The notes beneath the pieces are model-generated. The model saw only the letters and a program-made list of their open reading frames with translations. It was not told the DNA's origin and ran no database searches. This document shows, piece by piece, positions 1-64,000 of a DNA stretch of 64,000 nucleotides. Numbering within the stretch: the first letter of the stretch is position 1; each line of letters starts with the position of its first letter. The stretch spans positions 62,001 to 126,000 of the forward strand of contig NZ_SUPW01000004.1 of NCBI RefSeq assembly GCF_013337285.1. The letters run 5' to 3'. This DNA comes from Agrobacterium tumefaciens (GTDB taxonomy: Bacteria; Pseudomonadota; Alphaproteobacteria; Rhizobiales; Rhizobiaceae). The translations under genes and the position numbers were made by a program.

Positions 1-902
1 GGAACCGTGACGCGTGACTTCGTACCGTCGAGCGTCGTGACATCAAAGGTGCCGCCAAGCGCTGCCGTCGTCATCGAAATCGGCACGGAGCAATAAAGGT
101 CGGCACCGTCGCGCTGGAAGAACTCATGCGGTCGCACAGACAGGAAGATATAAAGATCGCCCGCCGGGCCGCCACGCATGCCGGCTTCGCCTTCGCCCTG
201 CAGGCGAATGCGGGTGCCGTCCTCAATGCCCGAGGGAATGTTGACCGAAAGCGAACGCTCTTCCGTCACGCGGCCCTGACCGTGGCACTTGCCGCAGGGA
301 TCGGAAATCGTCTGTCCGCGTCCGTGGCAGGTGGGGCAGGTGCGCTCCACCGAAAAGAAGCCCTGTGCCGCGCGCACACGGCCGGAACCCTGGCAGGTGC
401 CGCAGGTCTTGGGCTGCGTGCCGGGTTTGGCGCCAGAGCCGGAACAGACGTCGCAGGTGATCGATGTCGGAACCCTGATCTGCGCCGTCTTGCCGGCGAA
501 GGCTTCCTCCAGCGTGATTTCCATATTGTAGCGAAGGTCGGCCCCGCGCTCCCGCCCGCCCGAAGAGCGGCGCGCCCGTCCACCGCCCATCATCTCGCCG
601 AAGATGTCTTCGAAGATATCGGAGAAGCCGCCATTGGCGAAACCGCCGCCACCGCCACCGCCGCCCATGCCGCCATTTTCAAACGCGGCGTGGCCGAAAC
701 GGTCATAGGCCGCGCGCTTCTGCGGATCCTTCAGCGTTTCATAGGCTTCGTTGATTTCCTTGAACTTCCCTTCGGAATCGGCATCATCAGGGTTTTTGTC
801 CGGATGGTATTTCATCGCGAGTTTGCGGAAGGCGCTTTTCAGCTCTTTTTCGTCCGCGGTCTTGCTGACGCCAAGTGTTTCGTAAAAGTCTGCTTTCGCC
901 AT
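1..902 (-). CDS. dnaJ: Chaperone DnaJ (Hsp40), 3' end outside window
   Basis: Co-chaperone that delivers unfolded clients to DnaK and stimulates its ATPase in the cytoplasm. About 300 codons are visible. The J domain (residues 1-70) carries the HPD loop at residues 33-35. A Gly/Phe-rich linker with a run of nine glycines follows. Four CxxCxGxG zinc repeats ([32 protein letters not shown]) lie at roughly residues 150-205, and the client-binding beta domain then begins. The C-terminus lies beyond position 1. The start is the ATG at 902, which gives the usual MAKADFYE N-terminus. It lies 90 bp downstream of dnaK on the same strand, as in most proteobacteria. Very secure. Confidence 0.98.
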
Positions 903-930
903 TAAGATAACAAGCCTCGCAAATGGATTT

Positions 931-952
931 CCGGCTGCACGTCGGCAGCCGG
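931..952 (-). other. Hairpin between dnaK and dnaJ
   Basis: Perfect 8-bp inverted repeat CCGGCTGC (931-938) / GCAGCCGG (945-952) with a 6-nt loop in the dnaK-dnaJ spacer. There is no T-run on the minus strand, so it is not a typical rho-independent terminator. It could be an mRNA-stabilising or processing hairpin that sets dnaK above dnaJ expression; that role is inference. Confidence 0.45.
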
Positions 953-992
953 ATGTCTTGCATATATAGACAGGAGACTAGAAGTCACGCGA

Positions 993-2894
993 TTAGGCGG
1001 ACTTCTTGTCGTCCTTGATTTCCTCATAGTCGGCGTCGACGACGTCGTCCTTACCGTCTTCGCCAGCATCGCCGGCTTCGGCCTGCTGCGCTTCGTAGAT
1101 CGCCTGCCCGAGCTTCATGGACACTTCCATGAGGGTCTGGGTCTTCGCCTGAATGTCATCGGCGTCAGGCTCGGAAGCCTCAACCGATGTCTTCAGGCTG
1201 GCAATGGCGTCTTCGATGGCCTTACGGTCGGTCTCGGAAACCTTGTCGCCATATTCCTTCACCGACTTCTCGGTGGAGTGGATAAGGCTTTCGGCCTGGT
1301 TCTTGGCTTCTACACCGGCGCGACGCTTCTTGTCTGCTTCGGCATTGGCTTCGGCGTCCTTGACCATCTTCTCGATGTCGGCGTCGGACAGACCACCGGA
1401 GGCCTGGATGCGGATCTGCTGCTCTTTGCCGGTGCCCTTGTCCTTGGCGGAAACCTGCACGATGCCGTTGGCGTCGATGTCGAAGGTCACTTCGATCTGC
1501 GGAACGCCGCGCGGCGATGGCGGCAGGCCGACGAGGTCGAACTGGCCGAGCAGCTTGTTATCCTGCGCCATTTCACGCTCGCCCTGCGAAACGCGGATGG
1601 TCACGGCCGACTGGCTGTCTTCGGCGGTCGAGAAGGTCTGGCTCTTCTTCGTCGGGATCGTCGTGTTGCGATCGATCAGACGGGTGAAGACGCCACCCAG
1701 CGTTTCGATGCCGAGCGACAGCGGGGTCACATCAAGCAACAGAACGTCCTTGACATCGCCCTGCAGAACGCCCGCCTGAATGGCGGCGCCCATGGCAACC
1801 ACTTCATCAGGGTTCACGCCCTTGTGCGGCTCCTTGCCGAACAGCTGCTTGACGACTTCCTGCACCTTCGGCATGCGGCTCATGCCGCCAACCAGAACGA
1901 CTTCGTCGATCTCGGCTGCGGTAACGCCGGCATCCTTGAGCGCAGCCTTGCACGGTGCAACGGTGCGCTGCACCAGATCGTCAACCAGGCTTTCGAACTT
2001 GGCGCGGGTCAGCTTCAGCGTCAGATGCTTCGGACCGGTGGCGTCAGCCGTGATGAACGGCAGGTTGATTTCGGTCTGCTGCGAAGACGAAAGTTCGATC
2101 TTCGCCTTTTCGGCAGCTTCCTTGAGGCGCTGCAGAGCCAGCTTGTCGCCCTTCAGGTCAATGCCCTGATCCTTCTTGAACTCGCCGGCCAGATATTCGA
2201 CCAGACGCATGTCGAAGTCTTCACCGCCGAGGAAAGTGTCGCCGTTCGTCGATTTCACTTCGAAGACGCCGTCGCCGATTTCCAGAACGGAAATATCGAA
2301 GGTGCCGCCGCCAAGGTCGTAAACGGCAATCGTCTTGCCGTCCTTCTTGTCGAGACCGTAGGCGAGTGCGGCAGCAGTCGGCTCGTTGATGATACGCAGA
2401 ACATCAAGACCGGCGATGCGGCCCGCATCCTTGGTTGCCTGGCGCTGGGCGTCGTTGAAGTAGGCCGGAACGGTGATGACGGCCTTCTCGACCTTCTCGC
2501 CGAGATAGGATTCAGCCGTTTCCTTCATCTTCTGAAGGATCATCGCGGAAATTTGCGAAGGGGAATAATTCTTGTCCTGTGCCTTCACCCATGCGTCGCC
2601 ATTGTCGCCATTGACGATTTCGAAGGGGACGAGGTGCTTGTCCTTTTCGACGGTCGGGTCTTCGTAACGACGACCGATGAGGCGCTTGACCGCAAACAGG
2701 GTGTTGGTCGGGTTGGTGACCGCCTGCCGCTTGGCCGGCTGGCCGACAAGGCGTTCGCCATCGTCGGAAAATGCCACCATGGACGGCGTGGTGCGTGCGC
2801 CTTCCGCGTTTTCAATGACTTTGATGTCCTTGCCGTCCATCACTGCGACGCAGGAATTGGTCGTGCCAAGGTCGATACCGATTACTTTTGCCAT
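993..2894 (-). CDS. dnaK: Chaperone DnaK (Hsp70)
   Basis: ATP-dependent Hsp70 chaperone of 633 aa, the normal family length. The N-terminus [16 protein letters not shown] holds the first phosphate-binding loop. The connect and phosphate-2 motifs ([19 protein letters not shown]) and the adenosine motif ([13 protein letters not shown]) follow. The substrate-binding domain begins near residue 390 after the linker [15 protein letters not shown], and the tail is acidic and lysine-rich. The ATG at 2894 was chosen because it gives the conserved N-terminus and has an AGGAGAGAAG Shine-Dalgarno; the open frame runs some 350 bases further upstream, but that part resembles nothing and overlaps the promoter and tRNA. 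Transcribed ahead of dnaJ from a heat-shock promoter. Confidence 0.99.
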
Positions 2895-2993
2895 GCTCTT
2901 CTCTCCTTGAAGCGAGCTGCCGGAACCCCGTGAGGCATTCTTGTGGCAACTCCTTGACTTGGATTTGCAACATTCGCTGCAGTTCTGCGGCGT

Positions 2994-3022
2994 ATATAAG
3001 GAGCGATTTTTCCTGCTGCAAG
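2994..3022 (-). promoter_or_regulatory. RpoH (sigma-32) heat-shock promoter of dnaK
   Basis: Read on the minus strand, CTTG (3022-3019) is followed by 17 nt and then CCTTATAT (3001-2994). This matches the RpoH pattern CTTG-N17-CyTATnT known for alphaproteobacteria. It would give a leader of about 90 nt before the dnaK ATG. The identification rests on pattern only. Confidence 0.7.
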
Positions 3023-3201
3023 GCGCAAGAGAGGGGGAAGCGCAGCAAAAAGCGCAGGAAACCTCAGTATGTGCAGAAGCATAGGCGTCAACGCTTGCGG
3101 AAGCGGGAAAACGCGACTTTGACGTTACGCGTGGCCGGATATCCTGAAGATAGATCCGGTAATGGCTTGGAGCAACGCCGGCGGCTAAAGATGAGGTGAA
3201 A

Positions 3202-3291
3202 TGGCGGACAGGGTGGGATTCGAACCCACGGTACGCTTTCACGCACACACGCGTTCCAGGCGTGCGCCTTAAACCACTCGGCCACCTGTCC
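3202..3291 (-). tRNA. tRNA-Ser (anticodon GGA)
   Basis: A 90-nt class II tRNA on the minus strand. The acceptor stem GGACAGG pairs with CCTGTCC. The D arm contains GTGGCCGAGTGG, and the anticodon loop CTGGAAC has anticodon GGA. A long variable arm is typical of serine tRNAs, the T loop is GGTTCGAATCC, and the 3' CCA is encoded. It reads UCC/UCU serine codons. Confidence 0.96.
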
Positions 3292-3511
3292 TTTTTTCAA
3301 ATCTGCATGTTTTGAAGAATGCAAATCACTGGAACGGCGCGATATATACCGATGAATTCGCAGGGATCAACACGAATCTGACAGTTTTTTGAAATGTCGG
3401 CAATTTCCTGCATTTAGATGCGGTTGCAAACGGGTTTTACCACCTTTATCGATGCGCTATATGTTTCAAAACATGTTCGTTGAAGAGGCGGACCATAACC
3501 GAGGTGTCCCG

Positions 3512-3829
3512 ATGAAAGCTTTTTTGCGGTTTTTGAGCTTTCTTCTCCTTCTCGCGGCGGTTTTTCTGGGTGTGCTTGATTCGATCCGCTCGGTTTCCAC
3601 ATCCTCGGTCAATATTACCGGCATCCTGTCCGTCTGGAATTATTTTCTTCCTGCCTCGCGCACCATGGTGGAAGCCGCCGTGGGTCACTATATTCACCCT
3701 GAAGCGTGGCGCTTCATTGAAAATGCGCTGTCGGCGCTGCCCGCATTTGCTTTTTTCCTCGTCCTGTCGCTGCTTTGCTGGATGGCCGGTTACAGGAAGC
3801 ACAAGGTGATGAGGCGCTTGCCGGTCTGA
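3512..3829 (+). CDS. Small two-helix membrane protein of unknown function
   Basis: A 105-aa protein with a hydrophobic helix near residues 3-23 (LRFLSFLLLLAAVFLGVL) and a second near 79-99 (ALPAFAFFLVLSLLCWMAGY), with a short soluble loop between them and a basic C-terminus. The ATG at 3512 is preceded by GAGGTG at a good distance; an upstream in-frame ATG would add a hydrophilic stretch with no clear ribosome site. It lies 77 bp before msrA on the same strand and may be cotranscribed. I do not recognise a characterised family; topology suggests an inner-membrane protein with both ends in the cytoplasm. Confidence 0.75.
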   Translation: MKAFLRFLSFLLLLAAVFLGVLDSIRSVSTSSVNITGILSVWNYFLPASRTMVEAAVGHYIHPEAWRFIENALSALPAFAFFLVLSLLCWMAGYRKHKVMRRLPV

Positions 3830-3906
3830 TTTGTCAGCCTGAACGACGTTGGCGCCCGCAGATGTGAACCATGAGAAGCGGCGATATTGGCCGCACGGAG
3901 GTCCCG

Positions 3907-4557
3907 ATGTTCCTGTTCGATACGCTTTCAAAAAAGACGACGATGCCGACCGAAGAGACTGCTTTGCCGGGTCGTGAAGAGGCGCTTGTCGTGCCGGAGA
4001 ACCATTTCGTCAATGGTCGGCCGTTGAAGGGGCCTTATCCCGACGGTCTGGAAATCATCTATCTCGGTATGGGTTGTTTCTGGGGCGCGGAACGGTTGTT
4101 CTGGCAGACGCCGGGCGTGTGGGTAACGGCGGTGGGTTATGCCGGCGGCTTTACCGAGAATCCGACCTATCAGGAGACGACGACCGGCCAGACAGGCCAT
4201 GCTGAAGTCGTCAAGGTCGTCTATGATCCGGCTGTGATCTCTTTGTCGGGCCTGCTCAGGATATTCTTCGAGGAGCATGATCCGACCCAGGGGATGCGGC
4301 AGGGCAACGATGTGGGTACGACCTATCGTTCGACCATTTATGCAACGACCGAAGGCCAGCTGCAGCAGGCGCAAAAGGCGCGCGACGCTTTTCAGCAGGC
4401 TCTGGAGGCGGCAGGCCATGGCCGGGCCATTACCACCGAAATCGGGCCGCTTGAAACATTTTATTATGCTGAGGACTATCATCAGCAATATCTTGCCAAG
4501 AACCCGGGTGGTTACTGCGGCCTGCGCGGAACCGGCGTAAGTTGCAATATCGACTAG
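3907..4557 (+). CDS. msrA: Peptide methionine-S-sulfoxide reductase MsrA
   Basis: Reduces S-epimers of methionine sulfoxide in proteins, a repair step after oxidative damage. The 216-aa product has the catalytic motif [13 protein letters not shown] with nucleophilic Cys57. It also has the conserved YAGG, GHAEVV and FFEEHDPT blocks and the [20 protein letters not shown] region with resolving cysteines at the C-terminus. The ATG at 3907 follows CGGAGG; the frame is open to 3871, but that extension is not conserved. A strong inverted repeat lies just downstream. Confidence 0.96.
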
Positions 4558-4571
4558 ATTTTTTGCAGATT

Positions 4572-4623
4572 GACCCGGTGGAAAGACCAAAAAAGCGCCA
4601 GATAAAAGTTTTTCCACCGGGTC
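4572..4623. repeat. 13-bp perfect inverted repeat downstream of msrA
   Basis: Arms GACCCGGTGGAAA (4572-4584) and TTTCCACCGGGTC (4611-4623) are separated by a 26-nt loop rich in A, and an A7 run follows the right arm. On the minus strand the T-run would precede the stem, and on the plus strand no T-run follows, so it is not a textbook terminator. It may still end msrA transcription, or be a palindromic intergenic repeat. The remaining 148 bases to the next start show only short imperfect repeats. Confidence 0.6.
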
Positions 4624-4771
4624 AAAAAAACCGGATGAATTTTTCATTGAGCCATGCAAGGATATGAGGCAAGCACAGCCGGTATAACGGCTGGCGGTTC
4701 CGCAGACATTCCCGGTAAACGGGTTTGCGGGAGGACCCTTATAATATCAATTGCAACAACAGGGCTGCACA

Positions 4772-5764
4772 ATGAAAAAATCCCTTCTGACGCTTTTTGC
4801 GCTTGCCGCAATGTCGGCTTCTGCGCTCGCTGCGGATGTCAAGCCGGCGCTGGTCTATGGCACGGGCGGCAAGTTCGACAAGTCGTTCAATGAAGCCGCT
4901 GCGGCCGGCGCTGAAAAGTTCAAGGCGGAAACGGGCATCGAGTACCGTGACTTTGAGCCGACCAGCGACACGCAGGGTGAACAGGCCATCCGCAACTTCG
5001 CCAGCAAGGGCTTCAACCCCGTCATCGCCGTGTCCTTCGCTTGGACCTCGGCCATGGAAAAGGTTGCAGCCGAATTCCCAGACACCAAATTCGTGATTGT
5101 CGATTCCGTTGTCGAGCTGCCGAATGTCCGCTCCGTCGTCTACAAGGAGCATGAAGGTTCCTACCTCGTCGGTCTTCTGGCGGGAATGGCTTCCAAGACC
5201 GGCAAGGTCGGCTTCATCGGCGGTATGGATATTCCGCTGATCCGTAAATTCGCCTGTGGTTATGCACAGGGCGCCAAGGCGGCCAACGACAAGATCGAAG
5301 TCTTCCAGAACATGACCGGCACCACGGGTGCTGCCTGGAACGATCCGGTGCGCGGCGGCGAACTCACCAAAAACCAGATCGACCAGGGTGCGGACGTGAT
5401 CTACGCGGCAGCCGGTGCGACCGGTATCGGTGTGCTGCAGACCGCCGCCGACAACAAGAAGTTCTCGATCGGCGTCGATTCCAACCAGAACCACCTGCAT
5501 CCGGGTTCCGTTCTGACATCCATGGTCAAGCGTGTCGATCTGGCCGTCTATAATGCCTATAAGGATACCAAGGACGATAAGTTCACCCCCGGTATCGTGG
5601 CGCTCGGCGTCAAGGAAGACGGCGTGGCCTATGCTTTGGACGACAACAACAAGGCGCTGATCACGCCTGAGATGATTGCCGCCGTGGACAAGGCGAAGGC
5701 CGACATTATCTCCGGCGCAGTCAAGGTCCACGACTATATGGCGGACAATTCCTGCCCGAAATGA
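4772..5764 (+). CDS. BMP-family ABC transporter substrate-binding protein (nucleoside)
   Basis: Periplasmic binding protein of 330 aa in the PnrA/BMP family. A signal peptide (residues 1-21, ending SASALAA) is followed by the family's start VKPALVYGTGGKFDKSFNEAA. The motifs EHEGSYLVGLLAG, KVGFIGGMDIPLIRKFACGY and GADVIYAAAGATGIGVLQ are typical. Members bind purine or pyrimidine nucleosides. The ATPase, both permeases and five nucleoside-degrading enzymes that follow on the same strand support a nucleoside ligand here. No lipobox is seen, so it should be soluble. The ATG at 4772 directly starts the signal peptide. An RNA hairpin follows the stop, which may raise its level relative to the transporter genes. 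Confidence 0.93.
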   Translation: MKKSLLTLFALAAMSASALAADVKPALVYGTGGKFDKSFNEAAAAGAEKFKAETGIEYRDFEPTSDTQGEQAIRNFASKGFNPVIAVSFAWTSAMEKVAAEFPDTKFVIVDSVVELPNVRSVVYKEHEGSYLVGLLAGMASKTGKVGFIGGMDIPLIRKFACGYAQGAKAANDKIEVFQNMTGTTGAAWNDPVRGGELTKNQIDQGADVIYAAAGATGIGVLQTAADNKKFSIGVDSNQNHLHPGSVLTSMVKRVDLAVYNAYKDTKDDKFTPGIVALGVKEDGVAYALDDNNKALITPEMIAAVDKAKADIISGAVKVHDYMADNSCPK

Positions 5765-5778
5765 TATGATATGCAACT

Positions 5779-5814
5779 GGGGCGCATGATGAATTTTCAT
5801 CTTGCGCCCTTTTC
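5779..5814 (+). terminator. Hairpin with short T-run between binding protein and ATPase genes
   Basis: GGGCGCA (5779-5785) pairs with TGCGCCC (5803-5809), and an inner GATGAA/TTCATC extension separated by one mismatch lengthens the stem. TTTTC follows. The position suits a partial terminator or mRNA-stabilising structure that lets the binding protein be made in excess over the ATPase and permeases. Confidence 0.6.
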
Positions 5815-5841
5815 ATATCCAGCCTTCGGAGAGGTTTCGGT

Positions 5842-7353
5842 TTGAATATGGACCCAGCAATTGAACTCGTGGGCATCGACAAGAAATTCGGTGCCGTTCA
5901 CGCCAACAAGAATATCAATCTGACCGTTGCCAAGGGCACGATCCACGGCATCATCGGGGAAAATGGCGCCGGAAAATCGACCTTGATGTCGATCCTCTAT
6001 GGTTTTTACCAGGCAGATGCCGGCGAAATCCGCGTGAACGGCGCACCCGTTACGATCCGTGACAGTCAGGCCGCGATCAGTGCCGGTATCGGCATGGTCC
6101 ATCAGCATTTCATGCTGGTGGAAAATTTCACCGTGCTTGAAAATGTGATGCTGGGTGCTGAGGGCGGCGCATTGCTGGCCAAAGGCCGGGCCGGTGCACG
6201 CAAGGAGCTGAAGCGCCTGGAGGATGATTACGGGCTGGAAGTCGATCCGGATGCGGTGATCGAGGAATTGCCCGTTGGTCTGCAGCAGCGCGTCGAAATC
6301 CTCAAGGCCATGTATCGTGGCGCTGAAATCCTGATCCTCGACGAGCCGACCGGCGTTCTGACGCCGGCTGAGGCCGATCACCTTTTCAAGATCCTCGGTG
6401 TTCTGCGTGAGCAGGGTAAGACCATCATCCTCATCACCCACAAGCTGCGCGAAATCATGGCGATCACGGACTCCGTCTCCGTCATGCGCCGCGGTGAAAT
6501 GGTGGCAACCCGCAAGACCTCCGAAACCAGCGTCGAGGAGCTGGCCGAACTGATGGTTGGCCGCCGGGTGCTGCTGCGGGTGGAAAAGGGCGAGACGACG
6601 CCGGGCGAGGTTCTCCTCTCCATCCGCAATCTCACAGTAAAGGACAGCCGCGGCGTCACCATGGTGGACGATGTTTCGCTGGATGTCCGCGCCGGTGAAA
6701 TCGTCGGCATCGCCGGGGTCGCCGGCAATGGACAATCGGAACTGCTGGAAGCCATCGCCGGCATACGCAAGCCCTCTTCGGGCGAGATATGGGTGGATGG
6801 CCAGAAGGTGGATCGTCCCGATCCGGCGATCCTGCGCAAGCTCGGCCTCGCGCATATCCCGGAAGACCGCCATCATATGGGGCTGGTGCTGAAATTCGAG
6901 GAATATGAAAACTCCATCCTCGGTTATCACCATGACGAGCGTTACGGCAGGGGGCTGTTCCTGAACCCCGAGGCCATCCGCAAGGATGCGATCGAAAAGA
7001 TCGAGAAATACGATATCCGCCCGCCGAACCCCCATTTGAAGACCGCAAATTTTTCAGGCGGTAATCAGCAGAAGATCGTCGTCGCCCGTGAAATCGAGCG
7101 CGATCCGAAGATGCTGATCATCGGCCAGCCGACGCGCGGTGTGGATATCGGCGCCATCGAATTCATCCATCGGCGCATCATCGAAATGCGTGATGCCGGC
7201 AAGGCGATTTTACTGGTTTCGGTCGAACTCGATGAAATCCGTTCCCTTTCGGACCGGATCATGGTCATGTTCGCCGGCCGGGTCGTTGGAGAAAAAACGG
7301 CGGAAGCCGAAGAACAGACGCTGGGCCTGATGATGGCCGGCATCGCCGCATGA
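5842..7353 (+). CDS. Nucleoside ABC transporter, duplicated ATPase (NupO/YufO type)
   Basis: A 503-aa protein with two ABC domains, as in sugar/nucleoside-type transporters. The first has Walker A GENGAGKST and Walker B ILILDEPTGVLTPAE, with a weakened signature (LPVGLQQRVEI). The second has a degenerate Walker A (GVAGNGQSE) and signature FSGGNQQKIVVARE, then the MLIIGQPTRGVD Walker B. This asymmetry is usual in the family. TTG at 5842 is the favoured start because GGAGAGG lies about 8 nt upstream; the ATG at 5848 is two codons later. Energises the permeases that follow at once. Confidence 0.95.
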   Translation: MNMDPAIELVGIDKKFGAVHANKNINLTVAKGTIHGIIGENGAGKSTLMSILYGFYQADAGEIRVNGAPVTIRDSQAAISAGIGMVHQHFMLVENFTVLENVMLGAEGGALLAKGRAGARKELKRLEDDYGLEVDPDAVIEELPVGLQQRVEILKAMYRGAEILILDEPTGVLTPAEADHLFKILGVLREQGKTIILITHKLREIMAITDSVSVMRRGEMVATRKTSETSVEELAELMVGRRVLLRVEKGETTPGEVLLSIRNLTVKDSRGVTMVDDVSLDVRAGEIVGIAGVAGNGQSELLEAIAGIRKPSSGEIWVDGQKVDRPDPAILRKLGLAHIPEDRHHMGLVLKFEEYENSILGYHHDERYGRGLFLNPEAIRKDAIEKIEKYDIRPPNPHLKTANFSGGNQQKIVVAREIERDPKMLIIGQPTRGVDIGAIEFIHRRIIEMRDAGKAILLVSVELDEIRSLSDRIMVMFAGRVVGEKTAEAEEQTLGLMMAGIAA

Positions 7354-7360
7354 GGCATGA

Positions 7361-8464
7361 ATGAGCACCGCTTCCGCACCCCTACCAAACTGGATCAGCT
7401 ACGGCCTGTTGCCGCTGCTGAATGTCATAACCGCCTTTCTGATTTCCGGGCTCGTCGTCTGGTCCATCGGCGAAAACCCGCTGGCAGCACTTCGTCTGCT
7501 GATCGAAGGCGCGCTCGGCCGCGGCGATGCCATCGGTTTCACGCTGTTTTACACGACGAGCTTCATTTTCACCGGCCTCTCTGTTGCGGTCGCCTTTCAT
7601 GCCGGCCTGTTCAACATCGGCTCCGAAGGTCAGGCCTATATTGGCGGGCTGGGTGCGGCGCTGGTGGCGCTGGCGCTTGATCGGTATGTACCGTGGTATG
7701 TGACGATGCCCTTCGCCGTCATCGGCGCTGCGGTTTTCGGCGCGGCCTGGGCCTTTATTCCGGCCTGGCTGCAGGCCAAACGCGGCAGTCACGTCGTCAT
7801 CACCACCATCATGTTCAACTTCATCGCTGCGGCCTTAATGGTTTACCTGTTGGTGAATGTGCTGATCGTGCCGGGCAAGATGGCGCCGGAAACGCGCACC
7901 TTCCTGCCCGGTGGCCAACTGCCGAAGCTGGACTGGCTGATGGCGTGGTTCGGCCTCAAGCTCGGGCCGGCGCCGTTCAACGTCTCCTTCCTTATCGCGC
8001 TGGTCATGTGTTTTCTCGTCTGGGTGCTGATCTGGCGCACCAAGCTCGGTTATGAGATGCGCACGCTCGGCGTCAGCCCTTCCGCCGCCATTTATGCCGG
8101 CATTCCCTATGCGCGCACCGTCATCATCGCCATGCTCATTTCCGGTGGTCTGGCGGGCATGATGGCCCTGAACCCGGTCATGGGCGCTTCAGCGCGCCTG
8201 CAGGTGGAATTCGTCGGCGGTGCGGGCTTCGTCGGCATCGCCGTATCGCTGATGGGGCGAAGCCATCCTCTCGGCATCATCTTCTCGGCATTACTGTTCG
8301 GCATCCTCTATCAGGGCGGTGCGGATCTTTCCTTCGAAATGCCGAACATTACCCGCGAGATGATCGTGGTCATCCAGGGTCTGGTGATCCTGTTCGCCGG
8401 TGCGCTGGAATATATGTACCGGCCGACGATCGTCCACATCTACCAGCGTTTGGCAAAGGGGTGA
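7361..8464 (+). CDS. Nucleoside ABC transporter permease 1 (YufP type)
   Basis: Inner-membrane permease of 367 aa, BPD_transp_2 family, with about nine to ten hydrophobic segments. The family motif FNIGSEGQAYIGGLGAA lies near residue 80, and the EAA-like coupling region GVSPSAAIYAGIPYART near residue 235. It begins 7 bp after the ATPase stop and is followed 6 bp later by a second, shorter permease; such unequal permease pairs are the rule for BMP-dependent nucleoside transporters. Confidence 0.94.
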   Translation: MSTASAPLPNWISYGLLPLLNVITAFLISGLVVWSIGENPLAALRLLIEGALGRGDAIGFTLFYTTSFIFTGLSVAVAFHAGLFNIGSEGQAYIGGLGAALVALALDRYVPWYVTMPFAVIGAAVFGAAWAFIPAWLQAKRGSHVVITTIMFNFIAAALMVYLLVNVLIVPGKMAPETRTFLPGGQLPKLDWLMAWFGLKLGPAPFNVSFLIALVMCFLVWVLIWRTKLGYEMRTLGVSPSAAIYAGIPYARTVIIAMLISGGLAGMMALNPVMGASARLQVEFVGGAGFVGIAVSLMGRSHPLGIIFSALLFGILYQGGADLSFEMPNITREMIVVIQGLVILFAGALEYMYRPTIVHIYQRLAKG

Positions 8465-8470
8465 GCTGAT

Positions 8471-9442
8471 ATGGATTTTTTCGATATGCTGGTCAGCATT
8501 CTCGGCTCGACCGTCCGTCTCACCATCCCGCTTCTGTTCACCGCACTTGCCGGGCTGTTTTCCGAACGCGCCGGCGTGTTCGATATCGGTCTTGAAGGCA
8601 AGATGCTGGCGGCGGCCTTTGCGTCCGCCTGTGTTGCCTATCTTACCGCAAACCCGTGGGCCGGTCTTCTGGCGGGCATTGGCGTCTCCATCGCGTTTTC
8701 GCTGATCCACGGCTTTGCCGTGATCACCAATCGCGGCAACCAGATCGTGTCTGGCGTCGCGCTCAATTTCATTGCCGCCGGTCTGACGGTGGTGCTGGGC
8801 CAGGCGTGGTTCGGGCAGGGCGGCCGCACGCCGCAATTGCCGGGCGAGGGCCGTTTTACACCGATTATTCTGCCCGGCGCGGATGCGATGCGCGAAGTGC
8901 CGTTCATCGGCCCGCTTTATGCCAATGTCATTTCCGGCAATAATATCCTTACCTATCTTGCCTTCCTGGCGGTGCCGCTCTCCTGGTGGGTGCTTTACCG
9001 CACTCGCTTCGGCCTGCGGCTGCGCGCCGTCGGTGAAAATCCGGGTGCTGTCGATACGGCTGGCATTTCGGTGACGTGGATGCGTTACCGCGCCGTCATC
9101 GTCGCGGGTTTCCTCTGCGGTTTCTCAGGCGCCTATCTGGCTGTCGCGCAGTCGGCAGCCTTCATCGCTAACATGTCGGCAGGCAAGGGTTATATCGCGC
9201 TTGCCGCCTTGATTTTCGCGAAATGGAAGCCGGTGCCGGTCATGTTCGCCTGCCTGCTGTTCGGTTTCCTCGATGCCTTCGCCAATTTCATGCAGGGCAA
9301 ATCCGTGCCGGGTATTGGGGAAGTACCGGTGCAGATTTTCCAGGCCATGCCCTATATCCTGACCTGCATCCTGCTTGCCGGTTTCATCGGCGTCGCCAAG
9401 CCTCCCAAGGCCGGTGGCGTTGCCTATGCGAAGGAGCGTTAA
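8471..9442 (+). CDS. Nucleoside ABC transporter permease 2 (YufQ type)
   Basis: A 323-aa integral membrane protein of the same permease family. The motif FDIGLEGKMLAAAFASA near residue 37 mirrors the first permease, and the coupling stretch VGENPGAVDTAGISVTWMR lies near residue 190. It probably forms the heterodimeric channel with the preceding gene product. The ATG at 8471 comes 6 bp after the first permease stop. The cytidine deaminase gene starts 4 bp after its end, tying uptake to catabolism in one transcript. Confidence 0.94.
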   Translation: MDFFDMLVSILGSTVRLTIPLLFTALAGLFSERAGVFDIGLEGKMLAAAFASACVAYLTANPWAGLLAGIGVSIAFSLIHGFAVITNRGNQIVSGVALNFIAAGLTVVLGQAWFGQGGRTPQLPGEGRFTPIILPGADAMREVPFIGPLYANVISGNNILTYLAFLAVPLSWWVLYRTRFGLRLRAVGENPGAVDTAGISVTWMRYRAVIVAGFLCGFSGAYLAVAQSAAFIANMSAGKGYIALAALIFAKWKPVPVMFACLLFGFLDAFANFMQGKSVPGIGEVPVQIFQAMPYILTCILLAGFIGVAKPPKAGGVAYAKER

Positions 9443-9446
9443 ACTC

Positions 9447-9851
9447 ATGTCCTCCGACCCGAAATCCCATGCCCTGTTCGAGGCTGCGGTGGAGGCCATG
9501 GCCTTCGCTTATGCGCCCTATTCGAAATTTCCGGTCGGCGCGGCGATCCGCGCCGAAGATGGAAAAATCTACAAGGGTGCCAATATCGAGAATATCTCCT
9601 TCCCACAGGGCTGGTGCGCGGAACCATCAGCCATCAGCGCCATGATCATGGGCGGGGCGAAAAAGATCAGCGAAGTCGCCGTCATCGCGGAAAAGCTGCC
9701 GCTCTGCTCGCCCTGTGGCGGCTGCCGCCAGAAGATCGCCGAATTCGCCACGCCGGAGACGAAGATCTATCTTTGCGACGAAACCGGCGTCCAGAAGGTC
9801 ATGACCATGGAAGAGCTGTTGCCCTCCGTCTTCAAGACCGAGCTGCCCTGA
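9447..9851 (+). CDS. cdd: Cytidine deaminase
   Basis: Converts cytidine and deoxycytidine to uridine and deoxyuridine with loss of ammonia. The 134-aa product matches the short tetrameric form. The zinc and proton-shuttle motif WCAEPSAI supplies one Cys and the catalytic Glu, and PCGGCRQKI supplies the other two zinc cysteines. YAPYSKFPVGAAI at the start and GANIENISFPQG are substrate-side motifs. Its stop TGA overlaps the ATG of the next gene by one base (9851), showing translational coupling. Confidence 0.95.
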   Translation: MSSDPKSHALFEAAVEAMAFAYAPYSKFPVGAAIRAEDGKIYKGANIENISFPQGWCAEPSAISAMIMGGAKKISEVAVIAEKLPLCSPCGGCRQKIAEFATPETKIYLCDETGVQKVMTMEELLPSVFKTELP

Positions 9852-10651
9852 TGACGGATGGTTTGATCGATATTCTGGTGGAGCGCCTGAACGGCCTGAT
9901 GCCACGCGTCGCCATCGTTCTCGGCTCCGGCCTGGGGTCACTTGTGGAAGAGGTGAGCGACCCCGTCCGCGTGCCCTATGCCGATCTTCCCGGGTTTCCC
10001 GCCGGTGGCGTTTCCGGCCATGCTGGAGAACTGGTCGCCGGTTATCTCGGTGGCGAGCCGGTCATGATGCTGTCCGGTCGGGTGCATTTCTACGAAAAGG
10101 GCGATGCGGCGGCGATGCGTCCGGTCATCGAGGCACTCGCCGGTCTCGGCGTGCAGTCGCTCATCCTCACCAATTCGGCAGGGTCGGTCAGGCAGGATAT
10201 GCCGCCCGGCTCCGTCATGCAGATCACTGACCATATCAATTATTCCGGCATGAACCCGCTGATTGGCGAGGAAAGCGACCGCCGCTTCGTCGGCATGACC
10301 ACGGCCTACGATCCGGACTTGATGCTGGCCATGCGCAATGCCGCGATCCGGGCGACGGTGCCTTTGTTCGGCGGCGTCTATATGTGGTTCTCCGGCCCGA
10401 GCTTCGAAACGCCCGCGGAAATTCGCATGGCGCGGCTTCTCGGGGCGGATGCCGTCGGCATGTCCACGGTCCCGGAAGTCATCCTTGCGCGCTTTTTCGG
10501 GATGCGCGTTGCCGCCGCATCGGTTATTACCAATTACGGTGCCGGCATGACTGGCGCGGAACTGAGCCATGAAGAAACCAAGGACATGGCTCCCGTGGGC
10601 GGCAAGCGACTTGCCGCTATTCTGAAGGAAATGATCGCAGGAGGAGCGTGA
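9851..10651 (+). CDS. Purine nucleoside phosphorylase (trimeric class)
   Basis: Cleaves purine (deoxy)nucleosides with phosphate to free base and (deoxy)ribose-1-phosphate. The 266-aa protein is of the PNP/MTAP family. It shows phosphate and ribose site motifs IVLGSGLGSLVEE, GHAGELVAG, LSGRVHFYE and TNSAGSVRQ, and the purine-site region SGPSFETPAEIRM. VGMSTVPEVILAR and VITNYGAGM are also conserved. It is coupled to cdd by a one-base overlap and to deoC just downstream, which would take deoxyribose-phosphate after mutase action. Whether it prefers guanosine/inosine or xanthosine cannot be settled from sequence. Confidence 0.93.
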   Translation: MTDGLIDILVERLNGLMPRVAIVLGSGLGSLVEEVSDPVRVPYADLPGFPAGGVSGHAGELVAGYLGGEPVMMLSGRVHFYEKGDAAAMRPVIEALAGLGVQSLILTNSAGSVRQDMPPGSVMQITDHINYSGMNPLIGEESDRRFVGMTTAYDPDLMLAMRNAAIRATVPLFGGVYMWFSGPSFETPAEIRMARLLGADAVGMSTVPEVILARFFGMRVAAASVITNYGAGMTGAELSHEETKDMAPVGGKRLAAILKEMIAGGA

Positions 10652-10653
10652 CC

Positions 10654-11427
10654 ATGGAACTCCAGCGTCCGCGCGAAGCGGCTGCCCTCACTCTGTCCTT
10701 GCTGGACTTGACCAATCTTAGGGAAGACTGCACGCCGCAGCAGATTGCCGCTTTGTGCCAGCGGGCGCATACGGACTATGGCAACACGGCCGCGATCTGC
10801 ATCTGGCCGCGTTTCGTGGCGCAGGCACGCGCTGCTTTCGGAAAAGAACACGCGATCCGAATTGCCACTGTCGTCAACTTTCCCTCTGGCGATCTGGATG
10901 TCGCCACTGTCGTGGCGGAAACCGAGTCTGCGATCCGCGACGGTGCCGACGAAATCGATCTGGTTATTCCCTACCGCAAATTCATAGACGGCGATGAAAA
11001 GGCAGTTTCAGAGATGGTAGCGGCCGTGCGTCAAGCCTGTGCCGCGCCCGTATTGCTCAAAGTCATTCTGGAAACGGGTGAGTTGAAAGACAAAGCCCTG
11101 ATCCGCCGCGCCTCCGAACTCGCCATTGCCGAAGGGGCCGATTTCATCAAGACCTCGACCGGCAAGGTTGCAATAAACGCCACGCTGGAAGCCGCCGACA
11201 TCATGTTGCAGGCCATCCGTGACAGCCGCCAAAAAGTGGGCTTCAAGCCCGCCGGCGGCATCGGTACGGTGGAAGACGCCACGCTTTACCTGCGGCTGGC
11301 GGAAACCATCATGGCACCCAACTGGGCCATGCCATCAACCTTCCGTTTCGGCGCTTCGGGCGTTCTTGACGATGTGCTGAACGTGCTGGCTGGCGGCGAA
11401 CCGGCCAAGGCCGCCAGCGGGTATTGA
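10654..11427 (+). CDS. deoC: Deoxyribose-phosphate aldolase
   Basis: Splits 2-deoxyribose-5-phosphate into glyceraldehyde-3-phosphate and acetaldehyde. The 257-aa product is of DeoC type. The Schiff-base lysine is in ADFIKTSTGK near residue 169 and the proton-relay lysine in VGFKPAGGIG near residue 200. LLDLTNLREDCT and IATVVNFPSGD are early family blocks. The ATG at 10654 is preferred over the GTG at 10648, because GGAGGAG ends too close to the GTG but 7 nt from the ATG. Sits between the phosphorylases that produce its upstream metabolites. Confidence 0.95.
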   Translation: MELQRPREAAALTLSLLDLTNLREDCTPQQIAALCQRAHTDYGNTAAICIWPRFVAQARAAFGKEHAIRIATVVNFPSGDLDVATVVAETESAIRDGADEIDLVIPYRKFIDGDEKAVSEMVAAVRQACAAPVLLKVILETGELKDKALIRRASELAIAEGADFIKTSTGKVAINATLEAADIMLQAIRDSRQKVGFKPAGGIGTVEDATLYLRLAETIMAPNWAMPSTFRFGASGVLDDVLNVLAGGEPAKAASGY

Positions 11428-11429
11428 GC

Positions 11430-12740
11430 TTGATCCCGCAGGAGATCATCCGCCGCAAACGCGATGGCCTGTCACTGGCGCCGCAGGAGATTGCGGCTTT
11501 CATCGCAGCGCTGTCGAAAGATGGCATATCGGAAGGGCAGGCGGCCGCCTTTGCCATGGCGGTGTTTTTCCGCGGCATGAACCGCGACGAAATGGTAGCG
11601 CTGACGCTCGCCATGCGCGATAGCGGCGATGTCCTCTCATGGAGCGATATTGGCAGGCCGGTGGCGGACAAGCACTCGACCGGTGGTGTTGGTGATAACG
11701 TCTCCCTGATGCTCGCGCCGATCGTCGCCGCCTGCGGTCTCGCCGTGCCGATGATTTCCGGCAGGGGCCTCGGCCACACCGGCGGCACGCTCGACAAGCT
11801 GGAAGCCATCTCCGGCTACAATGTCATGCCTGACGAGGCTTTGTTCCGCCGGACGGTGAAGGCGGTCGGTTGCGCCATCATCGGCCAGACGGGTGATCTC
11901 GCACCCGCCGATAAGCGCCTTTATGCCATTCGCGATGTGACCGCGACCGTCGATTCCATCCCGCTGATCACTGCCTCCATCCTTTCGAAGAAACTTGCGG
12001 CGGGGCTTGAGACGCTGGTTCTCGACGTGAAGGTCGGCAACGGTGCTTTCATGCAGAGCGTGGAGGATGCCCGCAATCTGGCCCGTGCGCTGGTCGATGT
12101 GGCGAATGGTGCAGGTCTTCCGACGACGGCCCTGATAACCGACATGAACCAGCCGCTTGGCGATGCCGCCGGCAATGCGGTCGAAATCGTCAACTGCCTT
12201 GATTTTCTGGCCGGTCGCAAGACCGGAACCCGTCTTGAAAAGGTCGTCCTGTCCTTCGCCGCAGAAATGCTGGTACAGGCTCAAAAGGCTGCCACGCTGG
12301 AGGAAGGCGAGGCGCTGGCTGCGGTCGCTCTGTCCTCCGGTCGGGCTATGGAAATCTTTGCGCGGATGGTTTCAGCACTGGGCGGGCCTTCGGATTTCGT
12401 TGAGGATCCAACCCGTTATCTGCCGTCCGCGCCGGTCGTTCTCACGGTTCCGGCTGCGCGAAGCGGCTGGCTTGCATCCTGCAATACGCGTGATCTTGGC
12501 ATGGTTGTCGTCGAGCTTGGTGGGGGAAGGAGAAAGCCGTCGGATATGATCGATCCGGCAGTCGGTATTTCGAACATCCTGCCACTTGGCGTTAAGGTGG
12601 AAAAGGGCGAGCCGATTGCCATTGTCCATGCGGCTTCAAAGGAAGAGGCGGAACGTGCCGTCAAAAGCATAGCTGCCTATTTTGAGATCGCTGACAGCGC
12701 ACCGGAAACCAGCGCGCCGATCCTCGAGCGGATCACCTGA
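11430..12740 (+). CDS. deoA: Thymidine phosphorylase
   Basis: Converts thymidine plus phosphate to thymine and deoxyribose-1-phosphate. The 436-aa product begins IPQEIIRRKRDG like the enteric enzyme. It has the phosphate-binding KHSTGGVGDNVSLML, the glycine loop SGRGLGHTGGTLDKLE, SIPLITASILSKKLA and LDVKVGNGAFM. The TTG at 11430 gives the conserved N-terminus and sits about 9 nt after AGCGGG; a TTG at 11424 would overlap deoC and has poorer spacing. The last 8 bp overlap the convergent protease gene. Confidence 0.95.
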   Translation: MIPQEIIRRKRDGLSLAPQEIAAFIAALSKDGISEGQAAAFAMAVFFRGMNRDEMVALTLAMRDSGDVLSWSDIGRPVADKHSTGGVGDNVSLMLAPIVAACGLAVPMISGRGLGHTGGTLDKLEAISGYNVMPDEALFRRTVKAVGCAIIGQTGDLAPADKRLYAIRDVTATVDSIPLITASILSKKLAAGLETLVLDVKVGNGAFMQSVEDARNLARALVDVANGAGLPTTALITDMNQPLGDAAGNAVEIVNCLDFLAGRKTGTRLEKVVLSFAAEMLVQAQKAATLEEGEALAAVALSSGRAMEIFARMVSALGGPSDFVEDPTRYLPSAPVVLTVPAARSGWLASCNTRDLGMVVVELGGGRRKPSDMIDPAVGISNILPLGVKVEKGEPIAIVHAASKEEAERAVKSIAAYFEIADSAPETSAPILERIT

Positions 12741-13269
12741 CAAGCCGCAATTCGCCGCCCGATACCTTGAAGGACGACAATTGTTTCAGAAAGCTCATGC
12801 CGATCAGCATGTTGCTCAACGCATTGTCTTTCAGAACCATGGCATCGACATTCTGAACGCGGATCGGGCCGATTTCCACGCGGTCCAGCTTCACATGCGC
12901 CGCCATGGTCTGGCCGTTCGCCGTTGAGATCGCATATTTGAAATCGAGGCTGTTGACGCCAAAACCCAGACGCCTCGCGATCGTCTCGTTGATGGCGACC
13001 ATGGAAGCGCCGGTATCGACAAGGCCGTCGAAAGACTTGCCGTTGATGCGGAAGGCAGCGTTGAAATGGCCGCGGGAATCTGCCTTCAAATTAACGCCGC
13101 CCAGCGAAATCGGCTCCGGCTTGGCGGGTTCGGGTGTGGCTTCCGATTTTTCCACGCTGGTTTCGGGGCGCGGCTGAAACTTTTCCACCAGCGCCGGAAT
13201 TTGCGTGGCGCTGACCGAAAGACCGATAAGCAGAAAAATCGTGCGCGCCAGCAAGTCGTTGCTCCTCAA
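12733..13269 (-). CDS. Retropepsin-like aspartic protease, membrane anchored (TIGR02281 type)
   Basis: A 178-aa protein with one N-terminal hydrophobic segment (residues 8-24) and a proline/glutamate-rich linker. A single aspartic protease lobe with active-site motif GLVDTGASMVAINE lies around residue 85, and GQTMAAHVKLDRVEIG and MLIGMSFLKQLSSF follow, as in clan AA proteases that act as homodimers. Presumably tethered in the periplasm. Its end overlaps deoA tail to tail by 8 bp. Natural substrate is unknown and nothing nearby points to one. Confidence 0.85.
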   Translation of the reverse strand: MRSNDLLARTIFLLIGLSVSATQIPALVEKFQPRPETSVEKSEATPEPAKPEPISLGGVNLKADSRGHFNAAFRINGKSFDGLVDTGASMVAINETIARRLGFGVNSLDFKYAISTANGQTMAAHVKLDRVEIGPIRVQNVDAMVLKDNALSNMLIGMSFLKQLSSFKVSGGELRLVR

Positions 13270-13319
13270 AGTCCAAGGTTATCCTCGGACAGAATAGGCG
13301 CAAAACATGCTGAAATCTT

Positions 13320-13360
13320 AAAAGAAAAAGCCATTCGCCGCGTATCGGACGGCGAATGGC
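13320..13360 (-). terminator. Rho-independent terminator of upp
   Basis: An 11-bp perfect stem, GCCATTCGCCG / CGGCGAATGGC (13330-13340, 13350-13360), is followed on the minus strand by TTTTTCTTTTAAG. It lies 29 bp past the upp stop and before the protease gene, so it would separate the two transcripts. Confidence 0.85.
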
Positions 13361-13388
13361 TCAAACGGTTAAGCGAAGATGAACGGCG

Positions 13389-14018
13389 TTATTTGGTGCC
13401 GTACATGCGGTCGCCGGCGTCACCGAGGCCGGGGACGATATAACCCTTCTCGTTCAGATGTCTGTCGATTGCGGCGGTATAGATCGGCACATCGGGATGC
13501 GCCTCGCGGAAATTCTTGATGCCTTCCGGTGCTGCCAGCAGACACAGGAAGCGGATGTTCTTTGCGCCGCGTTCCTTCAGCTTTTCGACAGCGGCAATCG
13601 AGGAATTGCCGGTCGCCAGCATCGGGTCCACAACGATGACCAGACGAGCGTCGAGACTTTCGGGAGCCTTGAAGTAATATTCGACGGCCTCCAGCGTATC
13701 GTGGTCACGATACACACCGACATGGGCAACGCGCGCCGAGGGCACCAGTTCGAGCATGCCTTCCAGAAGGCCGTTGCCAGCGCGCAGGATAGAGGCGAAA
13801 ACCAGCTTCTTGCCTTCCAGAACCGGAGCCTGAATGGTTTCGAGCGGCGTGTCGATGGTTTCCATCGTCATTTCAAGGTCGCGCGTCACTTCATAGCAGA
13901 GCAGCGTCGAAATTTCCCTGAGCAGGCGACGGAAGCCGGCCGTGGACGTTTCCTTCTTGCGCATGATGGTAAGTTTGTGCCGCACCAGCGGATGTTCGAT
14001 GACTGTGACGCCGTCCAT
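13389..14018 (-). CDS. upp: Uracil phosphoribosyltransferase
   Basis: Makes UMP from uracil and PRPP, the salvage end point for uracil released by pyrimidine phosphorylases. The 209-aa length is exactly usual. [17 protein letters not shown] at the N-terminus, [13 protein letters not shown], the PRPP loop [14 protein letters not shown] and the uracil-site end [15 protein letters not shown] are all present. The start ATG at 14018 was chosen from these conserved residues; the frame is open 42 bp further. It is the promoter-distal gene of a deoB-add-upp minus-strand group and ends at a strong terminator. Confidence 0.97.
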
Positions 14019-14115
14019 GAAACTGGCCTTCCTTTTTGATCTTGTGCCCCTGTCATTCACCGAAAGTGGGCTTTTCGCAAGCCTTCTTCGCGGTTTTACC
14101 CCGCCAACCGCCGCG

Positions 14116-15093
14116 TCAGGCGCGATCCAGTCTCGATAGCAGCTGCTCGCGCGTCGTCTCGTCCACGAAGGCGCTTTCCAGCGCGGTTCGGGTCATGCGG
14201 TTGATCTCGGCATCGCTGCAACCGAACGTGTCTGCGGCCAGCTCGTATTCCCGCACAAGCGAGGTGAAGAAGAACGGCGGGTCGTCGGAATTGATGCAGA
14301 CGCGCACCCCGGCGTCACGCAACGCCTTCAGCGGATGGCTGGCGAAATCCGGATAAACACTGAGCGCGATATTCGACCCGGGGCAGACTTCCAGAACCGT
14401 GCCCGTTTCGACAAGCCGGGCCACCAGAGCGGCATCTTCGATGGCGCGCACGCCATGGCCGATGCGGGCCGGTTTAACGAGATCGAGTGCATCGGCAACG
14501 CTTTCCGGCCCGCAGACCTCGCCCGCATGGATGGTGAGCCCGAGGCCCGCATCACGGGCGATATCGAAGGCACGCGCATAATCGGCAACCCGACCCATAC
14601 GCTCTTCGCCTGCCATGTTGAAGCCGGTCACCAGCGGATGTTGCGCACGCGCCGCATATTCGGCCGCTGCGATAACCCGTTCAGGACCGAAGTGCCGCTC
14701 GCCTGTGACGATGATGCGCGTTTCAATGCCGGTCTTTTCCTTTGCGATCCGGATGCCTTCGGCAATACCGGCGAGATAGGCGTCTGCACCAAGTCCGATA
14801 CGGTCGCCATGGTCGGGCGAGATGATCAGCTCGCTATAGATCGTGTTGGCTTGCGCCAGTTCGGTCAGATAGGTCTCGGTCAGGACCGCATAGTCCTCAT
14901 CCGTCTTGAACACCTGCGCCACCGCATCGTAGCACTGGATGAACTCGGCGAAATCCGACCAGACATATTGGCCGTCACGCAGGAAGCGGCTGGTGTCTAT
15001 GCCGTATTTCTCCGCCTGTTTCGCGACGAGGGCAGGCGGTGCCGCACCTTCAAGATGGCAGTGGATTTCCGCTTTCAGCAAATGCGATGTCAA
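14116..15093 (-). CDS. add: Adenosine deaminase
   Basis: Deaminates adenosine and deoxyadenosine to inosine forms, feeding the purine phosphorylase encoded nearby. The 325-aa protein has the metal motif EIHCHLEG at residues 9-16, GLTIHAGEV with catalytic His and Glu, IGHGVRAI, and INSDDPPFF near residue 275 with the metal Asp. The start is a TTG at 15093 whose last bases overlap the deoB stop (TTGA), so translation is coupled. An adenine deaminase of the same superfamily is the main alternative, but the nucleoside context favours adenosine. Confidence 0.9.
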
Positions 15094-16310
15094 ATGAAGC
15101 TCCTGCCGTGTGAACCGGCCTCGATGCCAAGATGGTGGGCGATGCTTTCGCCGATATCGGCGTAGCTTGAACGGATGCCGACATCGCGGGAACGGATGCC
15201 CGGCCCAAAAACCATGATCGGCACCCGTTCGCGTGTATGGTCCGTGCCCCGCCAGGTGGGGTCGCAACCATGGTCGGCGGTGAGAATGGCGATGTCTCCC
15301 GGTTTCATCTTGCGATGAATTTCCGGGATGCGCGCATCAAAAGCCTCAAGGGCAGCCGCATAACCGGCAACGTCACGACGGTGGCCATAAAGCATGTCGA
15401 AATCGACGAAATTGGTAAAGACGAGATCGCCATTTTCGGCCTCGTCGATGGCCTGCAATGTCGCATCCATCAGGGCGGCGTTGCCATTGGCCTTGATGAT
15501 GCGCGAGACGCCCTGATGCGCATAGATATCGCCGATCTTGCCGATCGCGTGCACCTTGCGCTCCGCCTCTACCAACCGGTCGAGCAGCGTCGGTTCGGGC
15601 GGTGGCACGGAGAAGTCGCGGCGGTTGCCGGTGCGTTCGAAGGAGGCGACTGTCTCGCCGATGAACGGGCGGGCGATGACGCGGCCGATATTCAGCGGAT
15701 CGAGCAGTTTCCGCACGGTCTCACAGAGCGCGATGAGGCGTTGTAACCCGAAATGGGTTTCATGCGCGGCGATCTGAAACACGGAATCGGAAGAGGTGTA
15801 GCAGATTGGTTTGCCGCTCCTGATATGTTCTTCGCCGAATTGCGCGATGATGTCAGTGCCGGAAGCATGGCAATTGCCGAGAATACCGGGAATATCGGCT
15901 TGCTTGCAGATGGCCTCAACCAGTTCCGGGGAAAAGGCGTCGCCCTCCGTGGGGAAATAACCCCAGTCGAAGGTCACAGGCGTACCGGCAATCTCCCAAT
16001 GACCTGATGGTGTGTCCTTGCCCTTCGAGACTTCGCTGGCTGAGCCATGCAGGCCGAAAATACGTTCCGGGGGCTCCATGCCGGCGGGAATGTCGCCACT
16101 TGCCTGACGCGCGATCTCCAGAAGGCCAAGCGAGCACATGTTAGGCAGCTTCAGCGGCCCGGATCGAAGCCCCGCCCTGTCGGCAGCACCTGCGGCACAG
16201 AACTCGGCGATGTGACCGAGTGTGTTCGCGCCGAGATCGCCATAGTGCTCTGCGTCAGGCGCACCGCCGACACCGAAGGAATCCAGAACGAGAAGAAATG
16301 CTCTTGCCAT
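15090..16310 (-). CDS. deoB: Phosphopentomutase
   Basis: Interconverts (deoxy)ribose-1-phosphate and -5-phosphate, linking nucleoside phosphorylases to DeoC and the pentose phosphate pathway. The 406-aa product is of the alkaline-phosphatase-like metalloenzyme superfamily. The first metal motif [17 protein letters not shown] is at residues 9-25. SGHWEIAG, the catalytic Thr region [26 protein letters not shown] and [17 protein letters not shown] near residue 340 are conserved. First gene of the deoB-add-upp group. Confidence 0.97.
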
Positions 16311-16423
16311 AACTCACCGAAACAAAATGCGCCGACGGGCAATGTCAGGCCGAACTATCGTTATAGATCAGCAAAACGTGAAGAAGGAAGCGCTTTTATG
16401 AACCATCCGGTAAAACCAGTGGT

Positions 16424-17185
16424 TCAATCAGCATCCCGTTTCGATTTCGGTGCGTTGAGGTTGCGCAGCACGTACCAGCCGGCCGCAACCACCATGGCGG
16501 CGAGAATATACCAGGTGACGGCATAGGAGAGGTGGCTGTTCGGGAAGGTGAGCATGGTTTTGCCACCAACCGGCAGGCCGCCGGGATTGGGCGTGGCATC
16601 CGCATCGACGTAAAACGGCGCCACGTCAGAGACGCCGGATGCCTGCGTGATCTGGGGAATATTGCGGGAATACCACCGGCCATTTGCAGGATCGTTGGTT
16701 CGAAGGAAAAGCCCGCCGGTTTCCGGCGCGCGCATCAGCCCGACGATCTCGACGTTTCCGGCCGCTTCACCTTCCGGCCGCAAGGACGGATCGCGCCTGT
16801 CGGAGGGTACGACGCCGCGATTGACGATGATGCTTGAGCCATCGGCCCGCCGTAGCGGGGTCATGACCCAGTAACCGGGGCCAAGATCCGTGACCGTGTA
16901 GACCTGAACCTCCTTGTCGTTGAGAAACGTGCCGGACAGTTTCACACGGCGATATTCATAATCGGCGGGATCGGTGAGGGCCGGCCATTCACTGGGGGCA
17001 GGCGCATCGACAGGCTCGGCATGGGCGCGGGCCTCGACACGCTCAATCAGGTCGAGCTTCCAGAAAAGGCGCTGGACCTGCCATGTTCCAAGTGCCAGCA
17101 GGCAGCCCGTCAGGACAACGGTCAAAAACAGAACGACGATTGCCGCAGGGCGGATACGCCGGTTTTGGGGTGCGATTTCGCTCAT
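16424..17185 (-). CDS. SURF1-family oxidase assembly protein
   Basis: Assembly factor for heme-copper oxidases. The 253-aa protein has the typical two-helix layout. One helix lies near residues 11-35 (AAIVVLFLTVVLTGCLLALGTWQVQR), the next region WKLDLIERVEAR is conserved, the periplasmic domain contains VNRGVVP, and the second helix near 220-242 (AVTWYILAAMVVAAGWYVLRN). The ATG at 17185 lies about 8 nt after AAGGA; the open frame continues back to a TTG at 17269 without conserved content. It is the last gene behind cyoABCD, so it most likely serves the quinol oxidase. Confidence 0.9.
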   Translation of the reverse strand: MSEIAPQNRRIRPAAIVVLFLTVVLTGCLLALGTWQVQRLFWKLDLIERVEARAHAEPVDAPAPSEWPALTDPADYEYRRVKLSGTFLNDKEVQVYTVTDLGPGYWVMTPLRRADGSSIIVNRGVVPSDRRDPSLRPEGEAAGNVEIVGLMRAPETGGLFLRTNDPANGRWYSRNIPQITQASGVSDVAPFYVDADATPNPGGLPVGGKTMLTFPNSHLSYAVTWYILAAMVVAAGWYVLRNLNAPKSKRDAD

Positions 17186-17269
17186 CTCATGGTCCTTGCG
17201 AAGCGCCTCTGGCAGCAGGATCGTCGGCTCCGGCGGGCGCTTGGCACCCGCATGCGCTTCCTCCAGCAA

Positions 17270-17306
17270 ATAACCCCATAAATCGCGCCAGGATTCATGG
17301 GGTTAT
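17270..17306. other. 10-bp perfect hairpin between cyoD and the SURF1 gene
   Basis: Arms ATAACCCCAT (17270-17279) and ATGGGGTTAT (17297-17306) with a 17-nt loop, in the 175-bp spacer between cyoD and the SURF1 gene. No T-run of useful length follows on the minus strand, so it is more likely an attenuating or processing structure than a full terminator. Confidence 0.5.
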
Positions 17307-17360
17307 GTGTTGGCGCGGAACGGCCTGTCGGAGGTCCGGCAGGCCGCTGATTATGGCTGC

Positions 17361-17756
17361 TCAGGGCAGGTTTTTCACATCCTCGATGTGCAGCGGCATC
17401 ATGTTCTTGTTCATGTTGTACATGACCCAGAGCGAACCCGAGAGCGTGATCAGCAGCACCACAACGGTGAAGATCAGCGCCATGAAGGTCCATCCGCCTT
17501 CTGACTTGGTGTCCATGTGCAGGAAGTAGATCATGTGCACGAAGATCTGGATGACGCCGAGACCCATGATCGCGATGACCAGAAGCGTCTTGTTTTCCAG
17601 AGCGTCGCCCATGACCAGCCAGAACGGGATCGCCGTCAGGATGACCGACAGGACGAAGCCGATCATGTAGCTTTTGAACGTGCCGTGGCTTGCGCCATCA
17701 TGATGATGGTCGTCGTCGCCATGCGCGTCGTGATGTGCGTGTGCTTCGGAACTCAT
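17361..17756 (-). CDS. cyoD: Cytochrome bo-type ubiquinol oxidase subunit IV
   Basis: Small subunit of the cytochrome bo3-type quinol oxidase, needed for assembly around the CuB site. The 131-aa protein has a histidine-rich N-terminus (HAHHDAHGDDDHHHD) and then three transmembrane helices (about 31-51, 60-80 and 92-114) in the COX4_pro arrangement. The stretch IGLGVIQIFVHMIYFLHMD is typical of CyoD. The ATG at 17756 overlaps the cyoC stop by one base (ATGA). The histidine-rich N-terminus is longer than usual; metal binding is possible but unproven. Confidence 0.93.
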   Translation of the reverse strand: MSSEAHAHHDAHGDDDHHHDGASHGTFKSYMIGFVLSVILTAIPFWLVMGDALENKTLLVIAIMGLGVIQIFVHMIYFLHMDTKSEGGWTFMALIFTVVVLLITLSGSLWVMYNMNKNMMPLHIEDVKNLP

Positions 17757-18382
17757 CAAAGAACTCCCATGAGGTAAACGAAGGAGAAGACGCCGATCCA
17801 GATGACGTCAAGGAAGTGCCAGAACATCGACAGGCACATCAGACGGCGCTTGTTCGCCGGGATGAGGCCGTGTTTGCCGACCTGAACCATCAGCGTGACG
17901 AGCCAGATGACGCCGAAGGTGACGTGCAGACCGTGCGTGCCGACCAGCGCGAAGAACGCGGACAGGAAGGCCGAACGCTGCGGGCCGGCGCCTTCCGCGA
18001 TCAGGTGATGGAACTCGTAAATTTCGACCGCGAGGAAGGCGAGGCCGAAGAGGCCGGTAACGCCGAGCCATATCAGCGTCGTCTTCACCTTCTTCTTTTC
18101 CATTTCCAACATGGCAAAGCCATAGGTGATGGAGGAAAAAAGCAGGAAGCCGGTGTTGATGGCAACGAGCTTCAGGTCGAACAGGTCGGCACCCGAAGGG
18201 CCGGCCGCATAGTTGCGGCCGACAACGGCATAGGTGGCAAACAGCGTCGCGAAGATGAGGCAGTCGCTCATCAGGTAGAGCCAGAAGCCCAGCGACGTGC
18301 CGTTCTCCGGGTGGTGGTCTTCCTTCAGGTAGAAGACCGGTGGTTCAGCGCCATCGACGCTTTGTGCAGGTGCATGAGCCAT
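17756..18382 (-). CDS. cyoC: Cytochrome bo-type ubiquinol oxidase subunit III
   Basis: A 208-aa subunit III with five predicted transmembrane helices, as in CyoC rather than the seven-helix cytochrome c oxidase form. [20 protein letters not shown] carries the conserved first helix. [17 protein letters not shown] and the C-terminal [24 protein letters not shown] are diagnostic. The ATG at 18382 lies 5 bp beyond the cyoB stop. Part of the terminal oxidase that passes electrons from ubiquinol to oxygen in the inner membrane. Confidence 0.95.
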
Positions 18383-18387
18383 ATTCG

Positions 18388-20391
18388 TTACGCCTGTTCC
18401 GCAAGCAGCTTGCTACGTTCAGTCTCGACGATCGAAACGTCGGAGGCGGGAATGTAGTATTCGCGGTTGTAGTTGAAGGTGTGGGCAATCGAGACTGCGA
18501 TGATGGCGAGCATCGAAAGAGCCGCAAGCCACCAGATATGCCACACCAGAGCGAAGCCAAGGACGACGCTGATGGCGCTGATGATGACGCCCGTGCCGGT
18601 ATTCTTCGGCATATGGATAGGGATGTAACCTTCCAGAGGACGGCTGTAACCGCGCTTCTTCATGTCCGCCCAGGCATCCACGTCATGAATGACCGGCGTG
18701 AAGGCGAAGTTGTAGGCGGGCGGCGGCGATGATGTCGACCATTCCAGCGTGCGGCCATTATAGGGATCGCCGGTCACGTCGCGCAGCTGATCGCGCTTCA
18801 GGTAGCTGACGATGAGCTGGATGACAAAGGAGGCGATGCCGAGCGCGATCAGGAAGGCGCCGAAGGCGGCAATCAGGAACCAGATCTGCAGCGAATTGTC
18901 CTCGAACTGGCTGATACGGCGGGTGATGCCCATCAGGCCGAGAATATAGAGCGGCATGAAGGCGAAGTAGAAGCCGATGAACCAGAACCAGAAGGACAGC
19001 TTGCCCCAGAACGGATCGAGACGGTAACCGAAGGCCTTCGGGAACCAGTAGACGATACCCGCGAGCACACCGAACACCACGCCACCGATGATGGTGTTGT
19101 GGAAGTGGGCGATGAGGAACAGCGAGTTGTGCAGCACGAAATCCGCAGGCGGAACAGCAAGAAGAACGCCGGTCATGCCGCCGATGACGAAGGTGATCAT
19201 GAAACCGATCGTCCACAGCATCGGAACGTCAAAATTGATACGGCCCTTATACATGGTGAAGAGCCAGTTGAAGATTTTTGCGCCCGTCGGGATCGAGATA
19301 ATCATCGTGGTGATGCCGAAGAAGGCGTTGACGCTCGCACCCGAACCCATGGTGAAGAAGTGGTGCAGCCACACGATATAGGCGAGGATGGTGATGACAC
19401 CAGTTGCATAAACCATCGAGGCATAACCGAAGAGACGCTTGCGGGAGAACGTCGCAACGATTTCCGAGAAGACGCCGAATGCCGGCAGCACCAGAATGTA
19501 AACTTCGGGATGGCCCCAGATCCAGATGAGGTTGACGTACATCATCGGGTTGCCGCCGAGATCGTTGGTGAAGAAATTGGTGCCAACGTAACGGTCGAGG
19601 GTGAGAAGCGCGAGCGTGCCGGTCAGGATCGGGAAGGACGCCACGATCAGGATGTTCGAACACAGCGATGTCCAGACGAAGATCGGTAGGCGCATCATGG
19701 TCATGCCAGGCGCGCGCATCTTGATGATCGTCACGATCAGGTTGATGCCTGAGAGTGTCGTTCCCACACCGGCGATCTGCAGACCCCAGATGTAATAATC
19801 CACCCCGACGCCCGGACTGCCATCGATGCCGGAAAGCGGCGGATAGGCGAGCCAGCCGGTCTGCGCATATTCACCCACGAACAGCGAGATCATGGTGATG
19901 ACGGCGCCAGCCGTGGTCATCCAGAAGGAGAAGTTGTTGAGGAAGGGGAACGAAACGTCGCGGGCGCCGATTTGCAGCGGCACAACGAAGTTCATCAGAC
20001 CCGTGATCATCGGCATGGCCATGAAGAAAATCATGATGACGCCGTGGGCCGTGAAGATCTGGTCGTAATGGTGCGGCGGAAGATACCCTTCCGATCCGCC
20101 CGACGCGATCGCCTGCTGGACACGCATCATGACGGCGTCGGCGAAACCGCGCAGCAACATGATGAGCGCCAGAATGATGTACATGATACCGATCTTCTTA
20201 TGATCGATGCTCGTGAACCATTCGTTCCAGAGATAACCCCACAGCCGGAAATAGGTGAGGGCGCCGACGACGGCGATGCCGCCCAGAGCCACAGCCGCGA
20301 AGGTGGCGACAAGAATGGGCTCGTGAAGCGGGATGGACTCCCATGTCAGCTTCCCGAACAGGAACGACGTTTGATCGGAATTGACGATCAT
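18388..20391 (-). CDS. cyoB: Cytochrome bo-type ubiquinol oxidase subunit I
   Basis: Catalytic subunit, 667 aa, with about 15 transmembrane helices. The heme ligands and CuB histidines are visible in [36 protein letters not shown] with the His-Tyr pair, WLHHFFTMG and [27 protein letters not shown] marks the first conserved helix. The long C-terminal helix pair present in CyoB but not in CtaD supports quinol specificity. Its ATG at 20391 has AGAGG upstream. Proton pumping residues of the K and D channels appear retained, judged by eye only. Confidence 0.97.
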
Positions 20392-20464
20392 TTTCAGCCT
20401 CTTGCGATTCTAAGACGTAAGGTCGGCGCAGCCAGGCCGCGCCGAAGAATGCCGGGACGTATCG

Positions 20465-21538
20465 TCAGCCAGCGACTTGTTTCGTTTCAGGCAGCGCCGC
20501 AGGTTCGAAAATCTGACCCTTGATGGCAGCCGGAGTGGATTGCGGGCCGCTGGCCATGCCATAAGGCGCAAGCGGCGTGCAGATGACGGAGTTCAGCGCC
20601 TTGGCGATGTCGATGCCTTCCTTGCCGCCGCCGCCGTTGGCGTCGATATGCATCATGTCGCGCATGCAAAGCTTGTTGGGCTCGACACAGCGGTTGAGGA
20701 TGGCGCTGTAAAGCTGCGGATCGACCGAGGCGAAATATTGCACCGGCTCACGTTCCGAAGGCTTGGCGAATTCCAGATACTCCTGACGGCCGAAGCCCTT
20801 GCCGCCTTCCTTCGCCTTGGCAACCCACTGGTCGAAGCCCTGTTGGCTGAGGCCATGGAACTTGAAGCGCATGTGCGAGAAGCCGGGGCCGGAGAAGTTG
20901 GCCGAGAAGCCGTCATAGACGCCTTCCTTGTTGATGACGGCGTGCAGCTTGGTCTGCATGCCGCCCATGGCGTAGATCTGGCCGGCGAGTGCGGGAACGA
21001 AGAAGGAGTTCATCGCGGTCGTGCCGGTGATCTTGAAATTGATGGGCACATCGACCGGGGCTGCGAATTCATTGACGCTGCCGATGCCGAGTTCGGGATA
21101 GAAGAACAGCCACTTCCAGTCCATGGCCACCACTTCCACCGTGATCGGCTTGATATCGGCGGAAACCTGACGGTTCTCGTCGATGCGCTCCAGCGGACGA
21201 TAGGGGTCGAGACGGTGGGTGGCAATCCAGGTCACGGTGCCGAGCATCAGGATGATGGCGACCGGGGCCGACCAGATCACCATTTCAAGGCGCGTGGAGT
21301 GGTGCCACTCGGGATCGTAATCCTCGGCTTTCGCCGATTCACGGTACTTCCATGCGAAGAACAGCGTCAGGACGATCACCGGGACGATGATCAGCAGCAT
21401 CAGCACCGTGGACGTGATGATGAGGTCGCGCTGCTGGATGGCGACGTCACCTGAAGGGTTCATCACCACGAGGTTACAGCCGCTGAGCAGCAGCAGTACC
21501 GGGATTGCCAGAAGGGCAGACGGGAATTTTTTGATCAT
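20465..21538 (-). CDS. cyoA: Cytochrome bo-type ubiquinol oxidase subunit II (lipoprotein)
   Basis: A 357-aa subunit II with a lipoprotein signal (lipobox LLSGC, lipidated Cys21). Two transmembrane helices follow and then a periplasmic cupredoxin-like domain. The domain reads NSFFVPALAGQIYAMGGMQTKLH and contains no CuA cysteine pair, which is what separates quinol oxidases from cytochrome c oxidases. The ATG at 21538 was preferred to the GTG at 21544 because of the spacing to AGAGA. First gene of cyoABCD-SURF1. Confidence 0.95.
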   Translation of the reverse strand: MIKKFPSALLAIPVLLLLSGCNLVVMNPSGDVAIQQRDLIITSTVLMLLIIVPVIVLTLFFAWKYRESAKAEDYDPEWHHSTRLEMVIWSAPVAIILMLGTVTWIATHRLDPYRPLERIDENRQVSADIKPITVEVVAMDWKWLFFYPELGIGSVNEFAAPVDVPINFKITGTTAMNSFFVPALAGQIYAMGGMQTKLHAVINKEGVYDGFSANFSGPGFSHMRFKFHGLSQQGFDQWVAKAKEGGKGFGRQEYLEFAKPSEREPVQYFASVDPQLYSAILNRCVEPNKLCMRDMMHIDANGGGGKEGIDIAKALNSVICTPLAPYGMASGPQSTPAAIKGQIFEPAALPETKQVAG

Positions 21539-21738
21539 GCGCACGTTCTCTGAACTCGTACAGTTTGGATTATGCTGCGATTAATTGCCGAACATCATTT
21601 TTTGAATGAGGTATATTGTCGCGGTGCAGCGAAATTTTCGCGATGCACCATGTGCGGGGCAGAGCTGCGTTCGTAGGCGGAGCGGGTGCATTATCGCATA
21701 GCGCGCTTGCGGGGCAAGCCTTTCTTATCAAACTTCAA

Positions 21739-21767
21739 TTGACGTTACGGAGGGTGCGTGTGACAAT
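21739..21767 (+). promoter_or_regulatory. Candidate sigma-70 promoter of the MFS gene
   Basis: TTGACG (21739-21744), 17 nt, GACAAT (21762-21767), about 78 bp before the MFS start. It lies in the 306-bp divergent spacer between cyoA and the MFS gene, which is otherwise AT-rich and holds no gene that I can see. Confidence 0.4.
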
Positions 21768-21844
21768 CCGTCGCATCGTAACGCAACGGAAGAGGAGCCG
21801 GAGCGTTACAGGGAATGGTTCGTCCATGACGCAGGAGGAATATT

Positions 21845-23173
21845 ATGAGTTATACCAATGCTGCCCCATCTTTTGGGCAGGCGCCGGAAGCGAACAGAAA
21901 TGGAACCGATCCGGTCAAGGTCGATCCGGATCGCATCACCATTGCGGTCATTCTTGCGAGAATGACGGAGTTTTTCGACTTTTTCATCTATGCCATCGCC
22001 TCCGCGCTCGTTTTTCCGCATGTCTTCTTTTCCTTCGTCGATCCGCTGACCGCGACGCTTTATTCCTTTGCGGTGTTTTCTCTGGCCTTTATCGCAAGAC
22101 CGATCGGCTCGTTGATCTTCCTCCAGATCGACCGCAAGTTCGGCCGCGTCGTCAAGCTGATGGCGGCTCTGTTCACGCTCTGTGGCTCCACGATGGCGAT
22201 CAGCTTCCTGCCGTCCTATGCGGAAGCCGGCATGCTCGCTCCCGTCCTTCTGGCGGTTTTCCGCATCGGTCAGGGTCTCGGCCTTGGTGGTGCCTGGGAT
22301 GGTCTCGTTTCGCTGCTCGCCATGAACGCCCCGCAGAAGCAGCGCGGCTGGTATGCGATGATGCCGCAGATTGGCGCAGCCATGGGCTTCGGTCTCGCCA
22401 GCGCCTTCTTCATCGTTTTCGTTACACAGCTTTCCAATGCGGAATTCCTCGCTTGGGGCTGGCGTTTCCCCTTCTTCGTGGCGCTGGCGCTCAATGTTCT
22501 CGCGCTTTTTGCCCGCCTGCGCATGATCGTCACGCCGGAATTCCAGGCCATGCTGGAACAGCATGAGCTGGAACCGCGCCCGATGTTCAAGATGCTGCGC
22601 TCGCAGTTTCCGGTGGTGGTCACGGGTGCCTTCGTGCCGCTTGCAAGCTTTGCGCTCTTCCACCTCGTCACGGTATTCCCGCTGAGCTGGGTCTCCCTCA
22701 ACACCAATCAGCGCGTTTCGGACTTCCTGTTTGTGCAATTCGTCAGCGCCATCATTGCTGGCGGCATGATTGTCGTGTCGGGCATTCTGGCCGACAGGAT
22801 CGGCCGGCGGAAGCTTCTGGCCATTGCGGCCGTCCTTATCGGTCTTTTCAGCCTCGTGGCGCCCGTTCTTCTCGGCTCGGGCGATATCGGCCGCTATTTC
22901 TTTGTTCTGATCGGCTTCGCGTTGCTTGGCCTCTCCTTCGGTCAGGCGGGCGGCGCACTCGCATCCCGCTTCAGCCGCGAATACCGTTATACCGGCGCGT
23001 CGCTTACCTCGGATATTTCCTGGCTAATCGGCGCGGGTTTCGCGCCGCTCGTCGCGCTTGGATTTTCGTCCAAATTCGGACTGATCGCGGTCGGAATTTA
23101 CCTGATGTCGGGCGCGCTCTGTACGTTGGTTGCCCTATGGTTCAGCCGAACGCTGGAGATGCCTTCGGAGTGA
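21845..23173 (+). CDS. MFS transporter, metabolite:H+ symporter type
   Basis: A 442-aa inner-membrane protein with twelve predicted helices. MTEFFDFFIYAIASALVFPHVFF near the start and FIARPIGSLIFLQIDRKFGR between helices 2 and 3 are typical of the MHS group (ProP, KgtP, ShiA relatives). The central GILADRIGRRKLL repeats the loop motif in the second half. Substrate cannot be read from sequence; organic acids or small osmolytes are usual. GGAGG stands just before the ATG at 21845. Diverges from cyoA and ends at a strong terminator. Confidence 0.88.
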   Translation: MSYTNAAPSFGQAPEANRNGTDPVKVDPDRITIAVILARMTEFFDFFIYAIASALVFPHVFFSFVDPLTATLYSFAVFSLAFIARPIGSLIFLQIDRKFGRVVKLMAALFTLCGSTMAISFLPSYAEAGMLAPVLLAVFRIGQGLGLGGAWDGLVSLLAMNAPQKQRGWYAMMPQIGAAMGFGLASAFFIVFVTQLSNAEFLAWGWRFPFFVALALNVLALFARLRMIVTPEFQAMLEQHELEPRPMFKMLRSQFPVVVTGAFVPLASFALFHLVTVFPLSWVSLNTNQRVSDFLFVQFVSAIIAGGMIVVSGILADRIGRRKLLAIAAVLIGLFSLVAPVLLGSGDIGRYFFVLIGFALLGLSFGQAGGALASRFSREYRYTGASLTSDISWLIGAGFAPLVALGFSSKFGLIAVGIYLMSGALCTLVALWFSRTLEMPSE

Positions 23174-23205
23174 ACCGGGCAATTTAACAATCCCTGCAGC
23201 CATCG

Positions 23206-23248
23206 CGCCGCGGAATCCTGTCGGATTTCGCGGCGTTTTTGTTTTTTT
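23206..23248 (+). terminator. Rho-independent terminator of the MFS gene
   Basis: A 13-bp stem with one mismatch, CGCCGCGGAATCC (23206-23218) / GGATTTCGCGGCG (23223-23235), and a 4-nt loop. TTTTTGTTTTTTT follows. Textbook terminator 32 bp past the MFS stop. Confidence 0.92.
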
Positions 23249-23271
23249 ATTGCGCGCGGCCGATTTTAATC

Positions 23272-23299
23272 TTGACTCGACCCATCATGAAATATTATG
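23272..23299 (+). promoter_or_regulatory. Candidate promoter of the GOGAT-like gene
   Basis: TTGACT (23272-23277), 16 nt, ATTATG (23294-23299), about 280 bp before the GOGAT-like start. The spacer from 23249 to 23580 otherwise holds no convincing gene; the open frames in it have unusual composition and no clear ribosome site. Confidence 0.35.
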
Positions 23300-23580
23300 T
23301 AAGCAATGCTGACGTAATTCAGTGTGTCTCATTGCCGGAAATGCCGGTCACCAGGGAACGCGATGCGAACGACGACGATCATTATTTGCGAAAAAGCGGC
23401 CATTGCCGCCACGCCGTTTGACGGCCGCAAAACGACCGTTCGCGCCATTAAACGCCGATAGCCAAAAAAAGAGGAGCAGCCAGGTCGCCTGCGGCTCCGC
23501 CCGCAGAGTGCCGGCTGACGCGCCGGGTTTCGGGAAAAGAGGGCGATGCCGCGCGGAATGCGCAACGAGAGGAGAGTGCC

Positions 23581-26500
23581 TTGAGTGTGACGGAGCAAAA
23601 ATTCGGCCTTTACGATGCGGCTTTTGAAAAAAGCAGCTGTGGCGTCGGTTTCATCACCCGCAAGGACGGCGTGCAGACGCATGATGTGCTCAAGCGTGGT
23701 CATGAAGCGCTCTGTGCCGTGCCGCATCGCGGCGGCATGTCGGCGGAAGGTGTGGGGGATGGTGCGGGCGTGTCGCTCGATCTGTCGCTCTCATTTTTCC
23801 GCGAGCTGACGGGGTACGATACGCTGCAGGCCGGCCGCTTCGGCGTCGGCAATTTTTTCCTGCCGCAGAACCCCGCTTTCCACGATGAGGCCGTCGGTAT
23901 CATCGGCAGCGCTCTGAAAGAGCAGGGCTTTTCGGTCCTGCTGGTGCGCGATGTGCCGGTGAATGATACGGCGATCCGTCCCGCCGCTATTCCTTATCAG
24001 TTGCCGATCCGCCAATGGGTCTTTTCGGCACCAGTGGAATGCGCAACCCTTGCAGAATTCGACTGGCGCATCCACAAGGCGCTGCTCGCCATCGAAGCGC
24101 TCGCTTACACCGTGCCGGAGCTTGCCGGTTTTTACCCGCTGTCGCTCAGCGCGCGCACGCAGGTTCTGAAAGGCCGTCTGAACGCCCAGGAGGTCATGCC
24201 CTATTTCTGCGACCTGACCGACCCGCGTCATGAAGTGCATACAATGTATTTCCACACGCGGTTCTCTACCAATACCGATCCGCACCCTTCCATGGCGCAG
24301 CCCTTCCGCCTGATGGCGCATAATGGCGAACTCAACACCGACAAGAAGAACCGATTGTCTGAAGCGGCCGTGGCGCTGGCGAAAAATGCCAGCATCGTCA
24401 GGCCCAAGGGCCAGTCGGATAGCTGCCGTCTGGACCAGACATTGCAGGCGCGGGTGATGGAGGATGGTCTTGACCTCGTGACCGCCGTGGTCTCGATGAT
24501 GCCGCCGGCCTGGGAAAATGACGACACGCTGTCGCCGGACGTCAAGGCGATGCTGGAATATTTCTCGCTCTATGAGGAAAAGAACGACGGCCCGGCCGCG
24601 CTGATCTTCGGCAACGGCAGCATCATCGGCGCGCGTCTCGATCGCCTCGGCCTGCGCCCGCTGCGCACCGTCGAGACGGAAGAGTATCTCTGTGTCATGT
24701 CTGAGGCCGGGCAGATCGCCTTTCCGGCTGAAAGCGTCATCCGCCGTGGTCGTATCGAGGCCGGCGGGATGCTTTATTACGACCACGCCGAACGTCGCGC
24801 CTTTTCCACCGTCGAGGCGCTGGAGCTTCTGGCGTCGCGGCGGGACTATTCGTCGCTGCTATCTGAAGCGCGCGTGATGCTTGGCGATCTGCCGGAGGTG
24901 CCCGCCGACAAGCAGGGCTCACCACTTCGCTACAATGGCGATCTGGAACGACATCAGCGTTATGTCGCCTATTCGCACAATCAGGAGAGCTTCAAGTTCC
25001 TGATGGATCCGATGCTGGCATCCGGCGCGGAAAAGATTTCGGCGATGGGTTACGGCAATGCCATCAATGCGCTTTCCGATCAGGAAGGTGGCGTCGCGAA
25101 GTATTTCTCGCAACGTTTCGCACAGGTCACCAATCCGCCGCTCGACAGCATCCGCGAGGCTGACGGCATGACGCTGCGTGTGGCCCTCGGCGCGAAGCCG
25201 AACAGCGGCGCGGCCAAGGCCCGCCAGATCGTCGTGCGGTCCCCGATCCTCACCCACCTCGATATGCTGCGCCTTCGCGAACAGCCCGAGACACCCGTTC
25301 TTCGTTTCGAGATGCTCTATACGCCGGTCTTCGATGCACCGGACGCCAATGAAGCGGCCTTGCGGCAGGCAATAGATGGCGTCTGCGACAAGGTTGCAGC
25401 TTTCGCAGCTGAGGAGGGCGGCATTGCCGTCATCACCGACCGCCATGTTTCGGCAAGCCGCGCCGCTCTGCCGATGATCATGGTCGTTTCCGCCATCAAC
25501 CAGCGGCTGATCGAGGAAGGTCTGCGACTGCGCGTGTCCCTGATCGTCGAAAGCGGGCAGTTCTCCTCCTCGCATCACATCGCGGCAGGCCTCGGTTTTG
25601 GTGCTTCGGCTGTCTATCCGCTCGGCGTGCAATTCCGTGCAGAGGAGAAATTCGGCGCCGATGCCGACAAGGCGTTTAAGCGTTTCGCCAAGGCGGCTGA
25701 AAAGTCGCTGATGAAGACCATGGGCAAGGTGGGCCTGTGCACCGCGGAAAGTTATATCGGCGGCGAATTCTTCGAGCCGAACTTCCTCGATACCAGCGAT
25801 CCGGTGCTGAACCGTTATTTCCCGAATGTGAAAACGCCGGTCGGCGGCGTCAACTTCGCCGTCATCGCACAGGCGGTGGCCGACTGGCATCGCAAGGCGC
25901 TGTCGGTGAAGGGTGAAAACGACATTCCGCTGCTCGGTCTCTTCAAGGAGCGCGCCGAAGGTGCTGGCCATTCCTATGGCACGACGGCCGTTCGCGGCTT
26001 CGTTGATATGACCGAGGAAAAGATCGCTTTTGACAAGGGAACCGAAAACGAGGAGGCGCTGCGCCTCCTGCCGCTCAACCGGCTGGAAGATGCCTTCGGG
26101 CTTACCGATTCTGCCTATTATCACAACAGCTTCGACCGGCTGACCCCGGAGGCGATCGATAAATTCGAGGTCACGCCCGGCTACCGCGCCTTCGCCCGCA
26201 TGATGGCGGAAGAACGGGCGCGCCGCCCCGCCGCCCTGCGCGATGTTCTAGAACTGCCGGCCGATGTGACCTTTGCCGGTTCGGCCGAAGAATTCCGCCG
26301 GGAAATGGGCCGTTTTTCCAGGCATGGCAATAACAGCTTCATGGTGCGCGGATTGCGCTGCGAAGAGGCGGGCGACGGCTCGTTCCGGGTGCAGCTGACC
26401 GGCCCGCACGGTCATGAACTTGCCCGCCTCGCCGCACTAGGCCAGTCGCTGCTCGACCGCTTCGGTGGTGATATCCCGGGCCATTGGCTGGAAGGCGGCG

Positions 26501-29085
26501 CGCTGCTGGTTCAGACGCAGGGTGAGGCATTCGCCTATCTGTCGCTGATGCGCACCGCACCGGACAGCATTCCGCTTGATGCCGTTCAAAAGGCAAGCGA
26601 GATCACCAAGACGCTGGCATCGGGCGCAATGAGCCATGGCGCACTGGTCGCTGCCGCCCATGAGGCGGTGGCCCACGGGACCAACATGGTCGGCGGCATG
26701 TCGAATTCGGGCGAGGGCGGCGAGCATATTTCCCGTTACGGCACCATCCGCGCCTCGCGCATCAAGCAATTCGCCTCCGGCCGCTTCGGTGTCTGGGCCG
26801 GGTATCTTGCCGATCCGATGCTGGAAGAAATCGAGATCAAGATCGGCCAGGGCGCAAAGCCGGGCGAGGGCGGGCAATTGCCGTCTCCCAAGGTGACGGT
26901 GGAAATTGCGGCGGCACGCGGCGGCACGCCGGGCGTCGAGTTGGTCTCACCGCCACCTCATCACGATACCTATTCGATCGAGGATCTGGCCCAGCTTATC
27001 CATGATGCCAAGGCGGCGCGGGTGCGCGTCATCGTCAAGCTGGTCTCGTCGGAAGGCATAGGCACGATTGCGGTTGGCGTCGCCAAGGCGGGGGCAGATG
27101 TCATCAACGTCGCCGGTAATACCGGCGGCACCGGTGCCGCAGCCGTCACCAGCCTCAAATATACCGGCCGCGCTGCGGAAATCGGCATCGCAGAGGTGCA
27201 TCAGGCGCTCTGCGCCACCGGCCTGCGCGCCAAAGTGCTGTTGCGCTGCTCCGGCGCGCACCAGACGGCAAGCGACGTGGTGAAATCAGCGCTTCTCGGC
27301 GGTGACAGTTTCGAATTCGGCACGACGGCGCTGATGATGCTGAAATGCGTCATGGCGAAGAATTGCAACATCAAATGCCCGGCCGGTCTCACCACCAATC
27401 AGGAAGCCTTCAACGGCGATCCGCGCGCTCTGGCGCAATACCTCATGAACATCGCCCATGAAACGCGCGAGATTCTGGCAGGGCTTGGGGTCGCTTCGCT
27501 GCGGGAAGCGCGGGGCCGTTCCGATCTTCTTCACCTCCTCGATCATCCGGCGAGCGTCGGCCAGCTTGACCTGCGTGCAATGCTTGCCGTGGTCGAAGAG
27601 GTGAAGATCGACAGCCCGGTCTATATGGAAAAGGACTTCGCGCTGGACGATGCCTTCATCGATCTCGTGCGTTCGGCTCTGGTCGATAGCCGCCGCGAGA
27701 ACATCGAGCTTGGCGGCAATCGTTTCCTCAACAATTGCAACAAGAGCGTCGGCGGTCAGCTTGCCGTCGATATCGAACGCATGTTGAACCACGAGCTTTC
27801 CGACGAGCAGCTGGATGCGCTTCCGGCTGTGAAGCGCGATGCGCGTGGTCGCCGGTTCCTGGAGGCGGGTTCGGTGCGCATCGATACATCAGGCTCCGCC
27901 GGACAGTCCTTCGGCGCTTTCTGCAATGACGGCATGGTTATGGTCCATACCGGCACCTGCAATGATGGCGTCGGCAAAAGTGCCTGCGGCGGCACCATCG
28001 TCGTGCGCTCGCCCGGCGGCGGCTCGCAAGAGGCTGGCGGCAATGTGCTGGTCGGTAATTTCGCGCTGTTCGGCGCAACCGGCGGCCGCAGCTTTGTAGA
28101 AGGGCAGGCGGGTGACCGTTTTGCCGTGCGTAACTCCGGTGCGACCGCCGTGGTCGAAGGTGTGGGCGATTTCGCCTGCGAATACATGACCAACGGCGCG
28201 GTTCTCAACCTCGGCAGTTTCGGCAAGGGGTTCGGCAACGGCATGAGCGGCGGCTTCGTTTATCAGTACGATCCCTATGGCGATCTGCCGAAGAAGGTCA
28301 GCCACGATTCCATCCTGCTCGGCTCAATCACCGGTGAAGATGAACAGGCAGCGATCCACAATCTGGCCGTTCACCAGCTTCTGACCTTGCATGTCGCGGA
28401 AACCGGCTCGGCCAAGGCCGCATGGCTGCTGGAAAACTGGGAGAGCGAAAAGCATAATTTCGTCTACGGCATGCCGCGCGCTTTGCTGCTTTATCAGGAC
28501 AGCGACGAAATTCTGAAAGCCAAGCCCCGCAAGGAACTGCTGGAGGAACTGGCCTCTGCGCTTGCCGCCCATCAACTGCGCAAGTTCAAGCTCGCCTATC
28601 GCGACCGCAAGGCCGTGTTGAACGGAACGGTGCCGGGTCATAGTGAGACCGACACGGAAGACATGTATGCGCTCATCAACAATTACACAGTGTTGAGCAT
28701 GGCGCAGACCATCGCCCTGCAACGGCTGCCGATGGCATCCGGCCCCTCTGATCCGGCAGTAGAAAAAGCCGTGCGCAATCTCATCCTCACGGAAGATTAC
28801 GCGCTGATGCAGCGGCTGCTGAAATATGCCCGCGAGGCGCTTTCCGACCACAGTGACGAACAGCTTGCGGTGATGATCGCCGCCAAGCGGCTCGATGATT
28901 ATAAGCAGGCGCTGGCGCGCCGGAACATCTGGTCGGTGGACAGCCCCGGCACCTATGGCTGGATCATTCAGCAGAACCGCAAAAACATCGAGAAGATCGG
29001 CCGACTGCCGGGCTTCGAGGAGCTTTTCGCCGCCCGCGCCATTCCGGACCTCGCCACCGCATCCAGCCAGAACAGGGCAGCATGA
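23581..29085 (+). CDS. Divergent glutamate-synthase-like large subunit (1834 aa)
   Basis: Built like a GOGAT large subunit but about 300 residues longer than the usual GltB and clearly divergent. Order: class II glutaminase domain with nucleophile Cys20 (SSCGVGFI) and RFSTNTDPHPSMAQPFR; a central domain; an insert of roughly 90 residues near 920-1010; the FMN barrel with GMSNSGEGGEHISRYG and EGGQLPSPKV; the GXGXG beta-helix from about 1437; a C-terminal tail of about 180 residues. The Fe-S cysteines are 1256, 1262 and 1266, spaced C-x5-C-x3-C instead of C-x5-C-x4-C, and usual barrel motifs are altered. TTG at 23581 follows GAGAGGAG by 6 nt. Overlaps a CysJ-like reductase gene; no gltD is nearby. 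Reaction uncertain. Confidence 0.85.
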   Translation: MSVTEQKFGLYDAAFEKSSCGVGFITRKDGVQTHDVLKRGHEALCAVPHRGGMSAEGVGDGAGVSLDLSLSFFRELTGYDTLQAGRFGVGNFFLPQNPAFHDEAVGIIGSALKEQGFSVLLVRDVPVNDTAIRPAAIPYQLPIRQWVFSAPVECATLAEFDWRIHKALLAIEALAYTVPELAGFYPLSLSARTQVLKGRLNAQEVMPYFCDLTDPRHEVHTMYFHTRFSTNTDPHPSMAQPFRLMAHNGELNTDKKNRLSEAAVALAKNASIVRPKGQSDSCRLDQTLQARVMEDGLDLVTAVVSMMPPAWENDDTLSPDVKAMLEYFSLYEEKNDGPAALIFGNGSIIGARLDRLGLRPLRTVETEEYLCVMSEAGQIAFPAESVIRRGRIEAGGMLYYDHAERRAFSTVEALELLASRRDYSSLLSEARVMLGDLPEVPADKQGSPLRYNGDLERHQRYVAYSHNQESFKFLMDPMLASGAEKISAMGYGNAINALSDQEGGVAKYFSQRFAQVTNPPLDSIREADGMTLRVALGAKPNSGAAKARQIVVRSPILTHLDMLRLREQPETPVLRFEMLYTPVFDAPDANEAALRQAIDGVCDKVAAFAAEEGGIAVITDRHVSASRAALPMIMVVSAINQRLIEEGLRLRVSLIVESGQFSSSHHIAAGLGFGASAVYPLGVQFRAEEKFGADADKAFKRFAKAAEKSLMKTMGKVGLCTAESYIGGEFFEPNFLDTSDPVLNRYFPNVKTPVGGVNFAVIAQAVADWHRKALSVKGENDIPLLGLFKERAEGAGHSYGTTAVRGFVDMTEEKIAFDKGTENEEALRLLPLNRLEDAFGLTDSAYYHNSFDRLTPEAIDKFEVTPGYRAFARMMAEERARRPAALRDVLELPADVTFAGSAEEFRREMGRFSRHGNNSFMVRGLRCEEAGDGSFRVQLTGPHGHELARLAALGQSLLDRFGGDIPGHWLEGGALLVQTQGEAFAYLSLMRTAPDSIPLDAVQKASEITKTLASGAMSHGALVAAAHEAVAHGTNMVGGMSNSGEGGEHISRYGTIRASRIKQFASGRFGVWAGYLADPMLEEIEIKIGQGAKPGEGGQLPSPKVTVEIAAARGGTPGVELVSPPPHHDTYSIEDLAQLIHDAKAARVRVIVKLVSSEGIGTIAVGVAKAGADVINVAGNTGGTGAAAVTSLKYTGRAAEIGIAEVHQALCATGLRAKVLLRCSGAHQTASDVVKSALLGGDSFEFGTTALMMLKCVMAKNCNIKCPAGLTTNQEAFNGDPRALAQYLMNIAHETREILAGLGVASLREARGRSDLLHLLDHPASVGQLDLRAMLAVVEEVKIDSPVYMEKDFALDDAFIDLVRSALVDSRRENIELGGNRFLNNCNKSVGGQLAVDIERMLNHELSDEQLDALPAVKRDARGRRFLEAGSVRIDTSGSAGQSFGAFCNDGMVMVHTGTCNDGVGKSACGGTIVVRSPGGGSQEAGGNVLVGNFALFGATGGRSFVEGQAGDRFAVRNSGATAVVEGVGDFACEYMTNGAVLNLGSFGKGFGNGMSGGFVYQYDPYGDLPKKVSHDSILLGSITGEDEQAAIHNLAVHQLLTLHVAETGSAKAAWLLENWESEKHNFVYGMPRALLLYQDSDEILKAKPRKELLEELASALAAHQLRKFKLAYRDRKAVLNGTVPGHSETDTEDMYALINNYTVLSMAQTIALQRLPMASGPSDPAVEKAVRNLILTEDYALMQRLLKYAREALSDHSDEQLAVMIAAKRLDDYKQALARRNIWSVDSPGTYGWIIQQNRKNIEKIGRLPGFEELFAARAIPDLATASSQNRAA

Positions 29086-30848
29086 TGAAGATACCTTACA
29101 TTCCACAGGATGCGCCCTTCAATGGCGACCAGCGCGTCTGGCTCGCCGGCTTTTTGGCCGGGCTCCACTCCCGCGCGGCCATGGGTCTGGAGACATCGGT
29201 GGCCGCTGCTACCCCCAAAGCGGCGGCCAGCGTGCTGAACATCCTTGTCGGCACTCAAACCGGCAATGCCGAGGCCTTGGCGATGGATATCGCCGCCGCC
29301 GCTCGTGTGCAGGCAATGCAGCCCGTTGTAACGGCGCTGGACGACGTTTCCATGGATAGTCTCAGCTCCATGAAGCGCGTCATCGTCGTCACATCGACCT
29401 ATGGCGAAGGCGAGATGCCGGATAATGCCCAGCTGTTCTGGGAGGCGCTTGCCACTGACGCCGCGCCGCGTCTCGACGAGATGAATTTCGCTGTTCTTGC
29501 GCTCGGTGATACCGGTTATGACGGCTTCTGCCAGGCGGGCAAGCTCATCGATACGCGTTTCGAGCAACTCGGCGGCAGGCGCATGAAGACGCGTATCGAT
29601 TGCGATATCGATTTTGAGGATGCGTCCGCCGCCTGGATCGGCGAGACGCTGCCGCTTGCCCTCGCCATCGGTGGGGACAATGCAGCCATTGCCGCGCCTG
29701 TGGTCGCCGAGCCGCCCGCGCGGGCAAAACAGGGCTGGGGTCGCAAGAATCCCTATTCGTCACGGGTGAGCGTCAATCGCCTTCTTTCCAGCCCGGCCTC
29801 GTCCAAGGAGATTCGCCACTACGAATTCGAACTTGGGGCAAGCGGCCTCGACTATGAGGCCGGTGACGCCCTTGGTGTCGTCCCTCTTAACGACCCAAAA
29901 CTGGTCGGCGCTCTGCTCGAATGCTTTGGAGCGAGTGCGGATGGCGAGGTCGCCGGGCTCGACCGGCCGATCGGCGATGCACTTCTGAACATGTTCGAGA
30001 TATCGACGCCTTCGCGTGAGTTGGTGGCCGAAATCGGCAAGCGTGCAGGACATGACGAGTTGAGCTATATCCTTGCCAATGGAGACAGGGAGCAGCTTGC
30101 CGCCTTTCTCTGGAGCAAGGACATTCTCGACCTGCTCAATCTCGGCGGAAAACCCGTATTCAACATCGCCGAATTCGTGACCTTCCTGAAGCCGCTGCAG
30201 CATCGCGCTTACTCCATCTCATCCAGCCCGCTGGTCGCGGAAAACAGCGTTCATCTGACGATCGCCAGCGTGCGTTATCGTGCCGAGGGCCGCGAGCGTG
30301 GTGGCGTATGCTCCACCTATCTGGCGGACCGGGTGGAGGCGGGTCAGAATGCCGGTATTTTCGTTTCACCCAACAAGGCGTTTCGTGTACCGCAGGACAA
30401 TGATGCACCTGCTATCATGGTTGGACCGGGCACCGGCATCGCACCTTTCCGGGCATTCTTGCAGGAACGGCAGGCAAGGGGTGCTGCCGGCAAGAACTGG
30501 CTGTTTTTCGGCGATCAGCACCGGCAGTCGGATTTCATCTACGAAAGCGAGCTTGGTGAAATGAGCCGTGATGGCGTGCTGACGCGCCTTGATCTCGCTT
30601 TTTCGCGGGATCAGGCAGAAAAAATCTATGTCCAGACCCGCATGCGGCAGAATGGCAAGGCGCTTTATCAATGGCTTGAAGAGGGCGGCTATTTCTACGT
30701 CTGCGGTGATGCGACCCGCATGGCGAAGGATGTCGATGACGCCCTGCATCAGATTGTCGCCGACGAAGCCGGCATTTCTGCCGAAGCGGCAGCCGATTAT
30801 GTGAACCGCCTGAAGCGCGAAAAGCGTTATCTGCGTGACGTTTATTAG
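29082..30848 (+). CDS. CysJ-like NADPH diflavin reductase
   Basis: A 588-aa diflavin reductase. A short N-terminal segment (IPYIPQDAPFNGDQRVWLAG) precedes a flavodoxin FMN domain (ILVGTQTGNAEALA at about 53, STYGEGEMPDNAQ near 105). The FAD domain (HRAYSISSSP near 375, GVCSTYL near 408) and NADPH domain (GPGTGIAPFRAFLQERQARG near 449, YVCGDATRMAKDVDDAL near 540) follow, with the end KRYLRDVY. This is the layout of sulfite reductase alpha subunit, yet no CysI or other siroheme gene lies nearby. It overlaps the GOGAT-like gene by 4 bp, so I infer it feeds electrons to that protein. ATG at 29082 or 29085. Confidence 0.9.
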   Translation: MMKIPYIPQDAPFNGDQRVWLAGFLAGLHSRAAMGLETSVAAATPKAAASVLNILVGTQTGNAEALAMDIAAAARVQAMQPVVTALDDVSMDSLSSMKRVIVVTSTYGEGEMPDNAQLFWEALATDAAPRLDEMNFAVLALGDTGYDGFCQAGKLIDTRFEQLGGRRMKTRIDCDIDFEDASAAWIGETLPLALAIGGDNAAIAAPVVAEPPARAKQGWGRKNPYSSRVSVNRLLSSPASSKEIRHYEFELGASGLDYEAGDALGVVPLNDPKLVGALLECFGASADGEVAGLDRPIGDALLNMFEISTPSRELVAEIGKRAGHDELSYILANGDREQLAAFLWSKDILDLLNLGGKPVFNIAEFVTFLKPLQHRAYSISSSPLVAENSVHLTIASVRYRAEGRERGGVCSTYLADRVEAGQNAGIFVSPNKAFRVPQDNDAPAIMVGPGTGIAPFRAFLQERQARGAAGKNWLFFGDQHRQSDFIYESELGEMSRDGVLTRLDLAFSRDQAEKIYVQTRMRQNGKALYQWLEEGGYFYVCGDATRMAKDVDDALHQIVADEAGISAEAAADYVNRLKREKRYLRDVY

Positions 30849-30890
30849 AAACGGATTATGCGGGTGGTCACCCTTGCCGCGCCTTATGGC

Positions 30891-31484
30891 TCAGCAATTG
30901 GTACAGGTGACCTCCGCATCGCGCTGCTTGAAGAAATAATCACGGCCGATGGTGATCGATCTTACGCCTGACGAAGCGATGTCGGGCATGAACATCAGCA
31001 ATTCATGCGGAATTGAAAGTTCGACGTGAATGAGAAAGCTGTTTTCGATGAGCAGGCGGTTAGGAACCGTCACTGCCGATCCCACCGCATATGGTCTCTG
31101 GTCTTTCTCATCCCAGGACCAGGCAATTTTTGCCTGTTTCTGCTTGTCGATCGTTATGCCGCTGATCTTTAGCTTCAAACCGGTGGTGCTGTAAGGCGCG
31201 AAGACAGCCGCCGCAACATTCTGCATGTTTTTGAGGTAGGCCTTGTCGACGGAGCCCGTTTTGGAGATCAGGTCGTTGATCGTCGCCGAAGCGCTGCTTG
31301 CCCGCTTATAGGTATTGTAGCCTATGGTGAGTTCGAAGGATGTCACATAAAGGGCGAGCAATATCGGGAAGAGAATTGCGAATTCCACGGCGCCCACACC
31401 ACGGCGATCTTTTACGAAGCGTGTGACGAGCGCGGTAAAATGAAGTCTGCCGTTCGCCACGGCGGCTATCAGCCCTGCCATCAT
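30891..31484 (-). CDS. TadE/TadG-like pseudopilin protein
   Basis: A 197-aa protein with a positively charged start and a TadE-type segment GAVEFAILFPILLALYVTSFELTIGYNTY (about residues 31-59), then a mostly hydrophilic domain. Such proteins are minor components of Flp/Tad pilus systems, anchored in the inner membrane after prepilin-like processing. Two cysteines end the protein (CTNC), perhaps a disulfide. Start ATG at 31484 or 31481; both overlap the upstream TadE-like gene. No cpa/tad ATPase or secretin genes are in the window, so the pair is detached from any main Tad cluster visible here. Confidence 0.8.
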   Translation of the reverse strand: MMAGLIAAVANGRLHFTALVTRFVKDRRGVGAVEFAILFPILLALYVTSFELTIGYNTYKRASSASATINDLISKTGSVDKAYLKNMQNVAAAVFAPYSTTGLKLKISGITIDKQKQAKIAWSWDEKDQRPYAVGSAVTVPNRLLIENSFLIHVELSIPHELLMFMPDIASSGVRSITIGRDYFFKQRDAEVTCTNC

Positions 31485-32077
31485 GAGCCCCCGCTTGTAG
31501 TATATTTCTCGTTCACGAAAGCGTCGGTCGCGACAATAAGGAAATGCGAGGGCATGGACCCGTCAGCTGGACGTATTTTTGTGAGATACGGGCGGATGAT
31601 ATCGGCGATGACACGCCAGCGATAATAAACGCGCAGCATATTGATTGTTTCCGGCCCGCCCGGCTTGAAGCCGAATTGCGCCGTATCGAGATCGTAATAT
31701 TCACCATAAGCTTTCAGGGGTACCGTGGTCGGAATATCCTTGAAGGCGGTGAAGGAGCGAAGGTCGATATAAAGTTTCTGTTCGGTTTTGATCTCATCCA
31801 GCGAGCAGGTGATCATGACCGAAACTTCGTCGCAGAAGCTCTTGCGAAAATCCTCTTTCGAAATCGAACTGCTGATTTGTCCGGTGCGCAGACGCCGCGC
31901 CATGGTTTCCGTAGCATTCACGACGACCTGTTCCGCCATCAGGGCGATGAAGGTCTCGATAATCGCAAAAACGACGAGGAAATAGGGAATGGCGAGGATC
32001 GCGAATTCAATAGCCGCTGTCCCTTCGCGCGAGACCCCGAGTTTTTTCAGCAATGGCGTCAGTCTGGCCAGTCGCAT
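31481..32077 (-). CDS. TadE-like pseudopilin protein
   Basis: A 198-aa protein with leader RLTPLLKKLGVSREG followed by TAAIEFAILAIPYFLVVFAIIETFIAL, the TadE signature with Glu at position 5 after the processing site. A soluble domain of about 140 residues follows. It overlaps the next gene by 4 bp, so the two are made together and may form a heterodimer. No other pilus gene is present nearby. A 187-bp spacer with a terminator separates it from fabI. Confidence 0.83.
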   Translation of the reverse strand: MRLARLTPLLKKLGVSREGTAAIEFAILAIPYFLVVFAIIETFIALMAEQVVVNATETMARRLRTGQISSSISKEDFRKSFCDEVSVMITCSLDEIKTEQKLYIDLRSFTAFKDIPTTVPLKAYGEYYDLDTAQFGFKPGGPETINMLRVYYRWRVIADIIRPYLTKIRPADGSMPSHFLIVATDAFVNEKYTTSGGS

Positions 32078-32213
32078 ATGTGTCGATCTCTAGAATATGC
32101 GGCAAGCGCAACCGTTGAATTTGTTGCAGACCATAACCAGCCGGTGTTTAAATTCAGTTACCCGGACAGTTTCTACTTTAGCAATTCACGAAAATGACAC
32201 AGGCTCCAAATGT

Positions 32214-32243
32214 AAAAAAGCCCGGCATATTGCCGGGCTTTTT
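32214..32243. terminator. Bidirectional rho-independent terminator
   Basis: AAAAAA, then GCCCGGCA / TGCCGGGC with a 3-nt loop, then TTTTT. It stands 21 bp past the fabI stop (minus strand) and mainly terminates the fabA-fabB-fabI transcript. The symmetrical A and T runs make it usable in either direction. Confidence 0.92.
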
Positions 32244-32263
32244 CGAAGGGAAGAAACGGGTTA

Positions 32264-33070
32264 TTATTCCGCGTCAGCTTTTGACAGAACCTCGAGTGTA
32301 GGTGTCGAGGTGATATTGAAGCCGCAATCCACATAGTGGCACTCGCCGGTTACACCGCGCGACAGGTTGGATAGCAGGTAAAGCGCCGATCCGCCGATAT
32401 CCTCGATATCCGCCGTCCGTCTCAGCGGCGCGTTCTTCTGGTTCCACGCGTAAATCGCACGTGCATCAGAAATACCGGCACCCGCCAGCGTGCGGACCGG
32501 ACCGGCCGAGATGGCGTTGACGCGAATATCGCGCGGGCCGTAGTCGGCAGCGAGATAACGCACGGACGCTTCGAGTGCCGCCTTGGCGACGCCCATGACG
32601 TTGTAGTTCGGGATGACGCGTTGCGAACCATTATAGGTCAGCGTCAGCATCGAGCCACCATTCGTCATCAGTTCTGCGGCGCGCTTGGCAATTTCCGTAA
32701 ATGAGAAGCAGGAAATGACCATGGTGCGGCTGAAATTGTCGCGGGTCGTGTTTGCGTAAAGACCCTTCAGCTCGTTCTTGTCGGAAAAGCCGATGGCGTG
32801 CACGACGAAATCCAGCGAGCCCCATTTTTCGCGGATCGCCGCAAACAGCGCGTCGACCGAGGCGATATCCTCGACATCGCAAGGCACGATGAAGTCAGAC
32901 CCCAGTTCTGCGGCGAGCGGCTTTACGCGCTTGCCGAGCGCTTCGCCCTGATAGGTGAAGGCCAGTTCTGCGCCCTGCGCCGCAAGTGCCTTGGAAATAC
33001 CCCAGGCGATAGAGTGATTGTTTGCGACGCCCATGATGAGGCCGCGTTTACCCTGCATGATGCCGTTCAT
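32264..33070 (-). CDS. fabI: Enoyl-[acyl-carrier-protein] reductase (NADH) FabI
   Basis: Last reduction step of the fatty acid elongation cycle. The 268-aa protein is a short-chain dehydrogenase of FabI type. The atypical cofactor loop GVANNHSIAWGISKALA is at the start, and VVHAIGFSDKNELKG and LTYNGSQRVIPNYNVMGVAKAALE follow, giving the Tyr-x6-Lys catalytic pair. The ATG at 33070 was chosen over the TTG at 33076, which abuts the fabB stop. Third gene of fabA-fabB-fabI. Relatives often have more than one FabI copy; only one is in view. Confidence 0.95.
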   Translation of the reverse strand: MNGIMQGKRGLIMGVANNHSIAWGISKALAAQGAELAFTYQGEALGKRVKPLAAELGSDFIVPCDVEDIASVDALFAAIREKWGSLDFVVHAIGFSDKNELKGLYANTTRDNFSRTMVISCFSFTEIAKRAAELMTNGGSMLTLTYNGSQRVIPNYNVMGVAKAALEASVRYLAADYGPRDIRVNAISAGPVRTLAGAGISDARAIYAWNQKNAPLRRTADIEDIGGSALYLLSNLSRGVTGECHYVDCGFNITSTPTLEVLSKADAE

Positions 33071-33076
33071 TGGCAA

Positions 33077-34300
33077 TTATCCGTTGTGACGCTGGAAGAC
33101 CAGCGTGGCGTTGGTGCCGCCGAAGCCGAAGGAATTGGAAAGGATGGTGTCGATCTTGGCGTTGTCGATGCGGCTGCGCACGATCGGAACGCCAGCAAAT
33201 TCCGGGTCTAGCTCGGAAATATGCGCGCTTTCGCCGATGAAACGTTCCTGCATCATCAAGAGGCCATAGATCGATTCCTGCACGCCGGCAGCGCCCAGCG
33301 AGTGGCCCGTGAGGGACTTGGTCGACTGGATATGCGGGATTTTGTCGCCGAAGACTTCGCGGATGGCGCCGATTTCCTTGCTGTCGCCAACCGGCGTCGA
33401 GGTGCCGTGGGTATTGATGTAGTCGATATCGCCCTTAACGGTGGCAAGCGCCTGCCGCATGCAGCGGATCGCACCTTCGCCTGATGGAGCCACCATGTCG
33501 TAACCGTCGGAGGTTGCACCGTAACCGACGATCTCGGCGTAAATCTTGGCGCCGCGTGCCTTTGCATGCTCCAGCTCTTCGAGAACCAGCACGCCCGCAC
33601 CGCCGGCGATGACGAAACCGTCGCGGTTGACGTCATAGGCCCGCGAAGCGAGAGAAGGTGTTTCGTTATATTTGGACGACATTGCGCCCATGGCGTCGAA
33701 GAGGTTGGACATCGACCAGTCTAGGTCTTCGTGGCCGCCTGCAAACATCACATCCTGTTTGCCCCACTGGATCATCTCGGCGGCGTTGCCGATGCAATGC
33801 GCCGAGGTGGAGCAGGCCGACGAGATCGAATAGTTGACGCCGTGGATCTTGAACCAGGTGGCGAGCGTTGCAGACGCGGTGGACGACATGGCTTTCGGCA
33901 CGGCGAAGGGGCCGATGCGCTTCGGGCTGTTGTTCTTCAGCGTGATATCGGCAGCTTCGACGATGGTGCGGGTGGAGGGACCGCCCGAACCCATGATGAT
34001 GCCGGTGCGCTCATTGCCGCTGATGTCGCTCTCTTCGAGACCGGAATCGGCGATCGCCTGCTTCATGGCGACATGGTTCCACGCACCGCCCTGTGACAGG
34101 AAGCGCATGGCGCGGCGGTCGACCAGCTCGGTCGGGTCGAGAGACGGCTTGCCCCATACCTGGCACTTGAAACCGTGTTCAGCAAAATCCGGCGAAAATG
34201 AAATGCCGGATTTGGCATCGCGCAACGATGCGGTGACTTCGGCGGCATCACCGCCGATGGAAGAAACAATACCGAGGCCGGTGACAACAACTCGTCTCAT
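33077..34300 (-). CDS. fabB: 3-oxoacyl-ACP synthase I (FabB)
   Basis: Condensing enzyme of type II fatty acid synthesis needed for unsaturated acyl chains. 407 aa. The nucleophile is in [20 protein letters not shown] near residue 160. The two catalytic histidines are in [20 protein letters not shown] and [14 protein letters not shown], and [13 protein letters not shown] closes the fold. [16 protein letters not shown] starts the protein. Being between fabA and fabI, it forms the classic anaerobic unsaturated fatty acid unit. Confidence 0.97.
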
Positions 34301-34375
34301 GAAAGGGACCTTTTCTTAAGATTTCGGCTGGACGACCGAAGCCGCCCAGCCTTGCCAAGACTTATTCCGTCTGTT

Positions 34376-34891
34376 TCAGGCGGTCTTTTCTTTCGACAGT
34401 CCTACACGAAGGTCTGTCGCCTGATAAATGGTTTCTCCGTCGGCTTTCAGCCATCCATCGGCGGTGCCGAGGACGAGACGTCCGCGCATCACGCGTTTGA
34501 AATCGATGCCGTATTGGAGGAGCTTGGTCTCGGGGCGAACCATGCCCTTGAATTTCACTTCGCCGGTGGAAAGCGCCATGCCGCGGCCTTCCTCACCCAG
34601 CCAGCCGAGGAAGAAGCCGGTCAGCTGCCACATGCCGTCAAGGCCCAGGCACCCCGGCATGATCGGGTTGCCCTGGAAATGGCAGGGGAAATACCAGTCG
34701 TCGGGGCTGACATCGTATTCCGCACGGATGAAACCCTTGTCGAACGCGCCGCCGGTCTCGGAAATTTCGGTGATGCGGTGAACCATGAGCATGGGGGGCA
34801 ATGGGAGCTGGGCATTTCCCGGGCCGAACAATTCGCCGCGACCGCAGGACAGGATCTCCTCGTAATTGTAACTTGATTGCCTCGTTGCCAT
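34376..34891 (-). CDS. fabA: 3-hydroxydecanoyl-ACP dehydratase/isomerase FabA
   Basis: Dehydrates 3-hydroxydecanoyl-ACP and isomerises the product to the cis-3 form, the branch point for unsaturated fatty acids. The 171-aa length is standard. Active-site His is in [20 protein letters not shown] and the Asp in the same block (LGLDGMWQL). [12 protein letters not shown] is the conserved early region. The ATG at 34891 starts the expected [14 protein letters not shown]; 42 bp of upstream open frame are not conserved. First gene of fabA-fabB-fabI and divergent from irr across 317 bp. Confidence 0.97.
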
Positions 34892-35133
34892 ACCGCTTTC
34901 ACTTCCCCAGTTACTGGTGTTGATTGACTCCACTAGAGCAAGTTAGGTTCAAAATGAAGCGCTGCAAGGGCAAAGGCCGTTTCGCCCCCATTCTTTGTCT
35001 TCAGAACCTTCTTTGCAGAAGTCATTACCTCAATGTGCCGTCCGCATACAGGAACCATCGGGAAGGAACCAGAGGAAATTTGCAAGAATGGCCGGTTTGC
35101 AGCCATTTGCGACACTCGGCGACGCTGAAACTA

Positions 35134-35162
35134 TTGAAAGCATTCGCTGCAAAAGATATATG
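35134..35162 (+). promoter_or_regulatory. Candidate sigma-70 promoter of irr
   Basis: TTGAAA (35134-35139), 17 nt, TATATG (35157-35162), about 47 bp before the irr ATG. The 317-bp spacer shared with fabA shows no gene and no clear iron-control element (TTTAGAA-type palindrome) by eye. Confidence 0.5.
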
Positions 35163-35208
35163 CTAATGCAATTGGTGAATTTCACCCCTGTGCTTGGAAT
35201 GGGATTGC

Positions 35209-35628
35209 ATGGCATTTGACGCCACATTGGATATCGGAACAAGGCTGCGGCGCTCGGGGCTGCGGCCCACGCGCCAGCGTGTGGCTCTGGGCGATCTTCT
35301 TTTCGCAAAGGGTGATCGTCACCTGACGGTTGAGGAACTGCATGACGAGGCGGTTACCGCTGGCGTGCCCGTTTCTCTGGCCACGGTTTACAATACCCTG
35401 CATCAGTTCACAGAAGCCGGTCTGATCCGCGTTCTGGCCGTAGAAGGTGCCCGCACCTATTTCGACACCAACGTGTCCGATCACCACCATTTCTTCGTTG
35501 AAGGTGAGAACGAGGTTCTCGACATTCCCGTCAATAATCTCCACATCGGCAATCTGCCGGAAGCGCCCGAAGGCATGGAAATCGCCCATGTGGACGTGGT
35601 CATCCGCCTTCGTCGCAAGCGCGGTTGA
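35209..35628 (+). CDS. irr: Iron response regulator Irr (Fur family)
   Basis: A 139-aa Fur-family regulator that in rhizobia controls heme synthesis, iron storage and iron uptake according to heme status. The winged helix includes LRRSGLRPTRQRVALGDLLF and VSLATVYNTLHQFTEAGLIRV. The three consecutive histidines H92-H94 (DHHHFF) are the heme-binding element seen in Irr. There is no cysteine and therefore no N-terminal heme regulatory motif of the Bradyrhizobium kind, as in other Rhizobiaceae. ATG at 35209; upstream in-frame codons lack conservation. Ends at a hairpin. Confidence 0.93.
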   Translation: MAFDATLDIGTRLRRSGLRPTRQRVALGDLLFAKGDRHLTVEELHDEAVTAGVPVSLATVYNTLHQFTEAGLIRVLAVEGARTYFDTNVSDHHHFFVEGENEVLDIPVNNLHIGNLPEAPEGMEIAHVDVVIRLRRKRG

Positions 35629-35653
35629 GGTTTCGGCAGAGACTGGAAATGAG

Positions 35654-35680
35654 AATGGCGCCCACGGGCGCCATTTCTGT
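35654..35680 (+). terminator. Terminator after irr
   Basis: A 9-bp stem AATGGCGCC / GGCGCCATT (35654-35662, 35667-35675) with loop CACG, followed by TCTGTTTC. It lies 25 bp past the irr stop, just ahead of the convergent TRIC-family gene. Confidence 0.75.
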
Positions 35681-35698
35681 TTCAGAGGTTTTGGTAGC

Positions 35699-36337
35699 TT
35701 ACTTCATTATATCTTCCGGCCGTCTGCCGGGCTTGCCCTTGTAGGGCGGGAAAGTCCATCCGAATATCAGCGCCCCGGACCGAACGCCGAAAGCCGTCAA
35801 TACACCGACGGCTGACGCGGCATAAAGCGGTGCGCCGAGGAAATAGACGACAATGAAGGTGGAAGACCCCAGAAGTGCGCAGGTGATGTAGATTTCCGGT
35901 CGTAGAAGCACGGAAGGTTCTCCGGCGAGAATATCGCGCAGCACGCCGCCGAATGTGGCCGTCAGAACACCGGTGACGATGGCAACGGTTGCGGAGCCGC
36001 TGGCGGCCAGACCCTTGGCCGCCCCCATCACGCAATAGGCTGAAAGGCCGAGGGCATCGAGCCAAAGCAGCACCCGGTAACGGGATTCGAAAAGATGAGC
36101 TGTAAAGAACAGCAGGACCGCGACCGATACGCAGACCAGAATATAGGTTGGGTTCACCACCCAGAATACCGGCGCCCTGCCCAGCACGAGGTCACGCACC
36201 GTGCCGCCGCCGATCCCGGTCGCGGCTGCGAAAAACAGGAAGCCGATCAGGTCGAGCTGCTTGCGGGAGGCGGCCAGAGCGCCGGTTGCGGCAAAGATGG
36301 CGACACCGGCATAGTCGAGAAAACCCAGAAGTGTCAT
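35699..36337 (-). CDS. TRIC/UPF0126-family membrane protein
   Basis: A 212-aa protein with seven hydrophobic segments and two repeated modules: FAATGALAASRKQLDL...GIGGGTVRDLVLG and GAAKGLAASG...TFGGVLRDILAGEPSVLL. Bacterial homologues of TRIC channels form trimers that conduct monovalent cations. The ATG at 36337 follows GGGGGAAC; the frame is open 51 bp further. A single gene, convergent with irr. The physiological role in this organism is not known. Confidence 0.88.
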   Translation of the reverse strand: MTLLGFLDYAGVAIFAATGALAASRKQLDLIGFLFFAAATGIGGGTVRDLVLGRAPVFWVVNPTYILVCVSVAVLLFFTAHLFESRYRVLLWLDALGLSAYCVMGAAKGLAASGSATVAIVTGVLTATFGGVLRDILAGEPSVLLRPEIYITCALLGSSTFIVVYFLGAPLYAASAVGVLTAFGVRSGALIFGWTFPPYKGKPGRRPEDIMK

Positions 36338-36460
36338 GAAAAGGTTCCCCCCGGAACAACGGGCCGCGAACACGTCAGTGTCGCGCAAGCACTAAACTCT
36401 AGGCTGGCCGCCCGGATGATCGCAACATCCATAACCGAAACGGATGCAAAGGAAAATGCC

Positions 36461-36934
36461 GTGCGAATCGCTATCGTTGTCGCTCTTCAGACACTGGTGC
36501 TCCTGATGTTTCCGGTGGCGCTGGCAGCACAGCAGCAGCTGGTGAACGATCCCGAGATTTATGAAAAGGACCATTTCCGCAAGGAGTGCAAGGTGGCTGC
36601 CTTCGGCGATGATTTCGTCACACGGCTGGATATCAATAATGACGGCTTGATGGATGCCGTCGTCAATCACGGAGTTCTGGATTGCGACGGCGAAAAAGGC
36701 CGCGCCTGTGACGACGAGGGATGCCCCTACAATTTCTACGTCCAGGTAAAAGAGGGCGGCTATCTGATGATCGCCACGGCCCGGATTTACGGCTACGATT
36801 TCATCAAGCGTTTCGGCAACATGGTCTTCGTGCTGAAAATGCATCCGCGTTATTGCGAACGCACCGACAAGGAGCCCTGCCTGATGACGGTGCGCGTGCG
36901 CGGCACGAAATTCGTCACCATTTCGCGAAAGTAA
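36461..36934 (+). CDS. Small secreted cysteine-rich protein of unknown function
   Basis: A 157-aa protein with a clear signal peptide (VRIAIVVALQTLVLLMFPVALAAQ) and a mature part with six cysteines (KEC, LDC, RAC, EGC, YC, PC), probably disulfide bonded in the periplasm. RLDINNDGLMDAVV resembles a calcium-binding EF-hand-like loop (DxNxDG). The start is the GTG at 36461, which begins the signal peptide and has AAGGAAA upstream; the two nearby ATGs are out of frame. Convergent with the next gene, 12 bp apart. I do not recognise the family. Confidence 0.8.
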   Translation: MRIAIVVALQTLVLLMFPVALAAQQQLVNDPEIYEKDHFRKECKVAAFGDDFVTRLDINNDGLMDAVVNHGVLDCDGEKGRACDDEGCPYNFYVQVKEGGYLMIATARIYGYDFIKRFGNMVFVLKMHPRYCERTDKEPCLMTVRVRGTKFVTISRK

Positions 36935-36946
36935 TGGTGGGAGCCT

Positions 36947-37657
36947 TTACGGCGCAATCCGCCGGATTTTGACCCTCTGATTATAGCGTTGGCGAAGCGA
37001 GCGCGGAATGACGAGGGTAGCGCAGGCTATGGCGAAAACCGAAGCCGCAACCACCCATAGCGCATCCGAATGCAACGTGGCGCCTAACACGGCGCCGCAG
37101 ATTGCGCCGGTGATCATGCCGAGCCATGGCACGATCTGGATGCCCCAGTCGAGGCTGCGTTCGCCAAGAAGAAAACGCCCAATGCCGCGACCAAAACGGG
37201 AAAGGGCGCCGGTCACATAGGTGAGGCCGATCGGCAGGCCTTCAATATGCTCCACGGCGGCATTGACCATGCCCATGGCGAAAACGACGAGATAAAATTG
37301 CACGAGACCGGAAGCCTCGTCGCGCAGCAGTGCCGCAATCGCCACCAGCCCGCCCACCGCCATAAGAACCGCAAAGATGCGCCGGTCGAATTTATGCGCC
37401 ACCACGATGCCGCCGGCGTTGCCCGCCACGAAGGCGACGATGGCGAAAAGCAGTTTGACGGCGTGGGAGTATATGCCTGACTCCATCGAGACTGCGGCGC
37501 GCGTCGTGTTGCCGGTCATGAAGGAAACGAAATCTCCAGAAACGTAAAGACCCACCGCATCCGTCATGCCGGCGATGAAGGAAATGGCGGCAACCAGCGC
37601 AATGCCGGTTCCGGTGCGCCTTGCCTTGATGATGTTACGACGTCTTTGTCTGGTCAT
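36947..37657 (-). CDS. DUF1275 (YoaK-like) membrane protein
   Basis: A 236-aa inner-membrane protein with six hydrophobic segments. VAAISFIAGMTDAVGLYVSGDFVSFMTGNTTRA is the family hallmark, and GLPIGLTYVTGALSRFGRGIG is also conserved. Function of this family is not established. The ATG at 37657 gives MTRQRRRN with a basic start; a TTG at 37687 is possible, and neither has a strong ribosome site. Confidence 0.85.
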   Translation of the reverse strand: MTRQRRRNIIKARRTGTGIALVAAISFIAGMTDAVGLYVSGDFVSFMTGNTTRAAVSMESGIYSHAVKLLFAIVAFVAGNAGGIVVAHKFDRRIFAVLMAVGGLVAIAALLRDEASGLVQFYLVVFAMGMVNAAVEHIEGLPIGLTYVTGALSRFGRGIGRFLLGERSLDWGIQIVPWLGMITGAICGAVLGATLHSDALWVVAASVFAIACATLVIPRSLRQRYNQRVKIRRIAP

Positions 37658-37766
37658 GGAAAGCTCGAGAGGAAAATAGCGGGCCAATGCGGTTCCGTAT
37701 CATTCTATGTGTAGGATGGCGGACGACCTTTTTGCAATCCTTCCGCAAGCGCCCAAGTGCCTCTAC

Positions 37767-37780
37767 TTTGTCTAGACAAA
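37767..37780. promoter_or_regulatory. Perfect 14-bp palindrome, candidate HutC-type operator
   Basis: TTTGTCTAGACAAA, a perfect palindrome 78 bp before the binding-protein ATG. It fits the GTCTAGAC core bound by several HutC-subfamily GntR regulators. A HutC-like gene closes the same gene group, so autoregulation of the ABC operon is likely. Confidence 0.6.
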
Positions 37781-37858
37781 TCTAAAAACCCTGCCTACGA
37801 TGCCTCAAATAAAGCGATAAAAAATGTCGCACAAAAATAAATCAAAAGGGGTCAGATC

Positions 37859-38800
37859 ATGAAAAATACCTGGGTTATCGCCGCAATTGCAGCGCTTGTC
37901 TCATCCGCTTCCGCCCATGCGGAAACATCGGTGACCATCGGCATGTCCGGCTGGACTGGTTTTGCGCCGCTGACACTTGCCAAGCAGGCGGGCATTTTCG
38001 AAAAGAATGGCCTGAAGGTCGATATCAAGAAGATACCGCAGGCGAGCCGCCATCTGGCTCTCGCATCAGGTGATATCCAGTGCGCCGCCACCACGGTGGA
38101 AACATGGATCGCCTGGAACGCCAATGGCGTGAAGTCCACCCAGATTTTCCAGATGGATAAATCGCACGGTGCCGATGGTATCGCGGTGCGCAGCGACGTC
38201 TCAAAGGTCGCCGACCTCAAGGGCAAGACGATTGCTGCTTCCACACCGGGCACGTCCCCCTATTTCTTCCTTGCCTGGATCCTCAAGGAAAACGGCATGA
38301 CATTGAAAGATGTGAAGGTCGTCAACCTTGAGCCGGGTCCGGCCGCGCAGGCATTCGTCGCCGGCCAGAACGATGCGGCCATGACCTATGAGCCATATCT
38401 CTCCACCGTGCGCGCCGCGCCCGACAAGGGTAAAATCCTTGCCACGACGCTGGATTATCCCGCCGTCATGGACACGTTCGGTTGCACGCCGGATTTCCTG
38501 AAGGATAATCCGCAGGCGGCGAAAGCACTGGCGGACAGCTATTTCCAGGCGCTCGACCTCATCAAGGCAGACCCCGAGAAATCCTATGCGACGATGGGCG
38601 CGGATGTGAAGCAGGCAGGCGAGGCCTTTGCGGCTTCGGCAAAGTTCCTGGAATGGCAGGACAAGGCTGCTAATCAAAAATTCTTCGAGGGTGAATTCAA
38701 GACCTTCTCTGAAAAATCGGCCGATCTGCTTCTGGAAATCGGCGTGATCAAGTCGAAGCCCGATCTTTCGACGCTCGCGGATACGACCTTCATCAAGTAA
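37859..38800 (+). CDS. NMT1/SsuA-type ABC transporter substrate-binding protein
   Basis: Periplasmic binding protein of 313 aa with a signal peptide ending SSASAHA at residue 21. The motifs GMSGWTGFAPLTLAKQAGIFEKNGL and GKTIAASTPGTSPYFFLAWILKENG place it in the nitrate/sulfonate/taurine/pyrimidine-precursor group. The ligand is not evident. The genes for a permease, an ATPase and a HutC-type repressor follow; if that repressor senses urocanate or a relative, an imidazole or related compound is a candidate ligand. The ATG at 37859 follows AAGGGG. Confidence 0.88.
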   Translation: MKNTWVIAAIAALVSSASAHAETSVTIGMSGWTGFAPLTLAKQAGIFEKNGLKVDIKKIPQASRHLALASGDIQCAATTVETWIAWNANGVKSTQIFQMDKSHGADGIAVRSDVSKVADLKGKTIAASTPGTSPYFFLAWILKENGMTLKDVKVVNLEPGPAAQAFVAGQNDAAMTYEPYLSTVRAAPDKGKILATTLDYPAVMDTFGCTPDFLKDNPQAAKALADSYFQALDLIKADPEKSYATMGADVKQAGEAFAASAKFLEWQDKAANQKFFEGEFKTFSEKSADLLLEIGVIKSKPDLSTLADTTFIK

Positions 38801-38938
38801 CGCGCCCAGGCGGCTGCGCTCCTTGCCGGGAGTGTTGCCGCCAATGACAAACACGTATCTTCTACGTCATGAAAGGCGTGAAGGCGCTTTGAGGGCGCGG
38901 CGCAGTTGCCGCGCCAATTCTCCCAGACAGGCGACAGA

Positions 38939-39712
38939 ATGCAACCTCTTCAACCCATCAGGAACAGTACGAGAATTGCCCTCGGCATTCTGTTCTTCGT
39001 GCTGTTTTTCTCCGCCTGGGGCCTTGCCACGCTGGGCGGCTTCGTATCGCCGACCTTTCTGGCCGACCCCATCACCATGCTGAAAGACGGCATCTATCTG
39101 CTGACCGATCAGGGCTTTGCCGGCGATATCGGCATGACGATCTGGCGTGTCGTTGGCGGTTTTGTGCTGGCATCGCTCGTCGCCGTGCCGCTTGGCATCG
39201 CCATGGGGGCGTATAAGCCGATCGAAGCGTTGCTCGAGCCCTTCGTATCCTTCGCACGCTACCTTCCCGCGTCCGCCTTCATACCGCTGCTTATTCTCTG
39301 GGCCGGTATCGGCGAAATGCAGAAACTGCTGGTGATCTTCATCGGCGCGGTCTTCCAGATCATCCTGATGGTGGCCGTGGCGGTTGCCGGCACGCGGCGT
39401 GATCTGGTGGAGGCCGCCTATACACTCGGCGCAAAAGACCGGGGTGTCGTTCGCCGTGTCCTCATTCCCGCCAATGCGCCTGACATTGCCGAAATTCTCC
39501 GCCTCGTTCTTGGCTGGGCCTGGACCTATGTCATCGTCGCCGAACTCATCGGTGCTTCCTCTGGCATCGGTTATATGATCATCAACAGTCAGGCGCTGAT
39601 GGCGACCGGGCAGATCATCTTCGGCATCATCGTCATCGGTGTTATCGGCCTCATTTCCGATTTCGCGTTCAAATCGCTGAACCGGAAGCTTTTCGCCTGG
39701 AGGCTTGCCTGA
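38939..39712 (+). CDS. SsuC/TauC-type ABC transporter permease
   Basis: A 257-aa permease with six helices. The coupling motif EAAYTLGAKDRGVVRRVLIPANAPDI near residue 165 is the EAA loop that contacts the ATPase. FARYLPASAFIPLLILWAGIGE is typical of sulfonate/nitrate-type permeases. The ATG at 38939 follows 138 bp of spacer after the binding protein, and its stop overlaps the ATPase start (TGATG), showing coupling. Confidence 0.92.
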   Translation: MQPLQPIRNSTRIALGILFFVLFFSAWGLATLGGFVSPTFLADPITMLKDGIYLLTDQGFAGDIGMTIWRVVGGFVLASLVAVPLGIAMGAYKPIEALLEPFVSFARYLPASAFIPLLILWAGIGEMQKLLVIFIGAVFQIILMVAVAVAGTRRDLVEAAYTLGAKDRGVVRRVLIPANAPDIAEILRLVLGWAWTYVIVAELIGASSGIGYMIINSQALMATGQIIFGIIVIGVIGLISDFAFKSLNRKLFAWRLA

Positions 39713-40497
39713 TGAAAGAACTCGTTATCAAGGGCGTCAGCCGCACCTTTCCGGGCGTGCAGGGCGGGCAGCCGACGCTGGCTTTGCAGCCGACCAATCT
39801 GGAAATCCCGCGCAACGATTTTGTTACCATTCTCGGCCCGTCGGGCTGCGGAAAATCGACTTTGCTGCGCATCATCGCCGGGCTTGATCGTCCGACGACC
39901 GGCGAGGTTCTGCTGTCGGGCCGGGCGGTGACCGGACCGGGAGCGGATCGCGGTATGGTATTCCAGTCCTACACGCTGTTTCCCTGGCTGACGATCCGCC
40001 AAAACGTCGCCTTCGGCCTTCGCGAACGTGGCGTGGCCGAAAAGGAAAAATGGGAGATCGTTGATAGTTATATCGATAAGGTCGGCCTCAACGGTTTCGA
40101 GAACCATTGGCCGAAACAGCTGTCCGGCGGCATGCAGCAGAGAACGGCGATTGCCCGCGCCCTGGCGAACGGCCCGAAAATCCTGCTGCTCGATGAGCCT
40201 TTCGGCGCGCTCGACAATCAGACGCGCGGGCTGATGCAGGAATTGCTGCTCGGCATCTGGGAGCGTGAGCAGAAGACCGTCATTTTCGTCACCCATGACA
40301 TCGAAGAAGCGGTCTTCATGGCGTCGCGTGTGGTGACCATGTCCGCAAGGCCGGGCCGCATCAAGTCGATCACGACGGTCGACCTGCCGCATCCGCGTCA
40401 CTACACCGTCAAGGCCAGCCCGGAATTTTCGCAGCTGCGCGCGAAGCTGACGGAGGAAATTCGCAGCGAGGCGATCGCCGCCGCTGCTCATGGATAG
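39712..40497 (+). CDS. SsuB/TauB-type ABC transporter ATPase
   Basis: A 261-aa ATPase with Walker A GPSGCGKST, Q-loop VFQSYTLFPWLT, signature LSGGMQQRTAIARAL, Walker B ILLLDEPFGALD and switch HDIEEAVFMASRV. It belongs to the same sulfonate/nitrate group as the permease. It overlaps the permease by one base and is followed 35 bp later by the regulator gene. Confidence 0.95.
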   Translation: MKELVIKGVSRTFPGVQGGQPTLALQPTNLEIPRNDFVTILGPSGCGKSTLLRIIAGLDRPTTGEVLLSGRAVTGPGADRGMVFQSYTLFPWLTIRQNVAFGLRERGVAEKEKWEIVDSYIDKVGLNGFENHWPKQLSGGMQQRTAIARALANGPKILLLDEPFGALDNQTRGLMQELLLGIWEREQKTVIFVTHDIEEAVFMASRVVTMSARPGRIKSITTVDLPHPRHYTVKASPEFSQLRAKLTEEIRSEAIAAAAHG

Positions 40498-40532
40498 TTG
40501 ATCCAGCGAACCGGGAGGAGAGAAGCATCGGG

Positions 40533-41270
40533 ATGAGGAGTACAGGTGCCGATCTTCAGGAGAAATCACTGCACGAGCGCATCCGCAACGATGTCGAGCG
40601 CCACATCATGTCGGGCGAATGGCCGCCGGGATACCGTATTCCCTTCGAACACGAGATGACCCGGCAATATGCCTGTTCGCGCATGACGGTGAACAAGGCG
40701 TTGGGTGAGTTGGTGCAGCGTGGCCTGATCGAAAGACGCCGACGCCTCGGCACCTTCGTTCGCCAGCCCCATGCGCAATCGGCCGTGCTGGAAATCCATG
40801 ATATCGAGCGGGAAGTTCAGGCGCTCGGCCTCGTTTACGGATACCGTCTCGACAAGCGACGTCTGCGCCCCGCGGGTGAAAAAGACGGTGCGGCAATGGC
40901 GCTTGCCGCCGATGCCCGTGTGCTGGAACTCACCTGCACGCATTTTGCCGGCGGCGTTCCCTTTTGCCTTGAAGAACGCATTATAAATGTCACTGCCGTC
41001 CCGGAGGGGGAAGTTGCGGATTTTTCGCAGACCGGTCCGGGCACCTGGCTGTTGAAGATGGTGCCCTGGAGTGCTGCCGAACATCGCATCAGTGCTGTCT
41101 CCGCCGATCGCAAGAATGCGGTGGCGCTGGGCATCGCATCCGGTGCGGCCTGTCTGGTCATAGATCGCCGCACCTGGCACGGGACGGACTATGTTACGAG
41201 CGTTAGGGTGACCTATCCCGGCGACCGGCATGCCCTAGTGGCGCAATTTTCGCCTTCGCAAAACACCTGA
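40533..41270 (+). CDS. HutC-type GntR-family repressor
   Basis: A 245-aa regulator with an N-terminal GntR winged helix (about 10-75: FEHEMTRQYACSRMTVNKAL is the recognition region). A UTRA effector domain follows, with LELTCTHFAGGVPFCLEERIIN and the near-diagnostic GTWLLKMVPWSAAEHRISAV. The latter resembles histidine-utilisation repressor HutC, which responds to urocanate. No hut catabolic gene is in the window. The matched palindrome at 37767-37780 before the transporter suggests it controls this operon. ATG at 40533 after GGGAGGAGAG. Confidence 0.88.
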   Translation: MRSTGADLQEKSLHERIRNDVERHIMSGEWPPGYRIPFEHEMTRQYACSRMTVNKALGELVQRGLIERRRRLGTFVRQPHAQSAVLEIHDIEREVQALGLVYGYRLDKRRLRPAGEKDGAAMALAADARVLELTCTHFAGGVPFCLEERIINVTAVPEGEVADFSQTGPGTWLLKMVPWSAAEHRISAVSADRKNAVALGIASGAACLVIDRRTWHGTDYVTSVRVTYPGDRHALVAQFSPSQNT

Positions 41271-41305
41271 AGCCACCCGAGCGGTCACTTTTTTGTAAAG
41301 AAGAG

Positions 41306-41346
41306 TTTACGGGTCGTCTTTTGATAATATAATAGTTGTCAAAAGA
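41306..41346 (+). promoter_or_regulatory. exbB promoter with 8-bp inverted repeat around the -10 box
   Basis: A TATAAT box (41328-41333) lies 16 nt after TTTACG (41306-41311). Perfect arms TCTTTTGA (41317-41324) and TCAAAAGA (41339-41346) flank the -10 box. A regulator bound here would block RNA polymerase. TonB systems are usually iron controlled, so Fur, RirA or Irr type control is plausible, but the repeat does not match a consensus I know. Confidence 0.55.
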
Positions 41347-41462
41347 ACTCAGGTTTATTATCGGAACGTCAAGCTTTCACGACGGCATCCGTTCATGACC
41401 CCGGCTTTCAGGAACCGGCCAATCTGCGGATGAGTTCATCGACGGAATCCGGGATAAAAATT

Positions 41463-42671
41463 ATGTCAGCTGAGACCTTCACTTCTTCCGCATCCTTCAA
41501 CAGGGCAAACAAAACACGGCACGTTTCCCTTGCTGCGGCAGTTACCCTGCTGGCCGGGCTGAGTGCCGGCGCGGTTTTAGCTCAGACAGTATCCGAACCC
41601 CAGGCCCAGCCTGCACCTCAGGTGGAAACGGTTCAGCCCGCCCAGCCGCCGGTGGAAACGCCCGCGACGCCAAGCGCTCCGGCACTCCAGTCTGTCACGC
41701 CGCCGTCCGCAACCGCACCGGAACAGCCGGCTGCCGCACCCGCCCAATCACCATCGAACCAGCCCGCGCCTCTTCAGTCCGCAACTGAAGGTGCTGCGCC
41801 GCAGCCGACGCAGACCGAGCAGCCGCCTCAGGCGAACGGAACACTTGCGCCGAACGAAGTCTCCACTCCGGTAGAGCCGGTCAGCCCCGAGCCCACCAGC
41901 GCCCAACCCGCTAGTGCCCAACCCACCAGCGCCGAACATCGTGCGGATATCCCGCACAACCTGTCGCCATGGGGCATGTTCATGGCTGCAGACTGGGTCG
42001 TGAAGGGCGTGATGATCGGCCTTGCCTTTGCGTCGCTCGTCACCTGGACGGTCTGGGTGGCGAAGTCTATCGAGCTTGCGGGTGCGCGGGTGCGCGCCGG
42101 TGCAACGCTCAAGGTCATTCGCCGGGCAAAAACCCTGACTGAAGCGACCGATGCCGTCGAAAACAAGGGCGGACCGGCTGCACTCATGCTGCGCATGGCA
42201 ACCCATGAAATGCAGCTTTCCGATGCGGTGGTCGAACACACGGACGGCGGTGGCATCAAGGAGCGTGTCTCCTCGGCGCTGTCGCGTATTGAAACCCACG
42301 CGGGTCGCCGCATGTCGCGCGGAACCGGTGCTCTGGCGACGATCGGTTCCACCGCTCCTTTCGTCGGCCTGTTCGGTACGGTCTGGGGCATCATGAACTC
42401 CTTCATCAGCATTTCGGAATCGCAGACCACAAACCTCGCCGTCGTGGCGCCGGGCATTGCCGAGGCGCTGCTCGCCACCGCCATCGGCCTCGTTGCCGCT
42501 ATTCCGGCGGTGGTGATCTACAACGTCTTTGCCCGCTCCATCACCGGTTACCGTCATCTGCTGGCGGATGCCGCCGCTGGCGTGGAGCGCCTCGTCAGCC
42601 GCGATCTCGATTTTCGCCGCATTCCGCCGGGCAGCACCAGCAAGCCCGCAGTGTCGCTGGTAGGACGGTGA
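41463..42671 (+). CDS. exbB: TonB-system biopolymer transport protein ExbB
   Basis: Inner-membrane subunit of the proton channel that energises TonB. The 402-aa product has the alphaproteobacterial layout. A signal-like helix (residues 23-42) is followed by a Pro/Ala/Gln-rich periplasmic region of about 115 residues, then the ExbB core. The core has a helix near 180-198, the cytoplasmic GTGALATIGSTAPFVGLFGTVWGIMNSF near 290-315, and AVVAPGIAEALLATAIGLVAAIPAVVIYN. The ATG at 41463 starts a signal-like N-terminus; an ATG at 41430 is possible. exbD follows 6 bp later. Confidence 0.93.
   Translation: MSAETFTSSASFNRANKTRHVSLAAAVTLLAGLSAGAVLAQTVSEPQAQPAPQVETVQPAQPPVETPATPSAPALQSVTPPSATAPEQPAAAPAQSPSNQPAPLQSATEGAAPQPTQTEQPPQANGTLAPNEVSTPVEPVSPEPTSAQPASAQPTSAEHRADIPHNLSPWGMFMAADWVVKGVMIGLAFASLVTWTVWVAKSIELAGARVRAGATLKVIRRAKTLTEATDAVENKGGPAALMLRMATHEMQLSDAVVEHTDGGGIKERVSSALSRIETHAGRRMSRGTGALATIGSTAPFVGLFGTVWGIMNSFISISESQTTNLAVVAPGIAEALLATAIGLVAAIPAVVIYNVFARSITGYRHLLADAAAGVERLVSRDLDFRRIPPGSTSKPAVSLVGR
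41895..41939 (+). repeat. Three tandem 15-bp repeats inside exbB
   Basis: Three consecutive units (41895-41909, 41910-41924, 41925-41939) of the form ACCAGCGCCCAACCC, the second with two C/T or A/G type changes at its start and the third degraded at its end. They encode TSAQP-ASAQP-TSAEH in the proline-rich periplasmic part of ExbB. Such a short in-frame array can gain or lose units between strains. Confidence 0.8.
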
Positions 42672-42677
42672 TCGGTC

Positions 42678-43163
42678 ATGGCTGGCGGTATTCGCGAAAA
42701 TAGCGGAGACGATCTCTCCGAAAACCACGAAATCAACGTTACGCCCTTCATCGACGTGATGCTGGTTCTGCTCATCATCTTCATGGTGGCTGCGCCGTTG
42801 GCCACGGTGGATGTGAATGTCGATCTCCCCGCATCCACCGCCAAGCCGGCGGAGCGTCCGGAAGAACCGCTTTATCTGACGGTCAAGGACGATCTTTCAC
42901 TCAACCTCGGCAATGATGTCGTTGCCCGGGAAGCGCTGGCAGCCGCAATCGACAGGCAGACGGGCGGCAAGAAGGATACGCGCATTTTCCTGCGCGCCGA
43001 CAAGGCCGTTGACTACGGTCACTTCATGGAAATCATGAACCTGCTCAGGGATGCCGGTTACCTGAAGATCGCCCTGGTGGGTCTGGAAAATGTCGGTGCG
43101 GCGTCGTCGCCCGCCAATGCCGCCCAACCTGCCGCGCCGACGGCGCCAGGAACCGCGCCATGA
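42678..43163 (+). CDS. exbD: TonB-system biopolymer transport protein ExbD
   Basis: A 161-aa protein with a short cytoplasmic start (ENHEINVTPFIDVMLVLLIIFMVAAPL) holding the essential Asp in the single transmembrane helix, then a periplasmic domain. The C-terminal tail is Ala/Pro rich. It is the partner of ExbB in the proton channel. The tonB ATG overlaps its stop by 4 bp. Confidence 0.95.
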   Translation: MAGGIRENSGDDLSENHEINVTPFIDVMLVLLIIFMVAAPLATVDVNVDLPASTAKPAERPEEPLYLTVKDDLSLNLGNDVVAREALAAAIDRQTGGKKDTRIFLRADKAVDYGHFMEIMNLLRDAGYLKIALVGLENVGAASSPANAAQPAAPTAPGTAP

Positions 43164-44086
43164 CTGAAAACGGCTACCCGCAGTCCCGACATTCCCGTCT
43201 GGGGGAAGTGACGCTGTGGTCCGCCGCGGCGCTGCTCATGCTGAGCGTTCATGCCGGTTTTGCCTATTATCTGATGCAGGAACCGGAAGAACTCGATGCC
43301 GGCGGGCCGCCGCCAGCCGCGATCATGATCGAAATGGCGGCGATACCGGAAGCCGTCAACACCGAAGAAACGACGCCGGCGCAGGATGTCGAGGACGCCG
43401 AAGAGGTAAAAAGCGACAACAGCCAGCCGATGGAGGAACCTACTCCGGAGGAGCTGCCGCCACCGGAGCCGGTTGCGGAAACGCCGCCGCCGGAACCCGT
43501 GCAGCCGCCGGAACCGCCGGTTGAGGAGATTGTCGAGCCGCAGGAAATTCCTGAGCCGGTGGAGCAGATCGACCCCGTGCAGGAACAGATGATGGCGGAA
43601 CTCGAAAATATCGAGGTTCCCTTGCCTGTCATTCGGCCGCCACCGCCGCCCGTTGAAAAGAAGGTCGAAAAGAAAGAACCGGAAGAGAAAAAGAAGGTCG
43701 AGCGCCAACGCCCCAAACCGCAGCAGGCATCGGAATTGCGCGAAACGGCGAAGGCCGAGGCGCAGCAGTCCGACAGGACAGCGGCATCGCGCAACAACGC
43801 CGGTTTCTTTTCTTCGTCTTCCGCCTCACCGGCGAAGTGGGGATCGAAGGTTCGTTCCCATATCCAGCGGCGCAAGCCACGTTCGCTTCGCAGTGATGCA
43901 ATGACGGCAACGGTGCGATTCAGGGTCAATGATGCAGGCGCGATCAGCGGGGTCAGCGTGGTCCAGTCCACCGGCGATTCCTCAATCGACCAGCAGATTG
44001 CGGCCTGGATCCAGAGCGCGTCACCCGTGCCTGCTCCGCCTCCGGACGCAAGCAAGACGATCACGCTGCCGATCAGCATCCGCTAG
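43160..44086 (+). CDS. tonB: TonB protein
   Basis: Transmits the proton motive force to outer-membrane receptors for iron complexes and cobalamin. The 308-aa product has one N-terminal helix (about 18-38, VTLWSAAALLMLSVHAGFAYYLM) and a long Pro/Glu- then Lys-rich spacer (about 70-185). The C-terminal domain has KVRSHIQRRKPRSLRSDAMTATVRFRVNDAGAISGVSVVQSTGDSSID. No receptor gene lies in the window, so this appears to be the shared energiser. Confidence 0.93.
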   Translation: MTENGYPQSRHSRLGEVTLWSAAALLMLSVHAGFAYYLMQEPEELDAGGPPPAAIMIEMAAIPEAVNTEETTPAQDVEDAEEVKSDNSQPMEEPTPEELPPPEPVAETPPPEPVQPPEPPVEEIVEPQEIPEPVEQIDPVQEQMMAELENIEVPLPVIRPPPPPVEKKVEKKEPEEKKKVERQRPKPQQASELRETAKAEAQQSDRTAASRNNAGFFSSSSASPAKWGSKVRSHIQRRKPRSLRSDAMTATVRFRVNDAGAISGVSVVQSTGDSSIDQQIAAWIQSASPVPAPPPDASKTITLPISIR

Positions 44087-44216
44087 AACCCGCTTAAATC
44101 AAATGGACATGTCCACTATTCCTCACGCGCCGATCCGTTTGCGCGTGAATAAGATTTCGCGAATGTTTTCGATGGTGTAGGTCTTTGTCGACGTTACCAA
44201 GCAGAGGCATTCCGGA

Positions 44217-45206
44217 ATGAAATTCTCAATCGCAGAGGCGGAGGATCTCGTCTCCTCTATCTTTGAGCGCAACGGCGTTCTGCCGCAGAACGCCCGCTCA
44301 GTGGCGAAGGCGCTCGTCGCATCCGAAGCGGCAGGCCAGAGCGGCCACGGTTTTCGCCGTATCCCCGTTTATGTCCGCCAGGCGCGGGTGGGAAAAGTTG
44401 ATGGCAAGGCGCGGCCGGTGGCGACACGCGTCAAGCCGGGTGTCCTGTCCATCGACGCCAACCACGGCTATGCCTATCCGGCGATTGATTGCGCGCTGGA
44501 GCAGTTGCCTGAAATGGCCCGACAGCAGGGCATTGCACTTGCCGCCATCCATCGTTCCCATCACGCCGGCGTCATGGCATTAACTGTCGAACGTTTTGCC
44601 GAGATGGGTCTTGTCGCGCTGATGTTCGCCAACGCGCCGGCATCCATGGCCCCGTGGGGTGGCAACAAACCCCTCTATGGCACCAATCCGATCGCATTCG
44701 CTACCCCGGTTGGCAACGCCGATCCACTGGTGATCGATCTGGCTCTGTCCAAGGTCGCGCGCGGAAAGATCATGGCGGCCCGTCAGAAGGGCGAGACCAT
44801 ACCGGGGGACTGGGCGCTTGACAGGAACGGCCGGCCAACGACCGACCCTGAAGAAGCCATCGAGGGAACCATGGTGCCCGCAGGCGAGGCGAAAGGTGCC
44901 GCACTGGCGCTGATGGTGGAGATCATGGCTGCCGCGCTGACCGGCGGAAATTTCGCGTTCGAAGCCTCTTCCCTTCTGGATGACAAGGGGGCACCACCGT
45001 CACTTGGCCACACGATTATCGCCATCGATCCCGTATCCTCGGGTGGTGCAGTCTTTACTGAACGACTGGCGCTCATCGCCGGCGAGATAGAAAAGCAGGA
45101 GAATGTGCGTTTGCCCGGCCGCCGTAGCCAGGGCGTTCGCCGGCAGGCGCTGGAAAGCGGCATCGTCGTCGAAAGCGATATTCTCGCTGAAATCCAGTCG
45201 CTTTAA
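44217..45206 (+). CDS. Ldh2-family NAD(P)-dependent dehydrogenase
   Basis: A 329-aa protein of the malate/L-sulfolactate/ureidoglycolate dehydrogenase family. The catalytic His is in IHRSHHAGVMA and the cofactor-binding block in FANAPASMAPWGGNKPLYGTNPIAFATP. AAGQSGHGFRRIPVYVR near residue 40 is conserved. Members reduce or oxidise small 2-hydroxy acids, or delta1-piperideine-2-carboxylate in some cases. Nothing nearby fixes the substrate. ATG at 44217 with GGA close upstream. Confidence 0.88.
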   Translation: MKFSIAEAEDLVSSIFERNGVLPQNARSVAKALVASEAAGQSGHGFRRIPVYVRQARVGKVDGKARPVATRVKPGVLSIDANHGYAYPAIDCALEQLPEMARQQGIALAAIHRSHHAGVMALTVERFAEMGLVALMFANAPASMAPWGGNKPLYGTNPIAFATPVGNADPLVIDLALSKVARGKIMAARQKGETIPGDWALDRNGRPTTDPEEAIEGTMVPAGEAKGAALALMVEIMAAALTGGNFAFEASSLLDDKGAPPSLGHTIIAIDPVSSGGAVFTERLALIAGEIEKQENVRLPGRRSQGVRRQALESGIVVESDILAEIQSL

Positions 45207-45220
45207 ACAGTTGTAAAATG

Positions 45221-45251
45221 AAAAACCCGGCGGACCTGATGATCCGCCGGG
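45221..45251 (-). terminator. Terminator hairpin for the minus strand
   Basis: CCCGGCGGA / TCCGCCGGG (45226-45234, 45243-45251) with an 8-nt loop; on the minus strand TTTTTCATTTT follows. It would stop transcripts coming from the LuxR-type gene at 45430-45675. Confidence 0.75.
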
Positions 45252-45288
45252 CAAACCGTTTATGGCCGCTTTGCATTTGCGTCGATAT

Positions 45289-45311
45289 GGACCGGAAATC
45301 ATTTCCGGTCC
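45289..45311. terminator. Second hairpin in the same spacer
   Basis: A perfect 10-bp stem GGACCGGAAA / TTTCCGGTCC with a 3-nt loop, then GCTTTTGG on the plus strand. It could stop transcripts from the dehydrogenase gene. The rest of the spacer (45312-45429) shows nothing further. Confidence 0.55.
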
Positions 45312-45429
45312 GCTTTTGGTCCGCCATCCCGCCATCGAAATGAGGGGATTTTGACGCATAAAGCCGCTCATCCGGTTTCGGCTTACGGGAAGGGGACGTT
45401 TCCACATAAGCCTCTGGAGCGAAAAAGCC

Positions 45430-45675
45430 TTAGATATCCTGCTCGATCAGGCCGCGCAGCAGGGCAATGCTGACGGCATTCAGCAGATTGGTGGCACCCA
45501 GCCGGTTGCGCACCACTTCCAGCGCGTCCTTCACCTCTGCCTCGGTCGCTCCGGTCACAAGGGCGATGTGGGAGGGGTGTTTACCCCGCGCCACCAGTCC
45601 CAGATAGTGCCGTTCCCGGTCCGATAGGGCGATCTCGCGCGTCTGGCGATGTTCATGCGGCGTTTTTAAAGACAT
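45430..45675 (-). CDS. Stand-alone LuxR-type helix-turn-helix protein
   Basis: An 81-aa protein that is almost only a LuxR/FixJ-type DNA-binding domain: LSDRERHYLGLVARGKHPSHIALVTGATEAEVKDALEVVRNRLGATNLLNAVSIAL. No receiver or ligand-binding domain is encoded. Such proteins act like GerE or as partners of full-length regulators. The ATG at 45675 opens a short charged start. The 464-bp spacer upstream (45676-46139) carries no gene I can support. Confidence 0.8.
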   Translation of the reverse strand: MSLKTPHEHRQTREIALSDRERHYLGLVARGKHPSHIALVTGATEAEVKDALEVVRNRLGATNLLNAVSIALLRGLIEQDI

Positions 45676-46139
45676 GTTCTTTTTGCCTCAAAAGAGATTG
45701 ACCTTCCCGGCGGTGCGATCAGGTAATAATTTCGTTCCCTGAGGGCCGCCCGCGAACGTTCTGTCTGCACGCGAACGGAAACGTCAGTTTCGCCAATAGG
45801 TTTCATCTGGCATCAGGAATATGCAATAACGGCTACTTTCGCAGCCAGTCGGCCCCGCATCGACGTTGTTCCTGGGCATGACGCTGCCACACTGATATTC
45901 GCAAAACCGGGCTCGGTTCTGGATCAGAACAATGTGCAGATTCAAAGCTTTGGAATGTTTTCCGTCACACCCGAAGGGCCACGCGGCGCTCTAATAGGCG
46001 ATATACTGCGCCGATAGAATAACATCTCGCGCCAAGTTTTACGTTTTTAGTGTTATGTTTCGGCACAGGAGCCGGAAAAAGCCGACATAATTCTGAATTT
46101 TAATGTGTAATTTCGAAATATTGGTGCTGCAAATCTGTC

Positions 46140-47180
46140 TTATTCGGCGGAATGATGCGCGTGTTTCTTGCGAATATCCGTCGGCGTTGCCCCAAACCAG
46201 CGCGAAACGGAACGCGAAAACGCACCGGGCGTCGAATAGCCCAAGCGATAGCTTATGTCGGAAACCGAAAGGTCGCTTTCCACCAGCAACTTGAAGCCGG
46301 CATTTTTGCGTATGGCGTCTTTTATCTCGTTGAGATTGGTGCCAAGTTCGGCAAGCCGTCGCTGAAAACTCCGTTCGGAAAGATTGAAGTAGGGTGCGAT
46401 TTCGCCAAGCGAAAGCTCCGCATCCGACAGCCGCATCTGCATATACCGTTTTACCTGATCGATGAAATGTGTTGCATCCGCTGATGTTTCCGGTCGCAGC
46501 ATCCGGCATTGCAGGTTCATCAGTTCGAACAGCCGCTCATCTGCGTTTGGATTGGCCACGTCGAGGAGCGATACAGGAAGACGCATCGTGTGGATCGCCT
46601 GGGAGAAGCTGATCCGCTTGGTCATTCTTTCTTTAAATAGCTGAATATTATTCGGTTTCTGCCGCTCCAGACCGATTTCGACCTGATTGATGCGCTCACC
46701 CAGAATATCGCGAAGGCGCTGGATCAGAACTGTCAGGGATAGATCCACATATTGATCACGCTTGGCGATAACAGGCGCGAAGGACCACGAAAGCGTTACA
46801 TGCGCGGTATCCGCAACCATGGTGAAATTGCTGTTGTTGGTCGCGTAATAAACGTGGTCCTGAAGAAACCGCAGGAAAGCCCGCACCGTCGGCGCGCTGA
46901 TCAGGCCGTAACCAAATGCGCCGGATGCGCCGGCCGGAAAGGCGGAGGCGCATTGCAGACCAAAGGCATCGTCACCGGAAATCAAGGCGCAGGTTTCGAG
47001 CAATCGGCATAATCTGTCGAGGCTGATGCGTTCTGTCAGACTGTCGAAAGTGGCGGGATCAATATCGAGAGCCTTACAGATGGGGACGATATCGATGCCC
47101 CGCGACCGCGCATAGTTGCTGACGCCGGCGGCCAGACCAGCCACCACAGTTATCTCGTCACTGACCCTCTTTTCGGGCAT
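46140..47180 (-). CDS. AraC-family transcriptional regulator
   Basis: A 346-aa regulator with an N-terminal arabinose-binding-like domain of the PF12625 kind (about 15-200: GVSNYARSRGIDIVPICKALDIDPATFD, AFGYGLISAPTVRAFLRFL). A C-terminal double helix-turn-helix (about 245-340) has LSLGEIAPYFNLSERSFQRRLAELG and VSDISYRLGYSTPGAFSRSVSRWFGATPTD. Relatives control amino-acid or lipid-related catabolism. No obvious target sits beside it, unless it is the upstream LuxR-type or dehydrogenase gene. Confidence 0.88.
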   Translation of the reverse strand: MPEKRVSDEITVVAGLAAGVSNYARSRGIDIVPICKALDIDPATFDSLTERISLDRLCRLLETCALISGDDAFGLQCASAFPAGASGAFGYGLISAPTVRAFLRFLQDHVYYATNNSNFTMVADTAHVTLSWSFAPVIAKRDQYVDLSLTVLIQRLRDILGERINQVEIGLERQKPNNIQLFKERMTKRISFSQAIHTMRLPVSLLDVANPNADERLFELMNLQCRMLRPETSADATHFIDQVKRYMQMRLSDAELSLGEIAPYFNLSERSFQRRLAELGTNLNEIKDAIRKNAGFKLLVESDLSVSDISYRLGYSTPGAFSRSVSRWFGATPTDIRKKHAHHSAE

Positions 47181-47267
47181 CCCTCGCCTTGGCGTACCAT
47201 GTTTGGAAATTGTCGCCTGATGGTAAGCTTTGCGCGGCCATTTGTCGAGCAGTCCAAGCCGGGGATT

Positions 47268-47867
47268 TTAAGATCGGTCGGGGCCGGCGCTTTGTTCCAG
47301 CACCCGCATGATGGTCTTGCCCGCATCTTCGATCGCGCCGCTATTATCGACCGTCGTCACGTCAAAGTCTCCGACGACGGTAAGCGAGCTGCGTTCCAGG
47401 CGCCGCAGAATATCCTCGCGGCTTTCCCGACCGCGCTGTTCCAGCCGCCGCGCCAGCACCTCCGGTCGGGCGACGATGTTCACCACCCTGAGGCGGGAAA
47501 AGGCGGAGCTGAACTCAGGCAAGGCCGAGCGGGAGCCGTTGGCGATGACCACGTCTCCCGCCTCAAGCTGGCGATAGACCGCAGCCGGAATGCCATATTT
47601 CAGCCCATGCGCCTGCCAGGAGACGGCGAATGCGCCCTCTTCCTGCAGCCGGTTGAACTCCTGCATCGAAACGGCATCGTGATTTTCGCCGCCCGCATCA
47701 CCGCTGCGGGTAATGACCCGGCGGGTGAAGTGGAAGCCGGGCCGCCCGGACAATTGCGTTGCCGCATAGTCCATCAGCGTATCCTTGCCGGCCCCGCTCG
47801 GGCCGACAACCACGATCATCGTGCCAGGCGTTTTCTCGCGCCGGCTGTCTTCTCCGTTGCCGGTCAT
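47268..47867 (-). CDS. phnN: Ribose 1,5-bisphosphokinase PhnN
   Basis: Phosphorylates ribose 1,5-bisphosphate to PRPP, the last salvage step of the C-P lyase pathway. The 199-aa protein resembles guanylate kinase: P-loop VVVGPSGAGKDTLMDY at about 19-34, FTRRVITRSGDAGGENHDAV, and VSWQAHGLKYGIP. Last gene of the minus-strand DUF1045-phnM-phnN group; its start overlaps phnM by 4 bp. Confidence 0.94.
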   Translation of the reverse strand: MTGNGEDSRREKTPGTMIVVVGPSGAGKDTLMDYAATQLSGRPGFHFTRRVITRSGDAGGENHDAVSMQEFNRLQEEGAFAVSWQAHGLKYGIPAAVYRQLEAGDVVIANGSRSALPEFSSAFSRLRVVNIVARPEVLARRLEQRGRESREDILRRLERSSLTVVGDFDVTTVDNSGAIEDAGKTIMRVLEQSAGPDRS

Positions 47868-49000
47868 GCCACGCGCTTGCCCTGACGCCAGACCGAGCGG
47901 GTGACGGGCACGCCATCTTCGCGGTGAACCCGAACCAGATCGGCCCGCAATCCCGTCGCGATACGGCCGCGATCAAGAAGACCAACCGTCCGAGCTGGCG
48001 TCACAGTGACCATACGGAGCGCTTCCGGCAGGGTGATGGCTTCCACCTGATCAGCGAGCAGGAACGGTGCGAAAAGCAGGCTGAACGGCACGTAATCGGA
48101 AGAAAGAACATCCAGCACGCCGATTTCGGCGAGATCGCGGGCGGCGATGTTGCCGGAGTGGGACTTGCCGCGAACGATGTTCGGAGCGCCCATCAAGACA
48201 CTCATGCCGGCGCTGTGCGAGGCTTTTGCAGCCTCGACGCTGGTGGGGAATTCCGCCAGTTTCACGCCGTGGCCGATGGCTTCGCCCACATGTGCTTCGG
48301 TGGCGTCGTCATGGCTTGCGACGGTGATGCCGCGCTTGGCGCAGCTGGCGGCCAGATAATCACGGTGCTTGGCGGAATATTCAGCCGATGCGGCCTGCCG
48401 CCGGCGCACGAACTCGGCAAAAGCCTCGTCGCTCAATCCGCGTTTCTTCTGATAATAGAAGATATATTGGTCCATCGACTGGAACTGGCGCTGACCCGGG
48501 GAGTGATCCATCAGCGAAATCAGCCGCACGCGCGGATCGGTTTCGAAGTCTTCGAAATGTTCCAGCACATCGGCGGAAGCGACCTCACAGCGCAGATGCA
48601 GCAGGTGATCGGCGCGCAGACGGTTCTGATCCGCCGCCGCTTCGATGGCATCAGCCATTTCCCGCATCTCGCCCTTTTTGAAGCCGCCATCCTCGTCCGA
48701 GCCGAGCCGCAGGCAATCGAACACGGTGGTGATGCCTGATGACGCAACCTGTGCATCATGGGCCTGAATGGCGGCGATCTTATCCCAGATCACGCCGGGG
48801 CGCGGTGAGTAGTGCTGTTCCAGATGGTCGGTATGCAGTTCCACCAGACCCGGGATCAGAAAATCGCCTTCGAGATCTTCTCCGGTTTTGGAGGCTCCTT
48901 CGCTGATATCAGCAATCTTGCCGTCACGGATCAGAACGGATCCCAGAATAATATCGTCTTCCAAAACGATACGGGCATTGGACAGGGCGTGCTCGGTCAT
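47864..49000 (-). CDS. phnM: Alpha-D-ribose 1-methylphosphonate 5-triphosphate diphosphatase PhnM
   Basis: Removes pyrophosphate from the triphosphate intermediate of C-P lyase. The 378-aa protein is an amidohydrolase with metal motif GLVELHTDHLEQHYSPRPG near residue 52, MDHSPGQRQF, TVASHDDATEAHV, and ARTVGLLDRGRIATGLRADLV at the C-terminus. It overlaps phnN downstream and the DUF1045 gene upstream by 4 bp each, so the three are translationally coupled. Confidence 0.95.
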   Translation of the reverse strand: MTEHALSNARIVLEDDIILGSVLIRDGKIADISEGASKTGEDLEGDFLIPGLVELHTDHLEQHYSPRPGVIWDKIAAIQAHDAQVASSGITTVFDCLRLGSDEDGGFKKGEMREMADAIEAAADQNRLRADHLLHLRCEVASADVLEHFEDFETDPRVRLISLMDHSPGQRQFQSMDQYIFYYQKKRGLSDEAFAEFVRRRQAASAEYSAKHRDYLAASCAKRGITVASHDDATEAHVGEAIGHGVKLAEFPTSVEAAKASHSAGMSVLMGAPNIVRGKSHSGNIAARDLAEIGVLDVLSSDYVPFSLLFAPFLLADQVEAITLPEALRMVTVTPARTVGLLDRGRIATGLRADLVRVHREDGVPVTRSVWRQGKRVA

Positions 49001-49686
49001 GGGTTCGCATCTTTCTTTGGGTGCTGGCCAAGCGGGTGCCAGCGGTGAACGGTAAAGGGCGCGCCGCGCGTTTCTTCAATGAACAAAGCGAGGCCGGAAA
49101 TGGTGAGAGGCTGATCGACGAATTCGGCAAAACGCGCCGAAAGCACCTCATGCATGGCGGGCTGGTCGCCCTCGTTGATACGGCCGGTCAGCGTCATGTG
49201 AAAACGGAAGTCGTCCATGACATGCGGATAACCCCAGAGCGACAGATTCTGCCGCTGGCTTTCCGTCAGCATTTGTGGCCGCCGGCGGGCAATATCGGTC
49301 TCGGAAAGAGGCGCGCGAAACCGGTCGAAATGGTCGACGATCTCGGCGGCAAAATCCTGCAGCGGCTGGTAGGTCCGGTCTGGAATCAGCGCGAAAAACG
49401 GCCCGAGAGCGCCAACGACGACACGCGGAATATCGAAGGCCGACTGGCTTGCGGCAAAACCTTCGACAGCGGCGAGAAGCTCGGCCTCGCTGTATTTTTC
49501 GGCAAGCTCGAAAGGGGCTTTCAGGGTTGCGTGGAAACCGTAACGGCGGGGTTCTTCCGTCGTTTCCGCATAGGCGTCATGGTCATCATGCAGCGTACCG
49601 GAAAATGCATTGCGCCCAAGCCAGCGCGACGCTGCTTCAGTCAGCGGATGATCTTTAGCCGGAGAAAAATAGATGGCGTAGCGCAC
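48997..49686 (-). CDS. DUF1045 phosphonate-locus protein, 2H phosphoesterase-like
   Basis: A 229-aa protein of the DUF1045/TIGR03223 family found in phn loci. It carries two HxT-like motifs, YGFHATLKAP near residue 52 and FRFHMTLTGRI near residue 165, the pattern of 2H phosphoesterases that open cyclic phosphates. The GTG at 49686 gives the usual VRYAIYFSP start and lies 8 nt after GAAGAG; a GTG at 49695 is less likely. Since phnP is absent, it may perform the cyclic-phosphodiesterase step. Confidence 0.85.
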   Translation of the reverse strand: MRYAIYFSPAKDHPLTEAASRWLGRNAFSGTLHDDHDAYAETTEEPRRYGFHATLKAPFELAEKYSEAELLAAVEGFAASQSAFDIPRVVVGALGPFFALIPDRTYQPLQDFAAEIVDHFDRFRAPLSETDIARRRPQMLTESQRQNLSLWGYPHVMDDFRFHMTLTGRINEGDQPAMHEVLSARFAEFVDQPLTISGLALFIEETRGAPFTVHRWHPLGQHPKKDANP

Positions 49687-49974
49687 GGCAAGCACTCTTC
49701 AGTGTCATGGAAACCAAGGATGAGAAGCTATTTGGCGTGACTCGCCCGCTTCCCGCAAGGTCAGGAGTGCGAGGTAATCGCTTTCCGTGACAGAATGATG
49801 ATGCATACGGAAAAATGCACATCCGAAATGTGGTTAAACTCCCGAGTGCACCTTGGGGGCCGACATCTGGGCGAATGCGTCAGAGATAAAATCCGTCTTT
49901 GGGCTGGTGGTTTAGCGGGCGGGGAAAGGAAAGCCGTTACGGCCTTCGCACACAATCCAGCCCCTCTTAATGTC
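49687..49974. other. 288-bp non-coding gap inside the phn transport/salvage run
   Basis: It separates the second phnE (stop at 49975) from the DUF1045 gene (start 49686). A short minus-strand open frame (49761-49955) has atypical composition and no ribosome site. I see no convincing terminator or T-run, so it may hold an internal promoter for DUF1045-phnM-phnN. Confidence 0.4.
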
Positions 49975-51324
49975 CTAGTGTTGCGTTTTTCCGATCAGGC
50001 GCGAACGCAGCGAATTGGAGATATGGTCGAACAGGAAAACGACGAAGAGGATGAGCAAAACCATATAGGCAACCTTGTCCCAGTCGGCATTGGTACCCAT
50101 CGCTTCCAGCAGCTTCAGGCCGATACCGCCCGCACCCACCGCACCGATGATCGTGGCGGAGCGGGTGTTGCTTTCCCAGAAATAAAGCGACTGGGAAATG
50201 AAGACCGGCAGGACCTGCGGAAGCACGCCGAAACGATTGACGGCAATCGGGGATGCACCGACCGATTTGACGCCCTCGCGCTGCTTGTCATCGACATTCT
50301 CCAGCGCCTCGGCATAGACCTTGCCGAGCGCTCCGGTATCGGTGAAGAAGATCGCGGCGATGCCGGGGATCGGTCCGGGACCGAAGCTGCGGGTGAAGAA
50401 CAATGCCCAGATCAACATGTCGATCGAACGCAGGAAGTCGAACAGGCGTTTCATGCCCCAGTTGGCGGCCCTGTTGGCTGTGATATTGCGGGCGGCGATG
50501 AAGGCGAGCGGCAGGGCAACGAGCGTGCCGAACAGCGTGCCAACAAAGGCCATGACCAGCGTCTGCATCAGCTTGGAAAGAATATCGGCATGCTGCCAGA
50601 CGCTGTTATCGAGGAAATCATCGCCCATATGGCTGATATTGGAGCGCTCGGGATCGAGCCTTTCTCCCCATAGCGCCAGAGCCGCGAGTTCCCCATAGCC
50701 TTTGCCCCAGAATTCCGACTTGGTGTCGAACAGGAAGTTTGCCCATCCGAGGAAACGGCGCTGTACATAGACCTGACTGGTGCGGATTTCCGCCTGTCCG
50801 GCAAAACCATAATGGACGAGAACCTTGTTGCCGTCCTGCTGAATTTCTTCCGGTAGTTCCTCAGGCGCCCGCGCCTGCTCGCCATTGATGATGACGGGAT
50901 AGTTCTTGCCGTCGACATAGACATCCACCCGGGTCGGCGTCACGTCGAGGCGGTTTTCCATGCCCGCATAAACCACGCTGTAGCCGCCATCCGGAAGAGG
51001 CTGCAGCCAGTCGATCTTTGAGTCGACCGGATATTGACCGCGGCTCGACCATTGCGGCGCTACTTTGCCATCTTCGAAGCGCAGGCGCGGCTGGGCACGC
51101 CAGGAATACCAGTCCTGAATATAGCTTGAGGCACGATCCCAGCGGCCTTGCATGAAAGCCGGCCCGACGTTGAAGAAGAAAAAGCAGCTGATGAGATAAA
51201 TGATGGCAGCGAGAATACCGACCAGCAGACCATAACGCTGCATGAAGCCGCGTTTGAAAATCGCGGGATGCGCGGCCGTCAGCCTTTCGCGCTCGGCAGT
51301 GTTGAGAATGAAGCTGGAGGACAT
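49975..51324 (-). CDS. phnE: Phosphonate ABC transporter permease PhnE, enlarged copy
   Basis: A 449-aa permease. The core (about 240-449) is standard, with the coupling motif EGVKSVGASPIAVNRFGVLPQVLPVF and SATIIGAVGAGGIG. A first helix (about 33-53) is followed by an extra soluble region of roughly 180 residues (about 60-235), absent from the shorter PhnE encoded next to it. By topology this insert lies in the periplasm, facing PhnD. It begins at the last base of the upstream phnE. Confidence 0.93.
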   Translation of the reverse strand: MSSSFILNTAERERLTAAHPAIFKRGFMQRYGLLVGILAAIIYLISCFFFFNVGPAFMQGRWDRASSYIQDWYSWRAQPRLRFEDGKVAPQWSSRGQYPVDSKIDWLQPLPDGGYSVVYAGMENRLDVTPTRVDVYVDGKNYPVIINGEQARAPEELPEEIQQDGNKVLVHYGFAGQAEIRTSQVYVQRRFLGWANFLFDTKSEFWGKGYGELAALALWGERLDPERSNISHMGDDFLDNSVWQHADILSKLMQTLVMAFVGTLFGTLVALPLAFIAARNITANRAANWGMKRLFDFLRSIDMLIWALFFTRSFGPGPIPGIAAIFFTDTGALGKVYAEALENVDDKQREGVKSVGASPIAVNRFGVLPQVLPVFISQSLYFWESNTRSATIIGAVGAGGIGLKLLEAMGTNADWDKVAYMVLLILFVVFLFDHISNSLRSRLIGKTQH

Positions 51325-52310
51325 CAGGCCGCTCCCCGTCCGAATTCGAAGGATTGATGGCCGATCAGTCTGCGGCGCAGCCAGCTGGAAAACTGGTCGA
51401 CGGCGATGATGGTGATCAGCAGCAGGATGATGATGGCATAGGTCTTGGAGGCGTGATCGTTGCCGATCGACAGCCGGAACACCTCGCCGATGCCGCCGCC
51501 GCCGACCGCACCGATGATGGTGGAGGCGCGCACGTTGATTTCGGCGCGCAGCAGCGCGTAGGAGACGAAATTGGGCAGAACCTGCGGCACGATGGCGAAG
51601 CGAACGCGCTCCAGCCAGTTGGCGCCAGACGCGCGAAGGCCTTCATCCGGCTTCATGTCGGCATTTTCCACCACTTCGAAGAACAGCTTGCCCAGAGCGC
51701 CGATCGTGTGGACTGAAATCGCGATGATCGCGGCGATCGGACCGATCGAGAGAATGGCGGTCAGCAACCCGGCAACGACGATTTCCGGAAAGGCCCGCAG
51801 GACTTCCATGACCCGGCGCACGACCCAGCGCACGATACCGGCGCCGACGAGGTTGGTGGAGGCGAAGAAGCAGAGCACGAAGGCAAAGCTGGTGCCGATG
51901 ATTGTCGAGACCAGCGCAATATTGAGCGTGATGATCAGCTGATAGATGAAGTGCGGGATGTAAAAGCTGTCGGTGATGTAAACACGATCCGCGACGTAGT
52001 TATATTTCAGCGAACCATTCGCATAGGGCGACGGCAGGTCGAACATCGCCCGGAAGATTTCAAGCGGACTGTCCGGCACGAAGGTTTTCATGAAGTCGAA
52101 GAAATAGGGCAGGCGCTCGAAAAACTTGCCTGAATTGGCCGCGTTGGCGAAATTCAGTGAAGCGGCGAGGATGACGAGGAAGATCACGAGCGAAATGACG
52201 GTATAAATCCGCCTTGTCGCAAGCTGCTGTTGATAATGACGCATGACCGTTTGGGACGATGCGCTCAATCCCTTGGTCGATGGGGTGCCATGATGCAGTG
52301 TGGTCGCCAT
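51324..52310 (-). CDS. phnE: Phosphonate ABC transporter permease PhnE
   Basis: A 328-aa permease with six helices. EGLRASGANWLERVRFAIVPQVLPNFVSY is the coupling motif and STIIGAVGGGGIGEVFRL follows. Pairs of PhnE proteins are common in rhizobia and presumably form the heterodimeric channel. It overlaps the enlarged phnE by one base. The spacer to phnD contains a hairpin. Confidence 0.94.
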   Translation of the reverse strand: MATTLHHGTPSTKGLSASSQTVMRHYQQQLATRRIYTVISLVIFLVILAASLNFANAANSGKFFERLPYFFDFMKTFVPDSPLEIFRAMFDLPSPYANGSLKYNYVADRVYITDSFYIPHFIYQLIITLNIALVSTIIGTSFAFVLCFFASTNLVGAGIVRWVVRRVMEVLRAFPEIVVAGLLTAILSIGPIAAIIAISVHTIGALGKLFFEVVENADMKPDEGLRASGANWLERVRFAIVPQVLPNFVSYALLRAEINVRASTIIGAVGGGGIGEVFRLSIGNDHASKTYAIIILLLITIIAVDQFSSWLRRRLIGHQSFEFGRGAA

Positions 52311-52332
52311 GCCGCTTTTCCTTTATTGGCAA

Positions 52333-52362
52333 AAGCGGCGGCGCCGCAAGGCACCGCCGCTT
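52333..52362 (-). terminator. Attenuator-like hairpin between phnD and phnE
   Basis: A 9-bp stem AAGCGGCGG / CCGCCGCTT (52333-52341, 52354-52362) followed on the minus strand by TTGCC, with a short T-run inside the stem base. It suits partial termination after phnD, keeping binding protein above permease. Confidence 0.6.
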
Positions 52363-52381
52363 CCGGGTATGATCGCAGGGA

Positions 52382-53287
52382 TCAGCCGCCGATAACGGAC
52401 TTACGGGCGTCGATGATCGTCTGGTAGAAGGACGGGTCGACCTTGATGTAAGCGGTGTTCTTGCCCTGGGTGAAACCCTGGAAGCAGGCGAGGTCCTTCT
52501 TCGGCAGTTCCATGAAGAAGTCTTCCACCTTCTGCTTCATGGCGTCGCCGAGCTTGTTGGTGACCATGAGCGGGCCGTTCGGGATTAGCGGCGACTTCCA
52601 GACTTCGACGATATCGTCCATGTCGAGGTTGCCCTTCTTGACCATCTGGTAGAGGTTGCCGGCCGTGTAGCCTTCTTCCCACTTGCCGACGCCCGAACCG
52701 AAGGTCGTGCCAACGTCGAACTTCTTGTCGAGAACGGCGAGAACGAGGTTTTCATGACCGCCACCGAAGCCGGTTTCGGAGAAGTATTCCTTCACCGGAG
52801 TGCCGGTTTCCTTCGGGATAGCCACGTTCGGGACGAGGAAGCCAGAGGTGGAGTCAGGATCGGCAAAGCCGATCTTCTTGCCCTTGGCGTCTGCCAGCGT
52901 CTTGATGCCGCTGTCTTTGCGGGCAACCATGATCGTGTAATAACCGGTCGAACCGTCAGCGCCGGCCGTTGTCAGGATCGGGTCAACGGCCTTCGGATCG
53001 GCAAGAGCGATCTTGGCGTAGGAGGAAGCGCCCATGGAAGCGATGTCGATGGTGCCGCCGAGCAGACCCTGGATGACGCCGTTATAGTCCGGCGACGGGA
53101 AAACCTGAACTTCGGAAACGCCGGTCGCAGCCTTGAGGCCATCGGCAACGCACTTCGTGTTGCGGATCTGGTCGGCTTCGTTTTCCGAACCGTCGAGACC
53201 GATACGCAGGACCTTGACGTCCTGAGCCATGGCGGAACCGGCCAGAACGCCAAGGGCGACTGCCGAAAGAAGGATTTTCTTCAACAT
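52382..53287 (-). CDS. phnD: Phosphonate ABC transporter substrate-binding protein PhnD
   Basis: Periplasmic phosphonate-binding protein, 301 aa, with a signal peptide ending AGSAMA at residue 19. DVKVLRIGLDGSENEADQIRN and LGGTIDIASMGASSYAKIAL and GKKIGFADPDSTSGFLVP are typical. The ATG at 53287 has GGAGAAA upstream; the frame is open 147 bp further, but that region overlaps the phnC spacer and is not conserved. Confidence 0.96.
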   Translation of the reverse strand: MLKKILLSAVALGVLAGSAMAQDVKVLRIGLDGSENEADQIRNTKCVADGLKAATGVSEVQVFPSPDYNGVIQGLLGGTIDIASMGASSYAKIALADPKAVDPILTTAGADGSTGYYTIMVARKDSGIKTLADAKGKKIGFADPDSTSGFLVPNVAIPKETGTPVKEYFSETGFGGGHENLVLAVLDKKFDVGTTFGSGVGKWEEGYTAGNLYQMVKKGNLDMDDIVEVWKSPLIPNGPLMVTNKLGDAMKQKVEDFFMELPKKDLACFQGFTQGKNTAYIKVDPSFYQTIIDARKSVIGG

Positions 53288-53372
53288 GGACTTTCTCCTG
53301 TTTCCCGGCGAGCCGGAGTTTGTTGTGAAGTACCGGCCCTTGACGCGGGCACAAACGATGCTGAGCGGTTCC

Positions 53373-54233
53373 TCAGAGCCCGGCGAGAGCGAGCGGTTCG
53401 GGACCGGCAGATTGCTGTACCGGACGTGCGGCAAGCTGCGCGCCGGGAATGTTGATGCTGGTCGAGGTCATGGTCTCGTCAATGCCGGAGCCTTGAGAAT
53501 CGGTTCCGTAAATCTCCGTGACGGCCGCAGCGGTCAGCTCCGCCGGCGTTCCGTCGAAGACGACACGGCCCTGAGACATGCCGATGATGCGTTCGCAATA
53601 ATTGCGCGCCGTATCCAGCGTGTGCAGATTGGTGAGGACGGTGATGCCTTCCCGCTCGTTGATGTCGCGCAGCGCGTCCATCACGATCTTGGCATTAAGG
53701 GGATCGAGCGAGGCGATCGGCTCGTCGGCCAGAACCATCTTCGGAGACTGCATCAGGGCGCGAGCGATGGCGACGCGCTGCTGCTGGCCACCGGAAAGCG
53801 TGCCCGCAGCCTGCATGGCCACATGTTCGATGCCGAGCCGCTCAAGGGCGGCGATCGCCATCAGACGCTCATCATTGGTGAAGATATTAAACAGGCTGAG
53901 TGCCGTCGAACGGTGGTTGAGACGGCCGAGCATGACATTGGTGAGCACGTCAAGGCGCGGCACCAGATTGAACTGCTGGAAGATCATGGCGCAGTCGCGC
54001 TGCCAGTTGCGCAGCGCCGCACCCTTCAGCGACGAAACTTCCATGTCGTTGAAATGGATAGAACCCGAGGAGGGATCGACGAGGCGGTTGATCATGCGCA
54101 GCAGCGTCGATTTGCCGGCGCCCGAGCGTCCGATCACGCCGACCATCTGCCCCTGCGGTATCTCGACATTCACGGCATCGACCGCAGTGTGGTTGCCGAA
54201 ACGGCGCGTGACTTGCTTCAGGTGAAAGCTCAT
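53373..54233 (-). CDS. phnC: Phosphonate ABC transporter ATPase PhnC
   Basis: ATPase for phosphonate uptake, 286 aa. Walker [10 protein letters not shown] at about 36-44, [16 protein letters not shown], signature [15 protein letters not shown], Walker [14 protein letters not shown]-loop VLTNLHTLD. The last ~35 residues are extra and low complexity. The ATG at 54233 starts [13 protein letters not shown]; a TTG at 54245 is also in frame. First gene of phnCDEE. Confidence 0.95.
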
Positions 54234-54280
54234 TTCCCCGTCCAATCTTCTTATGACGGGGTTCGACCTAACAGCGGTCC

Positions 54281-54298
54281 ATGAACTGTGAGTGTCAG
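54281..54298 (-). promoter_or_regulatory. Weak Pho-box-like element before phnC
   Basis: On the minus strand CTGACAC-TCAC-AGTTCAT, an imperfect pair of CTGTCAT-like heptamers 11 bp apart, about 48 bp before the phnC start. Phosphonate genes are usually PhoB dependent; only 5 and 4 of 7 bases match. Confidence 0.3.
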
Positions 54299-54407
54299 TT
54301 TAATGAAGAAAATATTACAGAATTCGCAGATACGACATCCTGGGGTTCGCCGACAAACCTTTCGTCAGGCATGTCATCAGCCGGGCATATCTGGAGCCGA
54401 CAAACAG

Positions 54408-54434
54408 AAATCCCGGGACGTGGCCCCGGGATTT
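54408..54434 (-). terminator. Terminator at the end of phnGHIJKL-transferase
   Basis: A 10-bp perfect stem AAATCCCGGG / CCCGGGATTT (54408-54417, 54425-54434) with a 7-nt loop. On the minus strand CTGTTTGT follows. It lies 26 bp past the transferase stop and separates it from phnC. Confidence 0.75.
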
Positions 54435-54459
54435 GCAATCGCTTCGGTATGAGCGGAGT

Positions 54460-55077
54460 TCATCCACCATATTTCGCCACGAAATCCTCGGCGGCGAGCG
54501 CGCGGAAATCATCGAGTGCGCCGCGCAGTCTGGCATGGTCCCAATCCCACCAATTCAGATCGTCCATGCGCCGGCCAAGCTCCGCCGGAAAACGCTCTCG
54601 GATCAGCCGGGCGGGCACGCCACCGACGATGGTATAGGGCGCGACATCTTTCGATACGACCGCGCCAGCCCCGATTACCGCACCGTTTCCAACCGTCACA
54701 CCGGGCAGGATGGTTGCGCCATGGCCGATCCACACGTCGTGGCCGATCACCACGCGCTTGGCGCGGCGGGCAGCGAAGAAGTCCGTTTCATCCTCGGCGT
54801 CGTCCCAGTAGCTGCGGGCGCGGTAGGTGAAATGGTGCAACGTCGCCCGCTGCATCGGGTGATTGGTGGCGTTGATGCGGACGGAGGCGGCGATATTGAC
54901 GAATTTGCCGATGGTGGCGCACCAGATCGCGCCGTCCTGCATGACATAGGAGTAATCGCCCATCTCGACCTCCTCAAGGCGGCAGCGCTCCGAAACCTCG
55001 GTATAGCGGCCGATCGAGGAATTGGTGACACGGGCGGTGTCGTGAATGACAGGTTCGAGACCGACCTTGACACTCAT
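54460..55077 (-). CDS. Phosphonate-locus hexapeptide-repeat transferase
   Basis: A 205-aa left-handed beta-helix protein of the TIGR03308 kind, found with C-P lyase genes. Hexapeptide repeats run through [50 protein letters not shown]. The acyl-CoA-dependent xenobiotic acetyltransferase layout ([12 protein letters not shown]) is present. It may acetylate aminoalkylphosphonates, replacing PhnO, which is missing; that is inference. Overlaps phnL by 4 bp. Confidence 0.88.
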
Positions 55078-55781
55078 GCCGCTGCCTTCCGGGGAGAGAA
55101 TTGCGAGACGTCGAGAATGCGGTCGGCAACGGCTTCCCGCACTTCCTCGTCGTGGAAGATACCCAGCAACGCCGTGCCTTTCGCTTTTTTCTCGATGATC
55201 ATGTCAACGACCACCCGCCGGTTGGCGGCATCCAGCGATGCCGTTGGCTCATCGAGAAGCAGGATCGCATGATCGGTGATGAAGCCGCGCGCAATGTTGA
55301 CGCGCTGCTGCTCGCCGCCCGAAAAGGTCGCCGGCGGCAGGGACCACAGTTCGCGCGGCAGGTTGAGTTTCGACAGCAGCATGGCCGCCTGCTCGCGCGC
55401 CTCCTCGGCGGCAACCTTGCGCGCGAAGAGCGGTTCGGCGACGACGTCGATTGCCGGAACACGCGGCACGGTGCGCAGGAACTGGCTGACATAACCGATG
55501 GTGCGATGGCGAATTTCGAGGATCGTGCGCGGCGAGGCATTGCCGATATCAACGACTTGATCCTGGTGGCGGATGAGAATCTGCCCGCTGTCGATGGCGT
55601 AGTTGCCATAGAGCATTTTCAGGATCGAGCTTTTGCCGATACCCGAAGGGCCGCCGAGCACGACGCATTCGCCGCCGGAAACGGAGAAATTGACATCGCG
55701 CACGACCGGCAACTCGATGCCGTCGCGCAGATGCATGGTGAAGCTTTTGAAAACTTCCGAAACGATAAGGGGCGTCGCCAT
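55074..55781 (-). CDS. phnL: C-P lyase complex ABC-type protein PhnL
   Basis: A 235-aa ABC-type ATPase of the C-P lyase gene set. Walker [11 protein letters not shown] near residue 40, [22 protein letters not shown] typical of PhnL, signature [15 protein letters not shown], Walker [20 protein letters not shown] at 55781. It lies 4 bp after phnK. Confidence 0.95.
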
Positions 55782-55785
55782 GGCG

Positions 55786-56562
55786 TCAAACCTGCAAAAT
55801 GGAGGAAACAAGCAACTGCGTGTAGGGCTCGCGCGGATCGTCCAGCACCCGGTCGGTGAGACCATGCTCAATGACGTCGCCGCCCTTCATCACCATCATG
55901 CGATGAGACAGCAGTCGTGCCACCGCCAGATCATGGGTGACGACGACGACGGCAAGCCCGAGATCGTTGACGAGACCGCGCACCAGATCGAGCAGGCGCG
56001 CCTGCACGGAAACATCGAGGCCGCCCGTCGGTTCGTCCATGAAGACGAGGCGCGGCGAGGTGACGAGATTGCGGGCGATCTGCAGGCGCTGGCGCATGCC
56101 GCCGGAAAAGGCGCGCGGCTGATCGTCGATACGGTCGGTGCCGATTTCCACCCGTTCCAGCCACTCGCTGGCCGATTGGCGAATGTTACCGTAATGCCGG
56201 TTGCCCACAGCCATCAGCCGCTCGCCGACATTGGCGCCGGCCGAAACCGCCATCCGCAACCCGTCCGCCGGGTTCTGGTGTACGAAGCCCCAGTCGGTGC
56301 GCATCAGGAAACGACGTTCGGCCTCGCCCATGTGGTAAAGGTCGCGTACCGAGCCGTCGCGCATGCGATATTCCACGCTGCCCGCCGTTGGCATCAGCCG
56401 GGTGGAAATGCAGTTGAGGAGGGTGGTCTTGCCCGAACCGGATTCACCGACAATGGCCAGAACCTCGCCCGGGTAGAGTTCAAAGGAAACGTTGCGGCAA
56501 CCGGCGCGGTCGCCGTAATATTTGGAAACGTCCCGGACTTTCAAAAGCGGTGCGTCGCTCAT
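55786..56562 (-). CDS. phnK: C-P lyase complex ABC-type protein PhnK
   Basis: A 258-aa ABC protein that docks on the PhnGHIJ core. Walker A GESGSGKTT near residue 38, DWGFVHQNPADGLRM, signature FSGGMRQRLQIARNL, Walker B LVFMDEPTGGLDVSVQ, switch VTHDLAVARLL. ATG at 56562 overlaps phnJ by 4 bp. Confidence 0.95.
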   Translation of the reverse strand: MSDAPLLKVRDVSKYYGDRAGCRNVSFELYPGEVLAIVGESGSGKTTLLNCISTRLMPTAGSVEYRMRDGSVRDLYHMGEAERRFLMRTDWGFVHQNPADGLRMAVSAGANVGERLMAVGNRHYGNIRQSASEWLERVEIGTDRIDDQPRAFSGGMRQRLQIARNLVTSPRLVFMDEPTGGLDVSVQARLLDLVRGLVNDLGLAVVVVTHDLAVARLLSHRMMVMKGGDVIEHGLTDRVLDDPREPYTQLLVSSILQV

Positions 56563-57461
56563 TCTGCGGCCTCCTTCACATCCGCAAGCATGTGGCCCTT
56601 GTGGCCATGGGCGCGGCGATCCTCGCAATGGTCGGTATCGGAGCAGACGAACATTCGTCCGCCCTTGTCATCAAGCACCACCTCGTCCAAGTAGACGTTC
56701 TCGCCGCCACACAGCGCGCAGGGCTTGTCGAAGCGCTGGATTTCAAACGGATGGTCCTCGAAATCGAGGCTCACGACGTCAGTATAGGGCGGTACGGCGT
56801 AAATGCGTTTTTCGCGTCCTGCGCCGAACAGTTGCAGGGCGTCCGACATATTCATTTTCGGATTGTCGAATTTCGGTGTCGGCGAGGGGTCCATTACATA
56901 ACGCCCGGCAACCTTTACCGGATAGGCATAGGTGGTGGAGATGCGGCCGTTGCGGGCGATGTCCTCGTAAAGCTTGACGTGCATCAGGCCGTATTCCTCC
57001 AGCGCATGCATGACGCGGGTTTCGGTCTCGCGCGGCTCGAGGAAGCGTAACGGTTCGGGGATGGGAACCTGATAGACCAGAACCTGTCCCGAATGCAGCT
57101 CTTCTTCGGGAATGCGGTGCCGCGTCTGGATGATGGTCGCGTCCCCGGTGCGGGTGGTGACGGCAACATTCGCCACCTTCTGGAAAAAGGCACGAATGGA
57201 CACCGCATTGGTGGTGTCGTCGGCTCCCTGATCGATGACCTTCAGGACATCATTGGGACCGAGGATGGAGGCCGTCACTTGCACGCCGCCGGTGCCCCAG
57301 CCATAGGGCATGGGCATTTCACGGGAAGCGAAGGGAACCTGATAACCGGGAATGGCAATGGCCTTCAGGATCACCCGGCGGATCATCCGCTTGGTCTGTT
57401 CGTCCAGATAGGCGAAGTTGTAGGCAGCCAGCCCGTCGTCAAATGAAACTTCTTTAAGCAT
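56559..57461 (-). CDS. phnJ: C-P lyase radical SAM subunit PhnJ
   Basis: Catalytic subunit that breaks the carbon-phosphorus bond of ribose-1-methylphosphonate 5-phosphate. 300 aa. The unusual iron-sulfur motif Cys-x2-Cys-x21-Cys-x5-Cys is complete near residues 245-276 (PCALCGGENVY, then FVCSDTDHCED). The N-terminus YNFAYLDEQTKRMIRRVILKAIAIPGYQVPFASREMPMPYGWGTGG is conserved. The C-terminus runs past the E. coli end with HGHKGH. It is separated from phnI by 133 bp holding an opposite-strand reading frame. Confidence 0.97.
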   Translation of the reverse strand: MLKEVSFDDGLAAYNFAYLDEQTKRMIRRVILKAIAIPGYQVPFASREMPMPYGWGTGGVQVTASILGPNDVLKVIDQGADDTTNAVSIRAFFQKVANVAVTTRTGDATIIQTRHRIPEEELHSGQVLVYQVPIPEPLRFLEPRETETRVMHALEEYGLMHVKLYEDIARNGRISTTYAYPVKVAGRYVMDPSPTPKFDNPKMNMSDALQLFGAGREKRIYAVPPYTDVVSLDFEDHPFEIQRFDKPCALCGGENVYLDEVVLDDKGGRMFVCSDTDHCEDRRAHGHKGHMLADVKEAAE

Positions 57462-57497
57462 TGCGCGTTAACCTTGCGAAAAAAGGAGTACAAGCTC

Positions 57498-57593
57498 ATG
57501 GAGATTGGAATTCTTGCAGCCGTGTTTTTTGCTGTGTTTGCAGCATCGACCGTCTTTTGCGCTTACTGGTTTGGGGAGCAGCACAGCCGCTGA
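57498..57593 (+). CDS. Possible 31-aa single-pass membrane peptide
   Basis: Opposite-strand reading frame between phnJ and phnI. AAAGGAG lies about 10 nt before its ATG. The product has three polar residues, a single hydrophobic helix (ILAAVFFAVFAASTVFCAYWF, split here: ILAAVFFAVF then AASTVFCAYWF) and a short polar tail EQHSR. The stop is one base from the end of phnI. Size and topology resemble small helper proteins of membrane complexes. No homologue is known to me. Confidence 0.5.
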   Translation: MEIGILAAVFFAVFAASTVFCAYWFGEQHSR

Positions 57594-57594
57594 G

Positions 57595-58704
57595 CTATTC
57601 GGCTGCATCGCCCATCCATTCCGCGCCATCAGTATTGATCGCCTCGAAATCGGCGCGCATCTTCCTGACCAGACCGAGTTCGGCCTGAAAATCCACATAA
57701 TGCGGCAGCTTCAGATGTTCGACGAAACCCGTCGCCTGCACATTGTCTGCATGTGAGATGACGAATTCCTCATCCTGCGCCGGGGCGACGACATCTTCGC
57801 CGAATTCACCGGCGCGAAGCGCGCGATCCACCAGCGACATGGCCATCGCCTTGCGTTCGCTCTGGCCGAACACCAGCCCGTAACCGCGGGTGAATTGCGG
57901 TGGCGCCTTGGCAGAACCCTTGAACTGGTTGACCATCTGGCATTCGGTGACCTTGATATCGCCAAGCGAGACGGCAAAGCCGAGTTCGGGAACATCCAGC
58001 TCCACTTCAACATCACCGATGCGGATTTCACCGACGAAGGGATGCGTGCGGCCGTAACCGCGTTGCGTCGAATAGGCGAGTGCGAGAAGAAAGCCCTCGT
58101 CACCGCGCGCCAGCGATTGCAGGCGCAGGTCGCGTGGCATCGGAAACTCCATCGGCTCGCGCGTCAGATCGCCGGCAACATGATCGTCAGGCATATCGCC
58201 ATCGCTTTCGATCAGCCCTTCTTCCGCCAGAATGTCGGAAACCCGCATGACATAATCCGGTTCGCCTTCACGAATGGCAGCGGTTTCGACAACCTCGTCC
58301 TCGAGGAGCGAGGGATCGAGCAGACGATGGGTATAATCGAAGGTCGGCCCCAGCAATTGCCCGCCCGGCAAATCCTTGTAGGTCGCGGAAACGCGTCGCT
58401 GCACCGTCATGTCAGCCGTATTGACCGGCAGCGAATAGCCGAACCGCGGCAACGTGGTGCGATAGGCGCGCAGCAGGAAGATGGCCTCGATCATGTCACC
58501 GCGCGCCTGCTTGACGGCAAGGGCTGCAAGCGACTGGTCGTAAAGCGAGGCTTCCGCCATGACGCGGTCGACCGCGAGTGAAAGCTGCGAAACGATCTGC
58601 GCCACGGTCATGGTGGGCAGGCCACGGTCTCCGCGCCTTTTGTCGGCCAGAAGTCGGTGGGCGTTGGCGATGGCGGTTTCGCCGCCTTTGACAGCAACAT
58701 ACAT
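57595..58704 (-). CDS. phnI: C-P lyase core subunit PhnI
   Basis: A 369-aa subunit, part of the PhnGHIJ core that attaches the phosphonate to ATP-derived ribose. YVAVKGGETAIANAHRLL at the start, VKQARGDMIEAIFLLRAYRTTLPR and SDILAEEGLIE and FVEHLKLPHYVDFQAELGLVRKMR are family blocks. It starts one base from the phnH stop. Confidence 0.96.
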   Translation of the reverse strand: MYVAVKGGETAIANAHRLLADKRRGDRGLPTMTVAQIVSQLSLAVDRVMAEASLYDQSLAALAVKQARGDMIEAIFLLRAYRTTLPRFGYSLPVNTADMTVQRRVSATYKDLPGGQLLGPTFDYTHRLLDPSLLEDEVVETAAIREGEPDYVMRVSDILAEEGLIESDGDMPDDHVAGDLTREPMEFPMPRDLRLQSLARGDEGFLLALAYSTQRGYGRTHPFVGEIRIGDVEVELDVPELGFAVSLGDIKVTECQMVNQFKGSAKAPPQFTRGYGLVFGQSERKAMAMSLVDRALRAGEFGEDVVAPAQDEEFVISHADNVQATGFVEHLKLPHYVDFQAELGLVRKMRADFEAINTDGAEWMGDAAE

Positions 58705-58705
58705 C

Positions 58706-59317
58706 TTATGCCTCCACGGATTTAATGCGCGTCGTGCGCGGCAGGCAGACGAATTTGTCGGCGCAGGTCAAAATGACATCAACGCCGCGCGGGAAAATGG
58801 CGTTGTTCTCCGCCCAGAGCCTCGGAAATATCTCCGGCAGGCCGGAAGGGCTGATGATATTGATGTGGCGGATGCCGGGGCCGGACAGTGACAACTCCTG
58901 TCCGCCATCAAGATCGGGCAATTCGATGATGACCGTCGTCGAACGGTCGGGATATTCCTGGCTTCCCTGAGCGAAGAGGCCGAAGGAGGCGATGGTGCTG
59001 CCCGCCTCGATCACGGCGAACTGCGCAGCACCCTTTTCTTCCGTCGCAATCGCGCCGGTGTGAAACCCAACCCAACCCGGCACGGCAGTTTTTCGCAGCG
59101 TGCTGCTCAGCCAGACCGGCGTGTCGTGGTCGCAAAGCGCCAGCAGAACCGCACCCGTTGCAGTGGCAAGCGGCGCCGGCGGGGCGACTGCGGTTTCGAT
59201 CGTCTGCGGTGTGCCCGGACGGGCCATGCCGTCCATCAGCTTTTTAAAAACCCGTTGGGAATCGAAGACGGCGTCGGAAAAGCCGCCCGTCAATGCTTCG
59301 GCTTTGACACCCATCAA
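58706..59317 (-). CDS. phnH: C-P lyase core subunit PhnH
   Basis: A 203-aa subunit with the GFSDAVFDSQRVFKKLMDGMARPGTPQ start, LLALCDHDTPVWLS, and the LPRTTRIKSVEA end found in PhnH. It overlaps phnG by 4 bp. Confidence 0.95.
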   Translation of the reverse strand: MMGVKAEALTGGFSDAVFDSQRVFKKLMDGMARPGTPQTIETAVAPPAPLATATGAVLLALCDHDTPVWLSSTLRKTAVPGWVGFHTGAIATEEKGAAQFAVIEAGSTIASFGLFAQGSQEYPDRSTTVIIELPDLDGGQELSLSGPGIRHINIISPSGLPEIFPRLWAENNAIFPRGVDVILTCADKFVCLPRTTRIKSVEA

Positions 59318-59775
59318 TCTTCTCCTCGAACCATGGTGAAGAAATCGACCCGCGTGGCGGCGGTCTCTTTTGTTTTCCGCTGCTTTTCTTCGGCCAGTCT
59401 TTTTTCGACCGGCGAGAGAAGCTCGGCTTCGATGAAGTCGCGGGTGGGGTTTTCCTGCCAGAGCGCGTCGAAAACGGCCGCGTACCAGGCCTTCTTGCGG
59501 CCGGTACCGAGAACATGCGCATGGCCGACAGTGCCGGAAGCAAGCTTGATCGTCGCGCGGGTAACAGTGGTTTCACCCAGGTTGAAAGGCGCGCCGCCAC
59601 CGCCGATACGGCCCTTGACCATGACGAGGCCGGTTTCCGGTCCGCGCACATTTTCCGTCTGCGGGCTGGCGTCCTGCCGGTTCCAGACCGTTTCGAGTTC
59701 CTGAACGGTGGCGCGGGCAAGAAGTGCCGCCACCCGCTTCCTTTCCGTCTGTATATTCGCAGCTTCGTTATTCAT
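59314..59775 (-). CDS. phnG: C-P lyase core subunit PhnG
   Basis: A 153-aa subunit with VAALLARATVQELETVW, PETGLVMVKGRIGGGGAPFNLGETTVTRATIKL and GHAHVLGTGRKKAWYAAVFDAL, all typical. The ATG at 59775 has AGAGGTC about 8 nt upstream; the frame is open 33 bp further into the operator. First gene of phnGHIJKL, divergent from phnF. Confidence 0.96.
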   Translation of the reverse strand: MNNEAANIQTERKRVAALLARATVQELETVWNRQDASPQTENVRGPETGLVMVKGRIGGGGAPFNLGETTVTRATIKLASGTVGHAHVLGTGRKKAWYAAVFDALWQENPTRDFIEAELLSPVEKRLAEEKQRKTKETAATRVDFFTMVRGED

Positions 59776-59789
59776 CGCTTGACCTCTAA

Positions 59790-59807
59790 TGTCTATTGAT
59801 ATAGACA
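59790..59807. promoter_or_regulatory. Candidate PhnF operator
   Basis: Perfect inverted repeat TGTCTAT-TGAT-ATAGACA in the 82-bp spacer between phnG and phnF, over the likely phnG promoter. Half sites with GTCTA/TAGAC suit a HutC-subfamily GntR protein, which PhnF is. It would control both directions. Confidence 0.65.
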
Positions 59808-59857
59808 ACTATACAATATAAGCTACAATTAACGTCGATGAATGACAAGCGTGTGAC

Positions 59858-60595
59858 ATGAGCCCTGCAGCAGCAATGAAAAGAAAGAACGGCGTAGCGC
59901 TCTGGCGGCAAATCGCCGACCGGATCAGAGGCGAGATTGCAGCGGGCGATCACGATGAAACCGGCATGTTGCCGCCTGAAATGACGCTGGCCGAAAAATT
60001 CGGCGTCAACCGCCACACCGTCAGAAGCGCCATTGCCGCATTGGCGAGTGAAGGCATCCTTGAGCCGAGGCAAGGGCGTGGCACGATGATCGCCCGCAAG
60101 GAACGACTGAGTTTTCCGATTTCACTGCGCACGCGGTTCACGGCAGGCATCGGCGATCAGGTGAAGGAAATGGAAGCGCTGCTTCTTTCCCATACGACCG
60201 AGCCGGCAACTGCCGATCTGGCGGCGCGGTTGCAACTCCAGACCGGTGCACCGCTCGTGCGTCTGGAGACCCTGCGCAAGGCTGATACCCGGCCGGTGTC
60301 CCGTTCGACCACATGGTTTCCGGCGGATCGTTTTGCCGGAATAGGCGAGGCCTATCAGAAAAGCGGCTCGATCACGGCTGCTTTCAAGGCGCTCGGTGTG
60401 GCGGACTACGTGCGCATCTCGACCGTTATTTCAGCCAGCCACGCCGATACGCAGGATCTGGCCGATCTCGAATTGTCGCCGGGTGCCATCCTGCTCGTCA
60501 CTCAGGCGCTGAATGCCGATATGGATGGCGTGCCGGTGCAATATGCCGTCAGCCGATTTTCGGCCGATACCGTCGAATTCACGGTCGAAAATTAG
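59858..60595 (+). CDS. phnF: Phosphonate-locus GntR-family repressor PhnF
   Basis: A 245-aa HutC-subfamily regulator. Winged helix at about 15-85 (LPPEMTLAEKFGVNRHTVRSAIAALASEGILEPRQGRGT) and a UTRA ligand domain (about 95-240; VSRSTTWFPADRFAG, NADMDGVPVQYAVSRFSADTVEFTVE). It is the only phn gene read on the plus strand and sits next to a clear palindrome. Ligand likely phosphonate or phosphate related. Confidence 0.93.
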   Translation: MSPAAAMKRKNGVALWRQIADRIRGEIAAGDHDETGMLPPEMTLAEKFGVNRHTVRSAIAALASEGILEPRQGRGTMIARKERLSFPISLRTRFTAGIGDQVKEMEALLLSHTTEPATADLAARLQLQTGAPLVRLETLRKADTRPVSRSTTWFPADRFAGIGEAYQKSGSITAAFKALGVADYVRISTVISASHADTQDLADLELSPGAILLVTQALNADMDGVPVQYAVSRFSADTVEFTVEN

Positions 60596-60604
60596 GGTAC
60601 GGGC

Positions 60605-61432
60605 TTATTCCGCCTGCGAAAGACCGAGCACATCCAGCATGGAATAGAAGCCCGGCTTCTTGTCGAAGGCCCAGACAGCCGCCGTAATCGCACCGCGTGC
60701 GAAAATAGAGCGGTCGCCGGCGTAGTGGGAAAGCTCGACGCGCTCACCCTCGCCGGCAAAGATCACCGAATGTTCACCGATCACCGAACCGCCGCGCAGT
60801 GTGGCGAAACCGATGGTGCCGGTCTCCCGAGCACCCGTATGGCCGTCGCGTACGCGCACCGAAGAGGTGGTGAGATCGACCCTGCGGCCGGCTGCCGCCG
60901 CCTCACCGAGCAGAAGTGCCGTGCCAGACGGCGCATCCACCTTGTGCTTGTGGTGCATTTCCAGAATTTCGATATCCCAGTTCTGCGCGTCCAGCGCCTG
61001 CGCCGCCTGCTGCGTCAAAACGCTGAGCAGGTTGACGCCGAGGCTCATATTGCCCGACTTGACGATGCGCGCATGGCGCGATGCCGCCTTGAATTTGTCC
61101 TCATCTTCCGGCGAGCAGCCGGTGGTGCCGATGACATGCACGATGCGGGCCTGCGCGGCGAGACCGGCAAAGGTGACGCTGGTTGCCGGTGAGGTGAAAT
61201 CGATTACCCCTTCGGCATGCAGGAAGGCCTGCAACGGATCGCTGGTGATTTCGATACCGATCGGGCCGAGACCGGCAATCTCGCCGGCATCGCGGCCGAC
61301 AAAGGCGGAGCCCTCGCGTGCGACGGCGGCATGCAGCATCACGCCGGGTGTCTGGTGAATGAGGCGGATCAGTGCCTGTCCCATGCGGCCCGCCGCGCCG
61401 ACCACCACCAGTTTCATGTCGCTGCTGCCCAT
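60605..61432 (-). CDS. dapB: 4-hydroxy-tetrahydrodipicolinate reductase
   Basis: Lysine and diaminopimelate synthesis enzyme, 275 aa. Nucleotide loop [25 protein letters not shown], catalytic [20 protein letters not shown], and [28 protein letters not shown]. The ATG at 61432 was preferred to the GTG at 61444 for its spacing to GTGAG. It starts 9 bp from the phnF stop, convergent. Confidence 0.96.
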
Positions 61433-61553
61433 GTTTTCACTCACTTTTCATGTCGGGCGGATCGAAACCCGCCGGTATCGGACGTTTGATGTTTGCAGCG
61501 GCGACGTTAAAGACCGCCCGCCCGCTTCGCAAGCATCACATGGGAAGGGCTGA

Positions 61554-62576
61554 TCAGGCTCTCCAGCGCCGACCATCCAGCGCCAGGCCGAAATCGGCAG
61601 GTGTTCTCGCATAGGTGGCAAGACCGGAAAGCGCTGCCTGTGGGTGGGTGACGACGAAGGTCGGAATGGTCCGCATCAGCGCGCTGTGTGGCGCCTTGTC
61701 TTCAAAGGCGGCCCGGAATTCCGGGCTCTTCAGCGCCGGGATGATCTTCTGCGAAATGCCGCCGGCGAGATAAACGCCGCCCTTGGCCATGAAGATCAGC
61801 GCGAGATCGCCAGCCACACGGCCGAGATAGGCGCTGAAAAGCGAAAGTGTTTCTTTTGCCTGCGCATTCTGGCCCGAAAGCCCCTGCGAGGTGATATCGG
61901 CCGGATCGGAAAAAACGGGTTCGATGCCATCGGTCTTGCAGACGGCGCGGTAAAGATTCACCAGTCCGCGTCCGCACAGGATCTGTTCGCCGGCAACACG
62001 GCCCTCAATGGTTTCGATATGCGGGAAAACCGCATAGTCACGTGCACTTCTTGGGCCGACATCGATATGGCCGCCTTCGCCGGGCACCGGGAACCACATA
62101 TGGCGGGCGTAAACCAGACCGGCGACCCCGAGGCCCGTGCCCGGCCCAAGAACGACGCGCGACGCCAGCATGTCTTTCTTGCCGGCGCCGATAGGTTCGC
62201 GGTTGTCGTCGTCAAGCGCTGCAATCGCCAGAGCCTGCGCTTCGAAATCATTGATGACGATGACATCCTTGAGGCCGAGTTTGGCCAGCATGTCCTTCGG
62301 CTTGACGACCCAATGGCAGTTGGTCAGCGGAATCTCGTCGCCTTCGATAGGGCCGGCAATCGCAAGGATGGTCGAGACCGGCTGAAGCGAGGTCTTGTCC
62401 AGAACCGCCTGCTGGATGGCGTCGTCGATCGTCGGATATTCCGCTGTCTTCACGGTGGTGAGGTGCACGGGTTCCGCAAAGGAATCGATCAGAATGGAAA
62501 AGCGGGCATTGGTGCCGCCGATGTCGCCAAGAAGGATCGGAAAGGACAGATATTCGGTATCGGACGTCTTCGGCAT
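61554..62576 (-). CDS. glk: Glucokinase
   Basis: ATP-dependent glucose 6-phosphorylation, 340 aa. Phosphate-binding [15 protein letters not shown] at about 14-28, [29 protein letters not shown] with the glucose-site region, [11 protein letters not shown] and [17 protein letters not shown]. The ATG at 62576 follows GGAACAGG; an ATG at 62588 has no ribosome site. 27 bp after mgsA, probably cotranscribed. Confidence 0.95.
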
Positions 62577-62603
62577 TGCCTGTTCCATATTGGTGGGTGC
62601 GGG

Positions 62604-62987
62604 TCAGTCGGCGGAATTGAAGTCGATCAGGTTTTCTGCGGTGGCGCGGTTGAGCGCCATGGGAATGTCATAGACCGTGGCCAGCCGGGTCAGCGCCTTC
62701 ACATCCACATCATGCGGCATTGCCGTGAGCGGGTCGGTGAAGAAGATCAGCATGTCTACCGCGCCGGTCGCGATCATCGCGCCGATCTGCTGGTCGCCGC
62801 CAAGCGGGCCGCTCTTGAGGCGAATGACGTCGAGCCCCAGACAGGCTTCCTGGACGCGGCCGCCGGTCGTGCCGGTGGCGACGATCTTGAAACTGGAGAG
62901 CGCTTTTTGATGCTGACGGGCGAAATCCGCCATATCGTCTTTTTTCTCGTCGTGAGCGATGAGCGCGATACAGCGTTGCCCTTCCAT
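62604..62987 (-). CDS. mgsA: Methylglyoxal synthase
   Basis: Converts dihydroxyacetone phosphate to methylglyoxal and phosphate. The 127-aa protein has [15 protein letters not shown], the phosphate-binding [17 protein letters not shown] with the catalytic Asp neighbourhood, [18 protein letters not shown] and a conserved C-terminal region. It lies directly upstream of glk, so production of sugar phosphate and this bypass may be set together. Confidence 0.94.
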
Positions 62988-63088
62988 GGTCCCAGCCCGT
63001 CCCCGTAAAGAATTAAATCGATTTGAAGCCTTCTATAACAGCTTGCCGCCATTTGAAAAGGGAAGCTGTTGAATGCCTCATTTCTGTA

Positions 63089-64000
63089 TCAGTTCAATGT
63101 CGGGCGCTGGGTCGGCAGTGGAATATCCGAAGGCGGCTGGAGGGTCGGAGCGTTCTGAATAACCTGTTCCACGCTTTGCTGGCGCACTGCCTGAACCGGC
63201 GCGGGGGAATAGGCCTGCGCCGCAATACCCTCGGGGTTGACGGAAGGGGCGGCAGCCACGGCGGCGCAGGCGGCGGGCAGGTCGGAGACCATGACGGGGC
63301 GCGGTTTCACCGGTTTGGCATTGGGGTCTTTTTTCGGCGGCGCCCATGGTTCTTTGGTAAACCACCAGGCTAGCGACTTGTCGCAGCCATCGCCCTTGCC
63401 CACGGCCGCCTGCGGTTTGCAGTTCGGCGCGCCGGGCGGGCATTCGAGGCGAATGTGGAAATGTTCGTCATGCCCGTAGATCGGCCTGATCTTGCCCATG
63501 AAGGTGCGGTCGCCGGTCCATGTCTGGCAGAGTTTCTGCTTGATGGCCGGGTTGACGAAGACGCGTTCCACCTGCGGATAGCTCGCTGCCATCATCACCA
63601 GCCGGGCATTGAGCGGCGACCATTTGCGATCATCGACTGTCAGGAATTTGCCCTTGTCCAGCATGGAGATGAACGGCACGGTTTCGCGCTGCTCCACGCT
63701 CAGCCGGGGGTTAGGCATTGGCCGCCACCAGACATCGACATCCAAGCCGATTTGGTGCGAGGCATGGCCGGTCAGCATCGGCCCGCCGCGCGGCTGGGAA
63801 ATATCGCCGAGCAACAGACCCGGCCAGCCGATTTTCTGGGCATCCTGCGAAAAGCGCTCGAGGAAGGAAATCAGCTGCGGCTGGCCCCAGCGCCGGTTGC
63901 GCGAAAGCCGCATGGCCTGCCAGCCGGGACCGTCGGTCGGCATGGCGATCGCGCCGGACTGGCAGCCCTTGGCATAGGAGCCGATGGGCTGCGAGGCCGC
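63089..64000 (-). CDS. mepA: Penicillin-insensitive murein endopeptidase MepA (5' end outside window)
   Basis: Periplasmic zinc peptidase that cuts D-Ala-mDAP cross-links in peptidoglycan. About 303 codons are visible and the frame is open to the window end. Zinc motifs GHASHQIGLDVDVWW and IYGHDEHFHIRLECPPGAPNC are complete. The N-terminus (before QPIGSYAKGCQSGAIAMP), with the signal peptide, lies beyond position 64000. The C-terminus carries a Pro/Ala/Val-rich tail of about 100 residues (PPKKDPNAKPVKPRP and onward), longer than the E. coli form. Confidence 0.94.
   Translation of the reverse strand, partial: AASQPIGSYAKGCQSGAIAMPTDGPGWQAMRLSRNRRWGQPQLISFLERFSQDAQKIGWPGLLLGDISQPRGGPMLTGHASHQIGLDVDVWWRPMPNPRLSVEQRETVPFISMLDKGKFLTVDDRKWSPLNARLVMMAASYPQVERVFVNPAIKQKLCQTWTGDRTFMGKIRPIYGHDEHFHIRLECPPGAPNCKPQAAVGKGDGCDKSLAWWFTKEPWAPPKKDPNAKPVKPRPVMVSDLPAACAAVAAAPSVNPEGIAAQAYSPAPVQAVRQQSVEQVIQNAPTLQPPSDIPLPTQRPTLN

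What the first reader, a model, noticed from the sequence alone, without database searches (positions are those of the whole stretch)
23581..30848. Divergent GOGAT-like protein paired with a CysJ-like diflavin reductase
A 1834-aa protein with all GltB domains, plus an insert and a C-terminal tail, is translationally coupled (4-bp overlap) to a NADPH diflavin reductase of the CysJ type. No GltD and no siroheme sulfite reductase are nearby. The simplest reading is that the reductase replaces GltD as the electron donor, so NADPH electrons would run through FAD and FMN to the GOGAT-like Fe-S/FMN core. Known GOGATs use GltD or ferredoxin. The product may not be glutamate.
Basis: partly seen in the sequence, partly recalled or inferred. 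Interest (0 to 1): 0.7.

Follow-up and report, generated by a model that had tools for sequence, protein, structure and literature searches.

The report
Glutamate synthase with flavin-only electron donor
Two neighbouring genes appear to form a separate kind of bacterial glutamate synthase, fed by a flavin-only reductase in place of the usual iron-sulfur partner, and signs around the genes suggest that many bacteria use it when iron is scarce.

Summary
A 1834-aa GOGAT-like gene overlaps a 588-aa CysJ-like diflavin reductase gene by 4 bp; no GltD or sulfite reductase was found in the window.

All 80 best relatives kept (of 531; Alpha-, Beta-, Gammaproteobacteria, Actinobacteria) have the reductase next door. 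The GOGATs form a group apart from ordinary GltB. In 22 of 80 genomes the pair is the only full GOGAT, including all 16 Enterobacterales. In a SAR92 family and in Pantoea/Erwinia it sits at the site where relatives keep gltBD. In Pantoea ananatis, whose GOGAT is of this type, a gltB knockout is reported to need glutamate.

Where it coexists with gltBD, many loci carry iron signals: IdeR-like boxes (12 of 14 actinobacterial loci; 4 of 1142 control windows), RirA-type boxes (22 of 29 Rhizobiaceae-type loci), HemS/ChuX-like genes downstream (18 of 58). Best reading: a diflavin-dependent, iron-sparing glutamate synthase spread by horizontal transfer. Electron path and low-iron induction are inferred. 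Ten literature searches found no description of the pair.

The parts
23271..23287 (+). Promoter element CTTGACTCGACCCATCA holding TGA-N9-TCA at 23273-23287 (IRO box form, RirA type)
   Evidence: IRO form from PMC6386902 passages
23299..23313 (+). Second conserved promoter element GTAAGCAATGCTGAC (function unknown)
23581..29085 (+). GOGAT-like large subunit, 1834 aa (P0001), TTG start
23638..24855 (+). Glutaminase (GATase_2) domain with nucleophile Cys20
24958..25776 (+). Glu_syn_central domain
26134..26586 (+). Stretch of the clade-specific insert folded alone (residues 852-1002; its end overlaps the next domain), alpha/beta in the model
26560..27492 (+). FMN/synthase (Glu_synthase) domain
27346..27378 (+). 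Three conserved cysteines aligned with the 3Fe-4S ligands of GltB (Cys1256, 1262, 1266; spacing C-x5-C-x3-C)
27847..28347 (+). GXGXG domain
28498..29082 (+). Clade-specific C-terminal tail (about residues 1640-1834), helical in the model
29082..30848 (+). CysJ-like NADPH diflavin (FMN/FAD) reductase, 588 aa (P0002), proposed electron donor

Best explanation
The two genes encode a complete glutamate synthase of a separate type. The large subunit works like GltB: glutaminase domain, ammonia transfer, FMN synthase site with one 3Fe-4S cluster, making glutamate from glutamine and 2-oxoglutarate. Its electrons come from NADPH through FAD and FMN of the CysJ-like reductase instead of through the FAD and two 4Fe-4S clusters of GltD. 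Shown by comparison: the fixed pairing, the conserved motifs, the separate group, the replacement of gltBD at its site, and the lack of a second GOGAT (and, where tested, of GltD) in some hosts. Shown by others, as cited in PMC12364357: a gltB knockout makes P. ananatis a glutamate auxotroph. Inferred: the protein complex and the electron path. Inferred with about 0.6 confidence: where a normal gltBD is also present, as in this Agrobacterium-like genome, the pair is an iron-sparing isozyme switched on when iron is low (IdeR in Actinobacteria, probably RirA in Rhizobiaceae). In Pantoea/Erwinia-type bacteria and some SAR92 it has become the housekeeping enzyme.
For: Reductase directly downstream in 80 of 80 loci kept, 4 of 4 further loci of the SAR92 family and 4 of 4 plasmid loci opened, of 9 found; gap 100 bp or less in 72 of 80, overlap in 24 of 80. 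aroK-aroB-[gltB-gltD]-hemE in 5 of the 6 canonical loci fetched from that family (of 51), against aroK-aroB-[pair]-hemE in 6 of 6 pair loci. In 16 of 16 Enterobacterales loci arcB lies directly upstream, and in 14 of 16 sspB-sspA-rpsI lie downstream; E. coli has gltBD in that arcB-sspB interval. The pair is the only full GOGAT in 22 of 80 genomes (8 of 44; 14 of 36). Surveys: 5 of 61 genomes of the SAR92 family and 2 of 79 of the Pantoea family hold pair-type genes, none of these 7 a canonical one. 8 of 8 sole-pair genomes tested have no GltD over cut-off. Cys nucleophile, oxyanion Asn/Gly, 3 Fe-S Cys and others identical in 81 of 81 pair and 21 of 21 canonical proteins. NADPH, FAD and C-terminal motifs in 84 of 84 reductases, FMN loop in 83 of 84. 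Knockout report (PMC12364357); the P. ananatis LMG 2665 protein is 68% identical to the window's, 31-39% to canonical Agrobacterium GltB, and its genome has no other (G363). Iron: IdeR-like box (13 or more of 19) within 250 bp in 12 of 14 actinobacterial loci against 4 of 1142 control windows; TGA-N9-TCA within 350 bp in 22 of 29 Rhizobiaceae-type loci against 6.3% of shuffles; HemS/ChuX-like gene next in 18 of 80 loci (18 of 58 with another full GOGAT, 0 of 22 sole-pair) and in 2 of 4 plasmid loci; siderophore genes next on a Ketogulonicigenium plasmid.
Against: No biochemistry of the pair was found. 41 of 331 canonical-invariant positions are fixed to another residue, some beside the Fe-S ligands and synthase site, so substrate changes are not excluded. 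The own genome has only one diflavin reductase and a CysI-like gene, so there it could also serve sulfite reduction. Two sole-pair genomes have sub-cut-off GltD-family hits (G041 300.6 bits in a 651-aa frame, G022 165.8 bits in a 598-aa frame; cut-off 447.7), and 14 of the 22 were not tested for GltD. The IRO box is absent at the conserved element in 9 of 29 Rhizobiaceae-type loci, and these loci are related, so 22 of 29 are not independent. The 13-of-19 threshold for IdeR was set after a first look; single-base shuffles reach it in 51 of 4200. Two of 9 canonical actinobacterial gltB genes also have a 13/19 box. Two Rhodococcus loci lack a box. HemS adjacency has no control, and 6 of the 18 best match a version below Pfam's cut-off. 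By eye no Fur-like box stands out in Enterobacterales (best 12 of 19). P. ananatis AJ13355 itself was not examined.
Confidence: 0.82

Rival explanations
1. The large subunit has shifted to another acceptor (an amidotransferase making a product other than glutamate), and the reductase only supplies electrons for that.
For: Long stem of the group; 41 of 331 canonical-invariant positions changed and fixed; insert and tail specific to the group; 58 of 80 hosts keep another full GOGAT as well.
Against: Sole GOGAT in 22 of 80 genomes; found at the gltBD site in two lineages; no GDH-sized ELFV hit in 6 of 6 pair-bearing SAR92-type genomes, though 4 of them show a partial match just over the cut-off; glutamate auxotrophy of the P. 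ananatis gltB knockout (PMC12364357).
Confidence: 0.08
2. The reductase is an ordinary CysJ for sulfite reduction (or shared with it) and its position is incidental.
For: Own genome has one diflavin reductase and a CysI-like protein; the protein passes the NCBIfam model PRK06214 'sulfite reductase subunit alpha'.
Against: 80 of 80 adjacency; below cut-off for both cysJ models; Pantoea, Erwinia, Winslowiella, Enterobacter, SAR92 and a Rhodobacteraceae genome have another CysJ-like gene beside a NIR_SIR gene; one pair genome has no NIR_SIR gene at all (G022, a MAG).
Confidence: 0.05
3. The pair is a GOGAT as described, but it is adapted to oxygen, peroxide or nitric-oxide stress (loss of fragile 4Fe-4S clusters) rather than to iron shortage.
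For: Loss of the two 4Fe-4S clusters of GltD would help against oxidants too (inference). PMC5863699 passages say the RirA cluster also senses O2.
Against: IdeR-like boxes and HemS/ChuX and siderophore neighbours point to iron itself.
Confidence: 0.25
4. GltD of the normal enzyme serves the pair-type GltB, and the reductase does something else.
For: The 12 genomes with a GltD over cut-off all carry the pair as well, the own genome among them.
Against: 6 of 8 sole-pair genomes tested have no GltD-family hit over 44 bits; the other two (G041, G022) have hits below cut-off in frames of 651 and 598 aa; no E. coli-type gltD inside the 6 SAR92-type pair loci.
Confidence: 0.03

Closest known systems
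NADPH-dependent glutamate synthase GltBD (EC 1.4.1.13; PDB 1EA0, 2VDC, 6S6S, 7MFM)
   Same: Large subunit has the same four domains, catalytic residues and three Fe-S cysteines; the genes lie at the same chromosomal site in two lineages.
   Different: GltD is absent beside it, replaced by a CysJ-like diflavin reductase; large subunit about 240-350 aa longer, separate group, just under the PRK11750 cut-off (1038.8 against 1047 bits).
Ferredoxin-dependent glutamate synthase (PDB 1LLW, 1OFD)
   Same: GltB-like catalytic protein without GltD.
   Different: A flavoprotein gene is next door in every locus examined; the best PDB sequence match is an NADPH-type GltB (7MFM). Ferredoxin docking was not examined.
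Assimilatory NADPH sulfite reductase flavoprotein CysJ (PDB 6EFV)
   Same: FMN, FAD and NADPH domains and motifs; best PDB match of P0002.
   Different: Partner is a GOGAT, not CysI; groups apart from the CysJ found beside CysI, with one long-branch non-pair protein inside the pair group.
Flavodoxin-for-ferredoxin iron-sparing swaps (described in PMC9938188 passages)
   Same: A flavin carrier takes the place of an iron-sulfur carrier.
   Different: Here the enzyme is an isozyme with its own large subunit, and the iron link is so far by sequence only.

Membership tests
NADPH-GOGAT (GltBD) | Four GltB domains | tested here: met
NADPH-GOGAT (GltBD) | N-terminal glutaminase Cys and oxyanion residues (roles recalled) | tested here: met
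   81 of 81
NADPH-GOGAT (GltBD) | Three Cys ligands of the 3Fe-4S cluster | tested here: met
   81 of 81; spacing one residue shorter
NADPH-GOGAT (GltBD) | GltD small subunit as genomic partner | tested here: not met
   no GltD over cut-off in 8 of 8 sole-pair genomes tested
NADPH-GOGAT (GltBD) | Groups within ordinary GltB | tested here: not met
   30 pair and 24 canonical proteins on two sides of one branch, SH-aLRT 100, quick method
NADPH-GOGAT (GltBD) | Glutamate formation from glutamine and 2-oxoglutarate | not testable with these tools
   genetic support only: PMC12364357
Fd-GOGAT | Ferredoxin as donor and its docking loop | not tested
   the loop was not examined
CysJ (sulfite reductase flavoprotein) | Diflavin domains and NADPH motif | tested here: met
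CysJ (sulfite reductase flavoprotein) | Curated cysJ model cut-offs (TIGR01931, PRK10953) | tested here: not met
   598.2 against 668.15 and 487.7 against 838 bits; PRK06214 is passed (463.1 against 432)
CysJ (sulfite reductase flavoprotein) | CysI as genomic neighbour | tested here: not met
RirA regulon | IRO box TGA-N9-TCA upstream | tested here: met
   window 23273-23287; 22 of 29 Rhizobiaceae-type loci within 350 bp; binding not tested
IdeR/DtxR regulon (actinobacterial relatives) | Match to the 19-bp box (consensus recalled) | tested here: met
   12 of 14 loci; binding not tested

The most novel reading that the evidence does not exclude
A further class of glutamate synthase: a diflavin-reductase-dependent GOGAT that carries one Fe-S cluster instead of three, moves between phyla as a two-gene unit, serves as the low-iron isozyme under IdeR or RirA in soil bacteria, and has displaced gltBD in Pantoea/Erwinia-type bacteria and part of the marine SAR92 group.
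Probability: 0.58. Interest if true: 0.82.

Novelty: new variant of a known kind. Interest (0 to 1): 0.73.

Why it matters
Glutamate synthase is a main entry of nitrogen into biology and is usually described as either GltD-dependent or ferredoxin-dependent (recalled). A widespread form fed by a P450-reductase-like flavoprotein would add another electron route and correct current names ('glutamate synthase-related protein', 'sulfite reductase subunit alpha'). It also offers an explanation for bacteria that seem to lack GltD or a close GOGAT, including the amino-acid producer P. ananatis.

Tried and rejected
Fur and Irr consensus scans upstream of the pair gave nothing that stood out by eye; no control was run. 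The pattern CTTGACT-N6-ATCA in the own genome gave 66 matches with up to one mismatch (23 for the backwards control) and 3 exact ones. Apart from ours, one exact hit (C1) lies inside an open reading frame and one (C14:174620) between an Rrf2-like regulator and a TrxB-like gene, both named by reading. Of the 63 one-mismatch hits I followed up two, chosen because their letters looked palindromic; both lie upstream of what read as iron ABC transporter operons (not family-tested). This is weak support.

Large NAD-type GDHs were not searched for. TIGR01317 misses some true GltD (over cut-off in 4 of 14 control genomes), so I argue from the size of the hits, not from the cut-off alone. Pair-type and canonical genes in the family surveys were told apart by score and frame length; some canonical frames are short, and the neighbour of the pair-type gene in G318 was not looked at. 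yhcC, which lies between arcB and gltB in E. coli, was not found in the 16 Enterobacterales loci.

Literature: ten searches over the open PMC library found no description of the pair; subscription papers are mostly not held. Hara et al. 2012, the source of the knockout statement, was not held. Of the papers opened I saw passages only.
Full report
Check of the observation. The window lies on contig C14 of a 5.0 Mb genome. Its nearest relatives by this gene are Agrobacterium-type strains (96% identity to A. genomosp. 13, 97% to a strain named Rhizobium rhizogenes). The two ORFs are as described, with a 4-bp overlap. The first has all four GltB domains, the second the FMN, FAD and NADPH domains of a diflavin reductase. 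NCBIfam places the first just under the GltB model PRK11750 (1038.8 against 1047 bits) and the second under both cysJ models but over PRK06214. The genome has a second, canonical gltB with gltD beside it on contig C13, a CysI-like gene and another NIR_SIR gene elsewhere, and no PF02812-type GDH. Neither its own GltD nor that of E. coli finds anything in the window.

Distribution. A scan of GTDB genomes gave 531 relatives; the best 80 were kept, and all 80 have a P0002 homologue directly downstream. They come from Rhizobiaceae and other Alphaproteobacteria, Methylobacillus, Lampropedia, Pantoea/Erwinia and relatives, SAR92, Rhodococcus, Nocardia and mycobacteria. The 451 weaker relatives were not examined. 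The gap is 100 bp or less in 72 of 80 and an overlap in 24 of 80; the eight wider gaps (177-189 bp) are all in Pantoea/Mixta. In the own GTDB family 4 of 151 genomes sampled, the window's own among them, have a match at E 1e-300 or better, so presence is patchy. Nine plasmid records carry it at 60-84% identity; of four opened, one (Ketogulonicigenium) is typed as conjugative. About 70% identity across two phyla, patchy presence and plasmid carriage point to horizontal transfer.

A separate group with an intact active site. A quick tree of 30 pair (of 81) and 24 canonical GOGATs splits them on one branch with SH-aLRT 100 and a long stem. The program warned of long branches among canonical rows; these lie within the canonical side. 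In an alignment of 81 pair and 21 canonical proteins, the nucleophile Cys20, Arg227, Asn248, Gly249, Asp280, Lys1062, Lys1093, Gln1099 and the three Fe-S cysteines are identical in all; their catalytic roles are recalled, not tested. Against this, 41 of 331 canonical-invariant positions are changed and fixed in the pair group. The group also has an insert and a tail, helical in the model, whose role I could not tell. The reductases keep their FMN, FAD and NADPH motifs.

It replaces gltBD at its site. E. coli has gltBD in the interval between arcB-yhcC and sspB-sspA-rpsI, with other genes in between. In 16 of 16 Enterobacterales pair loci arcB lies directly upstream, and in 14 of 16 sspB-sspA-rpsI lie downstream (ArcB and SspB also by Pfam in one). 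In the SAR92 family, canonical loci read aroK-aroB-gltB-gltD-hemE in 5 of 6 fetched (of 51), and pair loci read aroK-aroB-GOGAT-reductase-hemE in 6 of 6. In samples of these two families the two kinds were never found together: 5 of 61 and 2 of 79 genomes hold the pair kind, 51 and 45 the canonical kind, 3 of the 79 only fragments, and 5 and 29 none. Over all 80 pair genomes the pair is the only full GOGAT in 22 (8 of 44, 14 of 36): all 16 Enterobacterales, 2 SAR92-type and 4 alphaproteobacterial genomes; the last six are metagenome assemblies, where absence means less. Of these 22, 8 were tested for GltD: none has a hit over cut-off, 6 have nothing over 44 bits, G041 and G022 have 300.6 and 165.8 bits (GltDs beside canonical gltB score 599-766, or 398 in G043). 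Six of six pair-bearing SAR92-type genomes lack a GDH-sized ELFV hit; two have none and four a partial one of 23.7-25.2 bits, just over the cut-off. Six hosts checked, four of them Enterobacterales, keep a separate CysJ-like gene beside a NIR_SIR gene.

Genetics in print. PMC12364357 (passages) states that P. ananatis AJ13355 has no close homologue of E. coli GOGAT, that its gltB is 64% identical to an Agrobacterium large subunit, and, citing Hara et al. 2012, that a gltB knockout is a glutamate auxotroph. P. ananatis LMG 2665 in my set has only the pair type (G363), 68% identical to the window's protein and 31-39% to canonical Agrobacterium GltB. So the reported gene is almost certainly of this kind. 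The terms sulfite reductase and flavoprotein do not occur in the main text of that paper.

The iron link. In 14 actinobacterial loci, 12 have an IdeR-like box (13 or more of 19) within 250 bp upstream, 6 of them 15 or more; control windows in the same loci gave 4 and 0 of 1142, shuffles 51 and 1 of 4200. The consensus is recalled and the threshold was set after a first look. Canonical gltB genes of such genomes gave 2 of 9, both 13. In 29 Rhizobiaceae-type loci (some named only Rhizobiales), 22 have TGA-N9-TCA within 350 bp (6.3% in shuffles), 20 of them at one conserved element. The window's copy is at 23273-23287. These loci are related, so this is weaker than the IdeR result. A HemS/ChuX-like gene follows the reductase in 18 of 80 loci, all among the 58 genomes that also have another full GOGAT and none among the 22 that do not; 12 of the 18 match best a query over Pfam's HemS cut-off, 6 a Rhodobacterales version below it. 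No control for this adjacency was run. Siderophore uptake genes follow on the Ketogulonicigenium plasmid. GltD carries two 4Fe-4S clusters (recalled) and a diflavin reductase none, so the pair would need 3 instead of 11 irons. Caulobacter lowers gltBD when iron is short (PMC3751524), and so does Bacillus as cited in PMC9938188. I therefore read the pair as an iron-sparing isozyme where both coexist. Induction itself is untested.

Verdict. What it works like: a glutamate synthase. What it is: not a member of GltBD by partner and by tree, and not CysJ by partner. I class it as a new variant of a known kind. My ten literature searches found no description of it.

Noticed in passing
L066:15161-15988, L029:15515-16507, L052:15189-16178: HemS/ChuX-like genes recur directly downstream of the pair in 18 of 80 loci; the Rhodobacterales version is below Pfam's cut-off (19.9 bits). 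They may be a third member of the unit in some lineages.
   Followed up: partly
window 23299-23313: A second conserved promoter element (GTMAGCA..CTGAC form) lies just downstream of the IRO-like element in most of the 29 Rhizobiaceae-type loci; regulator unknown.
   Followed up: no
L089, L090: Two of 9 canonical actinobacterial gltB genes also have a 13/19 IdeR-like box upstream, so ordinary GOGAT may be iron-regulated there too.
   Followed up: no
L135 (G040:C56:290000-293000): A long-branch diflavin reductase about 40 kb from the pair on the same Rhodobacteraceae contig groups inside the pair reductases; perhaps a diverged duplicate.
   Followed up: no
G282, G305, G308: Three genomes of the Pantoea family sample have split or broken GOGAT genes and no pair-type gene.
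   Followed up: no
L139-L142: Public annotation calls the two genes 'glutamate synthase-related protein' (or gltB) and 'sulfite reductase subunit alpha' (or flavoprotein subunit alpha, or cysJ), which hides the pairing.
   Followed up: yes
G000: The own genome has no PF02812-type glutamate dehydrogenase, so glutamate would depend on its two GOGATs unless a GDH of another family is present.
   Followed up: no
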